From Burkholderiaceae bacterium (GTDB lineage Bacteria > Pseudomonadota > Gammaproteobacteria > Burkholderiales > Burkholderiaceae_D), in NCBI GenBank assembly GCA_018262475.1, contig JAGSYW010000002.1:1-42983 (forward strand): a DNA stretch of 42,983 nucleotides, written 5' to 3'. The position numbers and the translations under genes were made by a program. The notes beneath the pieces are model-generated. The model saw only the letters and a list, made by a program, of their open reading frames with translations. It was not told the origin of the DNA and searched no databases. Shown here in pieces: positions 1 to 42,983 of this stretch. Position 1 is the first letter of the stretch. Each line of letters begins with the position of its first letter.

Positions 1-1464
1 CTTGCGGCTGTGCAGATGCTCGCCGCCTCGCTGCCGCAGCAGTTCGACCGCGCGGATGCCGACCTGCATGTGCTGGCTGACGCGCTGGCGGTAAAACTGG
101 TCGGCCATGCCGGGCAGCTTGATTTCGCCATGCAGCGGCTTGTCGCTGACGCACAGCAAGGTGCCATATGGCACGCGGAAACGGAAGCCGTTGGCGGCGA
201 TGGTCGCGCTTTCCATGTCGAGCGCAATCGCGCGGCTCTGGCTCAAGCGCTTCTCATGCGGCAGCAATTCCCAGTTGCGGTTATCGGTTGTTGCCACCGT
301 GCCCGTCCGCATCACCTGCTTGAGATTTTCCTCGCTGACGCCGAGCACATCGGCCACCGCGTTTTGCAGCGCGACCTGGATTTCCGCCAGCGCCGGCACC
401 GGCACCCATTGCGGCAAATCTTCGTCCAGCACATGGTCGTCGCGCACATAGGCGTGTGCCAGCACGTAATCGCCCAGTTGCTGTGTATTGCGCAGACCGG
501 CACAGTGCCCAAGCATCAGCCATGCGTGAGGGCGCAGCACGGCGATGTGGTCGGTGATGTTTTTCGCATTCGCCGGTCCAACGCCGATGTTGACCATCGT
601 GATGCCGCAGCCATCTTCGCGCACAAGGTGGTACGCCGGCATTTGCGGCGCACGTATCGGCGGCAGGCTATCGTCCTCCGGCGACTGCGCGTCAAGACCC
701 GCGCGGCGCGTCACCCGGTTTCCCGGTTCGATGAAGGCGACGTAGCCATTCTCCGCTTTGGGCGACGACCTGTCTGGCGTGAGTGCCATGATCTCGCGTC
801 CCAGGCGAACAAATTCATCAATATAGAACGGGTAATTCGTGAACAGCACGAATTTCTGGAAATGGCTGGCGGCGGTGCCAGTATAGTGCCGCAACCGCTG
901 CAGCGACAGATCGACTCGCGGCGCGGTAAACAGCGACAGGGGCTTCGGCTGATCGGCGGTCGGCTCCCAGCTGCCATTGGCAATCGTATCTTCCATTGCG
1001 GTCAGGTCGGGCAGGTCGAACAGTCCGCGCATGGCCGCACGCTGCACGATGCTCAGCGTGCCCTCGATGTGATCCTGCTCCTCAAACGAGAAATGGATCG
1101 GAATCGGCTGCTGGCTGACACCGATCTCGAGCAAGGTGCCAGGATGATTTTCCAGCAGCAGCCGGAATTGTTCGAGATAGTAATCGGCAAAAACATCCGG
1201 CCGCGTCAGCGTGGTTTCGTAAACGCCCGGATCAGCCAGAAAACCATAGGCCAGACTGGTGTCGGACAACGCCACCTCGTCTGTTTTCAGCCGCAAATAC
1301 GGATAATAAGCGCGCACCCGCATTGCGAAACGCTCACCATTCAGGAAACGCTGGAAACGATCGCGCAAGTGGCTGACGGCATCGTGGTAAATGGCACGCA
1401 CCTGCGCCAGCGCGGCGGCGGGATCATCAAAATGGGCTGGCGCGATGAAATTCGGGGTCAGCAA
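1..1464 (-). CDS. amn: AMP nucleosidase, 3' end cut by window edge
   Basis: Hydrolyses AMP to adenine and ribose 5-phosphate in the cytoplasm, a purine salvage/AMP-pool control step. The minus-strand frame is open for 488 codons to the left edge. The N-terminal half carries the AMN-specific domain (AYYPYLRLKTDE, SFEEQDHIEG). The C-terminal half is a nucleoside-phosphorylase fold with VNIGVGPANAKN, LMLGHCAGLR and DMESATIAANGFR, the last holding the usual catalytic/binding acidic residues. The E. coli enzyme is about 484 residues, so only a short tail is probably missing. I chose a TTG start at 1464 because AGGAG (1472-1476) sits 7 bases upstream and no ATG fits. A TACAAT -10-like box lies at 1498-1503. 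It lies behind ybiT on the same strand. The identification is firm; the start codon is inferred. Confidence 0.93.
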   Translation of the reverse strand, partial: MLTPNFIAPAHFDDPAAALAQVRAIYHDAVSHLRDRFQRFLNGERFAMRVRAYYPYLRLKTDEVALSDTSLAYGFLADPGVYETTLTRPDVFADYYLEQFRLLLENHPGTLLEIGVSQQPIPIHFSFEEQDHIEGTLSIVQRAAMRGLFDLPDLTAMEDTIANGSWEPTADQPKPLSLFTAPRVDLSLQRLRHYTGTAASHFQKFVLFTNYPFYIDEFVRLGREIMALTPDRSSPKAENGYVAFIEPGNRVTRRAGLDAQSPEDDSLPPIRAPQMPAYHLVREDGCGITMVNIGVGPANAKNITDHIAVLRPHAWLMLGHCAGLRNTQQLGDYVLAHAYVRDDHVLDEDLPQWVPVPALAEIQVALQNAVADVLGVSEENLKQVMRTGTVATTDNRNWELLPHEKRLSQSRAIALDMESATIAANGFRFRVPYGTLLCVSDKPLHGEIKLPGMADQFYRQRVSQHMQVGIRAVELLRQRGGEHLHSRK

Positions 1465-1559
1465 TCTGCAACTCCTGACGATGACTACAATGGCTCTATT
1501 GTAACGTGGTAACGAGCGCCACTCACCCCGAAACCGGAATCTGCCGCACCGTTTCCCGG

Positions 1560-3161
1560 TCAGGCGTCGATGCCCTGACTCGCCAAATATTCGTCGTAGC
1601 TGCCGCGGAAATCGACGATGCCTTCCGGCTTCACTTCAAGTATGCGCGTCGCCAGCGACGACACAAACTCACGGTCATGCGACACGAATACCAGCGTGCC
1701 AGTATATTTTTCCAGCGCGATGTTCAGCGATTCGATGGTTTCCATGTCCATGTGGTTGGTCGGCTCGTCCAGCAGCATCACGTTATGCCGCCCCAGCATC
1801 AGCTTGCCGTACAGCATCCGCCCCTTTTCACCGCCGGACAGCACATTGACCGATTTCTTCACATCGTCGCCGGAAAACAGCAGACGACCGAGAATGGAGC
1901 GCACCGCCTGATCGTCGTCGCCCTCCTGCGTCCAGCGCCCCATCCAGTCAGTCAGATCCAGGTTGGCTTCGAATTCTTCGCTCAAATCCTGCGCCATGTA
2001 ACCGACATTCGCATTCTCCGCCCATTTCACCATGCCGCTGTCAGCCTGCATGCCGCAAGCCGCATCGCCGATGGAGCGCAGCAGCGTGGTTTTGCCGGCG
2101 CCATTCGCGCCGATGATCGCCACCTTCTCGCCTGCTTCAATGGTGATGTCGAAATTGGTGAAAATCGGCCGGTCGTAAGCTTTCGAGATGCCCTGCACTT
2201 CCACCGCCAGCCGGTGCAGTTTCTTGCCGCCGTCGAATCGGATGAACGGGTTGGCGCGGCTTGACGGCACCAGATCCTCGACCTTGATTTTCTCGATCTG
2301 CTTCGCGCGCGAAGTCGCCTGGCGCGCCTTGGATTTGTTGGCCGAAAAGCGGCGCACGAACTCCTGCAGTTCGGCCACTTTTTCCTTCGCCCGCGCATTA
2401 GCCGACTGCTGCTGCTCGCGCGCCTGCGCCGAAGCCAGCATGTAATCGTCATAGTTGCCCGGATAGATTTTGAGCGTGCCGTAATCCATGTCGGCCATGT
2501 GGGTGCAAACCTGATTCAGAAAATGGCGATCATGCGAAATGATGATCATGGTCGAATTGCGCTCGTTCAGCAGGTTTTCCAGCCAGCGGATGGTGTGAAT
2601 ATCGAGGTTATTGGTCGGCTCGTCCAGCAGCAGGATATGCGGATCGGAAAACAGCGCCTGCGCCAGCAGCACGCGCAATTTCCAGCCGGGCGCGACCGCG
2701 CTCATCGTGCCGTTGTGCAGGCTGATGTCCACCCCGGCGCCCAGCAGCAGTTCACCGGCACGCGCTTCCGCCGTGTAGCCATCGTATTCGGCAAATTTCG
2801 CCTCCAGTTCGGCCGCCTTCATGTAATCGTCGTCGGTCGCCTCCAGATTGGCATAAATTGCATCGCGCTCCGACATCGCCGCCCACATCTCGGTGTGTCC
2901 CATCATCACCACATCCAGCACGCGCATGTCCTCGAACGCAAACTGATCCTGGCGCAGCTTGCCCAGCCGCTCGTTCTGATCCAGCATCACCGTCCCGCCC
3001 GACGATTCAAGATCGCCACCAAGGATTTTCATGAAGGTCGATTTGCCGCAGCCATTCGCACCGATCAGGCCGTAGCGGTTGCCGTCGCCAAACTTGACGG
3101 AAATGTTTTCAAACAGCGGCTTGGCGCCGAACTGCATCGTAATATTTGCGGTAGATAACAC
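1560..3161 (-). CDS. ybiT: ABC-F family ATPase YbiT
   Basis: Cytosolic ABC-F protein of 533 residues with two ATP-binding cassettes and no membrane segments. The family acts on the ribosome. Cassette 1 has Walker [10 protein letters not shown] and Walker [12 protein letters not shown]; cassette 2 has [18 protein letters not shown] and [10 protein letters not shown]. The charged linker between them ([20 protein letters not shown]) is typical. Sequence runs almost colinear with E. coli YbiT (530 residues), including the [17 protein letters not shown] start region. The frame extends upstream to 3335, but that stretch is unlike any ABC-F. GTG at 3161 with AGAGG six bases upstream gives the family-length protein. 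Its leader contains a small hairpin at 3206-3221 (CTGCAC, CGAA loop on the coding strand, GTGCAG). Exact ribosomal role unknown. Confidence 0.95.
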
Positions 3162-3261
3162 GTGTAACCTCTTGCGATTGAAACTCAGAACCCGATTTTT
3201 TCCTGCTGCACTTCGGTGCAGGCAGTGAGCGCAACATGAACTGCCTTGCCCGCCGGCATTG

Positions 3262-3306
3262 CGCCGAAAAGAAAAGGGGGCTGGATTCGAGCATCTATCC
3301 AGCCCC
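3262..3306 (-). terminator. Rho-independent terminator of the CoA-disulfide reductase gene
   Basis: Perfect 10-bp stem GGGGCTGGAT (3277-3286) paired with ATCCAGCCCC (3297-3306), followed on the minus strand by a CTTTTCTTTTC run. It sits about 90 bp past the reductase stop codon and before the ybiT leader, so it separates the two transcripts. Confidence 0.85.
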
Positions 3307-3398
3307 GCCATGATGGCCATCAGACTGGCCGCCATGTGGTGACCATCCGAATAATTGCCGTATTTTAACGCATTGCCGCTGTTTAAAGCGTCACCCGC

Positions 3399-5051
3399 TC
3401 ACATCTTGGCCGGATTGCGCGTGTTAAGCAGCATTTTCACCCCGCCATCGAGGCTTTTCACGTCGAAACCATGCTGCTTCAGCACGCGCGAGGCGAAGTA
3501 GCTGTTCTTGCCCATCGCGCACAGCGTCACCACCGGCCGACTCTTGTCAAGCCGCTCAAGGTTCGCGCGCAGGGTCGGCATCGGAATGTTGACCGTGCCC
3601 GGGACAGGGTTTGCGTCGGCCACCGGCTTGCCGCGCACGTCGATGATTTGCACGGAAGCATCGACCGGCAGTTCGGTCACCGTTTCCACCAGCCCGTCGC
3701 GCTGGTTGCAGGCAGCAAAACCAGCCAGATTGACGATATCCTTGGCCGAGCCGAACGGCGGCGCATACGCCAGCTCCAGATGCGCCAAATCCTCGACCGT
3801 CAGCTTACCGGCAATCGCGGTTGCCAGCACGTCGAGCCGCTTGTCCACGCCGTCATGCCCGGCCGCCTGCCCGCCGAGCAGCTCGCCCGTTTGCGTATCC
3901 CACAGAATCTTCAGCGTCAACGGCATCGCACCGGGGAAATAGGTCGCGTGCTGGTAATCGTTGACCGTCACCGCACGATAATCGCGCCCGGCCTTTTGCA
4001 GCCGGTCCTCAGTCCAGCCTGTGCTGCCGGCCGCCACGCCGAACACGCGCACGATTGCGGTCGCCATTGAGCCAGGATAAGGCCGCGCCTTTTCCGGCAT
4101 GAAAATATGATCGGCCGCGACGCGCCCCTGCCGGTTCGCCGGCCCGCCCAGAGGCACGTTCACCGGCTGGCCGAATACGCGGTCGCGCGTTTCGACCGCA
4201 TCACCGGCGGCGTAAATGGTGGCATCGGACGTCTGCATGAAATCATTGACCACGATATGACCGCGCGCCCCCAGCGTCAGGCCCGCATCTTTTGCCAGCC
4301 TGGTTTCCGGCTCGACGCCTATCGAGAGCACGACGAAATCGGCCTCCAGCGTCTTGCCGGACGCAAGCTGGCAATGCAGCGCATCACCCTGGCCATCGAA
4401 ACGTACAACCTGATCGTTCAGGTGCAGTTTGATGTCGTGGTGCACCAGCTCGTTTTCCAGCAGCAACGCCAGCTTGGCATCAATTTGCGGCAGCACTTGC
4501 GCCCCGATCTGCACCACTTCGACCGTCAAGCCCTTGTGATGCAATTGCTCGGCCATTTCCAGCCCGATAAACCCGGCACCAACCACCACCGCACGCATGC
4601 CGGCATTGGCGGCAGCAGCGATTTTATCCATGTCGGCCAGATTGCGTAACGTGAACACGCGTGCATCGCCAATGCCGGGCAAATCCGGCACGCGCGGCGC
4701 GGCGCCAGGCGCCAGCATCAGCTTGTCGTAATTCAGCCATTCGCTCTGACCGCTTTGCACATCGCGCACCAGCACGCGCCTGTTTTCTCGATCAATTTGC
4801 ATCGCTTCGGTACGCACGCGCACATCAACATTCAACAGCGCCTTCAGGCTGGCCGGCGTCTGCACTGCCAGCACATCGCGCACCGGAATTTCACCACCGA
4901 TGTGGTATGGCAGCCCGCAGTTCGCGAATGACACATCCGGCCCGCGTTCAATCACCGTGATCTGCGCCGATTCGCTCAGCCGCCGGGCGCGCGCCGCGAA
5001 CGATGCGCCAGCAGCGACGCCGCCAATGACCAGTATTTGCATGGGTTTCAT
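3399..5051 (-). CDS. CoA-disulfide/persulfide reductase with C-terminal rhodanese domain
   Basis: FAD- and NAD(P)H-dependent disulfide reductase of 550 residues, expected to reduce CoA disulfide, CoA persulfide or polysulfide in the cytoplasm. FAD dinucleotide motif GGVAAGAS lies at about 10-17, the active-site SFANCGLPY has Cys45, the NAD(P)-binding motif VVGAGFIGLEMAE lies near 155-170, and AAGDAVE near 290 closes the FAD site. The last 100 residues are a rhodanese domain with the loop CAMGKN (Cys511). This two-domain layout matches the CoADR-RHD/NADH-persulfide reductase (Npsr) group. Start: ATG at 5051 behind AAGGA; an in-frame ATG at 5042 is possible. It diverges from a sulfur-sensing repressor and shares its operator, so induction by reactive sulfur is likely (inference). 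Confidence 0.9.
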   Translation of the reverse strand: MKPMQILVIGGVAAGASFAARARRLSESAQITVIERGPDVSFANCGLPYHIGGEIPVRDVLAVQTPASLKALLNVDVRVRTEAMQIDRENRRVLVRDVQSGQSEWLNYDKLMLAPGAAPRVPDLPGIGDARVFTLRNLADMDKIAAAANAGMRAVVVGAGFIGLEMAEQLHHKGLTVEVVQIGAQVLPQIDAKLALLLENELVHHDIKLHLNDQVVRFDGQGDALHCQLASGKTLEADFVVLSIGVEPETRLAKDAGLTLGARGHIVVNDFMQTSDATIYAAGDAVETRDRVFGQPVNVPLGGPANRQGRVAADHIFMPEKARPYPGSMATAIVRVFGVAAGSTGWTEDRLQKAGRDYRAVTVNDYQHATYFPGAMPLTLKILWDTQTGELLGGQAAGHDGVDKRLDVLATAIAGKLTVEDLAHLELAYAPPFGSAKDIVNLAGFAACNQRDGLVETVTELPVDASVQIIDVRGKPVADANPVPGTVNIPMPTLRANLERLDKSRPVVTLCAMGKNSYFASRVLKQHGFDVKSLDGGVKMLLNTRNPAKM

Positions 5052-5106
5052 GTTGTTGTTCCTTTTGTGGCTCGTTGGATTTTGGTGGAATAAGCAAATG
5101 CGAAAA

Positions 5107-5131
5107 CGATATATTGAAATACATTATATCG
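5107..5131. promoter_or_regulatory. Palindromic operator between the divergent sulfur genes
   Basis: A 25-bp imperfect palindrome with arms CGATATA and TATATCG and 10 of 12 base pairs matched. It overlaps the -35 of the rightward promoter and the -10 of the leftward promoter. AT-rich dyads of this kind are the usual sites of BigR/YgaV-type ArsR repressors, and the repressor gene is adjacent. Confidence 0.75.
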
Positions 5132-5142
5132 TGTTATATACT
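5114..5142 (+). promoter_or_regulatory. Sigma-70 promoter of the repressor-transporter operon
   Basis: TTGAAA (5114-5119), 17-bp spacer, TATACT (5137-5142). Transcription would start near 5149, just before the GGAGA ribosome site of the repressor gene. Confidence 0.75.
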
Positions 5143-5150
5143 ATTCGCAA
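5123..5150 (-). promoter_or_regulatory. Divergent sigma-70 promoter of the CoA-disulfide reductase gene
   Basis: On the minus strand TTGCGA (5150-5145), 16-bp spacer, perfect TATAAT (5128-5123). The -10 box lies inside the palindromic operator, so one bound repressor could close both promoters. Confidence 0.7.
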
Positions 5151-5170
5151 GAAGATTCTGGAGAAATCAC

Positions 5171-5503
5171 ATGACGACTGAATGCACCGAACTGGATATG
5201 ACGGCAATGCGCACCGCTGCCGGCCAGGCGACCGCCGCGCTGCGCGCGCTCGCGAACGAAGACCGGCTGCTGATCCTGTGCCAGTTGAGCCAGGGTGAGA
5301 AATCCGTGGGCGAACTGGAACAGTTGCTCGATGTGCACCAGCCAACGCTGTCGCAACAGTTGGGCGTGCTGCGCAACGAGGGGCTGGTGAATACGCGACG
5401 CGACGGCAAGCGGATTTATTACTCGATCGCCGATGACAAGGTGCTGGCGATCCTGAACACGCTTTACGGTCTGTACTGTCCGCAAGCAGGAGAACCATCA
5501 TGA
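5171..5503 (+). CDS. ArsR-family repressor, BigR/YgaV reactive-sulfur sensor type
   Basis: 110-residue winged-helix repressor. The recognition region is VGELEQLLDVHQPTLSQQL, followed by the wing RRDGKRIYYSI. Cys37 (RLLILCQLS) and Cys103 (LYGLYCPQ) sit at the positions of the two thiols that form a disulfide or polysulfide bridge in BigR, SqrR and YgaV proteins. The metal-binding CxC of ArsR/SmtB metal sensors is absent. An extra Cys5 is present. ATG at 5171 is preceded by GGAGA; the frame opens earlier at 5075 but without a ribosome site. Its stop overlaps the next gene in ATGA, so it is co-transcribed with the transporters. Autoregulation through the 5107-5131 palindrome is inferred. Confidence 0.9.
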   Translation: MTTECTELDMTAMRTAAGQATAALRALANEDRLLILCQLSQGEKSVGELEQLLDVHQPTLSQQLGVLRNEGLVNTRRDGKRIYYSIADDKVLAILNTLYGLYCPQAGEPS

Positions 5504-5931
5504 TAATCGACTGGCAAAATTTCACCCCTTTGAACTCGCTCGCTGGCGGGTTGCTGATCGGACTGGCAGTGGCTCTGATGCTGTTCTGGCTGGGGCGCAT
5601 TACCGGAATCAGCGGCATCGTCAGCGGCCTGCTGCAAATCAGGGCGGGCGATACCCGCTGGCGCGCAGCCTTCATCATCGGCCTGCTGGCGGCGCCGATG
5701 CTGTGGCTCCTTTTCAGCCAGTTGCCGCCAAGCCAGCTCGATGCCAGCTGGCCAGTGCTGCTGGCAGCCGGCCTGCTGGTCGGGTTCGGCACACGGCTTG
5801 GTTCCGGCTGTACCAGCGGTCATGGCGTGTGCGGCCTGTCGCGCCTATCGCCGCGATCGATTGCGGCCACGCTAACCTTCATGGGATTCGGCTTCGCCAC
5901 CGTGTACGTCATGCGCCACCTGCTCGCATGA
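5500..5931 (+). CDS. YeeE/YedE half-transporter, PmpA-like
   Basis: 143-residue membrane protein with about four hydrophobic helices and the family signature GTRLGSGCTSGHGVCG near residues 97-112, in which the cysteine is the thought sulfur-relay residue. Members of this family carry thiosulfate or sulfur-containing ions (YeeE/TsuA) across the inner membrane. Paired short forms (PmpA/PmpB) sit beside BigR-type regulators and persulfide enzymes in other proteobacteria. It starts in an ATGA overlap with the repressor stop. The substrate here is inferred from context. Confidence 0.88.
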   Translation: MIIDWQNFTPLNSLAGGLLIGLAVALMLFWLGRITGISGIVSGLLQIRAGDTRWRAAFIIGLLAAPMLWLLFSQLPPSQLDASWPVLLAAGLLVGFGTRLGSGCTSGHGVCGLSRLSPRSIAATLTFMGFGFATVYVMRHLLA

Positions 5932-5965
5932 AAACCAGATTCAAGACTCACACAAGGAGAGCGCA

Positions 5966-6385
5966 ATGTCGATGCTGATTTCTTTGATCTCCGGGCTGTT
6001 GTTCGGCTTCGGGCTGATTGTGTCCGGCATGGGCAATCCGGCCAAGGTGCTGGGATTTCTCGACCTGGCTGGCCGCTGGGATCCGTCGCTGGCGCTGGTA
6101 ATGGTCGGCGCAATCGTGGTCGGCTTCATTGCGTTCCGTCTGGGCGGCAAACGGGCAACGTCGCTGCTGGGATTCCAGATGCAGCTCCCGACCAACCGCA
6201 AGCTCGACAGACGGCTGCTGATCGGCAGTGCGCTGTTCGGCATCGGCTGGGGGCTGGCTGGCATCTGCCCCGGGCCGGCCATCGTGCTGCTCGGCTCAGG
6301 CGTTCGACAATCGCTGGTATTTCTCGGCGGCATGGTTGCCGGCATGGTGCTGTTCGCGTGGTTCGACCGCTGGAGCAGCCGGTAA
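5966..6385 (+). CDS. YeeE/YedE half-transporter, PmpB-like
   Basis: 139-residue partner of the preceding gene. It carries the second family signature, FGIGWGLAGICPGPA near residues 90-105, with its conserved cysteine, and four hydrophobic segments. Start at 5966 is backed by AAGGAGAG seven bases upstream. The two half-proteins together correspond to one full YeeE protein, so they probably act as a heteromer for uptake or export of a sulfur species (inference). It ends the sulfur operon; repeat copy A follows within 35 bp. Confidence 0.88.
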   Translation: MSMLISLISGLLFGFGLIVSGMGNPAKVLGFLDLAGRWDPSLALVMVGAIVVGFIAFRLGGKRATSLLGFQMQLPTNRKLDRRLLIGSALFGIGWGLAGICPGPAIVLLGSGVRQSLVFLGGMVAGMVLFAWFDRWSSR

Positions 6386-6419
6386 CGCACCAAGAGGTAT
6401 TCACGCAGGCAGATTTACC

Positions 6420-6493
6420 GGGGTATAGGCAAAAAAAAATTAACTTCCGCCATGAATTCCGAGGCGGTTTAAAAATACTCTCCTTAGTATTTT
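6420..6493 (+). repeat. Dispersed intergenic repeat, copy A
   Basis: 74-bp element. It begins GGGGTATA, has CAAAAAAAAA, central TTCCGAGGCGG, then TTTAAAAATACT and AGTATTTT, the last two forming an inverted repeat around CTCCTT. It lies between the convergent ends of the pmpB-like gene and copZ. Aligns by eye with copies at 18874, 26234 (minus), 29161 and 39648. Confidence 0.7.
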
Positions 6494-6533
6494 GGGAGAG
6501 CGAAAAGCCCGTCTGCGACTCGCGCTGGCCAGC

Positions 6534-6734
6534 TCAAGGCTGCGCCAGCGGCGTGTAGCCCGCCTCGCGAATTGCCTGCTGCACCTTGTTGACGTCAGCT
6601 GCACCTTCAATTAGTACCATGTGCGCTGCCAGATCGATGTTCACGGTTGCCTCCGGGTCAGCATCCTTGACCGCTTTCGTGATCACGCCGGCACAATGAC
6701 CGCAACTCATGTCTGCCACATGAAATTTGAGCAT
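6534..6734 (-). CDS. copZ: Copper chaperone, HMA domain protein
   Basis: 66-residue cytoplasmic heavy-metal-associated domain (beta-alpha-beta-beta-alpha-beta fold) with the Cu(I) motif MSCGHC at residues 9-14. It should carry Cu(I) to the P-type ATPase CopA. The reading frame stays open far upstream to 6986, but that part overlaps copA antisense. ATG at 6734 with GGAGA six bases upstream gives the normal family length. It diverges from copA across only 73 bp. I see no MerR/CueR gene and no obvious CueR operator in that gap, so the copper regulator must lie elsewhere or be of another type. Confidence 0.9.
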   Translation of the reverse strand: MLKFHVADMSCGHCAGVITKAVKDADPEATVNIDLAAHMVLIEGAADVNKVQQAIREAGYTPLAQP

Positions 6735-6807
6735 GATTTTCTCCGCAAGCATTTGTTTTCGATATCGTGCATGATAACAACAAGCGACGGTTTGAGCATA
6801 CAGTGAA

Positions 6808-9219
6808 ATGACACCACAAACGAAAAACGACATCCGTTCGGACAAGCACAGCTTCCAAGTCGACGGCATCCATTGCGCATCGTGCGTGGCGCGGGTTGAG
6901 AAGGCGCTGGCATCCGTGCACGGCGTCGAAAGCGGGACGGTGAATCTGGCTACCGGCAAAGCAAGCATCGAGGCACCAGCCGGCATCGACCTCGGCGCAC
7001 TGGCGGCGGCGGTACAGAAAGCCGGCTATGGCGTGCCAGACGAAACCATCACGCTTGCAATCGATGGCATGACGTGCGCCTCGTGCGTGATGCGGGTTGA
7101 GAAGGCGCTCAAGGCTGCGCCAGGCGTGCTTGATGCTGCGGTCAATCTGGCAACGAACAAGGCGCAAGTGAAAGCATTGCCCGGAACGAGCGCGGCCACG
7201 CTGATCGCGGCAGTCGAAAAAGCAGGCTACGGTGCGCGCCTGGCGTCGGATTTGCCACCGCCAGCGCCTGAGAAAAAGGCGCTGCCTGGCTGGTGGCCGG
7301 TGGCGGCATCGGCACTGTTCACGCTGCCACTGGTGGCGCCGATGAGCGGCCTGCTGTTCGGGCAGGACTGGATGCTGCCCGGCTGGCTGCAGTTGCTGCT
7401 GGCCACGCCGGTGCAATTCTGGCTCGGCGCGCCGTTCTACCGCGCCGGCTGGAAAGCAGCGAAAGCGCTGTCCGGCAACATGGATTTGCTGGTCGCGCTA
7501 GGCACCAGTTCCGCTTACGGCTTGTCGCTGTACCTGCTGCTGACGCATCACGGCAGCCACGCGCCGCACCTGTATTTCGAATCATCGGCGGTCATCATCA
7601 CGCTGGTGCTTCTCGGCCGATGGCTGGAGCAGCGCGCAAAGCGGCAGACGCTGGACGCCATCCGCGCGCTGGAAGCCTTGCGCGCAACTGTCGCCACCGT
7701 GCGCCGCGATGGCATCGAAACCGACATTCCAATTGCCGACGTGCGCACCGGCGATATTGTCATCATCCGCCCGGGAGAGCGCGTGCCGGTCGATGGCCGC
7801 ATCATCGAAGGCAGCAGCCATCTGGACGAATCGCTGTTGACCGGCGAGAGCCTGCCGGTATCGAAAACTGTCGGCGATGCGGTCACCGGCGGCGCCGTGA
7901 ATGCCGATGGTCTGCTGGTGGTGGCAACCACTGCCATCGGCGCCGAAACGATGCTGTCGCAGATTATCCGCATGGTCGAAGATGCACAGGCGGTGAAAGC
8001 ACCAATTCAGCGGCTGGTCGATCAGGTCAGCGCGGTGTTCGTGCCGGCGGTGCTGCTGATTTCGCTCGTCACCTTTTTGGGCTGGGGCCTGTTCGCCGGC
8101 GACTGGCAGCAGGCGCTGCTGAACGCCGTCGCGGTGCAGGTGATCGCCTGCCCGTGCGCACTCGGACTGGCGACCCCGACCTCGATCATGGTTGGCACCG
8201 GCGCCGCGGCGCGTCACGGCATCCTGATCAAGGACGCGGAAGCACTGGAAACAGCGCACAGCATCACTACGGTCGCGTTCGACAAGACCGGCACGCTAAC
8301 CGAAGGCAGGCCGACCGTGACCGCGATCGTCGCCATTGCGCCGACAACCGAATTCCAACTGCTGCAACTCGCTTGCACGGTGCAGCAGTACAGCAGACAT
8401 CCGCTGGCCGTCGCGGTGCAGGCAAAGGCGCAGAAGCGCGGCATCGCGCCATTGCCGGCAATCGAAGCGAAAGCGATTCCGGGCAAGGGCGTGATGGCCA
8501 GCATCGATGGAAAAAATGTCTTTCTCGGCAGCCAGCGCCTGATGCTGGAACTCGGCATAACGCTGACCGATTACACCGCGCTGGCGGCGCAGCACGAACG
8601 CGCCGGTCGTACCGTGTCGTGGCTGGCGGTGCAGACAGCTGACAACATCGAACTGTCGGGCCTGCTGACCTTTGGCGATGCGCTGAAACCATCGGCCGCC
8701 GGCGCAATCGCGAGGCTGCGCGCAATGGGCATCGCCTCAGTGATGCTGACTGGCGACAACACCGGCAGCGCGCAGGCGGTGGCGAAGGCTGCCGGCATCG
8801 ACGAGTTCCGCGCCGAAGTGCTGCCAGGCGACAAGGCCAACACGGTGGCGGAACTGAAGGCGCGCGGCACGGTAGCGATGGTCGGCGACGGCATCAACGA
8901 TGCGCCGGCGCTGGCGGCGGCCGATGTCGGCATCGCGATGTCCACCGGCACCGATGTCGCGATGCATGCCGCCGGCATCACGTTAATGCGCGGCGACCCG
9001 GCGCTGGTGGCCGATGCGATCGACATTTCGCAAAGGACTTACCGCAAAATCCGGCAAAACCTGGGCTGGGCCTTCATCTATAACGTGGTCGGCATTCCTC
9101 TGGCGGCGCTCGGCTGGCTCAATCCGGTGATTGCCGGCGCGGCAATGGCATTCAGCAGCGTCAGCGTAGTGACCAATTCGCTTTTGCTCAAACGCTGGCA
9201 ACCGCGTCGTGGCGAATAA
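6808..9219 (+). CDS. copA: Cu(I)-exporting P1B-type ATPase
   Basis: 803-residue inner-membrane pump that exports Cu(I) using ATP. Two N-terminal HMA domains carry HCASC (Cys23/26) and TCASC (about Cys90/93). Membrane helices follow, then the actuator loop LTGES, the transport-site CPC at 448-450 in helix 6, the phosphorylated DKTGT at 492, the SRHPLA His-Pro locus and GDGINDAP of the hinge. The end has YN and [10 protein letters not shown], giving the Cu(I) set typical of subgroup P1B-1. ATG at 6808 has only a poor ribosome site (AGTGA), so translation may be weak or the transcript leaderless. The two HMA coding units share an exact 18-base block, suggesting recent duplication or conversion. 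Confidence 0.95.
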
Positions 9220-9351
9220 CCACAATGCCTGCATGGAATACACGATTTTTTTACCTCGGTTACACTGGTTTCACGGTGCGGCGACAAAGCAAACCGGCCG
9301 CACCCAACCTCTGGATGAACCCCGACTTCATATCAACAAGGAGAAAAAATC

Positions 9352-9672
9352 ATGAGCGAAACAAGCACGGCACCGGTCATCCGCGATAACCCGGCAGCGA
9401 ACCGCTTCGAAACCGAAATCGAAGGCCACATGGCCAAGGTCGAATACAAACTCGATGGCAAGACCATCACGTTCGAACACACGATCATCCCCGAAGCGCT
9501 GCAAGGACGTGGTCTCGCCGGCCAGTTGGCATCGACCTGCCTCTCATCGGCGCGCGAACGCGGACTGTCGGTCACGCCGGTGTGCCAAGTATTCATCAAT
9601 TACATGAAAAAACGTCCGGAAACGCACGACCTGCTGTCGCCGGAAGGACAGAAATCGCTGGAACTGGGTTAA
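9352..9672 (+). CDS. Small GNAT-like N-acetyltransferase (YidJ/Acetyltransf_CG type)
   Basis: 106-residue protein of the short GCN5-related family that holds only the acetyl-CoA-binding core. HTIIPEALQGRGLAGQLAS supplies the pyrophosphate loop (Q-x-x-G-x-G/A), and VTPVCQVFINYMKKRPE is the typical C-terminal signature. The acceptor substrate is unknown for the family. AAGGAG lies eight bases before ATG 9352. It is a single-gene unit: 132 bp separate it from copA and a strong terminator follows. Confidence 0.82.
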   Translation: MSETSTAPVIRDNPAANRFETEIEGHMAKVEYKLDGKTITFEHTIIPEALQGRGLAGQLASTCLSSARERGLSVTPVCQVFINYMKKRPETHDLLSPEGQKSLELG

Positions 9673-9690
9673 CGATTCCCGCAAATGAAG

Positions 9691-9716
9691 CGCCCCGCGA
9701 ATCGGGGCGTTTTTTT
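9691..9716 (+). terminator. Rho-independent terminator after the GNAT gene
   Basis: Stem CGCCCCG (9691-9697) with CGGGGCG (9703-9709), loop CGAAT, then seven T residues. It marks the left border of the lower-GC accessory stretch. Confidence 0.92.
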
Positions 9717-9759
9717 ATCCTGGCCTGCATATGCCTCAAGCGCACAAGGCGCTGTCAGT

Positions 9760-10065
9760 TCAAACAACTTCTGCGTGAGCGTATCCCGCTTCACGTTGAT
9801 GACGAACAGCCAGAATCAAAACAGTGTCGTACGCCTTCTCATAACTATAGAGTGCGACATAGCCAGTTTTGCCGTGCGAAATGATCAATTCCCTGATGTC
9901 GCCATCCAGCACTCGCCCAATGAGCGGATGACGTTCAAGTATGGACACGGCTTCCGTGATTAGATTGATGGTGTTTTCCGCGGCACCTGGCTCGGATTCC
10001 AGCAGGAAGTCGGTTAAACGGTCGAGATCAGCAAAAGCGCGTCTCGAGTAAATCAGGCGCGCCAC
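9760..10065 (-). CDS. RelE/ParE-family toxin
   Basis: 101-residue basic protein with the ParE-type layout: RLIYSRRAFADLDRLTDFL at the N-terminus, a helical hairpin, then GRVLDGDIRELIISHGKTGYVALYSY and LILAVRHQREAGY. The last two match the conserved core strands of ParE (R-E-L-x-I/V, V-x-R-H-Q-R-E). ParE toxins act on DNA gyrase and RelE toxins cut mRNA at the ribosome; the pattern fits ParE better. GTG start at 10065, preceded by AGGAG at 5 bases. Its start lies inside the antitoxin gene (13-base overlap), which supports coupled expression. Confidence 0.85.
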   Translation of the reverse strand: MARLIYSRRAFADLDRLTDFLLESEPGAAENTINLITEAVSILERHPLIGRVLDGDIRELIISHGKTGYVALYSYEKAYDTVLILAVRHQREAGYAHAEVV

Positions 10066-10337
10066 AACGTCTCCTTAGGTTTGGAAGCCTTCTTTCCTGA
10101 CACTTTGTCCTTCAGGTAAGCGTGAACATCGTTGGCTTTGAATCCCTTGCCAGCCTCGATCGTTTCGTTTCGAGCGAGTTTGGCGTCAACAAGGAAGCTG
10201 GCGCGCTGTTCGCTTATCACCGTCGCCTGTTCGATGGCGGCAATCATGAAAGCATGCGGAGAAACACCTAATTCATGAGCTGATCTGGCCGCACGCTGTT
10301 TCAGGTCATCGGAAAGTTTGAGTGAAGTGATTGCCAT
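10053..10337 (-). CDS. Ribbon-helix-helix antitoxin
   Basis: 94-residue antitoxin. The N-terminal ITSLKLSDDLKQRAARSAHELGVSPHAFM is a CopG/RHH DNA-binding unit (strand, helix, turn with G-x-S/T-P, helix). The lysine-rich C-terminus (KDKVSGKKASKPKETLWRA) is the likely toxin-binding tail. The frame is open to 10397, but ATG at 10337 with GAGG upstream gives the RHH start. First gene of the pair, overlapping the toxin. RHH antitoxins repress their own promoter; a 20-bp imperfect dyad lies 18 bp upstream. Confidence 0.85.
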   Translation of the reverse strand: MAITSLKLSDDLKQRAARSAHELGVSPHAFMIAAIEQATVISEQRASFLVDAKLARNETIEAGKGFKANDVHAYLKDKVSGKKASKPKETLWRA

Positions 10338-10355
10338 GGACGCCTCGCGAAGATT

Positions 10356-10375
10356 GGTACTACCAGAGTAATACC
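10356..10375. promoter_or_regulatory. Probable operator of the toxin-antitoxin pair
   Basis: 20-bp imperfect palindrome GGTACTACCAGAGTAATACC (7 of 10 pairs matched), just upstream of the antitoxin start, where an RHH dimer would bind. A TTGCAT -35-like box lies further upstream on the minus strand. Confidence 0.5.
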
Positions 10376-10477
10376 CATTAAAGCAAAATGCAACCATTCG
10401 CTGGTTTTGTACACTTGAGAAAAAATGCCGGTTCCTGGCTAGCGCCGCATGCTTTGCCTCTCAACACCGGGCGATAT

Positions 10478-10729
10478 TTAATTTCCGGGTGGCGCAGTTG
10501 AATTTTCAACCAGTTTCGCCTCAACAAGGGCAAGCATGGCCGATGGTGATGACCCCAGTGCCTTGGACAATTTAAACAGCATGCGAACCGTTGGCTGATT
10601 GACGCCGCGCTCCATCAAGCTAACAAAATTACGCTGAATCTCAGCCTCCAGCGCGAGTTGCTCTTGCGACAGCTTCGCCTGTTTCCGCAAGGTTCGCAAC
10701 ACGACTCCGAAAGCAACAGCAGGATCCAC
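10478..10729 (-). CDS. XRE/Cro-type helix-turn-helix regulator
   Basis: About 83 residues, almost entirely one HTH_3 domain: FGVVLRTLRKQAKLSQEQLALEAEIQRNFVSLMERGVNQPTVRML, with the recognition helix at RNFVSLMERG. No second domain and no HipA-like or toxin gene follows. The stop is 140 bp from the antitoxin, so it is probably a separate unit. I chose GTG at 10729 because GGGAG precedes it by 5 bases; TTG at 10741 is also in frame but lacks a ribosome site. Two perfect palindromes with the core CAATATATTG lie just upstream, one over the start region, strongly suggesting autoregulation. Confidence 0.82.
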   Translation of the reverse strand: MDPAVAFGVVLRTLRKQAKLSQEQLALEAEIQRNFVSLMERGVNQPTVRMLFKLSKALGSSPSAMLALVEAKLVENSTAPPGN

Positions 10730-10736
10730 ACACTCT

Positions 10737-10750
10737 CCCAATATATTGGG
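10737..10750. promoter_or_regulatory. Palindromic operator 1 of the XRE regulator
   Basis: Perfect 14-bp palindrome CCCAATATATTGGG overlapping the ribosome site of the regulator. It shares the 10-bp core CAATATATTG with operator 2, whose centre is 47 bp away. Confidence 0.7.
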
Positions 10751-10781
10751 AATAATGTTGGCCCTGTGATATGTTTAAGTC

Positions 10782-10799
10782 TTCACAATATATTGTGAA
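10782..10799. promoter_or_regulatory. Palindromic operator 2 of the XRE regulator
   Basis: Perfect 18-bp palindrome TTCACAATATATTGTGAA. With operator 1 it brackets the presumed promoter of the XRE gene. It also lies upstream of the rightward small ORF at 10889, so it could act in both directions. Confidence 0.7.
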
Positions 10800-10888
10800 T
10801 TAATACCAAACCCAATCACGTCTATTACGCACAGCGAGAAAGTCCGTAAATCATAAGCACCTTACTGTTTTTTCTTGGAATCGCCGGG

Positions 10889-11080
10889 TTGTTGTTTGTC
10901 GGGCGCCGCAAATTTTATAGAAGAAATGAGCATGGGATTGAGGAATTTAATGGCTACGCGAAAGCCATTGCGACATCGATATTTGAAACACTCATCAAGT
11001 ATGCCGCCATCGGTTGCATCATCTTGATGCCTAGTATTGGCTCTAATGGGGAAATGAATGGCAAATTTTCCTCTGTCTGA
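10889..11080 (+). CDS. Small putative membrane ORF, possibly truncated
   Basis: 63 codons from a TTG, no clear ribosome site. The frame is open back to about 10853 without an ATG and adds hydrophobic residues (LLFFLGIAGLLFVG). The sequence has a membrane helix, a basic RRKFYRRNEHGIEEFNGY turn and a second helix (TLIKYAAIGCIIL). This helix-basic loop-helix pattern resembles small two-helix inner-membrane proteins of unknown role found in other proteobacteria. The lack of a good start suggests either a non-standard start or a 5'-truncated remnant. Function not assigned. Confidence 0.4.
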   Translation: MLFVGRRKFYRRNEHGIEEFNGYAKAIATSIFETLIKYAAIGCIILMPSIGSNGEMNGKFSSV

Positions 11081-11170
11081 TTTTGCAATTTGAATCATAA
11101 CGGACAGAAGAATCGAAAAAGCGTTGGCAGAGCGCATTTTCAAAACGCAGAATACAAACGGAAACTGAAG

Positions 11171-11770
11171 ATGATAAAAATAGCTAGCGGCCTGGTACTG
11201 GTATGTGCATGCACCACGTGTTTCGCACAAACTGCTCTCGACAAGTTATCGCGTGTACTAGACACAGTACAAGCGCTCGGAGGAGCGCAAGCGGCCACAA
11301 CAGGAAGCATCAACTTCAAGCAAGCAGTGCCGACGCCGGAAGAGCAAACGGCATTCCGACAAAGATTGGTTCCTCCGCAGAAAATCCAGAGCAGGTTGCC
11401 AGATTGGCAGGCAGCCATGCAAATGGCAGAAAAATTCGTGACACTAGCTGCGTGTGGCATCGGCCCGTATCCACAAAACGGAGCACAAAACGAGATTGAG
11501 GGGTGGAAAACCATGCGCCGCTGGATCGATCCCGATGATCAGAATCCACATGCCTACGGCAGTTTGGTGCTGGCTATGTGGCACGCGCAATATCACCCCA
11601 AATCGACTTGCATGGCGATAAACCGCATCGACCGATGGTCGCAACCAGCAGCCAATGCCATTTCGATGCGCATTCAATATTACTCACCTGCCAGCAATGA
11701 AACCGCGATGGCTAATTACGCCTTCAAGCGCATGGCAGACGGGGCGTGGGTGTTCAAGGCGCCGAAATAA
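11171..11770 (+). CDS. Exported protein of unknown function
   Basis: 199 residues, not recognised. It begins with a signal peptide (MIKIASGLVLVCACTTCFAQ) with a likely signal peptidase I site after CFA at residue 19, so the mature form should be periplasmic. Mature part: a Thr/Gln/Pro-rich linker (about 40-75), a segment with CGIGPYPQNG, and RWIDPDDQNPHAYGSLVLAMWHAQYHP. Two cysteines in the mature part could pair. It ends AYGSLV...NYAFKRMADGAWVFK, resembling the last strands of an NTF2-like or lysozyme-inhibitor-like fold (speculative). Adenine-rich codon use differs from the flanking core genes. It lies 82 bp upstream of a lipoprotein gene on the same strand. Confidence 0.65.
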   Translation: MIKIASGLVLVCACTTCFAQTALDKLSRVLDTVQALGGAQAATTGSINFKQAVPTPEEQTAFRQRLVPPQKIQSRLPDWQAAMQMAEKFVTLAACGIGPYPQNGAQNEIEGWKTMRRWIDPDDQNPHAYGSLVLAMWHAQYHPKSTCMAINRIDRWSQPAANAISMRIQYYSPASNETAMANYAFKRMADGAWVFKAPK

Positions 11771-11852
11771 ATGGCATACGAATGTTCGAACAAAACAGCG
11801 TTCGCCATTTGCGCGAATGAACAACCTCAATAAATTCAGATACGGCTCTCTC

Positions 11853-12476
11853 ATGAAAACGACCGCAACAATTATCCTCTGCTCAGCCGTGCTGCTGTCT
11901 GCCTGTGGCAAGTCAAGCAGTACCATGAAAATCGTAGGCAATTCGCCGGAAGCAAAAATCGAAAAAGCGATCAATGACGGGCTGGCAAAAGATCCGACGT
12001 GCGTCATGCGCCCTATTGGCATCCCGATGAACAAGGAGCAAAAAGCTCTGGTCGCAAAAGATGGCTACGACAAAAGCATGAAAGCCTTGATGCAGGCAGG
12101 TCTTGTTACGGAAGGAAGCGTTTCTGCAAAAGATATTTGGGGCAAGATCCACACGGAACCGGGGTTGGTGTTTACCGAAAAAGGTAATGCATTCATCGCT
12201 GTACCGGCACAAACCGATTGGCCGACAAAACAGGCATGCGTTCGAACAGGAGTGAAAACAGTAGGCAAAATTCACGCCGTCGATTACACCACGGATGCGA
12301 CTGGCAGCAAAATTGCAACCGTACGAATGAGTCATAAATACGTTTTGGAAGAATGGATTCAGCCACTAGCACAGGAAGCAAAAATCAAAGAGTTCGAAGC
12401 CAAGCAATACGTCTACAAGTTGATGCAATCCGGAGATGACTTCTTTTATCAGGGCCAAGGAAAAGAATTGAAATAA
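11853..12476 (+). CDS. Lipoprotein of unknown function
   Basis: 207 residues. It starts with a lipoprotein signal (MKTTATIILCSAVLLSAC) and lipobox LSAC, acylated at Cys18, so it is anchored to the inner or outer membrane. The mature part contains IEKAINDGLAKDPTCVMRPIG, a two-cysteine region, and a run of alternating strands (AVDYTTDATGSKIATVRMSHKYV) ending in KLMQSGDDFFYQGQGKELK. The acidic/basic helical N-terminal part looks like a winged-helix-like module, but I do not recognise a family. An in-frame ATG at 11817 would bury the signal, so 11853 is preferred. Probably co-transcribed with the exported protein upstream. Low-GC codon use suggests horizontal gain. Confidence 0.7.
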   Translation: MKTTATIILCSAVLLSACGKSSSTMKIVGNSPEAKIEKAINDGLAKDPTCVMRPIGIPMNKEQKALVAKDGYDKSMKALMQAGLVTEGSVSAKDIWGKIHTEPGLVFTEKGNAFIAVPAQTDWPTKQACVRTGVKTVGKIHAVDYTTDATGSKIATVRMSHKYVLEEWIQPLAQEAKIKEFEAKQYVYKLMQSGDDFFYQGQGKELK

Positions 12477-12728
12477 GATGACCGGCCGAGTAAAAAACTT
12501 TGGGGGAACATTCCGGCATTTGTGGTTGTCTATATTTTTTTCGTGATACAGGCTACCTTTTGCCTTACATGGGCTTCAACTCGACAGTGATATTTCCCAT
12601 TCTGTTTGCGCCCGGTGACCAGATTACCAATTCTCTGTTCACGGGGTATACGCCAAAATCGCCCGAAAGTGCGAATTATGCAGAGTTAAAACGCAGGTGA
12701 TTTGTGAATTTTTGCGACGCGGGCAGCA
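12477..12728. other. Intergenic stretch with remnant-like sequence
   Basis: 252 bp between the lipoprotein and the Fe operon end. No convincing gene. Two different frames encode short hydrophobic pieces (around 12510-12595 and 12560-12700) that could be a frameshifted membrane-protein remnant. GGGGTATA at 12639 and an ACATTCCGGC at 12512 recall the dispersed repeat, but the rest does not align well. Confidence 0.35.
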
Positions 12729-13007
12729 TTATTTTTTCAGCTTCAGTTCGTTGGGGGAAATGAAGAATTGATTGCTCGGAATAGCTTCCGGGCTGCATCC
12801 TTTGCACGCGCCACAACCATCGGCGCACGAACTGGCCGCTGCCTGCGCCGGCAGGTTCAGCCTGTTTTCCAGCCAGCGCCAGCCAGCGTACCGTGCGCTC
12901 TTTGCCAGCAACGAGCGGCACCAGCGGCGCAATGGCGGCGGCGTGTAGCGATTGATGACCGCGCAGAACGCAACCAGCACGATCAAGGCAACGATTGCTT
13001 CTTGCAT
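12729..13007 (-). CDS. FeoB-associated Cys-rich membrane protein
   Basis: 92-residue protein with one N-terminal membrane helix (EAIVALIVLVAFCAVI), a basic cytoplasmic stretch (RRWCRSLLAKSARYAGWRWL) and a cysteine cluster SSCADGCGACKGC near residues 65-77. Small Cys-rich membrane proteins encoded right after feoB are common and thought to aid Fe(II) uptake, filling the place of FeoC. The start overlaps the feoB stop: ATGATG at 13010/13007 shares bases with TGA. GGAGG is 3 bases from the first ATG and 6 from the second, so I prefer the second. The cysteine spacing could hold an Fe-S cluster or metal (inference). Confidence 0.8.
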   Translation of the reverse strand: MQEAIVALIVLVAFCAVINRYTPPPLRRWCRSLLAKSARYAGWRWLENRLNLPAQAAASSCADGCGACKGCSPEAIPSNQFFISPNELKLKK

Positions 13008-14914
13008 CATGCACCTCCGAGCACGCCGGATGCAATCTGATACACCGTGAACGAAGCCAGATATGCCAGCGCAAACATGTACACCAGCATCGCCAACGCC
13101 GGCTTCCACGAATTCGTTTCGCGCTTGACGGTGACCAGCGTCGAGATGCACTGTGGCGCAAACACGTACCATGCGAGCAACGACAATGCAGTCGGCAACG
13201 ACCAACTGGCCGCGATCATCGGCGTCAGCATCACCGACAATTCATCCCCGGTGGCCGATAGCGCATACACGGTGCCGAGCGCGCCCACCGCCACCTCGCG
13301 TGCAGCCATGCCAGGAATCAGCGCAATCGCGATCTGCCAGTTAAAACCTATCGGGCGGAACACGGTTTCCAGCAAGCGGCCAATCTGCCCCGCCAGGCTG
13401 TACTGGATTGCCGGGCCAACCGCGCCGTCCGGCGGCGCCGGGAATGATGACATGAACCACAGCACCACCATCAGCGCCAGGATGATCGTGCCGACGCGGG
13501 TGACGAAAATCCGCGCCCGTTCCCACAACCCCAGCGCGAGGCTGCGCAGATTCGGCCAGTGGTAGTTCGGCAGTTCCAGCATCAGCGGCGCATGCCGGTT
13601 GCGACCCAAGGTGCGCTTGAACACATAAGCGACCGCCATCGCCGAAACGATGCCGGCGACATACAGGCCGAACAGCACCAGCCCCTGCAGGTTGAACACA
13701 CCGATGTCGGTTTCCGGTATGAATGCCCCGATCACCAGCGCATATACCGGCAGCCGCGCCGAGCAAGTCATCAGCGGTGCGATCATGATCGTCGCCAGCC
13801 GGTCGCGCGGGTTCTGGATCGTGCGCGTTGCCATGATGCCAGGCACTGCGCAGGCAAAGCTCGACAACAGCGGAATGAACGCCCGCCCGGACAGGCCGAC
13901 GCTGCCCATCAGCCGGTCCAGCAGAAATGCCGCGCGCGGCAGGTAGCCGGACTCTTCCAGCGCCAGAATGAACAGGAACAGGATCAGGATTTGCGGCAAA
14001 AACACTAGCACGCTGCCAACGCCGGACAGGATGCCATCCACCAGCAGACTGCGCAGCACGCCCTCTGCCATCGATTCCGTCACCAGCGCACCAAGGCCAT
14101 CAACGCCTGCCTTGATTTGCTCCATCGGCCATTTCGACCAGCTGAACACCGCCTGAAACACCAGAAACAGCAACGCTGCCAGGATCAGGTAGCCCAGCAC
14201 CGGATGCAGCACCACTGCATCCAGCCTCTCACCGAATGACGATTTCTGCCCGCTGTTTTTGATGCACAAATCGAGGATGCGGCGCACGTCGCGGTGCACC
14301 GCTTCCATCGCCGAAGGCGTATCCGGCTGCAGCGGCGCAGCGCATGGCGCAAAGTGCAAGCTATCTGACCTGGATTCCCGCATTGATTCCAGTTGCGCCA
14401 CCAGCGCATCGGCGCCGCCGGCTTCCACCGCAACCGTTTCCACCACCGGCATGCCGAGTTCGGAGCGCAGCTTTTCCACATCAATCTGCAAGCCGCGCTT
14501 TCGCGCCACGTCCATCATGTTCAGCGCCAGCACCATCGGCCGCTTCAGCCGCGCCACTTCCAGGGCCAGACGCAGGTTCAGCCGCAGGTTGGTCGCATCG
14601 GCCACCAGCACAATCACGTCCGGCAGCGCCTCGCCCGCCAGCACTCCAGACAATGCATCGCGCGTTACCACTTCATCCGGCGTCATTGCATTCAGGCTGT
14701 ACGCGCCCGGCAGGTCGATGATTTCGAAGCTGATTCCATTCAGCGACGTAAAGCGCCCTTCCTTGCGCTCGACCGTCACGCCGGCATAGTTCGCCACCTT
14801 CTGCCTCGCGCCAGTCAGCCGGTTGAACAGGGCGGTCTTGCCGCAATTCGGATTGCCGACCAGCGCAATGCGCAAGGTTTGCAGAACTGGCGTAGCTTGC
14901 ATCGTTTCTTTCAT
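13007..14914 (-). CDS. feoB: Ferrous iron transporter FeoB
   Basis: 635-residue inner-membrane Fe(II) transporter with an N-terminal GTPase. G1 is GNPNCGKT (20-27), G3 DLPGAYS, G4 NMMD; a helical GDI-like spacer follows (about 170-230). The membrane core shows the family blocks LLVDGILSGVGSVLVFLPQILILF, FACAVPGIMATRTI (with the Cys of the pore Gate motif) and the later GMAAREVAVGALGTVYA. It is shorter than E. coli FeoB (773), as in many betaproteobacteria. Start ATG overlaps the feoA stop in ATGA; the stop overlaps the next gene. Part of a Fur-boxed operon. Confidence 0.95.
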   Translation of the reverse strand: MKETMQATPVLQTLRIALVGNPNCGKTALFNRLTGARQKVANYAGVTVERKEGRFTSLNGISFEIIDLPGAYSLNAMTPDEVVTRDALSGVLAGEALPDVIVLVADATNLRLNLRLALEVARLKRPMVLALNMMDVARKRGLQIDVEKLRSELGMPVVETVAVEAGGADALVAQLESMRESRSDSLHFAPCAAPLQPDTPSAMEAVHRDVRRILDLCIKNSGQKSSFGERLDAVVLHPVLGYLILAALLFLVFQAVFSWSKWPMEQIKAGVDGLGALVTESMAEGVLRSLLVDGILSGVGSVLVFLPQILILFLFILALEESGYLPRAAFLLDRLMGSVGLSGRAFIPLLSSFACAVPGIMATRTIQNPRDRLATIMIAPLMTCSARLPVYALVIGAFIPETDIGVFNLQGLVLFGLYVAGIVSAMAVAYVFKRTLGRNRHAPLMLELPNYHWPNLRSLALGLWERARIFVTRVGTIILALMVVLWFMSSFPAPPDGAVGPAIQYSLAGQIGRLLETVFRPIGFNWQIAIALIPGMAAREVAVGALGTVYALSATGDELSVMLTPMIAASWSLPTALSLLAWYVFAPQCISTLVTVKRETNSWKPALAMLVYMFALAYLASFTVYQIASGVLGGA

Positions 14915-15195
14915 GCGACCACCTTGTCCTGCCCAATGCGGATCAGCGCCGCTTCGCGCCGGCGCAATGCAAACGTGGTATTGCCGATGCGCACCGCCAT
15001 CGGATCGCCGCCCGGAAAGGATTCAGCCACCACACGCACCACCTCGCCCGGCGAAAAGCCAAGCTCCAGCAGCCGCAGGCGGATCGCGTCCTCCTCTGCA
15101 TCGCCGTTGGCTTCCATCAGGCCGGTGACGACTGCGCTATCACCCTTTTTCAGCAGCGCCAGATGACGCGAAGCCGGTGAATTTTTTGCGGACAT
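14911..15195 (-). CDS. feoA: Ferrous iron transport accessory protein FeoA
   Basis: 94-residue cytoplasmic SH3-like protein. The core RLRLLELGFSPGEVVRVVAESFPGGDPMAVRIGNTTFALRRREAALI is the FeoA domain; the first 20 residues are an extra basic leader. FeoA assists FeoB, perhaps through its GTPase domain. ATG at 15195 is preceded by CCGGAG. First gene of the feoA-feoB-Cys-rich protein operon, with stop-start overlap to feoB. A Fur box lies about 45 bp upstream. Confidence 0.93.
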   Translation of the reverse strand: MSAKNSPASRHLALLKKGDSAVVTGLMEANGDAEEDAIRLRLLELGFSPGEVVRVVAESFPGGDPMAVRIGNTTFALRRREAALIRIGQDKVVA

Positions 15196-15224
15196 GGAAA
15201 ACTCCGGAATTGATTGATGGTGGC

Positions 15225-15230
15225 ACTATA
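15225..15230 (-). promoter_or_regulatory. -10 box of the feo operon
   Basis: TATAGT on the minus strand, preceded by TGT to form an extended -10 (TGTTATAGT). The upstream half of the promoter is covered by the Fur box; no good -35 is seen. Confidence 0.55.
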
Positions 15231-15238
15231 ACACGGAA

Positions 15239-15253
15239 TGAGAATTATTCTCG
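15239..15253. promoter_or_regulatory. Fur box of the feo operon
   Basis: TGAGAATTATTCTCG: 7-1-7 inverted repeat whose inner 13 bp are a perfect palindrome, matching the Fur consensus half-site TGATAAT in most positions. It covers the -35 region of the feo promoter, so repression by Fe-Fur is expected. Confidence 0.85.
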
Positions 15254-15376
15254 ATTGACTTGAGCGCACGCAAGCCCACGATAGCTCCGCCGAGTACTGT
15301 GTCGTGGTCACAGCAACGCGTACAGTCGAGCGGATTTCACGCCAAATTGCCACCGCAGCAGGTTTGGCACGTATAC

Positions 15377-15400
15377 TTCCTTCAATCAGCATTGAAGGAA
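15377..15400 (+). promoter_or_regulatory. Inverted repeat covering the ribosome site of the DUF1190 lipoprotein gene
   Basis: Perfect 10-bp arms TTCCTTCAAT and ATTGAAGGAA around CAGC. The right arm contains the AAGGA ribosome site, 4-5 bases before the ATG. In RNA it would hide the ribosome site; as DNA it could be an operator. A TATACT box (15372-15377) with TTGCCA 19 bp upstream would start transcription inside the left arm, which favours the operator reading if that promoter is the real one. Confidence 0.6.
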
Positions 15401-15404
15401 TGCC

Positions 15405-15845
15405 ATGAAAAAATCCCGCCAGGTGCCGCTGATCCTGCTCGGCAGTCTTTCGCTCTTCGTCGGCTGCAGCCAGAGCGAACAAGCCACGCAAACTGAAATC
15501 CGGCAGCATACGTATGCCAGCCGCGAAGACTGCCTGAACGACTGGGGCCGCGACGAACGCGACTGCCAGCCTGAAAAATCCGGCCGCGGCTATCGCGGCC
15601 CGCGCTATTACTGGCATCACACCGGCGGCTATCCGATTGCAATTGACCCCGACGGCAGTTCGCGCCCGCTGCCGAATTCGCCTCTGCGTGCTGGAACTGC
15701 GACCAAAGCGACCGGTACGCACACGATGCTCGGCCATGTCCGCGGCGCGACTTCCATCGGCAAGACGGCCGGACATATCGGCGGCGGCCATACCAGCCGC
15801 GGCGGATTCGGCGGCACCGCGCACGGCATTTCCGGCGGAGGCTGA
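15405..15845 (+). CDS. DUF1190 (YgiB/YjfM-like) lipoprotein with Gly-rich tail
   Basis: 146 residues. Lipoprotein signal MKKSRQVPLILLGSLSLFVGC, acylated at Cys21. YASREDCLNDWGRDERDCQ (about 37-54) matches the YATREDC motif of E. coli YgiB and its two conserved cysteines. The tail is glycine-rich (RGGFGGTAHGISGGG) and ends in three glycines, as the E. coli proteins end in Gly-Gly. Function unknown in the family. ATG at 15405 behind AAGGA. It is 2 bp from the ATP-grasp gene that follows, the same pairing as E. coli ygiB-ygiC and yjfM-yjfC. The exposed Gly tail could be a substrate of that ligase (inference). Confidence 0.85.
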   Translation: MKKSRQVPLILLGSLSLFVGCSQSEQATQTEIRQHTYASREDCLNDWGRDERDCQPEKSGRGYRGPRYYWHHTGGYPIAIDPDGSSRPLPNSPLRAGTATKATGTHTMLGHVRGATSIGKTAGHIGGGHTSRGGFGGTAHGISGGG

Positions 15846-15847
15846 AC

Positions 15848-16972
15848 ATGCAGCGTCTAGAAATCAAACCGCGCCCGGATTACGCCCGCAAGCTGGAAAA
15901 TATTGGTCTGTCATTTCATGCGCTCGACAATTACTGGAACGAAAACGTCTGCTACCGCTTCACTGCGGCCGAAGTGGATGAACTGGAAGCTGCCACCGAA
16001 GATCTGCACAAAATGTGCCTGGATGCAGTGCAATATGTGATCGAGCACAACCGTTTTGCCGACCTCGGCATTCCGCCTGCGTTCTGGCAACCGATTGCGG
16101 CATCGTTCGCGCGCCGCGATTTCCACCTGTATGGCCGGTTCGATTTTGCTTACGACGGCCAATCGCCGCCGAAGCTGCTCGAATACAACGCCGACACGCC
16201 GACTTCATTGCTCGAAGCCGCGGTCGCGCAGTGGTACTGGCTGGAAGAGAAATTTCCGCAGGCCGACCAGTTCAACTCGCTGCACGAAAAACTGGTCGCG
16301 CGCTGGAAACAGTTCGGCCCCGGCATCGACACCATCCACTTCGCCTCGCTGGCTGAAAACGAGGAAGACTGGGTCTGCGCCACCTATCTGATGGATACCG
16401 CCGCCCAAGCCGGGTTCGAAGTGAGGCATATTTTCGTCGAAGACATCGGCTGGTCGGACGAGCGGCGCACCTTCGTCGATCTGGACGAACAGCCCATCGC
16501 CGCGCTGTTCAAGCTTTACCCGTGGGAATTCATGCTGCGCGAGGAATTCGGCGCGCATGTGGCCGAAGCCAGAACGCGCTTCATCGAACCGCTGTGGAAG
16601 GCGGTGCTGTCGTGCAAGGGGCTGCTGCCAATCCTGTGGGAAATGTACCCCAATCACCCGAACCTGCTGCCCGCCTATTTCGAACCGGGCAAACTGTCGT
16701 CGTATGCGAAAAAGCCGCTGTATTCGCGCGAAGGCGCAAACATCGAACTGGTCGAAAACGGCAAGACCATCGCGCACGACGGCGGCCCGTATGGCGCCGA
16801 AGGCCATGTCTATCAGGCGCTGTGCCGGCTGAAAAGCCACGACGGCCGTTACCCGGTCGTCGGCTGCTGGGTGGTGCATGACAGCGCCGCCGGCATGGGC
16901 ATCCGCGAAGACGGGCAGCCGATCACGACCAACCTGAGCAATTTTGTTCCGCATTACTTTGACAAGGAATAA
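15848..16972 (+). CDS. Glutathionylspermidine synthase-family ATP-grasp ligase (YgiC/YjfC-like)
   Basis: 374-residue soluble ATP-grasp carboxylate-amine ligase lacking the amidase half of E. coli Gss. Family landmarks: RPDYARKLENIGLSFH at the N-terminus, FHLYGRFDFAYDGQSPPKLLEYNADTPTSLLE (with the conserved R, E and N-x-D of the nucleotide/metal site), LFKLYPWEFMLREEFG, LLPILWEMYPNHPNLLPAYFE, KPLYSREGANI and a final GSWVV-like VGCWVVHDSAAGMGIREDGQPITTNLSNFVPHYF. It should join a carboxylate to an amine using ATP. The true substrates of YgiC/YjfC proteins are not settled. Start 2 bp after the lipoprotein stop; DUF350 gene 2 bp after its own stop. Confidence 0.9.
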   Translation: MQRLEIKPRPDYARKLENIGLSFHALDNYWNENVCYRFTAAEVDELEAATEDLHKMCLDAVQYVIEHNRFADLGIPPAFWQPIAASFARRDFHLYGRFDFAYDGQSPPKLLEYNADTPTSLLEAAVAQWYWLEEKFPQADQFNSLHEKLVARWKQFGPGIDTIHFASLAENEEDWVCATYLMDTAAQAGFEVRHIFVEDIGWSDERRTFVDLDEQPIAALFKLYPWEFMLREEFGAHVAEARTRFIEPLWKAVLSCKGLLPILWEMYPNHPNLLPAYFEPGKLSSYAKKPLYSREGANIELVENGKTIAHDGGPYGAEGHVYQALCRLKSHDGRYPVVGCWVVHDSAAGMGIREDGQPITTNLSNFVPHYFDKE

Positions 16973-16974
16973 CC

Positions 16975-17352
16975 ATGGACGCCATCGTCGCCTTCCTCAG
17001 CTATTTCGCCGCCGCCATCGTGCTGCTGGCCGTGTTCATGTTCATTTACGCCAAAATCACGCCCTACGATGAATTCGCCGAAATCGCGAACAACAACATC
17101 GCAGCCGCCATCACCTTCGGCGGCGCCATCCTCGGCTTCACGCTGCCGCTGGCTTCAGCCATTTTCTTCACCCACGACATCATCGAGATGGCGCTCTGGG
17201 CCGCGATCACCGGCATCGTGCAGCTGATCGTATTCCGCCTGCTGCGACGTTTCGTGCCGGACATCGAAGCTGGTCACATCGCGCCTGCGATCCTGCTGTT
17301 TACGATGTCGGTCGCGATCGGTATCCTGAACGCGATCTGCATCAGCTACTGA
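16975..17352 (+). CDS. DUF350 membrane protein (YjfL-like)
   Basis: 125 residues with four predicted membrane helices (about 5-28, 40-62, 68-88, 100-122). The DUF350 repeat signature appears as ITPYDEFAEIANNNIAAAITFGGAILGFTLPLASAI. Family function is unknown; it co-occurs with YjfC-type ATP-grasp ligases and DUF1190 lipoproteins, as here. The 2-bp gap to the ligase gene and 12-bp gap to dacB place it inside one transcript. Confidence 0.88.
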   Translation: MDAIVAFLSYFAAAIVLLAVFMFIYAKITPYDEFAEIANNNIAAAITFGGAILGFTLPLASAIFFTHDIIEMALWAAITGIVQLIVFRLLRRFVPDIEAGHIAPAILLFTMSVAIGILNAICISY

Positions 17353-17364
17353 TTCCTTCCGCAC

Positions 17365-18783
17365 ATGAATATTTCCGCCCCTGCCCGTCGCCTGCTCGCC
17401 ACCCTGCTGCTCCTGCTTCCCATCTGCGCGCTGGCGCAACAGGGGCTGCCGTATGAAGTCGAAAGCGAACTTCGGCGCGCAAAAATTCCAGTGAAGGCAA
17501 CTGCCACCTTGGTGCAGGAGGTAGGCAGCCGCGCGGCGTGGGTATCAATCAACGCCAAACAGCCGTTCAGTCCGGCGTCAACCATGAAGCTGGTAACAAC
17601 CAATGCCGCGCTGGAACTGCTTGGCCCGACCTACAGCTGGAAAACGCAAGTGCTGGCGACCGGCCGCCTGACAGGCGGCACATTGCATGGCGACCTGATC
17701 ATCCGCGGCAGTGGCGATCCGAAATTCCTGATGGAACACCTGTGGCTGCTGCTGCGCCAGGTGCGCGCGCAAGGCATCCGCGACATCCGCGGCCAACTGG
17801 TGCTGGACCGCACCGCCTTCGCCGACATGCCGTTCGATGCATCGGCATTCGACAGCGCGCCTGACAAGGCCTACAACGCCGGGCCGGATGCGCTGCTGCT
17901 GAACTACCACACGCTGCAATTCGGCTTCGCGCCAAACGAAGCCGGCAATGGCGTGCGGGTGCGGCTCGACCCGCCGCTGGCGGACTTTAAGGTGAGCGCA
18001 CCGGCACTGGCCGATGGCGACTGCAATGGCTGGAAACAGCAACTGGCGCCCGATGTTGACGCTAGCGGCGCGCGCTTCAATGGCAGCTATCCCGCCACCT
18101 GCGGCGACAAAACCTGGTTTGTGCATGCGCACGCGCTGACGCCGGATCGCTATTTCGCCGCGGTTTTCCGCCAGATGTGGCAAGACGCTGGCGGCAGCAT
18201 CAATGGCGAAGTCAAAAGCGGTATCACGCCGCCCAACGCACGCCTGGTCACTGAATGGACGTCGCCCGCGGTGCCGGAAATCATCCGCGACATCAACAAA
18301 TTCAGCAACAACGTGATGGCGCGCCAACTTCTGCTGGCGCTCGCGTTGCAGAACGGCGCTCCGGCACGACCGGAACGGGGTGCGGACGCAGTCAAGACAT
18401 GGCTAGCCGCCAAAGGCATTGCCGCGCCGGAACTGGTGATTGAAAACGGCTCCGGCCTGTCACGCAGCGAACGCATTTCGGCCGGCACGCTGGGCAAGAT
18501 GCTGCAGGCAACCTGGCGTTCGCCGCTGATGCCGGAATTCATTTCATCGCTACCGCTGGCCGGGCTGGACGGCACGATGCGTTCGCGCGTGCAGGAAAAA
18601 GGCGTTGCCGGCCATGCACACATCAAGACCGGCTCACTGCGAAACGTGCGCGCCATAGCCGGTTACGTGCTGGCGGCATCCGGCAAGCGCTATGTGGTGG
18701 TCTGCTTCATCAACCATCCGAACGCCGCCGCCGGACGCCCGGCGCTGGATGCGTTGCTGGAATGGGTGCACACCAGCGGCTGA
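17365..18783 (+). CDS. dacB: D-alanyl-D-alanine carboxypeptidase/endopeptidase (PBP4)
   Basis: 472-residue periplasmic peptidase S13 that trims and cleaves D-Ala-containing cross-links in peptidoglycan. Signal peptide (LLATLLLLLPICALAQ, cleavage about residue 24). The three penicillin-binding motifs are present: STMK with catalytic Ser72 and Lys75, SNN (in NKFSNNVMARQ) and KTG (HIKTGSLRNV). The large insertion between motifs 1 and 2 that marks class C PBPs is present. Lies 12 bp after the DUF350 gene, so likely read with the lipoprotein-ligase operon, linking that operon with the envelope. Confidence 0.93.
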   Translation: MNISAPARRLLATLLLLLPICALAQQGLPYEVESELRRAKIPVKATATLVQEVGSRAAWVSINAKQPFSPASTMKLVTTNAALELLGPTYSWKTQVLATGRLTGGTLHGDLIIRGSGDPKFLMEHLWLLLRQVRAQGIRDIRGQLVLDRTAFADMPFDASAFDSAPDKAYNAGPDALLLNYHTLQFGFAPNEAGNGVRVRLDPPLADFKVSAPALADGDCNGWKQQLAPDVDASGARFNGSYPATCGDKTWFVHAHALTPDRYFAAVFRQMWQDAGGSINGEVKSGITPPNARLVTEWTSPAVPEIIRDINKFSNNVMARQLLLALALQNGAPARPERGADAVKTWLAAKGIAAPELVIENGSGLSRSERISAGTLGKMLQATWRSPLMPEFISSLPLAGLDGTMRSRVQEKGVAGHAHIKTGSLRNVRAIAGYVLAASGKRYVVVCFINHPNAAAGRPALDALLEWVHTSG

Positions 18784-18873
18784 ACGGTCACGGAACCGCT
18801 AAATACTGGGCGCGAACATCCTTGCAGCCCGGTGGCATGGCACACGGCAGCGTGCATTGACGCTCAAACAATG

Positions 18874-18949
18874 GGGGTATATAGACAAAACACCCTCCTG
18901 GACCACATATTTCAACGCCGTTTAAAAATACTACCGGGAGTATATTTTT
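18874..18949 (+). repeat. Dispersed intergenic repeat, copy B
   Basis: 76 bp: GGGGTATATAGACAAAA, central TTTCAACGCCG, then TTTAAAAATACT and AGTATATTTTT around ACCGGG. It lies in the 223-bp gap between the convergent ends of dacB and the diguanylate cyclase gene. The rest of that gap (18784-18873 and 18950-19006) shows no gene and no clear terminator. Confidence 0.7.
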
Positions 18950-19006
18950 CAGCCTAATTGAACGAAACTGACTTTCGGGTCAGTTATTCTAATGCCACAG
19001 CCAGGT

Positions 19007-20728
19007 TCAAGCCGCCGCCTTGCGCGACTTCTTGGCGCCGAACATCCTTTCGTCGGCGGTTTTCAGCAGCGTTTCCGTATCGCTGCCATCTTCAGGGAAA
19101 ATCGCCCAGCCGATGGAAATCCTGGCATCGATCTCGCCCTGCGCCAGCGCGACCTTCTGTTCGACACTGGCGCGGATGTTATCGATCGCCACTGCCACCT
19201 GCGCATAGGTGCAGACATCGCCCAGCAACACGACGAATTCATCGCCGCCGTAGCGGACGACGATATCGGACGAACGGGTCGCCGCCTTCAGCCGTTCCGA
19301 CACCGCCTGCAACACCCGGTCGCCAGCGTCATGACCAAAATGGTCATTGACTGGCTTGAACTCGTCGAGATCGATGAACAGCAAGGCAAATGCTGGCGGC
19401 TGCTCTGATTCTCCGGCTATTTGCCGCAGCAGGCGCATCCGGGTAAACAGGAATTCCCGGTTGAACACGCCAGTCAGCTTGTCGGTACGCAAGTTGTGCT
19501 CCATTTCATTGAACGAGCGCGCCAGTTGTCCGATTTCATCGCGGCGGTTGATGTCGAGATCGCGCACCGGCTCGCCAATGCCGATCTTTTGCGCCGCAGC
19601 GTTCAGCGCGAGAATGTCACGCAACACGCGGTTGATGAGCAGCATTCCGATCAACAGCGCCAGCCCAACGCATACGATGGCAAAGCCAATGCTGGCATTG
19701 AAACTGGTCGTCACGCCGCCAAGAAAATCGGAGCGCGGCGCGACCACAACCGTCACCCAATCCAGCCCGTGCTTTTCCCCCAGCGGCGAAGCGGCCACTT
19801 CGACCATGCCGGCAGCGGTTTTCAGACTGGCTGAAAACGGTTCCTGCACGCCCTTGCCCGCCTGAGCTTTCTGCGCTTTCCACGCCATCACGCTTTCGGC
19901 GGCAGATTTGATCAGCGGCGATTTCATCTCGCTCGCAAGCAGGCGTTGCGGCTGGATGCCTTGCTGCTCAAGCAATTCCTCGTTATTCGAGCTAGCGATC
20001 ATCTGCCCTTTGCCATCCATCACGAACGCAATGCCGTTCTTGCTGATCGTCAGGCCATCGAGGAACTCGGTCAGCGCCTTCATCTCTACATCGACCGCAA
20101 CCACGCCCGCGACGGCCCCGTCCTCCTTGCGTATCGATTTAGCCACGGTGATCGTCGGCAATTTTGAGGTGAAATCACGGTATACCGCAGACCATACCGG
20201 CGCGGCCTGCCGCGCGGCCGGTGCATACCACGGCCGCAAACGGGGATCGTACTCATCTGTTCTTAGCACGGCTGTCCGTACGCCCGGGCCGGGGACGGCA
20301 TAGATCGTGCGTTTCGCTGCATTCGGTTCCCGCAGATACAGCTCGTTGATGTAACCGTTGATGCGGTACAGGCCAATGAAACGGCCATCGGCGCCACCAA
20401 AATAGGTGTACATGCCGGCTTTCTGATACAGGCCGGAAATGGCCCAGATGCGATGCTCCAGCCAGGAAAGGTCATTCGAGAAAGACTGTCCGGCCTCCTT
20501 CAAGCCAGGATCGGGGGCGAAATTGTTGAGCAAGTTCATCGCCGCGTCCAGATGCTGGCCGGTCGCTTCGTTGATGCGCAGCGAGACATCGGTCAGAACG
20601 CGACTAGTAAGCGAATTGACCGCTTTCGAGCCTGCGTCGAACAGCATCCAGCCGACGGTCGCCGGTACCAGCAGCACCAGAAAAACGAACGGCAAGACCA
20701 GCTGATATCTCAACGAAAACTTTTGCAT
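19007..20728 (-). CDS. Membrane diguanylate cyclase with Cache sensor and HAMP
   Basis: 573 residues. Helix 1 (about 10-28), a periplasmic double-Cache region (about 35-330, with YINELYLREPNAAKRTIYAVPGPGVRT and RLRPWYAPAARQAAPVWSAVYRDF), helix 2 (about 345-368), a HAMP linker (LRDILALNAAAQKIGIGEPVRDLDINRRDEIGQLARSFN) and a GGDEF domain. The active loop is intact (RYGGDEFVVLL), and RSSD five residues before it is an inhibitory I-site. It should make c-di-GMP in response to a periplasmic small molecule; the ligand is unknown. ATG at 20728, AAGGAAATG-like site directly upstream. No EAL domain. Confidence 0.92.
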   Translation of the reverse strand: MQKFSLRYQLVLPFVFLVLLVPATVGWMLFDAGSKAVNSLTSRVLTDVSLRINEATGQHLDAAMNLLNNFAPDPGLKEAGQSFSNDLSWLEHRIWAISGLYQKAGMYTYFGGADGRFIGLYRINGYINELYLREPNAAKRTIYAVPGPGVRTAVLRTDEYDPRLRPWYAPAARQAAPVWSAVYRDFTSKLPTITVAKSIRKEDGAVAGVVAVDVEMKALTEFLDGLTISKNGIAFVMDGKGQMIASSNNEELLEQQGIQPQRLLASEMKSPLIKSAAESVMAWKAQKAQAGKGVQEPFSASLKTAAGMVEVAASPLGEKHGLDWVTVVVAPRSDFLGGVTTSFNASIGFAIVCVGLALLIGMLLINRVLRDILALNAAAQKIGIGEPVRDLDINRRDEIGQLARSFNEMEHNLRTDKLTGVFNREFLFTRMRLLRQIAGESEQPPAFALLFIDLDEFKPVNDHFGHDAGDRVLQAVSERLKAATRSSDIVVRYGGDEFVVLLGDVCTYAQVAVAIDNIRASVEQKVALAQGEIDARISIGWAIFPEDGSDTETLLKTADERMFGAKKSRKAAA

Positions 20729-20813
20729 TTCCTTTTCCAGCCGACAATGGACGCCCAGTGTAGAGCGTCAATTCACATAAAACATTGCGCAATCGCAACA
20801 ATAATATGCACAA

Positions 20814-20843
20814 CTGTGTCAATGCTGTGTCAAAACAGACACA
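20814..20843. promoter_or_regulatory. Direct and inverted repeats upstream of the diguanylate cyclase
   Basis: CTGTGTCAA occurs twice with an 11-bp period (20814-20822 and 20825-20833). The second copy also forms an inverted repeat TGTGTC / GACACA (20826-20831, 20838-20843). One helical turn spacing suggests side-by-side protein binding. It abuts the stop codon of the TPM protein gene. Confidence 0.4.
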
Positions 20844-21344
20844 TTACAGCAAGATGGGCTTATCTGAAAGCTGATTAACGCGTTCGCCATCTGCAGGATA
20901 ATGTAATGCCAGCAACGCGTTCAGTTGCGCCAGCGCCGCCAGCGAACTGTGGTGGAATTCGTCTTGCGCGAACCCCTGCGTCATCGTCTGGCAAACGGCA
21001 TTCCAGTCGTCATTACCGATCTGGCCGGCCACGCCGCGGTCGGCCACAATTTCCAGCTTGCGATCGGCCAGATTCAGGTACAGCAGCACGCCGCAATTTT
21101 CCTCGGTATCCCACACCCGGTATCGGGCGAACAGGTCGAGCGCGCGCTGGCGCGTGCCTGTGCGGTGCAGCAACTCGTGCAGCGGCAGCGAATGCTCAAC
21201 GATGAAGGACACTTCGGCTCGGTGCCGGGCCTCGCCCTCGGCAATTGCAGCCTCGATGGCGCGCAAGGTCGCTGGCGGAAAGGCGCGCTTTCCGGCAGAA
21301 GATGTCGTCAGCAAATGCCGCATCAGGCGCGAAATCGTTCCCAT
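20844..21344 (-). CDS. TPM-domain protein (second of pair)
   Basis: 166 residues related to the TPM/YgcG-like fold but without signal peptide or membrane anchor, apart from its N-terminal SRLMRHLLTT. Conserved features: AIEAAIAEGEARHRAEVSFIVE, RALDLFARYRVWDTEENCGVLLYLNLADRKLEIVADRGVAGQIGNDDW, typical of the TPM strand-helix core. ATG at 21344 shares its first base with the upstream TGA (TGATG) and has GGAGA six bases before it, so translation is coupled. Third gene of the lemA operon. TPM domains have been tied to membrane quality control and photosystem repair elsewhere; its role here is unknown. Confidence 0.82.
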   Translation of the reverse strand: MGTISRLMRHLLTTSSAGKRAFPPATLRAIEAAIAEGEARHRAEVSFIVEHSLPLHELLHRTGTRQRALDLFARYRVWDTEENCGVLLYLNLADRKLEIVADRGVAGQIGNDDWNAVCQTMTQGFAQDEFHHSSLAALAQLNALLALHYPADGERVNQLSDKPILL

Positions 21345-22129
21345 CACCAATCTCCCGAGGCGCCGCCGCCGCCGAAATCGCCGCCACCGCCGGAAAATCC
21401 GCCGCCATCGGAACTTCCCCCGCCGCTGCTCCAGCCGCCGGAATCGCTGCCGCCTCCCAGGAACACGCCGGAAGAGCGCCCCCAGCCATCACCGTGAACA
21501 CGATTCATCGCACGCCGGATCGCCACCACGATGGCAATGATGACCAGAAACGGCACCAGCAGCACCAGCACGATCACCCATGTCGGCATGTCGGCACCGC
21601 TGGCTGCCGCGCGGGCTTTCGACGGCTCGGGGAACGGTTCCTTGTTCAGCAATGCATGAATCGCCTCGACGCCCACATTCAAACCGCCATAAAAATCGTT
21701 TGCGCGAAATTTCGGCGCGATGATGTCCTGCAGGATTTGCTTTGCCCGCACGTCGGGAATCGCCCCTTCGGCGCCGCGCCCGATTTCCAGCCGCATCCGG
21801 CGCAAATCGCGCGTGTTGTCCTTGGCGATGATCAGAATCACGCCGTCATCCACGCCCTTGCGGCCAAGTTTCCATGCCTCAGCCACGCGGATGCCGTACT
21901 GTTCGATCACTTCCGGCGCGGTGCTTTTCACCAGCAGTACCGCCACCTGGTTGCCGGTTTTCGCTTCATGCGCCTTCAAGGTATTTTCCAGCGCCGCACG
22001 CTGCTCCGGCTTGAGCATGCCTGCAACATCGGTCACGCGGCTTTTCAGCGGCGGAATGGGCGCGAAATCCTGCGCCACCGCCGCAGACAGCAGCAGCGCC
22101 AGCAGGAATCCCGTCACCAAACGCAGCAT
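21344..22129 (-). CDS. TPM-domain membrane protein, YgcG-like
   Basis: 261 residues: signal peptide (MLRLVTGFLLALLLSAAVAQ), periplasmic TPM domain (about 25-170; RVTDVAGMLKPEQRAALENTL, VAVLLVKSTAPEVIEQYGIRVAEAWKLGRKGVDDGVILIIAKD, RMRLEIGRGAEGAIPD), a single helix (TWVIVLVLLVPFLVIIAIVVAI, about 182-203) and a cytoplasmic Gly/Ser tail full of SGGG repeats. This is the standard layout of the LemA partner. It starts 27 bp after lemA and overlaps the following TPM gene by one base. Confidence 0.9.
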   Translation of the reverse strand: MLRLVTGFLLALLLSAAVAQDFAPIPPLKSRVTDVAGMLKPEQRAALENTLKAHEAKTGNQVAVLLVKSTAPEVIEQYGIRVAEAWKLGRKGVDDGVILIIAKDNTRDLRRMRLEIGRGAEGAIPDVRAKQILQDIIAPKFRANDFYGGLNVGVEAIHALLNKEPFPEPSKARAAASGADMPTWVIVLVLLVPFLVIIAIVVAIRRAMNRVHGDGWGRSSGVFLGGGSDSGGWSSGGGSSDGGGFSGGGGDFGGGGASGDW

Positions 22130-22156
22130 CGCGCTCGCCTTTCCGCTGATTGCAGG

Positions 22157-22759
22157 TTATTTCTTGCCGCCGAAATCAACCTTCGGCGCGGTCGAAACTT
22201 CCTTCTCGTTTTCGACCGTGAACGACGGCTTGACCTTGTAGCCGAACATCATCGCCGTCAGGTTGCTTGGAAACTGGCGCGTGAGCACGTTATAGCTCTC
22301 AATCGTCTTGATGTAGCGCTGACGTGCGACCGCAATCCGGTTTTCGGTGCCTTCCAGCTGTGCGGCCAAGTCACGAAAATTCTGGTTCGCCTTCAGATCC
22401 GGGTAACGCTCGGACACCGCCATCAGGCGCGACAGCGCCGACGACAGTTCACCCTGCACCTGCTGAAATTTCTTGAACGCCTCCGGGTTGTTCAGCACTT
22501 CCGGCGTGATCTGGAAACTGGTCGCAGCCGAACGCGCTTTCGTGACCGATTCCAGGGTTTCCTTTTCGTGTGCGGCATAACCCTTGACTGTATTCACCAG
22601 GTTCGGGATCAGGTCGGCGCGCCGCTGGTACTGGTTCACGACCTCAGCCCAGGCCGCCTTGCTGGCTTCGTCCTTCGACTGAAAATCGTTGTAGCCGCAA
22701 GCGGTCAGGGTGGAAGCGAATGCTGCGATCAGCAGCCACTTGAACAGTTGTTTCATCAT
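22157..22759 (-). CDS. lemA: LemA-family lipoprotein
   Basis: 200 residues: lipobox LTAC (Cys21), then a long helical domain beginning YNDFQSKDEASKAAWAEVVNQYQRRADLIPNLVNTVKGYAAHEKETLESVTKARSAA, the LemA signature, and ending FPSNLTAMMFGYKVKPSFTVE. LemA proteins form a four-helix bundle at the membrane; their function is poorly known but they are constantly found with TPM-domain proteins, as here. First gene of a three-gene operon. ATG 22759 is followed by a second ATG; GAGG lies 6 bases upstream. Confidence 0.93.
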   Translation of the reverse strand: MMKQLFKWLLIAAFASTLTACGYNDFQSKDEASKAAWAEVVNQYQRRADLIPNLVNTVKGYAAHEKETLESVTKARSAATSFQITPEVLNNPEAFKKFQQVQGELSSALSRLMAVSERYPDLKANQNFRDLAAQLEGTENRIAVARQRYIKTIESYNVLTRQFPSNLTAMMFGYKVKPSFTVENEKEVSTAPKVDFGGKK

Positions 22760-22799
22760 GCCATCCTCATACGAAAATTGAGAAAACCATCCGGCAGGC

Positions 22800-23681
22800 T
22801 CATGCCTTTTTCGGCGCCACCAGCACCGTCGCCAGCGACACCAGAATCAGCGCCATCGCGCCGTAATCCTGCCAGTGCGGCGTTTCGCCCAGCATCCACG
22901 CGCCGGAAAACACGCCCACCACCGGAATCATCATCACCGACAAGCTGGATGCCACCGGCGGCAGCGTGCGCGCCAGCCGGAACCAGACGACAAACGCAAA
23001 GCCGAACACCAGCAATGCATTATAGGCAATGGCTGCCCACTGCATTGCCGTCGGCAAGCGCCAGTCAGCAGATTCGAACATCGCTGAACAAAAAAACAAC
23101 ACCGCAGTGGAAAACAGCACCATCCAGAAAGTCATCGCAATCGTCGGCATATCGATCTGCGCGCGCTTCATCCGCAGCGTGCCGTAGCCCCATGATGCCG
23201 CGCCCAGCAACATCAACACACTGCCGAGCGGCTGACCGGAAATCTTGCCGAATTCGCTCGACAACAGCAGCAGCGTGCCCACGAAAGCGCACACGATGCC
23301 AAACCACCCCATCCGGTTCGGTTTTTCGCGGTACAGCACCAGCCCGAACAGCACCGCCCACACCGGCATCGTGTAACCGAGAATAGCCGAACGTCCGGAC
23401 GACAGGGTGGTGATGCCCATGATCATGAACAGGTTCCACAGCAGCACATTCGGAATCGACAGCCGGATCAGCGGCATGACATGATGCCGCGACAGCACCA
23501 GCGGCATCCCCTGCCACCTTGCCGCCAGCCACAACACCGGCAATGCGCCCGCCATGCCCAGGATGCGGAACGCCAGCGGCGGATAGTGGGTGACGCCGAT
23601 TTTCATGATCGGCCAGTTGAATCCCCAGCACAGCGTCAGGAGCGCGAGCAGGATCAGGTCTTTGCGCGAGAACGAAGTCAT
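22800..23681 (-). CDS. EamA/DMT-family transporter
   Basis: 293-residue inner-membrane protein of ten helices formed by two EamA repeats (each about 140 residues; WGFNWPIMKIG in the first, WGYGTLRMKRAQ in the second), with late conserved P-V-V-G-V-F-S-G-A-W-M-L-G-E. Members export or import amino acids, nucleosides or other metabolites; the substrate cannot be read from sequence. ATG 23681 is chosen over 23720 because the family start (SRKDLILLALLTLCWG) follows directly. Divergent from pyrF. The gap to lemA is 40 bp, with no clear terminator. Confidence 0.85.
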   Translation of the reverse strand: MTSFSRKDLILLALLTLCWGFNWPIMKIGVTHYPPLAFRILGMAGALPVLWLAARWQGMPLVLSRHHVMPLIRLSIPNVLLWNLFMIMGITTLSSGRSAILGYTMPVWAVLFGLVLYREKPNRMGWFGIVCAFVGTLLLLSSEFGKISGQPLGSVLMLLGAASWGYGTLRMKRAQIDMPTIAMTFWMVLFSTAVLFFCSAMFESADWRLPTAMQWAAIAYNALLVFGFAFVVWFRLARTLPPVASSLSVMMIPVVGVFSGAWMLGETPHWQDYGAMALILVSLATVLVAPKKA

Positions 23682-23773
23682 GGTCTTACGATAGCACGGC
23701 GCGGTAAAATATGCGATCAATGAGCCGGCGGGCGGATGCCATGCACCGGCAATTCTTTCGACAGGAAACCATC

Positions 23774-24607
23774 ATGACCTTCATCGACAAACTTTCCGCC
23801 GCATGGAAGGCAAACAACTCGCTTTTGTGCGTTGGCCTCGACCCCGACATCAAGCGCTTCCCGGCGCACCTGCAAGGCAAGCCAGATGCCGTATTTGAAT
23901 TCTGCAAGGCGATTGTCGATGCGACCGCCCCCTTTGCCTGCGCCTTCAAGCCGCAAATTGCCTATTTCGCCGCGCTGCGCGCTGAAGATCAGCTTGAAGC
24001 GATTTGCGGCTACCTGCGCGAAAAGCACCCGCAAATCCCGCTGATTCTGGATGCGAAACGCGGCGACATCGGTGCCACCGCCGAACAGTACGCACGCGAA
24101 GCATTCGAGCGCTACAACGCCGACGCAGTCACGCTAAACCCGTACATGGGCTATGACACGGTGGCGCCGTTCCTCGAATGGAAGGATCGCGGCGCGATCA
24201 TCCTGTGCCGCACGTCGAACCCCGGCGGATCGGATCTGCAGTTCCTGATGGTCGGCGGCCAGGAAAAGCCGGTACCGCTGTACCAGCATGTCGCACGACT
24301 GGTGGCGGAGGAGTGGAACACCAACGGCCAGTGCGCGCTGGTGGTCGGCGCCACCTTCCCGCGCGAACTGGCGGAAGTACGCACCATCGTGTGCGACCTG
24401 CCACTGCTGGTGCCCGGCATCGGCGCGCAGGGCGGCGACATTCAGGCGACCGTGGCCGCAGGCAAATCTTCCGACGGCACCGGCATGATGATCAACTCGT
24501 CGCGCGCCATCCTGTATGCGAAACCGGAAGCGGACGAAGATTTCGCGCAGGCTGCGCGCCGTGTGGCGGCCGCGACCTGCGACGCCATCAACAGCTACCG
24601 CATCTGA
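23774..24607 (+). CDS. pyrF: Orotidine 5'-phosphate decarboxylase, type 2
   Basis: 277 residues; last step of UMP synthesis (OMP to UMP plus CO2). LCVGLDPD near residue 18, AFKPQIAYF near 57, and the catalytic LDAKRGDIG (Lys95, Asp98). The subgroup 2 form is longer than E. coli PyrF and has the ending [16 protein letters not shown]. The frame is open from 23711, but ATG 23774 with AGGAAA upstream matches homologues. Confidence 0.95.
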
Positions 24608-24707
24608 ACGAGCACGCGAACGCGTCAATTTCATTGTCGTCAAGACGGCTGGCGAGGTTCTTGGCGCGCTCCGGCAAACCCGTTCAAGCACAAACCGCTA
24701 TTTCGCG

Positions 24708-24713
24708 TATAAT
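24708..24713 (+). promoter_or_regulatory. -10 box and long leader of the cold-shock gene
   Basis: Perfect TATAAT at 24708-24713, weak TTCAAG upstream. Transcription near 24720 would give a leader of roughly 138 nt before ATG 24858, the length seen for cold-regulated csp mRNAs whose leader folds control translation. AAAGGA lies before the start. Confidence 0.6.
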
Positions 24714-24857
24714 GGCGGCACAATATCATCAAGCAAGTTCTCCAAGCACATCGTTGTTCCCTCTCAAAGCGGTTCCGCTGTTCCATGTAGTTTCCCTTGA
24801 TTATCTTGTACCCCGGGCATTTGCCCATTCTTCTTCATCGTTCCAAAGGAAAATATA

Positions 24858-25061
24858 ATGGAAACAGGTACTGTTAAATGGTTCAACGACGCCAAAGGTT
24901 TTGGCTTTATCACCGCTGATGCAGGCGGCAAGGATTTGTTTGCGCACTTCTCCGAAATCCGCGCAGAAGGTTTCAAATCGCTGGCAGAAGGCCAGAAGGT
25001 GAGCTTCGTGTCTGGCATGGGTCAAAAAGGCCCGCAAGCAACGAACATCAAGCCGATCTAA
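24858..25061 (+). CDS. cspA: Cold-shock protein (CSD)
   Basis: 67-residue single-stranded RNA/DNA-binding OB fold. RNP1 is KGFGFI (14-19) and RNP2 is DLFAHF (about 27-32); [11 protein letters not shown] is the family signature. Acts as an RNA chaperone or antiterminator. Several Csp paralogues usually exist per genome, so the symbol is by family. Long leader upstream and a strong terminator 20 bp downstream make it a single-gene unit. Confidence 0.95.
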
Positions 25062-25081
25062 TCAGATTCGCTGAATTGCAA

Positions 25082-25106
25082 AAAAGCCCCGCGATGCGGG
25101 GCTTTT
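25082..25106. terminator. Bidirectional terminator between cspA and hrcA
   Basis: AAAAGCCCCGC / GCGGGGCTTTT stem around GAT, with A- and T-runs on either side. It serves the cold-shock gene on the plus strand and hrcA on the minus strand, whose stop is 22 bp away. Confidence 0.93.
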
Positions 25107-25127
25107 GCATTGTGGCATGTACCGACA

Positions 25128-26180
25128 TTACTGATGGCTCAACGCGCTCGACAGCAGTTTGGCCGTGATGTCCACGATCGGAATCACGCGCTCGTATGCC
25201 ATCCGAGTCGGGCCGATCACGCCCAGCGTGCCGACAATGCGGTCATTGACCTTGTACGGCGCGGTGACCACGCTCATGTCTTCCATCGGCACCAGTTGCG
25301 ATTCGCCGCCGATGAAAATTTGCACGCCAGACGCCTTGCTGGATACGTCGAGCAGCTGCAGCAAGCCAGTCTTCTGTTCGAAAATGTCGAACATCTTGCG
25401 CAGCGAACCCATGTCCTGCGCCAGATCGGTCACGGACAGCAGGTTCTTTTCACCCGAAATCACGACTTCGTCGCCACTGTCGGCCACCGCTTCGCTGCCG
25501 GCCTCTATCGCTGCCTGCATCAGGCGCGTCATGTCGTCGCGCAACTCACGCAATTCGGTCTGCAGCTTTTGCCGCACCTGCTCGAAACCCTGGCCGCTGA
25601 AATTCGCATTGATGTAATTCGCCGCCTGCGTCAGTTGCGACGGCGTGTAATCGGTGTCGGTCAACAGCAGGCGGTTGTGCACATTGCCAGCCGGATCAAC
25701 CACCACCAGCAGGATGCGTTTCTCCGACAAGCGCAAAAATTCAATCTGCCGGAACAGCGATTCATGCCGCGGCGTCAGCACCACGCCAGCAAAGTGCGAC
25801 AGCGACGACAGCAGCCGCGCCGCGTTCTGGATGATGCGGCCCGGCTGTTCTGACGACTTCGGCTGCAAGGCCGACTCGACCCGATTGCGATCGATCTGCT
25901 GCACCGTCAACAATGTATCGACGAATATGCGGTAACCGCGCGGTGTCGGCACGCGGCCGGCGGAAGTATGCGGGCTGGCAATGAACCCCATTTCTTCCAG
26001 ATCGGACATGATGTTGCGGATCGTCGCTGGCGACAGATCCAGCCCGGAAATTTTCGACAGCGCGCGCGAGCCAACCGGCTGGCCTTCGGCGATATACCGC
26101 TCGACCAGCGTTTTAAGCAAAGTCTGCGCCCGTGGTTCGAGCTGCATCGGTTTTGTGTTCGTCTGCGTCATCTGTTGCAT
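25128..26180 (-). CDS. hrcA: Heat-inducible transcription repressor HrcA
   Basis: 350-residue repressor that binds CIRCE elements, usually at groESL, and needs GroEL for activity. The winged helix is [68 protein letters not shown] (about 20-90); the rest is the GAF-like sensing/dimer domain ending [24 protein letters not shown] keep ATG 26180; ATG 26171 or 26147 (MQLEPRAQ, the common start in relatives) are possible since none has a good ribosome site. No CIRCE is visible in this window, so its targets lie elsewhere. Confidence 0.94.
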
Positions 26181-26233
26181 CCGGTCCCGTTCATCGCTGC
26201 AGTCTGACCGCCTGCAGCAGGTGCCGGAACATC

Positions 26234-26309
26234 AAAAATATACTCACCCGGGTATATAAAAACCACCTCGGAACATCAGGCCAAACCTATTGGTTTGACC
26301 GCATACCCT
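26234..26309 (-). repeat. Dispersed intergenic repeat, copy D (reverse orientation)
   Basis: 76 bp, read on the minus strand: AGGGTATGCGGTCAAA, central TTCCGAGGTGG, TATATACCC and AGTATATTTTT. It lies between the divergent starts of hrcA and nadK, in the only position where it could sit in two promoter regions at once. Confidence 0.68.
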
Positions 26310-26577
26310 TCAAAAAATCAGCAGATGGCCGCGCCACCGGCTGTCAGACAGGCACGACCATCCCGAAAATGTGACGCCAATCTTACCATTTTGCTGGCGC
26401 CTGCTTCAGCCGAACACACACTCCGGCCGGAAGACTTTTTTCAGCGTATTTTTTTGCTAGCCGCCATTTATGGTGTAATCTCTTTGAAGAAAATTCCGAA
26501 AAACTGCCGTACGCAGCGGTGTTGCAGGTTGTACCGAAGTTCCGTTACAGTTGTTTCATTTTCCCTCCAGTTTCGAC
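26310..26577 (+). other. Upstream region of nadK
   Basis: 268 bp without a gene. A possible promoter reads TTGCTA, 16 bp, TAATCT near 26454-26481. AT-rich just after a T-run. No ribosome site of note before the nadK ATG. Confidence 0.35.
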
Positions 26578-27480
26578 ATGCAAGTCAAAAGACTGACCTT
26601 CGCCCTCGTCGGCCGGCGATATACCAGCAGCGTAATGCAATCGCTGGCAAAAATTGCCGATTTCCTGCAAGGCACCGGCCATCATGTGGCGTACGAATCT
26701 GAAACGGCAGAAAATGCCGCGCCGCTGAGCCTGCCTGTGATGCCACTGGATGAAATCGGCAAGACTGCGGATGCAGCGATCGTCGTCGGCGGCGACGGTA
26801 CGATGCTCGGCATCGCACGCCAGCTCGCGCCCTACGGCGTGCCGCTGATCGGCATCAACCACGGCCGGCTCGGTTTCATGGCCGACATTCCGCTCGACCG
26901 GATGATTCCGGTTCTGTCCGACATCCTCGAAGGCAAGTTCCAGTCGGAAAAGCGCAGCCTGCTCGAAGGCACGATTTATCGCGACGATGAAAAAATCCAT
27001 CAGGCGATCGCATTCAACGACATCGTCGTGTCGCGTGGCGCCGGTGCCGGCATGATCGAGTTGTGCGTCACGGTCGACGGCCACTTCATGTACAGCCAGC
27101 GCTCCGACGGGCTGGTGATCGCCACACCGACCGGATCGACCGCGTATGCGCTGTCGGTCGGCGGGCCGCTGCTGCATCCGAACCTCGACGGCATCGTGCT
27201 GGCGGCAATCGCGCCGCACGCGCTATCGAACCGTCCGATCGTCGTGCCCGACAAGAGCGAAATCATGGTCGAAATCGTCGAAGCCCGCTTCCCGACCATC
27301 AACTTCGATTCGCAATCTTTCGCCAGTGTCAGCGATGGCGACCGCATCGTCATCCGCCGCTCGAAATACTCTGCCACCTTCCTGCATCCGCGCGGCTGGA
27401 GCTACTACGATACGCTGCGCGACAAGCTGCACTGGAACCAAGGCCGGAGCGCGCGCCAGCCAATCGACTGGGGTTACTGA
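26578..27480 (+). CDS. nadK: NAD kinase
   Basis: 300 residues; phosphorylates NAD to NADP with ATP or polyphosphate. The GGDGTM motif is at 71-76, GRLGFMAD near 97, the NE/D-like FNDIVVSRG near 145-153 and the SDGLVIATPTGSTAYALSVGGPLLHP block near 180. The frame opens at 26551, but ATG 26578 gives the family start (QVKRLTFALVGR). Immediately followed by recN, 25 bp away, a conserved pair in proteobacteria. Confidence 0.95.
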   Translation: MQVKRLTFALVGRRYTSSVMQSLAKIADFLQGTGHHVAYESETAENAAPLSLPVMPLDEIGKTADAAIVVGGDGTMLGIARQLAPYGVPLIGINHGRLGFMADIPLDRMIPVLSDILEGKFQSEKRSLLEGTIYRDDEKIHQAIAFNDIVVSRGAGAGMIELCVTVDGHFMYSQRSDGLVIATPTGSTAYALSVGGPLLHPNLDGIVLAAIAPHALSNRPIVVPDKSEIMVEIVEARFPTINFDSQSFASVSDGDRIVIRRSKYSATFLHPRGWSYYDTLRDKLHWNQGRSARQPIDWGY

Positions 27481-27505
27481 CCCGCCGTCACTTGGAAAAC
27501 CCGCC

Positions 27506-29158
27506 ATGCTGCACACGCTTTCAATCCGCGATTTTGTCATCGTCAATACGCTGGAACTGGATTTCAGCCACGGCTTTTCCGTGCTGACCGGCGAAACCGG
27601 CGCGGGCAAATCGATCCTGATTGACGCGTTGGCTCTCACGCTTGGCGGCCGCGGAGATCCAAGCGTCGTGCGCGAAGGCGCAGCACGCGCCGACATCAGC
27701 GCGGAATTCGCCCGCAACGATGTGATTGATGCGTGGCTGACCGAGAATGAATTTGCCGACGATGAAGGCAGCGTGCTTCTGCGCCGCGTAATCGACAACA
27801 CCGGCCGTTCGCGCGGCTTCATCAACGGCATAGCCGCTTCCGCCACGCAGTTGCGCGAACTGGGCGAGCTGATGGTCGATATCCACGGCCAGCATGCGCA
27901 CCAGTCGCTGCTGAAAACCGACAGCCAGCGTGCGCTGCTCGACCGTCACGCCGGACTGCAGACGCAGACAGCCGAAGTCGCCACAGCGTATCGTGCGTGG
28001 CAGCTGCTGGTCAGGCAGTGCAATGAATTCGAGGCGAATGCGAAAAACCATGCGGCGCAGCGCGAACATCTTGAATGGCAGGTCGGCGAACTCGAGCGGC
28101 TCGCACCGACGGCCGGCGAATGGGGCGACATCACGCAGGAGCACAGCCGCCTGTCGCACGCAGCCAGCCTGATGGCTGGCGCGCAGGACGCAATCACCAT
28201 CCTGGCCGACTCCGACCAGCCGCTGATTTCGCAGCTGTTTCTGCTGCACCAGAAACTGTCGCGCCTGTCCGATGTCGACGGCAATCTGAAGCCGGTGCTG
28301 GAATTTCTCGAATCAGCACGCATCCAGCTGCAGGAAGCGGCATACACGCTGAACAATTACCTCTCGAAAACAGAACTCGATCCGCAGCGGCTGCACGAGG
28401 TCGAAGCGCGGATGGATGCGCTGCATTCGGCCGCACGCAAATTCCGTGTTGCGCCGGAAGAGTTGCCAGACGAACTGGCACAGCTGTCCGGACAACTGGC
28501 TCAGCTGACCCAAACCGGCAACATTGAAGCATTGCGCGCGCAGGAACAGGCGGCCAGAAACGACTATGACCAACTGGCGCGGCAGTTGTCTGCCACACGC
28601 GCGGCCGCAGCGGCGGAACTTGGCGCGGCGGTCACAGCCGCAATGCAGGAACTGAGCATGGAAGGCGGCCGCTTCGCGGTCGAACTGCACCCGTGCGAAC
28701 CGGGCGCTCATGGTGTCGAACAGATCGAATTCACCGTCGCCGGTCATGCTGGCACTGCCCTTCGCCCGCTGACGAAAATCGCTTCCGGCGGCGAACTGGC
28801 GCGGATTGCGCTGGCAATTTCAGTCATCGCATCTCAGGCAACCGCAACCCCGACGCTGATTTTCGACGAAGTCGATGCTGGCATCGGCGGCGCTGTGGCT
28901 GAAGTCGTTGGCCGGTTGCTGCAACGGCTGGGAGCCGCGCGGCAAGTGCTGTGCGTCACGCATCTGCCGCAAGTCGCCAGCCAGGCGACACGCCATTTTC
29001 AGGTGGCAAAACAGCTCGATGATAACGGACAGCCGCTGTCACGCATTGGTCTGCTGGACAAGGCCGCGCGCATTGAGGAAATCGCTCGCATGCTGGGCGG
29101 AGTTGAAATCACTGCCACCACCAGGCAGCACGCCAAAGAGATGCTTTTTAACCAATAG
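27506..29158 (+). CDS. recN: DNA repair protein RecN
   Basis: 550-residue SMC-like ATPase that acts in double-strand-break repair. Walker A GETGAGKS (29-36), two long coiled-coil arms (about 150-350), signature IASGGELARIALA and Walker B LIFDEVDAGIGG, then the H-loop CVTHLPQVASQA. E. coli RecN is 553 residues. ATG 27506 matches the family start LHTLSIRDFVIV; the frame itself is open upstream over nadK. Often under LexA control, but I see no LexA box in the short gap to nadK. Confidence 0.95.
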   Translation: MLHTLSIRDFVIVNTLELDFSHGFSVLTGETGAGKSILIDALALTLGGRGDPSVVREGAARADISAEFARNDVIDAWLTENEFADDEGSVLLRRVIDNTGRSRGFINGIAASATQLRELGELMVDIHGQHAHQSLLKTDSQRALLDRHAGLQTQTAEVATAYRAWQLLVRQCNEFEANAKNHAAQREHLEWQVGELERLAPTAGEWGDITQEHSRLSHAASLMAGAQDAITILADSDQPLISQLFLLHQKLSRLSDVDGNLKPVLEFLESARIQLQEAAYTLNNYLSKTELDPQRLHEVEARMDALHSAARKFRVAPEELPDELAQLSGQLAQLTQTGNIEALRAQEQAARNDYDQLARQLSATRAAAAAELGAAVTAAMQELSMEGGRFAVELHPCEPGAHGVEQIEFTVAGHAGTALRPLTKIASGGELARIALAISVIASQATATPTLIFDEVDAGIGGAVAEVVGRLLQRLGAARQVLCVTHLPQVASQATRHFQVAKQLDDNGQPLSRIGLLDKAARIEEIARMLGGVEITATTRQHAKEMLFNQ

Positions 29159-29160
29159 CT

Positions 29161-29234
29161 GCAACACATGCCAAAATATCTGGTTCGACCAGACGTTCCG
29201 CAGGCTAAAAATCATGTTCTCTCTAGTATAATTT
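29161..29234 (+). repeat. Dispersed intergenic repeat, copy E (divergent)
   Basis: 74 bp that align without gaps to copy C: by eye about 42 of 74 positions match, including ATG-C-AAAA, GGTTCGACC, GTTCCG, TAAAAATCA and CTAGTATAATTT. The GGGGTAT left end is degenerate. It fills the gap between recN and hemH; its right end holds a TATAAT that could be the hemH -10. Confidence 0.5.
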
Positions 29235-29265
29235 CAGACGAACAGGCCGCATCAGGCCTCGATGA

Positions 29266-30369
29266 ATGCCGCTTGAAACTATGTCCTTCCTTCCGGAACC
29301 CCCAGCCAGCCCCGAAACTGATCCGAAAATTGCCGTTGTGTTGGTCAACCTTGGCACGCCAGACGCGCCAACGCCTGCCGCAGTACGACGTTATCTGAAG
29401 CAATTCCTGTCCGATCGGCGAGTGATCGAAGTGCCCCGATTTTTCTGGTGGTTCGCGCTCAATGGCATCATTTTGCCGTTTCGCGCCGGAAAATCGGCCC
29501 GGAAATATGCGTCAATCTGGACCAAGGGCGGCTCACCGCTATTGCTGCACACGCAAAAACAGGCGAAGCTGCTGCGCGGCTATCTCGGAGAACGCGGCCA
29601 TGACGTACAGGTCGTCCATGCGATGCGCTACGGCCAGCCTTCTCTGCCATCGGTGCTTGAACAATTGAAGCTGGATGGGTGCGATCGTATCCTGATTCTG
29701 CCAGCCTTTCCGCAATACTGCTCTGCCACCACTGCATCGATTTTTGATGCCGTGTTCGCGCATTGCTCGCGATTGCGCAACACGCCGGAACTGCGACTGG
29801 TGAAGCAATATCACGACCACGAATGTTACATCGGTGCATTGCGCGATGCTGTGTTTGCGCACTGGGATGCGAACGGCCGCCCAGATCGGCTGCTAATGAG
29901 CTTTCATGGCATGCCGCAAAAAACACGGACGCAGGGTGACCCGTATCACGACCAGTGCCAGACGACCGCCAAACTACTGGCGGAACAGCTTGGTCTGTCG
30001 GAGCATGAATGGATGATGTCATTCCAGTCGCGCTTCGGCCGGTCGCAGTGGCTGGAGCCGTACACATCCGCCGCGCTGGAAAGACTGGCGCGCGAAGGCT
30101 CAAGCCGTGTCGATGTCATCTGCCCTGGTTTTACCGCCGATTGCCTGGAAACGCTGGAAGAAATCGCCATCGAAGGGCGCCAAACCTTCCTGACAGCAGG
30201 TGGCAGGGAATTCCACTACATCCCGTGCTTGAACGACTCGAACACCTGGCTGCACGCATTGGCGCAGATTGCAGAGGAAAACCTGCTCGGCTGGCCCACG
30301 ATGGCAACCAAAACCTCCGAACCGAAAGGGGGATTGCTGCGCGCCAGCGCCGCACACGCAAGGGTTTAA
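29266..30369 (+). CDS. hemH: Ferrochelatase
   Basis: 367 residues; inserts Fe(II) into protoporphyrin IX at the inner face of the membrane, the last step of protoheme synthesis. Family blocks: VVLVNLGTPDAPTPAAVRRYLKQFLSDRRV, RYGQPSL, LPAFPQYCSATTAS, the catalytic His in LLMSFHGMPQKT, and the Glu in GFTADCLETLEEI. The end is a low-complexity tail past the normal C-terminus. ATG 29266 or 29281 could be the start; neither has a good ribosome site. Lies between recN and grpE as in other Burkholderiales. Confidence 0.95.
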   Translation: MPLETMSFLPEPPASPETDPKIAVVLVNLGTPDAPTPAAVRRYLKQFLSDRRVIEVPRFFWWFALNGIILPFRAGKSARKYASIWTKGGSPLLLHTQKQAKLLRGYLGERGHDVQVVHAMRYGQPSLPSVLEQLKLDGCDRILILPAFPQYCSATTASIFDAVFAHCSRLRNTPELRLVKQYHDHECYIGALRDAVFAHWDANGRPDRLLMSFHGMPQKTRTQGDPYHDQCQTTAKLLAEQLGLSEHEWMMSFQSRFGRSQWLEPYTSAALERLAREGSSRVDVICPGFTADCLETLEEIAIEGRQTFLTAGGREFHYIPCLNDSNTWLHALAQIAEENLLGWPTMATKTSEPKGGLLRASAAHARV

Positions 30370-30396
30370 CCCTGCGATGCTGCGGCCGCGAACACG

Positions 30397-30507
30397 CTAG
30401 AACAGGCTGACAAGCTGCACATGTCGCATTCCGGCGTAGCACAGCCACGCCGTTGCCAGCAAGGCATACATCGTTACAATGCCGGCGGAGATCAGTGGAT
30501 GTTTCAT
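30397..30507 (-). CDS. Unannotated 36-residue single-helix membrane peptide
   Basis: ATG at 30507 with GGAGGG five bases upstream, the strongest ribosome site in this gap, and TAG at 30397. The peptide begins MKHPLISAGIVTMYALL and continues ATAWLCYAGMRHV before QLVSLF: one hydrophobic helix (about residues 5-27) with one Cys. Antisense orientation to the neighbours and isolated from both. Not recognised. Resembles in size the many small inner-membrane peptides that tune larger membrane complexes (inference). Its coding nature rests on the ribosome site, clean helix and length, so moderate confidence. Confidence 0.5.
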   Translation of the reverse strand: MKHPLISAGIVTMYALLATAWLCYAGMRHVQLVSLF

Positions 30508-30652
30508 GATGCCCTCCTTATGCAGGATAAAAAACAGGCTGCTACCGGTATTTTCATGTTAATCCGCCAGCAAGAAAAATCCACCCCAAAAAATGTAATT
30601 ATTTGCAACGAAACCGGGCCAGATTCCCTGCAAGCAACAAGCAAAAAAAGCC

Positions 30653-30680
30653 CTTGAAATTGCAGGCACCACCCCCATAT
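30653..30680 (+). promoter_or_regulatory. Sigma-32 heat-shock promoter of grpE
   Basis: CTTGAAA (30653-30659), 13-bp spacer, CCCCATAT (30673-30680): an essentially perfect RpoH consensus. Transcription would start near 30688, about 40 nt before the grpE ATG. Confidence 0.9.
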
Positions 30681-30726
30681 GGCCAAAATTGATGACAACG
30701 CACTTCCGACAGTTGGAGATTGATTG

Positions 30727-31272
30727 ATGCAAGCTGAAGCAGAAAAACCGGCCGAACAGAACAACGAAACCGCACAACCGGCAACGCCGGAATTCACGCT
30801 GCCGCAGGATGGCGCGACGCTGGCCGAGCAATTGAGCCAGGCGGAAAAGAAAGCGGCTGAAATGGAAGATGCCTGGCTGCGCGCCCGAGCCGAAAGCGAG
30901 AACATCCGCCGCCGCGCGCAGGAAGATATTGCCAAGGCGCACAAATTCGCCATCGAAGGCTTTGCCGAGTCGATGGTTGCGGTCAAGGACAGCCTGGAAA
31001 TGGCGTTGAAAGTCGAATCTCCGTCGATTGAATCGCTGAAAGAAGGGGTCGAGATGACGCTGAAACAACTGTCGTCTGCATTCGAGAAGAACCGCCTGAC
31101 TGAAGTGTTGCCAGAAAAAGGCGAAAAGCTCGACCCGATGATGCATCAGGCTATTTCCGCCGTGCCCGCTGAGCAGGAAGCCAATACCGTGGTTGAAGTG
31201 CTGCAAAAGGGCTACATGATCGCGGACAGACTGCTGCGACCAGCCATCGTGACCGTAGCGGCAGCAAAATAA
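30727..31272 (+). CDS. grpE: GrpE nucleotide exchange factor
   Basis: 181 residues; releases ADP from DnaK. Acidic N-terminal region, a long coiled-coil ([63 protein letters not shown]) used for dimer formation and thermosensing, then the beta-wing with [43 protein letters not shown]-type signature. ATG 30727 with GGAGA 8 bases upstream; the in-frame TTG 3 bases before it is not preferred. First gene of the heat-shock cluster grpE-dnaK-dnaJ. Confidence 0.96.
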
Positions 31273-31338
31273 ACTGAAGAAGCCTGAATACGCAGCGCAA
31301 CGATGTAATGCGCGCATGCAGCGGTTTGCAGTGCTTCC

Positions 31339-31368
31339 CTTGAAATAAACAAAACCAGCGCAATATAG
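31339..31368 (+). promoter_or_regulatory. Probable sigma-32 promoter of dnaK
   Basis: CTTGAAA (31339-31345), 15-bp spacer, CAATATAG (31361-31368). The -35 is perfect; the -10 departs from CCCCATNT. It would let dnaK be transcribed separately from grpE. Confidence 0.6.
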
Positions 31369-31425
31369 CCAACATCGCTCCGGTCCTGCCGGACAAACAA
31401 TATCAAGGCATCGAAAGGAAACAAC

Positions 31426-33366
<1,941 letters not shown>

Positions 33367-33409
33367 GCGAACGCAGCAAATCTGTCGCGCGGCACCTGCC
33401 GCGACGACC

Positions 33410-33454
33410 CGCCGGACGGCGTGATCGCGCTGCGATCGCTCCGTCCGGCGTTTT
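33410..33454 (+). terminator. Large hairpin between dnaK and dnaJ (attenuator)
   Basis: Outer stem CGCCGGACGG (33410-33419) with CCGTCCGGCG (33441-33450), an inner stem GATCGC / GCGATC, then TTTT. A weaker hairpin (GTCGC / GCGAC arms) precedes it. It is 24 bp before the dnaJ ATG and should end most dnaK transcripts or protect their 3' ends, giving less dnaJ than dnaK. Confidence 0.8.
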
Positions 33455-33478
33455 CGCATCAATAACCGGGTAACAAAA

Positions 33479-34618
33479 ATGGCAACAAAGCGCGATTATT
33501 ACGAAGTGCTTGGCATAGCGAAAGGCGCGACCGAGGACGAGATCAAGAAGGCTTATCGCAAAATGGCGATGAAGCACCATCCTGATCGCAACCCCGACAA
33601 CAAGAAGGCCGCCGAGGAAAAGTTCAAGGAAATCAACGAAGCAAATGATGTCCTGTCCGACTCGCAAAAGCGCGAAGCCTACGACCGTTACGGTCATGCA
33701 GGTGTCGATGGCGGCATGGGTGGCGGCGGTGCCGGCGGCTTCCACGCAGGCGGGTTTGCCGATGCCTTCGGCGACATCTTCGGCGACATCTTCGGCGGCG
33801 GCCGTGGCCGCAGCGGCGGGCCGCAAATGTACCGCGGCGCCGACCTGCGCTACAACTTGGAAATTTCGCTTGAACAGGCAGCAAACGGCTTCGACACAAC
33901 CATCCGCGTACCTTCGTGGGACAACTGCGATGCCTGTCACGGCAGCGGCGCCAAACCGGGCACGTCGCCAGTCACCTGTACTACCTGCAACGGCCATGGC
34001 CAGGTGCGGATGCAGCAAGGCTTTTTCAGCATCCAGCAAACCTGCCCAACCTGCCAGGGCAAAGGACAGATCATTACCGAACCTTGCCCGGCATGCAGCG
34101 GCGCAGGCAAGATCAAGCGCAACAAGACGCTGGAAGTAAAAATTCCGGCTGGCATCGATGACGGCATGCGCATCCGTTCATCTGGCAATGGTGAGCCGGG
34201 GCAAAATGGCGGCCCGCCAGGCGACCTGTACGTCGAGGTGCATATCAAGCCGCACCCGATTTTCCAGCGCGATGGCGACGATCTGCACTGCGAAATGCCG
34301 ATTTCGTTCGCGAAAGCCGCGCTGGGCGGGGATATCGAGGTGCCTACACTCGGCGGCAAGGTTGCGTTCACCGTGCCCGAAGGCACACAGACGGGCAAAG
34401 TTTTCCGCCTACGCGGCAAGGGAATCAAGGGCGTGCGCTCGAATCACTTGGGCGACCTGTTCTGCCATGTCTCTGTGGAAACCCCAATCAAGCTGACAGA
34501 CCGTCAGAAAGAATTACTGCAGGAGCTGGAAACACTGATGCAGGAAGGCGAAGGCCGACACAGCCCGAACAGCGGCAGCAAATCATGGAAAAGCCGCGTG
34601 AAGGAATTTTTCGAATAA
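33479..34618 (+). CDS. dnaJ: Co-chaperone DnaJ (Hsp40)
   Basis: 379 residues; stimulates DnaK ATPase and delivers substrates. J domain with HPD at 34-36 ([18 protein letters not shown]), Gly/Phe-rich region (about 74-120), zinc centre of four CxxCxGxG repeats ([32 protein letters not shown]), then the C-terminal substrate-binding domain with [14 protein letters not shown] and LRGKGI. Complete class A DnaJ. ATG 33479; GGTAAC-like weak ribosome site. No sigma-32 site of its own seen, so it depends on read-through past the hairpin. Confidence 0.97.
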
Positions 34619-34638
34619 CTGGTAACCAATCAAAACGT

Positions 34639-34671
34639 AAACCGCTGTCCGCAAGCACAGCGGTTTTTTTT
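34639..34671 (+). terminator. Rho-independent terminator of the dnaKJ cluster
   Basis: Stem AAACCGCTGT / ACAGCGGTTT around CCGCAAGC, ending in eight T residues, 21 bp after the dnaJ stop. Confidence 0.93.
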
Positions 34672-34779
34672 CGCAAAAAAAAACGGTTTTCCGATGGCGT
34701 AGAAAATGTCAGAATATTGAGTTGAGAAAAGCATCGCTTTGTTCACTACCCTAGGCATCTATTGCCAAACGAATACCAA

Positions 34780-35466
34780 ATGACAACCGATTTCGACCCC
34801 AACGACATCCATCTGGAACAACTGCTGCTACGCAACCGCGACTGGGCAGCCGAAATGGTGGCTCAGGATCCCGATTATTTCAAGCGGCTGGTCACGCAGC
34901 AATTGCCGAAGTACTTCTGGATCGGCTGCTCCGACAGCCGCGTGCCATCAACACAAATTACCAACCTGCTGCCGGGCGACATCTTCGTCCACCGCAATGT
35001 TGCAAACGTAGTATCGCACTCCGACCTGAGTTTCCTGTCCGTATTGCAATTCGCCGTCGACGTGCTGCGCGTGCGCCACATCATCGTTTCCGGCCACTAC
35101 AATTGCTCCGGTGTGCACGTTGCGCTGTTGAAGCAGCGCATCGGACTGGCCGACAACTGGCTGCGTCACATTCAGGATACGCACCAGAAGTACGAGCGCT
35201 ATCTTGGCGAAACACTAACACCACAGACTCGCTATGACCGGCTGTGTGAGATCAACGTCATCGAATCAGCGATCAATGTCTGCCGTTCAACCATCGTGCA
35301 GGATGCATGGCTGCGCGGCCAGGAACTGACCATTCATGGCTGGGCATATGGCGTGCATGACGGTTTGATCCGCGACCTCGGCATGACCATCAGTTCGAAC
35401 GAAGAAATTTCGACCAAACTCGAACAGAGTCTGGCGCGTTACCAGGAAGCGCGTGCGGAAGAATAA
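34780..35466 (+). CDS. can: Beta-class carbonic anhydrase
   Basis: 228-residue zinc enzyme that interconverts CO2 and bicarbonate. Zinc ligands Cys50 in GCSDSR (with Asp52/Arg54 dyad), His106 and Cys109 in SGHYNCSGV; FVHRNVANVV is also diagnostic. E. coli Can is 220 residues. I chose ATG 34780 (MTTDFDP); a TTG at 34762 is in frame. No strong ribosome site for either. Single-gene unit between the dnaJ terminator and a convergent GGDEF gene; a GC-rich stem (GCCGCC / GGCGGC, 35478-35493) lies in the gap but lacks a T-run. Confidence 0.94.
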   Translation: MTTDFDPNDIHLEQLLLRNRDWAAEMVAQDPDYFKRLVTQQLPKYFWIGCSDSRVPSTQITNLLPGDIFVHRNVANVVSHSDLSFLSVLQFAVDVLRVRHIIVSGHYNCSGVHVALLKQRIGLADNWLRHIQDTHQKYERYLGETLTPQTRYDRLCEINVIESAINVCRSTIVQDAWLRGQELTIHGWAYGVHDGLIRDLGMTISSNEEISTKLEQSLARYQEARAEE

Positions 35467-35498
35467 ACGCAACGGTCGCCGCCACCCGGCGGCCAAGC

Positions 35499-36716
35499 TT
35501 AATCCCTCATCGCCACCGGCGCAGGATTTTCAGCGCTAACCACGCAATTGCGCCCGGCATTTTTTGCCGCATACATTGCTTTGTCGGCGCGTGGCAGCAT
35601 GTCGTAGATCGAGGCATCACCAGCATTCAGTTCCGTCACACCAAAACTGGCGGTACAGCCAATTTCCACATCATCAGCACAAGTGGTTCTTGCACTCTGC
35701 TGCAGTTCACGCAACCGTTCGGCGGCTTCGATCGCCTTTTCGCCCGAAGTTTCCGGCATCAGAATCGCGAACTCTTCACCGCCAATGCGGCTAATAATGT
35801 CCTGCTCACGCAGGCCAGCGCGCAATGTATGGCCAATCGACTTGATGACTTCGTCGCCGCACTGGTGACCATAGCTGTCATTGATGTTCTTAAAATGGTC
35901 GATATCGAACATGACCAGCGCCAGCGGCCGACTGTAACGGCGAGCACGTTCAATCTCGTGCGCGGCACATTCTATGAAATGACGACGGTTGCTCAATCCG
36001 CTTAAGGTATCGGTCATTGCCATTGCCTCGAGTTTTTGCTGATGCTCCTCCAATACCAGCCGCAGCCTCTGATTGCTGACAATAATCAGGCAGCTGGCCA
36101 GCATCACCGATAAAACCACGCCTTCGACAAAGGCAAAGCGATGAATCGGGCCAGCCGTCATCAAATCTGGAATGGCACCACCCTGAACCGTCAGGACGAT
36201 GCGTACAAAGTTATACAGCACGTGCATCAGAAAGATGGCGCCGATGGCTGTATGAACCAAGCTCTCTCTCACACGATGCTCGTCGCGCAACAACTCCGCA
36301 ATGCAAAGGATGGAGAGCACGATGTGAAAAGCGCAAAAACCAATAACACGCATCGCAATGTCCTGCGTTGCAATGACGAAATACAGGTTGTAACAAAAAT
36401 GGACGAGCAGCAGTAAAACGCACCACCATCTGCAATCAGCCGACTTACCAACAAATTGCCGGATACCCAACCAGACAAGGCAAACAAACAGATCCAGCAG
36501 AACATTCCCCAGCACAATCGACAGGAAATCCGGCAAAACGTACCGCAAACCAGACAGAATCAGTCCCAGCGAACCGCACCCCCAGGCAAATGCCCACCAT
36601 GCCACGCCAGGCTGGCGCTTTTGCACCTGCCAGTTCAGCACCATTGCAGCCGACAGACAAATTCCAGCAACCATGCCGACGAATGAAACCGTCTTGACGT
36701 CTAGCACGCCTATCAT
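35499..36716 (-). CDS. Membrane diguanylate cyclase with seven-helix-like N-terminus
   Basis: 405 residues: six to seven membrane helices over the first 215 residues (no recognised named sensor, short loops), a coiled linker (RLRLVLEEHQQKLEAMAMTDTLSGLSNRRHF) and a GGDEF domain. The active loop is RIGGEEFAILM, with the I-site REQD five residues before it. It should make c-di-GMP. The ATG at 36716 has no good ribosome site (AGGG too close), so GTG 36707 is possible. Not linked to other genes. Confidence 0.9.
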   Translation of the reverse strand: MIGVLDVKTVSFVGMVAGICLSAAMVLNWQVQKRQPGVAWWAFAWGCGSLGLILSGLRYVLPDFLSIVLGNVLLDLFVCLVWLGIRQFVGKSADCRWWCVLLLLVHFCYNLYFVIATQDIAMRVIGFCAFHIVLSILCIAELLRDEHRVRESLVHTAIGAIFLMHVLYNFVRIVLTVQGGAIPDLMTAGPIHRFAFVEGVVLSVMLASCLIIVSNQRLRLVLEEHQQKLEAMAMTDTLSGLSNRRHFIECAAHEIERARRYSRPLALVMFDIDHFKNINDSYGHQCGDEVIKSIGHTLRAGLREQDIISRIGGEEFAILMPETSGEKAIEAAERLRELQQSARTTCADDVEIGCTASFGVTELNAGDASIYDMLPRADKAMYAAKNAGRNCVVSAENPAPVAMRD

Positions 36717-36764
36717 CCCTGGCGCACCTCGTGCTGTATGCTGTTGTCCATCGGCATCTCTCGT

Positions 36765-36974
36765 TCAATCAACGCCGACCATCACCGAATCGGTTTTGAT
36801 GATCGCATATGCCTTCTTGCCCACTTCCAGCTGGAGCCGCTTGACAGAAGCCGTGCTAATTTGCGCATGCACCAGAACGGCGGGCGCGACTTCAATGCCG
36901 ATTTCTGAATTGACCGGACCTTCATGGATGGAACGGATGATACCTTCGAGCTGGTTCCTGGCGCTGAGTCGCAT
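36765..36974 (-). CDS. Molbindin (TOBE domain, Mop-like)
   Basis: 69 residues, one whole Mop/TOBE domain: RLSARNQLEGIIRSIHEGPVNSEIGIEVAPAVLVHAQISTASVKRLQLEVGKKAYAIIKTDSVMVGVD, with the oxyanion-binding N-x-x-E-I/S pattern and T-D-S-V. Such molbindins bind molybdate or tungstate as hexamers in the cytoplasm. AAGGAG precedes ATG 36974. Last gene of the panB-tungstate transporter operon, 15 bp past the ATPase gene. Confidence 0.88.
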   Translation of the reverse strand: MRLSARNQLEGIIRSIHEGPVNSEIGIEVAPAVLVHAQISTASVKRLQLEVGKKAYAIIKTDSVMVGVD

Positions 36975-36989
36975 GGCGTTCTCCTTGGT

Positions 36990-37691
36990 TCAGTGGTTAG
37001 GAATCGTCCGAAGTATAGCCGATGGGATTGCAGCAGATTTGTCTGATGTCATGCGTCCGTCCCGCAATTCAAGGTGGCGCAAGCCGGGCTGCCCGCTCAA
37101 GTCGTGATCGTGCGACGCCATCACCACGCTGCTGCCAGCCCGAATCAGATCCGGGATCAGCGCAACCACCTGCTCGCGCGCCGCGCCATCAAGACTTGAG
37201 GTAGGCTCGTCCAGCAACAGCAATTCCGGCAGTAGCACCTTGGCGCGCGCCAACGCGACGCGCTGCTTCTCGCCGCCAGACAAGGTGTCCGGCCGGTGTT
37301 CGCGCAGATGCGTCACCCCAGCCCATTCCATCGCCTCATCCACCTGATGCGCCAGCGCCTTGCCTGAAATGCCGCGCAGCTTCAGCCCGTAAGCAATATT
37401 GTCGACAACGCTGGTCGAAAACATCACCGGATGCTGATGCACATAGACGACAGCCTCACGCAGCATTTGCGGATAGGGCGAGAGTGACAATGGCTGACCG
37501 TGAAATTCGGCCTGAGCAATGTCGGCTGTGTCCAGCCCGCCAAGAATGCGCAGCAAGGTGCTTTTGCCGCTGCCGTTCGGACCGACCAGCACCGTCGCGC
37601 TACCGGCTTCGATCGCCAATTCATCGATTTCGAACAGCAGCCGCCCGTCGAAACGCTTGCGAATGCCGCGCAGCAGGAGCAATGGGATCAT
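36990..37691 (-). CDS. Tungstate/molybdate-type ABC transporter ATPase
   Basis: 233 residues: Walker A VGPNGSGKST, Q-loop VVYVHQHPVMF, signature LSGGEKQRVALARA, Walker B LLLLDEPTSSLD, H-loop SHDHDL. It drives the adjacent permease at the inner membrane. ATG 37691 overlaps the permease stop (ATGA); the frame is open further up to 37886 but that is antisense to nothing useful and shows no homology. TupC-like by context; tungstate versus molybdate cannot be settled. Confidence 0.88.
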   Translation of the reverse strand: MIPLLLLRGIRKRFDGRLLFEIDELAIEAGSATVLVGPNGSGKSTLLRILGGLDTADIAQAEFHGQPLSLSPYPQMLREAVVYVHQHPVMFSTSVVDNIAYGLKLRGISGKALAHQVDEAMEWAGVTHLREHRPDTLSGGEKQRVALARAKVLLPELLLLDEPTSSLDGAAREQVVALIPDLIRAGSSVVMASHDHDLSGQPGLRHLELRDGRMTSDKSAAIPSAILRTIPNH

Positions 37692-38398
37692 TGCGCAACC
37701 ACTCCGGTATTGCGCGCCTCGCCCTGCAGCAGCATCAGCACAGCATTGATCACCAGCGCGACCGAGATCAACAGAATGCCAAGCGCTATACCTTGTGCGA
37801 ATTCTCCCTTGCTGGTTTCCAGCGCAATCGCGGTGGTAATCGTTCGCGTTTCGCTGGCGATATTGCCTCCGACCATCATCGCGCAACCGACTTCGGAAAT
37901 CGCGCGACCGAAACCATTGATGATCGCGGCCATCACGCCAAAACGCACTTCATGCAGCACCGTCAGCATCACGCGCCAGCGAGATGCGCCGAGCGTGACC
38001 GCGGTTTCTGCGATGCGCGGATCGGCCGCCTGCACCGCCGACAGCGTAAATGCCAGCAGCACCGGCAGCGCAATCAGCACCTGCCCGACAATCACTCCTG
38101 ACTGGGAAAACAGCATATGCAGCATGCCCAGCGGCCCCTGTCGTGACAGCAACATATACAGCAGCAGCCCAATCAGCACTGTCGGCATCGACAGCGAGGC
38201 CTGCAACAGCCAGACAACCAGCCCCCTGCCGCGAAAATCGTGGGTTGCCAGCCAGTAACCAGCCAGCACCGTCAGCGGCGTTGCCAGCACCAGACCGAGC
38301 ACCGAGGTTTTCAGCGAAATCCAGATGATGCCCCACAGTACCGCATCGCCGGAAAACAGCAGCTGAAAGGCTTCTCCGATGGATGCGCCCAAGGCCAT
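37688..38398 (-). CDS. Tungstate/molybdate-type ABC transporter permease
   Basis: 236-residue permease of five to six helices with the binding-protein-dependent permease signature EAA-like AETAVTLGASRWRVMLTVLHEVRFGVMAAIINGFGRAISEVGCAMMVGGNI. The ISEVG block is found in TupB/ModB proteins. AGGAG precedes ATG 38398. Stop overlaps the ATPase start. No substrate-binding protein gene (tupA-like) adjoins it; panB occupies that place. Confidence 0.85.
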   Translation of the reverse strand: MALGASIGEAFQLLFSGDAVLWGIIWISLKTSVLGLVLATPLTVLAGYWLATHDFRGRGLVVWLLQASLSMPTVLIGLLLYMLLSRQGPLGMLHMLFSQSGVIVGQVLIALPVLLAFTLSAVQAADPRIAETAVTLGASRWRVMLTVLHEVRFGVMAAIINGFGRAISEVGCAMMVGGNIASETRTITTAIALETSKGEFAQGIALGILLISVALVINAVLMLLQGEARNTGVVAQ

Positions 38399-38407
38399 AC
38401 GGCTCTC

Positions 38408-39220
38408 CTAAAAACAATGTTCCTGCGCCGGAAACGAACCATCCTTGACTGCCGCGACGTATGCTTTCACCGCTGCGTCGATGCTGGTCTGGCCTTGCAT
38501 GAAATTTTTCACGAAGCGCGGTTTCCTGCCTGGGAAAACACCCAGCATGTCATGCATCACCAGCACCTGGCCCGAACAGTCCGGCCCGGCGCCAATACCA
38601 ATCGTCGGCATCGACAGCATTTCGGTGACCTCGCGCCCGAGCGCCGCCGGAATTGCTTCCAGCACCAGGAGGCTGGCGCCGGCCTGCTGCAGCGCCAGCG
38701 CATCGGCTTTCAGCCTTTCCGCGCCTTCGACCGTCTTGCCCTGCACTTTGTAACCACCAAACTGGTGCACCGACTGCGGTGTCAACCCAAGGTGCGCGCA
38801 CACCGGCACCGCACGCTCCGTCAGGAAGCGCACCGTATCCGCCAGCCAGCTGCCGCCTTCGATCTTCACCATCTGCGCACCGGCCTGCATCAGCTTGATG
38901 GCGTTATCGAACGCTGCCTGCGGCGTCGCATAGCTGCCAAACGGCATGTCAGCCAGAAGCAGCGCGGTCTTGTTGCCGCGCCCGACGCTAGCGGTATGGT
39001 AGGCGACATCGTCCACCGTCACCGGCAAGGTCGAATCCCGCCCCTGGCATACCATGCCGAGCGAATCGCCCACCAAGAGTGTTTCTACACCCGCGCTGTC
39101 CATCAGCGCGGCGAAACTCGCGTCGTAACAGGTCAACATCGTGATTTTTTCGCCGCGGCTCTTGAGCAGGTTCAGGTCGGGGACGGTGATCGACTTGCGT
39201 TCCTGCAGATAACTTGCCAT
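38408..39220 (-). CDS. panB: 3-methyl-2-oxobutanoate hydroxymethyltransferase
   Basis: 270 residues; transfers a hydroxymethyl group from methylene-THF to alpha-ketoisovalerate to make ketopantoate for pantothenate and CoA synthesis. TIM-barrel signatures: [28 protein letters not shown] (metal-binding Asp), [36 protein letters not shown] and ALVLE-like [40 protein letters not shown]. No panC next to it. The 9-bp gap to the permease gene suggests one transcript with the oxyanion transporter. Confidence 0.95.
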
Positions 39221-39267
39221 GTTTGCTTCTCCAAAGTGTGTGATTCACGCCGCGATGCGGCCTGCAG

Positions 39268-39615
39268 TTACGAGCGGAAAATGAAATACACCGCCCCGAC
39301 CAGGCACAACGCTGCCCAGACATAATCCAGCTTGAACGGTTCCTTCATGTACAGCATCGCAAACGGCACGAATAGCGACAGTGTAATCACTTCCTGCATG
39401 ATTTTCAGCTGCGCCAGACTGTAATGGGTGTAGCCAATACGGTTCGCCGGCACCTGCAGCAGGTATTCGAACAGCGCGATGCCCCAGCTGACGATGGCGG
39501 CCACCCACCACGCCTTGCCCGACAAATTCCTTAAATGGCCATACCAGGCAACGGTCATGAACACGTTCGACAGAATCAACAGACCGGCGGTCTGGAAGAT
39601 GACGGGAATCTGCAT
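39268..39615 (-). CDS. DUF486 small DMT-type membrane protein
   Basis: 115 residues, four helices. The sequence (LSNVFMTVAWYGHLRNLSGKAWWVAAIVSWGIALFEYLLQVPANRIGYTHYSLAQLKIMQEVITLSLFVPFAMLYMKEPFKLDYVWA) matches the DUF486 family, a short relative of EamA/SMR carriers. Function unknown. ATG 39615 has a weak GAG upstream; the longer frame to 39795 is antisense to folK. Dispersed repeat copy C lies just before the start and may provide its promoter region. Confidence 0.85.
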   Translation of the reverse strand: MQIPVIFQTAGLLILSNVFMTVAWYGHLRNLSGKAWWVAAIVSWGIALFEYLLQVPANRIGYTHYSLAQLKIMQEVITLSLFVPFAMLYMKEPFKLDYVWAALCLVGAVYFIFRS

Positions 39616-39647
39616 CTCAATGATCAGTGAGTTTTCAACAAAAATGT

Positions 39648-39721
39648 GGGGTATATGTCGAAAAATGATGTTCGCCCGCACATTCCGACACCATGAAAAA
39701 ATACCCCACCCAGTATTATTT
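39648..39721 (+). repeat. Dispersed intergenic repeat, copy C
   Basis: 74 bp: GGGGTATATGTCGAAAAA, GTTCGCCC, central TTCCGACACC, GAAAAAATACCCC and AGTATTATTT. In this copy GGGGTAT and ATACCCC pair exactly, giving a terminal stem. Its right end runs into the stop codon of folK (39716-39718), so the element supplies the last codons/stop of that gene. Confidence 0.72.
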
Positions 39722-40207
39722 CCCGATTTGCCGGATGCCCTGCCCCGCCACTGCCGGTACGAACACATGCGCCGGCCCTTTGCCGGGAATCGCAATCAGC
39801 GGGTCGAGTTGCAGCAACGGAATCAGCGCGAATGCGCGCTCGGCCAGCCGCGGGTGCGGCACCACCAGTTCATCCGATGCGATTATCCGGTCGCCATACA
39901 GCAGAATATCCAGATCCAGCGTGCGCGGCGCATTTACGTAGGGTCGCTCGCGTCCGAAATCGTTTTCGACTGTCTGCAATTCGCGCAGCAATTCGAGCGG
40001 GGCCAGCTGCGTCGTGATTTGCGCCACCGCGTTCACGTAATCGTCACCATCCGCGTCAACCGGCGCGGTGCAAAACAGCGATGACTGCGCGCGCAATTCC
40101 GTCTGTGGTAATTTGCCCAGGCGCGCCAGCGCACGCGTCACATTGCCGGCGGCATCACCCAGATTCGCGCCCAAGCCGATGTAGGCGATGACCGCGCTCG
40201 CCTTCAT
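39716..40207 (-). CDS. folK: 2-amino-4-hydroxy-6-hydroxymethyldihydropteridine pyrophosphokinase
   Basis: 163 residues; HPPK transfers pyrophosphate from ATP to the pterin in folate synthesis. IGLGANLGD at the start, ATP-binding PYVNAPRTLDLDILLYGD (two Asp for Mg) near 89-106, and VPHPRLAERAFALIPLLQLDP. ATG 40207 overlaps the pcnB stop (ATGA). Last gene of the hda-HAD-pcnB-folK operon. Its stop codon lies inside repeat copy C. Confidence 0.95.
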   Translation of the reverse strand: MKASAVIAYIGLGANLGDAAGNVTRALARLGKLPQTELRAQSSLFCTAPVDADGDDYVNAVAQITTQLAPLELLRELQTVENDFGRERPYVNAPRTLDLDILLYGDRIIASDELVVPHPRLAERAFALIPLLQLDPLIAIPGKGPAHVFVPAVAGQGIRQIGK

Positions 40208-41589
40208 TCGTCGCCGCTGCTTGCGGACACCTCTGCATCGGACTTCCTGTGCCGACGCCCCCCGCGCCGCGACGGGCGTTTCTTCGCTGCTGCAGCGCCT
40301 TCAACTCCCGGCTTGTTCTTTTTCGTCAGCAGGGCTTCGCGCTCGGCGCTGTCCCCCTGCAGAAACGCAGTCCACCATTCGCCGATATCGGCATCGATCT
40401 CGCCCGATTCGCAGCGCAGCAGCAGGAAATCATAGCCGGCGCGGAAACGCTGATGCTCGATGAGTTTGTATGGCGTCCGGCCAGAACGACGTTCGAAGCG
40501 CGGTTGCAAGGCCCAGATTTCGCGCATGTCGGAGGTAATCTTGCGTTGCAGCGCCAGCTTTTCGGTCTGCGTGTCCAGCACGTCGTCCGCCGCCAGATGC
40601 AGCGCCGGAATCGGATATTCGCCGCCGGCGCGGTATTCCGACCACTTTTCCAGCACCTGATGCCACAACAGCGCGGCGAACAGGAAACCGGGCGATACCG
40701 GCTTGCCCCCCTGGATGCGCTCATCGGTTGCAGACAATGCCAGCGAAACGAATTTTTCGCCCAACGGCTGCTCCAGCACAACGTCCAACAGCGGCAGCAA
40801 GCCGTGATGCAAGCCTTCCTGACGCAACTGCCGCAAGCAATCCATCGCATTGCCGCCCAGCAGCAACTTCAGCATTTCATCGAACACGCGCGCAGCCGGC
40901 ACGTTATCAATCAATGGCGCCATCAGCGGAATCGGCTCACGGCAGGCGGCATCGATCGAAAAGCCAAGCTTGGCCGCGAAGCGCACCACGCGCAACATGC
41001 GAATCGGGTCTTCGCGGTAGCGCTGCTCGGGCACACCAATGATGCGCAAAACCTTCTTGCTCAGGTCGGCCATACCGCCGTGGTAATCGAGCACCGTCTG
41101 CGTCGCCGGGTCGTAATACATCGCATTCACGGTGAAATCGCGCCGCGCAGCATCTTCGTGCTGTTCGCCAAAAGTATTGTCCCGCAGCACGCGACCGTGT
41201 TCATCTTTTTTCGCATTGTCATTTGACGCGCCGCGGAAGGTGGTAACCTCGATCACATCCTGGCCGAACATCACATGCACGATCTGGAAACGCTTGCCGA
41301 TCAGGAATGCGCGCTTGAACAGCCGCCGCACCTGTTCCGGCGTCGCGTTCGTCGCCACGTCGAAGTCCTTCGGCGTCACGCCAAGCAGCAGGTCGCGCAC
41401 CGCGCCGCCGACGATGAATGCCTTGAAACCGGCATCCTGCAGCGTCTGCGTCACCCGCTTAGCATTGTTCGACACCCGCACCGGATCGATACGATGTTGT
41501 ACCGCCTGAATCACCACCGGCTCGGTGCGTGATTCAGGCGCACCATCCTTGCCCGTGCGGAGCAGCTTGCGAATCAACTTCTTAATCAT
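40204..41589 (-). CDS. pcnB: Poly(A) polymerase I
   Basis: 461 residues; adds poly(A) tails that promote RNA decay and controls ColE1-type plasmid copy number through RNAI. Nucleotidyltransferase head with AFIVGGAVRDLLLGVTPKDFDVATNATPEQV (catalytic DFD), then RRDFTVNAMYYDP, EDPIRMLRVVRFAAKLGF, and a basic tail KKRPSRRGGRRHRKS that helps RNA binding. ATG 41589 overlaps the HAD gene stop (ATGA). Distinguished from CCA-adding enzyme by the long basic ends and PcnB-type C-terminal region. Confidence 0.94.
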   Translation of the reverse strand: MIKKLIRKLLRTGKDGAPESRTEPVVIQAVQHRIDPVRVSNNAKRVTQTLQDAGFKAFIVGGAVRDLLLGVTPKDFDVATNATPEQVRRLFKRAFLIGKRFQIVHVMFGQDVIEVTTFRGASNDNAKKDEHGRVLRDNTFGEQHEDAARRDFTVNAMYYDPATQTVLDYHGGMADLSKKVLRIIGVPEQRYREDPIRMLRVVRFAAKLGFSIDAACREPIPLMAPLIDNVPAARVFDEMLKLLLGGNAMDCLRQLRQEGLHHGLLPLLDVVLEQPLGEKFVSLALSATDERIQGGKPVSPGFLFAALLWHQVLEKWSEYRAGGEYPIPALHLAADDVLDTQTEKLALQRKITSDMREIWALQPRFERRSGRTPYKLIEHQRFRAGYDFLLLRCESGEIDADIGEWWTAFLQGDSAEREALLTKKNKPGVEGAAAAKKRPSRRGGRRHRKSDAEVSASSGDE

Positions 41590-42266
41590 TTCTCGTCGAA
41601 TAGTTTCAGCAGCGGCCATCCAGCCTGCCGCGCATGTGCTTCCAGCCTCGCGTTCGGGTTGGTCGCGACCGGATGAGTGACAACCGACAACAACGGAATG
41701 TCGTTTTGCGAATCACTGTAAAAATGGCTTTGCGCGAAGCTGCCAAGCGGACGGCCGAGTTCATCCAGCCACTCGTGCAGCCGTGTCACCTTGCCCGAAC
41801 CAAAGGTCGGATTGCCGGACAACCGGCCGGTGATCTCCCGCTCTGGCGTCAGCTCCGGCTCCGGCGCCAGCAGATGCGAAACGCCGAATTCGCGCGCTAT
41901 CGGCTCGGTCACGAAACGGTTGGTGGCAGTGATGATCGCGATCAGATCACCGCTGTCACGATGACGACCAACCAATTCACGCGCTGACGGCTTGATGGAC
42001 GGCAGAATCACTTCCGCCATGAATTGCTCGTGCCATGCATCCAGCTGACGGCGCGAAAAACGCGCCAGCGTGCCGAGCGCAAACTCAAGATATTCGACCG
42101 GATTCAGCGTACCCGCCTGATACTGCCCGAAAAACACTTCATTCTTGCGCGCGAATTCTTCCGGATCGACCGCGCCGATGCGCGTCAGGAACTGCCCCCA
42201 CTCATAATCGGAATCGAGCGGCAGCAACGTGTGGTCTAGGTCAAACAGTGCCAGGTTTTTCATCAT
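41586..42266 (-). CDS. HAD-IB phosphatase (SerB-like family)
   Basis: 226 residues; haloacid-dehalogenase phosphatase with motif I FDLDHTLLPLD (Asp9, Asp11), motif II ITATN, motif III Lys in GSGKVTRLHEWL, and motif IV YSDSQNDIPLL. Substrate not settled: the family includes phosphoserine and histidinol-phosphate phosphatases, and this subgroup is usually found beside hda and pcnB. Start ATG 42266 (ATGATG) overlaps the hda stop; coupled translation. Confidence 0.9.
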   Translation of the reverse strand: MMKNLALFDLDHTLLPLDSDYEWGQFLTRIGAVDPEEFARKNEVFFGQYQAGTLNPVEYLEFALGTLARFSRRQLDAWHEQFMAEVILPSIKPSARELVGRHRDSGDLIAIITATNRFVTEPIAREFGVSHLLAPEPELTPEREITGRLSGNPTFGSGKVTRLHEWLDELGRPLGSFAQSHFYSDSQNDIPLLSVVTHPVATNPNARLEAHARQAGWPLLKLFDEK

Positions 42267-42934
42267 TCGTTCATTGCATCGAGTTGCATCCGTTCACGCA
42301 GCAGCGGCAGCGTAATCGGCCGGCGCGTTTCCAGCGAATAGCGATCCAGCGCCTCCAGCATCGCCGCCAGCGAGCGCATGTCGCGCGCGCAATGCGTAAT
42401 CAGATAGGGTAACACGGCCGGCGACAGAATCAAGCCGCGCGCCTGCGCCATTTGCGTCAGCGCCGTCAATTTTTCTTCGTCTGTCAGCCGGTGCAGCTGA
42501 TACGCCAGGCCCCAGGCGATGCGGCTGCGCAAATCGTCGCGCAAGCGCAAACCGGACGGCGAATCGTTGCCCGCAGCCACCAGATAGGCGCCATTATCGC
42601 GCACCAAGTTGAACAGCGTGAATGCCGCTACCTGTGCCCCCGGCGACAGCTGTTCGCAATCATCCAACAGGTACAAATCGATCTCAGGTGACCAGATAAA
42701 GCTAGCCATGTCCGCATCAGCCGCAATGTAGCGAGCCGAGCCGGTTTGCGCCAGCGCGTGCAACAGATGGCTTTTGCCCGACGCCGCCGCTCCCCACAAA
42801 TAGGCGAAATGATCGCTGCCGGAACGAGCCGCCATGCGGCGCAACAGTTGCAGCAGCTCGCTATTCTCGCCCGGGACGAAGCTGTCGAGAGTTTGCGGCG
42901 CCTGCGCCCCTAAATCCAGCAACAGTTGCCGCAT
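42263..42934 (-). CDS. hda: DnaA regulatory inactivator Hda-type protein
   Basis: 223 residues; AAA+ protein related to DnaA domain III. It promotes ATP hydrolysis by DnaA in a complex with the sliding clamp, limiting replication starts. N-terminal clamp-binding motif QLLLDL (3-8), Walker A GAAASGKSH, Walker B LYLLDDCEQL, sensor region RDDLRSRIAWGLAYQL and helix RDMRSLAAMLEALDRYSLETRRPITLPLLRE. ATG 42934 lies 49 bp from the right edge. First gene of the four-gene operon. Confidence 0.93.
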   Translation of the reverse strand: MRQLLLDLGAQAPQTLDSFVPGENSELLQLLRRMAARSGSDHFAYLWGAAASGKSHLLHALAQTGSARYIAADADMASFIWSPEIDLYLLDDCEQLSPGAQVAAFTLFNLVRDNGAYLVAAGNDSPSGLRLRDDLRSRIAWGLAYQLHRLTDEEKLTALTQMAQARGLILSPAVLPYLITHCARDMRSLAAMLEALDRYSLETRRPITLPLLRERMQLDAMNE

Positions 42935-42983
42935 GGTTGAATGCTCATGAATTGTAAAACTCGCTCTTGATATAGTGCGCCTG

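Follow-up and report, generated by a model that had tools for sequence, protein, structure and literature searches.

A putative lipoprotein–polyamine ligase module with an RGGFG-tailed lipoprotein in a Burkholderiaceae bacterium

A lipoprotein gene, an ATP-grasp ligase gene and a DUF350 gene lie side by side in a 42,983-nucleotide stretch of DNA from a Burkholderiaceae bacterium (contig JAGSYW010000002.1 of assembly GCA_018262475.1; the window). The ligase family joins a carboxylate to an amine. Which carboxylate and which amine does this enzyme use? The initial annotation proposed the C-terminal glycine of the lipoprotein, perhaps a polyamine, and DUF350 as a membrane partner. We put at about two in three the probability that the window encodes a lipoprotein–polyamine ligase module, in which the ligase would read the lipoprotein tail and amidate its C-terminus with a polyamine before export.

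Composition of the locus

The claimed packing of the three genes with 2-bp gaps, running on into dacB, is confirmed by the ORF coordinates (Table 1). The gaps are 2, 2 and 12 bp, the last preceding dacB. In a Pfam scan of the region (seven proteins), feoA and dacB are the genes adjoining the module. The GAGAATTATTCTC palindrome is exact and is the sole match in the window when up to one mismatch is allowed (shuffles, mean 0.07); it resembles a Fur box.

Table 1. Coordinates of the module and adjoining features in the window
Feature	Position	Strand	Details and basis
Lipoprotein gene	15405..15845	+	146 aa; ORF call, Pfam and profile comparison
RGGFG tail motif of lipoprotein, residues 132-136	15798..15812	+	Position counted; motif survey; proposed recognition element
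GISGGG C-terminus of lipoprotein	15825..15842	+	ORF translation; carboxylate is the proposed amidation site
Stand-alone ATP-grasp ligase, YgiC/YjfC type	15848..16972	+	Pfam, kinship, EYNADTPTSL signature
DUF350 four-helix membrane protein, frequent partner	16975..17352	+	Pfam, locus survey, predicted structure
dacB-like D-Ala-D-Ala carboxypeptidase, Peptidase_S13	17365..18783	+	Pfam; genus-level neighbour
GAGAATTATTCTC palindrome between divergent feoA and lipoprotein gene	15240..15252		Exact motif search

The ligase matches GSP_synth (PF03738) at 510 bits against a cut-off of 29.3. Among proteins of solved structure it is closest to YgiC (E 2.8e-102) and YjfC (E 6.2e-95). Its first label, glutathionylspermidine synthase-like, holds for the family; judged by its sequence, the enzyme is of the YgiC/YjfC type and not a glutathionylspermidine synthetase (Gss). 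Within its active-site signature, EYNADTPTSL, the invariant residues D116, T117, P118 and T119 form DTPT after the E-x-N motif, where Gss has DSAS. TPT follows the E-x-N-x-D motif in 190/191 stand-alone ligases, and SAS occupies that position in 15/20 low-scoring loci. Against the bifunctional Gss equivalog NF007801 the ligase falls below the NCBIfam cut-off (148 versus 882 bits). A Pfam scan found no amidase domain in its 374 residues, which leave no room for one, and it differs from Gss also in having a tailed lipoprotein partner. Glutathione as the acid is disfavoured, since DTPT replaces DSAS. The real substrates had been called unknown. For the E. coli relatives this no longer holds, at least going by database names and a paper title: RefSeq names both YgiC and YjfC peptide--spermidine ligase, and a 2023 paper by Pederick, going by its title, reportedly concerns YgiC/YjfC activity.

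The upstream protein carries an N-terminal LFVGC lipobox (recognized only from the sequence and a regular expression), which marks it as a lipoprotein. A DUF1190-related head (YASREDC...C) is followed by a Gly/Ser-rich tail. The DUF1190 label stands on kinship, not on score. The protein reaches 7.2 bits against Pfam DUF1190 (PF06693), under the gathering cut-off of 22, and a DUF1190 genome search did not match it. We retain the label because the profiles themselves match (hhalign, 98.8%, E 1.2e-16, 50 columns including the signal peptide). The GISGGG end is present in the translation as described, and so are the Gly-Gly ends of the E. coli relatives, with YgiB ending in SRSMGG and YjfM in RGHWGG.

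The DUF350 protein scores 113 bits against PF03994 (cut-off 26). Its predicted structure is confident (mean pLDDT 95.1), but fold comparison with the model was uninformative (Foldseek E at best 1.1; highest Z 7.4, a level common among helical bundles). A DUF350 gene is present at 87/191 stand-alone ligase loci by a YjfL search with unequal flank lengths, and, by a DUF350 profile search, at 26/63 named loci whose flanks each reach 3 kb or more; flanks and methods differ, and neither count is a firm rate. As a membrane partner, DUF350 is thus frequent beside the ligase but not universal. The dacB-like gene, which runs in the same direction, is a genus-level neighbour and probably not part of the module. 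It also lies downstream in the sister genome (gap, 10 bp), and no dacB-like neighbour was seen in the unannotated ORF lists of the nearest relatives outside the genus (L027, L028 and L029). We set dacB aside as a functional partner on the basis of these comparisons.

The E. coli ygiB-ygiC and yjfLMC loci resemble the window. Each has an RGGFG- or RGGYG-tailed lipoprotein ending in GG directly upstream of the ligase; both ligases carry DTPT, and yjf includes DUF350. In the window, by contrast, the lipoprotein is shorter and scores under the DUF1190 threshold, DUF350 comes after the ligase, neither adjoining gene is of the PspA type, and the closest relatives are linked to a putative homospermidine synthase. 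The third group of CesT/Tir-PspA operons likewise combines an ATP-grasp ligase, DUF350 and a DUF1190 lipoprotein (PMC11237479), whereas no PspA, potassium-channel or DUF2491 gene was found among the seven region proteins scanned. Nor did YjfJ or YjfI match at the window locus (L001, 1.5 kb flanks), so that the locus does not class as a PSP operon. The available portion of PMC11237479 mentions no tail motif and does not name the lipoprotein as a substrate. Matches to RGGFG in the open-access literature concern other subjects by title and abstract, which is no proof of absence in print.

A tail motif tied to the ligase

In the window lipoprotein, 10 residues separate RGGFG from the stop. At 181/191 stand-alone ligase loci some ORF carries an RGGFG-like motif close to its C-terminal end. 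This count combines the loose motif with conditions on Asp/Glu and the last residue, and some of its members are chance matches (L136). The strict form, [RK][GSQ]G[FL][GF], accounts for 154. These loci span 12 named phyla; L026, which had no ligase match, was dropped. By the same 181/191 criterion, no tail ORF was found at 10/191 loci, several of which carry decayed or variant motifs. When the upstream ORF was chosen blind, 161/190 loci had the loose motif and 127 the strict one, here in a slightly narrower form than that behind the 154.

The association of tail and ligase exceeds chance. The motif recurs far above shuffled tails (strict, mean 0.76, maximum 3; loose, mean 21, maximum 35) and above other ORFs (loose, 52/3400; strict, 10/3400). 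Across 1.41 Mb, 147 strict tail ORFs share the strand of a ligase and lie no more than 400 bp from it, versus 4 elsewhere. At Gss-like loci the motif is found in 0/14 upstream ORFs. A strict tail ORF is present at 0/16 long-frame Gss loci, which were recognized by their low score and an open frame of 620 aa or more and not by an amidase test; loose chance matches occur at two (L199, L024). A tail ORF of any kind is present at 4 of the 20 low-scoring loci. At L197 it is a true DUF1190 tail beside a divergent ligase of single-enzyme length, and the other three look like chance.

DUF1190 proteins give the reverse comparison. Near a ligase, 42/42 newly fetched proteins have the loose motif (33 the strict form); most loci of the other near-ligase DUF1190 proteins sit within the 191-locus survey. 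Away from a ligase the count is 0/8, three of the eight coming from one genome (G574), or 0/6 without two doubtful cases: G759, whose reading is cut short by a TGA within the region matched by Pfam, and G980, whose tail may be in the wrong frame and whose contig ends 3.3 kb away. Two further proteins, G925 and G1014, have the motif with no ligase in their genomes; they were left out because both genes lie near contig ends. The comparison of tails with and without a ligase suggested by the initial annotation therefore separates the two groups by the loose motif, not by Gly-Gly as such.

The shared feature is the RGGFG-like motif, not Gly-Gly. The emphasis on Gly-Gly was too narrow: it ends only 19/42 near-ligase DUF1190 proteins and 99/161 motif-bearing upstream ORFs. 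We rejected it as the determinant, as many ligase-linked tails have Ser, Glu, Ala or Thr as their last residue. The last residue is nevertheless constrained, being G, S, A, E or T in 88/89 tails (permuted mean 66.6, maximum 77), with Gly-Gly in 48/89 (permuted mean 8.7, maximum 20). A tree of 131 ligases requires at least 25 changes of end type (G, S and E only; other ends dropped), of which strongly supported branches force only 9 (G) to 11 (S). End types are clustered on this tree (shuffled mean 42.8), and a covariation analysis of the terminal residue and ligase columns was underpowered, with 9 independent pairs on supported branches.

Asp and Glu make up 1.0% of tail residues versus 10.2% of the remainder of the protein, and neither occurs before the last residue in 76/89 tails. 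With Asp/Glu almost absent, most tails have no acid other than the C-terminal carboxylate. The earlier view of the tail as a ligase-linked element offering its C-terminal carboxylate is borne out to this extent. Tails of this kind are common to proteins with different heads, each anchored by a lipobox or, in some, a membrane helix.

Homospermidine synthase and phages

A putative homospermidine synthase gene (hss) lies directly upstream of the module in L027, L028 and L029, the closest relatives, and at the viral loci L265, Motura and L340. It was found at only 4/191 bacterial and 3/80 viral loci; a homologue is present in the window's own genome. The name derives from the Motura annotation and from the part of PMC9992855 available. 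Five of six hss-like proteins have no NCBIfam family, the L340 protein matches carboxynorspermidine synthase weakly (18 versus 800 bits), and all 4 scanned with Pfam contain saccharopine-dehydrogenase domains. The suggestion of a polyamine as the amine gains from both the RefSeq ligase names and this linkage, and in the window's clade the amine is probably homospermidine.

Phages carry the ligase together with a tailed lipoprotein. The IMG/VR count, 66/80, includes near-duplicates (L287, L290, L291, L292, L305) and loci with little upstream room (L295, L298, L300, L307), L298 being probably host DNA; some of the 138 phage records look bacterial, L260 among them. In Achromobacter phage Motura, hss, the tailed lipoprotein, the ligase and DUF350 share one stretch. 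The Motura paper infers glutathionylhomospermidine, and in its text the word lipoprotein occurs 0 times (PMC9992855).

Proposed reaction and alternatives

We propose the following pathway. The cytoplasmic ATP-grasp ligase would recognize the R-G-G-F-G tail of the new, unexported lipoprotein (step 1) and activate its C-terminal carboxylate with ATP (step 2). ATP-grasp enzymes activate carboxylates as acyl phosphates. The activated carboxylate would then be joined to a primary amine of a polyamine, in E. coli most likely spermidine (step 3), and the modified lipoprotein would be exported and lipidated (step 4). The product would be an envelope protein lipidated at one terminus and bearing a positively charged polyamine at the opposite one. 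This cationic end may bind anionic envelope surfaces or the DUF350 membrane protein. A similar reaction is the conjugation of spermidine to SUMO and ubiquitin, which uses a C-terminal glycine carboxylate at the cost of ATP; that system is eukaryotic and catalysed by E1/E2 (PMC12270671, in the part available).

The ligase might instead make free conjugates such as glutathionyl- or other peptidyl-polyamines, with the lipoprotein as a co-regulated envelope partner whose tail has another use. The Pfam family is named after glutathionylspermidine synthase, and hss-gss clusters were read in this way in PMC9992855. We consider this unlikely: DTPT replaces the DSAS of Gss, the strict tail is missing from the long-frame Gss loci, DUF1190 proteins away from a ligase are tail-less, and a table in a G3 paper, citing Sui 2012 and seen as an excerpt, denies Gss activity to YgiC.

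Less likely still, the tail C-terminus is the substrate and the amine is an amino acid, a peptidoglycan amine or another protein. ATP-grasp ligases in general use varied amines, the cell-wall gene dacB adjoins the module in the window's genus, and most loci show no hss or speA-E match in the stretch examined. The hss linkage in nearest relatives and phages, the naming of the E. coli ligases and the lack of a dacB-like neighbour in the nearest relatives outside the genus speak against this reading. It is very improbable that the tail is cleaved from the lipoprotein to give a peptide that is modified and exported, like ribosomally made modified peptides. A conserved motif with a variable, low-complexity stretch after it does resemble such precursors, and Ochrobactrum phage OC has a SprT-like metallopeptidase gene between its lipoprotein and ligase genes. 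The tail is, however, attached to an anchored head, and phage OC aside, the annotations of the phage stretches and of the E. coli loci show no protease next to the two genes.

Points that count against the module reading itself are that a cytoplasmic, ATP-dependent enzyme would have to get to the tail ahead of export, that the terminal residue varies, that hss is rare and its products largely lack an NCBIfam name, and that 10/191 loci show no tail ORF.

More tentatively, and with odds somewhat short of even, the module may be one instance of a bacteria-wide, phage-borne protein polyamination. Ahead of export, a dedicated ATP-grasp ligase would cap the C-terminal RGGFG tag of unlike anchored heads with either spermidine or homospermidine; phages would bring the complete set, in some cases including a homospermidine synthase of their own, to remodel the host envelope. 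If true, an enzyme family in at least 12 phyla and many phages would gain a substrate and a recognition tag, and it would be explained why DUF1190 and related lipoproteins have Gly-rich tails. Phage 'glutathionylspermidine synthase' genes would have to be reread. Polyamine capping of the tail would be a little-studied route to envelope alteration and would provide a direct mechanism linking polyamines and envelope stress.

Gene cluster and ligase

The four genes from the lipoprotein to dacB are tightly packed on one strand, as the initial annotation had proposed, with gaps of 2, 2 and 12 bp. We take the palindrome upstream of them to resemble a Fur box, and from this sequence likeness it is possible that iron controls the lipoprotein–ligase module. 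The DUF350 protein is confidently predicted to form a four-helix bundle; a fold comparison of this model returned no informative relatives.

Features of the window and of two phage ligase loci (L257, L258)
Feature	Position	Strand	Basis or remark
feoA and feoB	upstream of lipoprotein gene	divergent	Pfam scan
Perfect palindrome GAGAATTATTCTC	window 15240-15252		between feoA and lipoprotein gene
Lipoprotein, 146 aa	15405-15845	+	ORF call
GSP_synth ligase, 374 aa	15848-16972	+	ORF call, Pfam scan
DUF350 protein, 125 aa	16975-17352	+	ORF call, Pfam scan
dacB-like S13 peptidase	17365-18783	+	ORF call, Pfam scan
Cache-HAMP-GGDEF diguanylate cyclase	window 19007-20728	-	beyond dacB
Homospermidine synthase (hss) homologue, tailed lipoprotein and ligase	L257 2303-5896		phage Motura; likewise in L340 and L265
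SprT-like metallopeptidase gene	L258 3515-4000		Ochrobactrum phage OC; between tailed lipoprotein and ligase

The window lipoprotein, which ends in ...TSRGGFGGTAHGISGGG, had been called a DUF1190 protein. It scores 7.2 bits against a Pfam cut-off of 22, yet a profile of its relatives matches the DUF1190 alignment with 98.8% probability over 50 columns, the signal peptide among them. We therefore treat it as related to DUF1190 but outside the Pfam family.

The closest solved relatives of the ligase are E. coli YgiC and YjfC, both named peptide--spermidine ligase in RefSeq. The title of a 2023 Biochemistry paper reportedly agrees with this name. A bifunctional glutathionylspermidine synthetase/amidase (Gss) was ruled out, as the ligase scores 148 bits against an equivalog cut-off of 882 and carries DTPT behind its E-x-N motif, where Gss loci have DSAS. 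We surveyed 211 ligase loci, of which 191 are stand-alone and 20 score low; 16 of the low scorers show the long open frame typical of bifunctional Gss. TPT is present in 190 of the 191 stand-alone ligases; the low scorers have SAS (15), HRP (1) or no match (4).

Near the window the module is patchy. Of 60 related genomes, among them the window's own, 4 have the ligase. Two of the three genomes of the genus carry it, and all 33 others of the family lack it (genomes G001-G035). Given this patchiness, and with viral relatives reaching 59-68% identity, the module may have travelled by phage.

A shared tail beside the ligase

For 190 loci an upstream ORF was picked blind to its tail, and its last 45 residues were searched for a loose motif, [RKHSAF][GSQYR]G[FLYW][GFTSK], and a strict one, [RK][GS]GF[GF]. 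The loose motif was found in 161, compared with a mean of 21 and a maximum of 35 for shuffled tails. The strict motif was found in 127 (mean 0.76 and maximum 3 after shuffling). The figures for 3400 other ORFs are 52 loose and 10 strict. Gly-Gly ends followed the same pattern, with 104/190 versus 33/3400. Among named loci the blind upstream ORF bears the motif in 73 of 80, across 12 named phyla. When any ORF on either strand was allowed, 181 of 191 loci had a tail ORF, 154 of them strict by a slightly wider pattern; 147 strict tail ORFs share the strand of a ligase and lie no more than 400 bp from it, and 4 are found elsewhere. None of the 16 long-frame Gss loci has a strict tail ORF; in two, a loose match arises by chance. 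Among the other four low scorers, one has a true DUF1190 tail, and its ligase is of single-enzyme length.

The tail is constrained beyond its motif. In 89 non-redundant strict tails, a median of 11 residues follow the motif (10 in the window lipoprotein). Position -2 is Gly in 79%, and position -1 is Gly in 55%, Ser in 33% and Glu in 9%. Of these tails 48 close with Gly-Gly, where permutation gives a mean of 8.7 and a maximum of 20, and 88 have one of G, S, A, E and T at -1 (mean 66.6 and maximum 77 by permutation). Asp and Glu together account for 1.0% of tail residues versus 10.2% of the rest of the protein, and 76 tails have neither ahead of the last residue, so the C-terminus is the sole carboxylate of most tails. 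Traced on a tree built from 131 ligases, the end type (G, S or E) requires no fewer than 25 changes, and 9 to 11 are forced by strongly supported branches.

The heads are unlike. Sorted with loose regular expressions, the 161 heads comprise 88 DUF1190-like ones, 27 of a CVD..C kind, some of them misfiled DUF1190-like heads, and 46 others. A two-cysteine head, CVD...D..C, bears the same tail at L063, L067, L086 and further loci. Because one tail on unlike heads adjoins one enzyme, these sequences point to the tail as the part of the lipoprotein that the ligase handles. The ligase would have to modify it ahead of export. Chemistry of the proposed kind, a tail joined to a polyamine, has precedent, since SUMO and ubiquitin C-terminal glycines are coupled to spermidine in eukaryotes, according to PMC12270671. 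The PSP paper PMC11237479 lists an operon of ligase, DUF350 and DUF1190 lipoprotein, and refers broadly to covalent modifications and to membrane stability. Our searches of the open-access literature found no naming of the RGGFG tail in a ligase–lipoprotein setting.

DUF1190 proteins with and without a ligase

The initial annotation had proposed comparing C-terminal glycines between DUF1190 proteins with and without a neighbouring ligase gene. A search of 397 genomes of the phylum gave DUF1190 matches in 71, and six DUF1190 proteins near, though not directly upstream of, a ligase all had the motif and a Gly-Gly end. A second search, of 318 genomes in the class of genome G574, gave matches in 52. 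It yielded 45 newly fetched proteins, 42 of them near a ligase; these carry the loose motif in 42/42, the strict motif in 33 and a Gly-Gly end in 19. Neither motif nor Gly-Gly end was found in the eight DUF1190-core proteins with no ligase near (one each in G502, G714, G759, G980 and G727, the last as a second copy, and three in G574). The readings of G759 and G980 are open to doubt. G925 and G1014, which keep the motif without a ligase, were excluded as their genes lie near contig ends. The link to a ligase holds for the motif; a Gly-Gly end as such is not supported. The proteins with no ligase near include those at L246-L248 (G574), L249 (G727) and L243 (G502); the last has a KKGGVGG stretch that looks decayed.

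Phage loci and the amine

The ligase was detected by tblastn in 138 phage-collection records, a few of which look bacterial. Seven of eight inspected records have a tailed lipoprotein nearby, including L260, which resembles bacterial DNA; in DSS3_VP1 none was seen in the 4 kb upstream. In IMG/VR a tailed lipoprotein lies within 4 kb of the ligase in 66 of 80 loci, near-duplicates counted. In PHROGs the ligase is filed under auxiliary genes, and the phage lipoprotein and DUF350 families are listed as unknown. Among T4-like phages (L262, L263, L264), Aeromonas phage 44RR2.8t has the tailed lipoprotein and ligase close to rI and to a Band_7/SPFH gene, and in Acinetobacter phage Acj61 rIIA is nearby. 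In these phages the module may act in superinfection exclusion or in the timing of lysis.

In the three nearest named relatives (L027, L028, L029) the gene immediately before the lipoprotein is an hss homologue, and viral loci L265, L267 (Motura) and L340 show this arrangement too. In all, an hss homologue is present in 4 of 191 bacterial loci (L181 counted) and in 3 of 80 viral ones. Pfam confirmed DUF350 in the Motura and L340 stretches. Elsewhere, the window's genome encodes an hss homologue of 39% identity (E 2.9e-77). It also has a gene of the ornithine/arginine decarboxylase family, as well as three Spermine_synth matches that are weaker. NCBIfam gives these hss-like proteins no homospermidine synthase name; ours comes from the Motura annotation and a 2023 PNAS paper, PMC9992855. 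That paper notes the hss-gss cluster in Motura and infers glutathionylhomospermidine; the word "lipoprotein" is absent from its text. We think that the acid partner in the Motura cluster is the lipoprotein tail, not glutathione.
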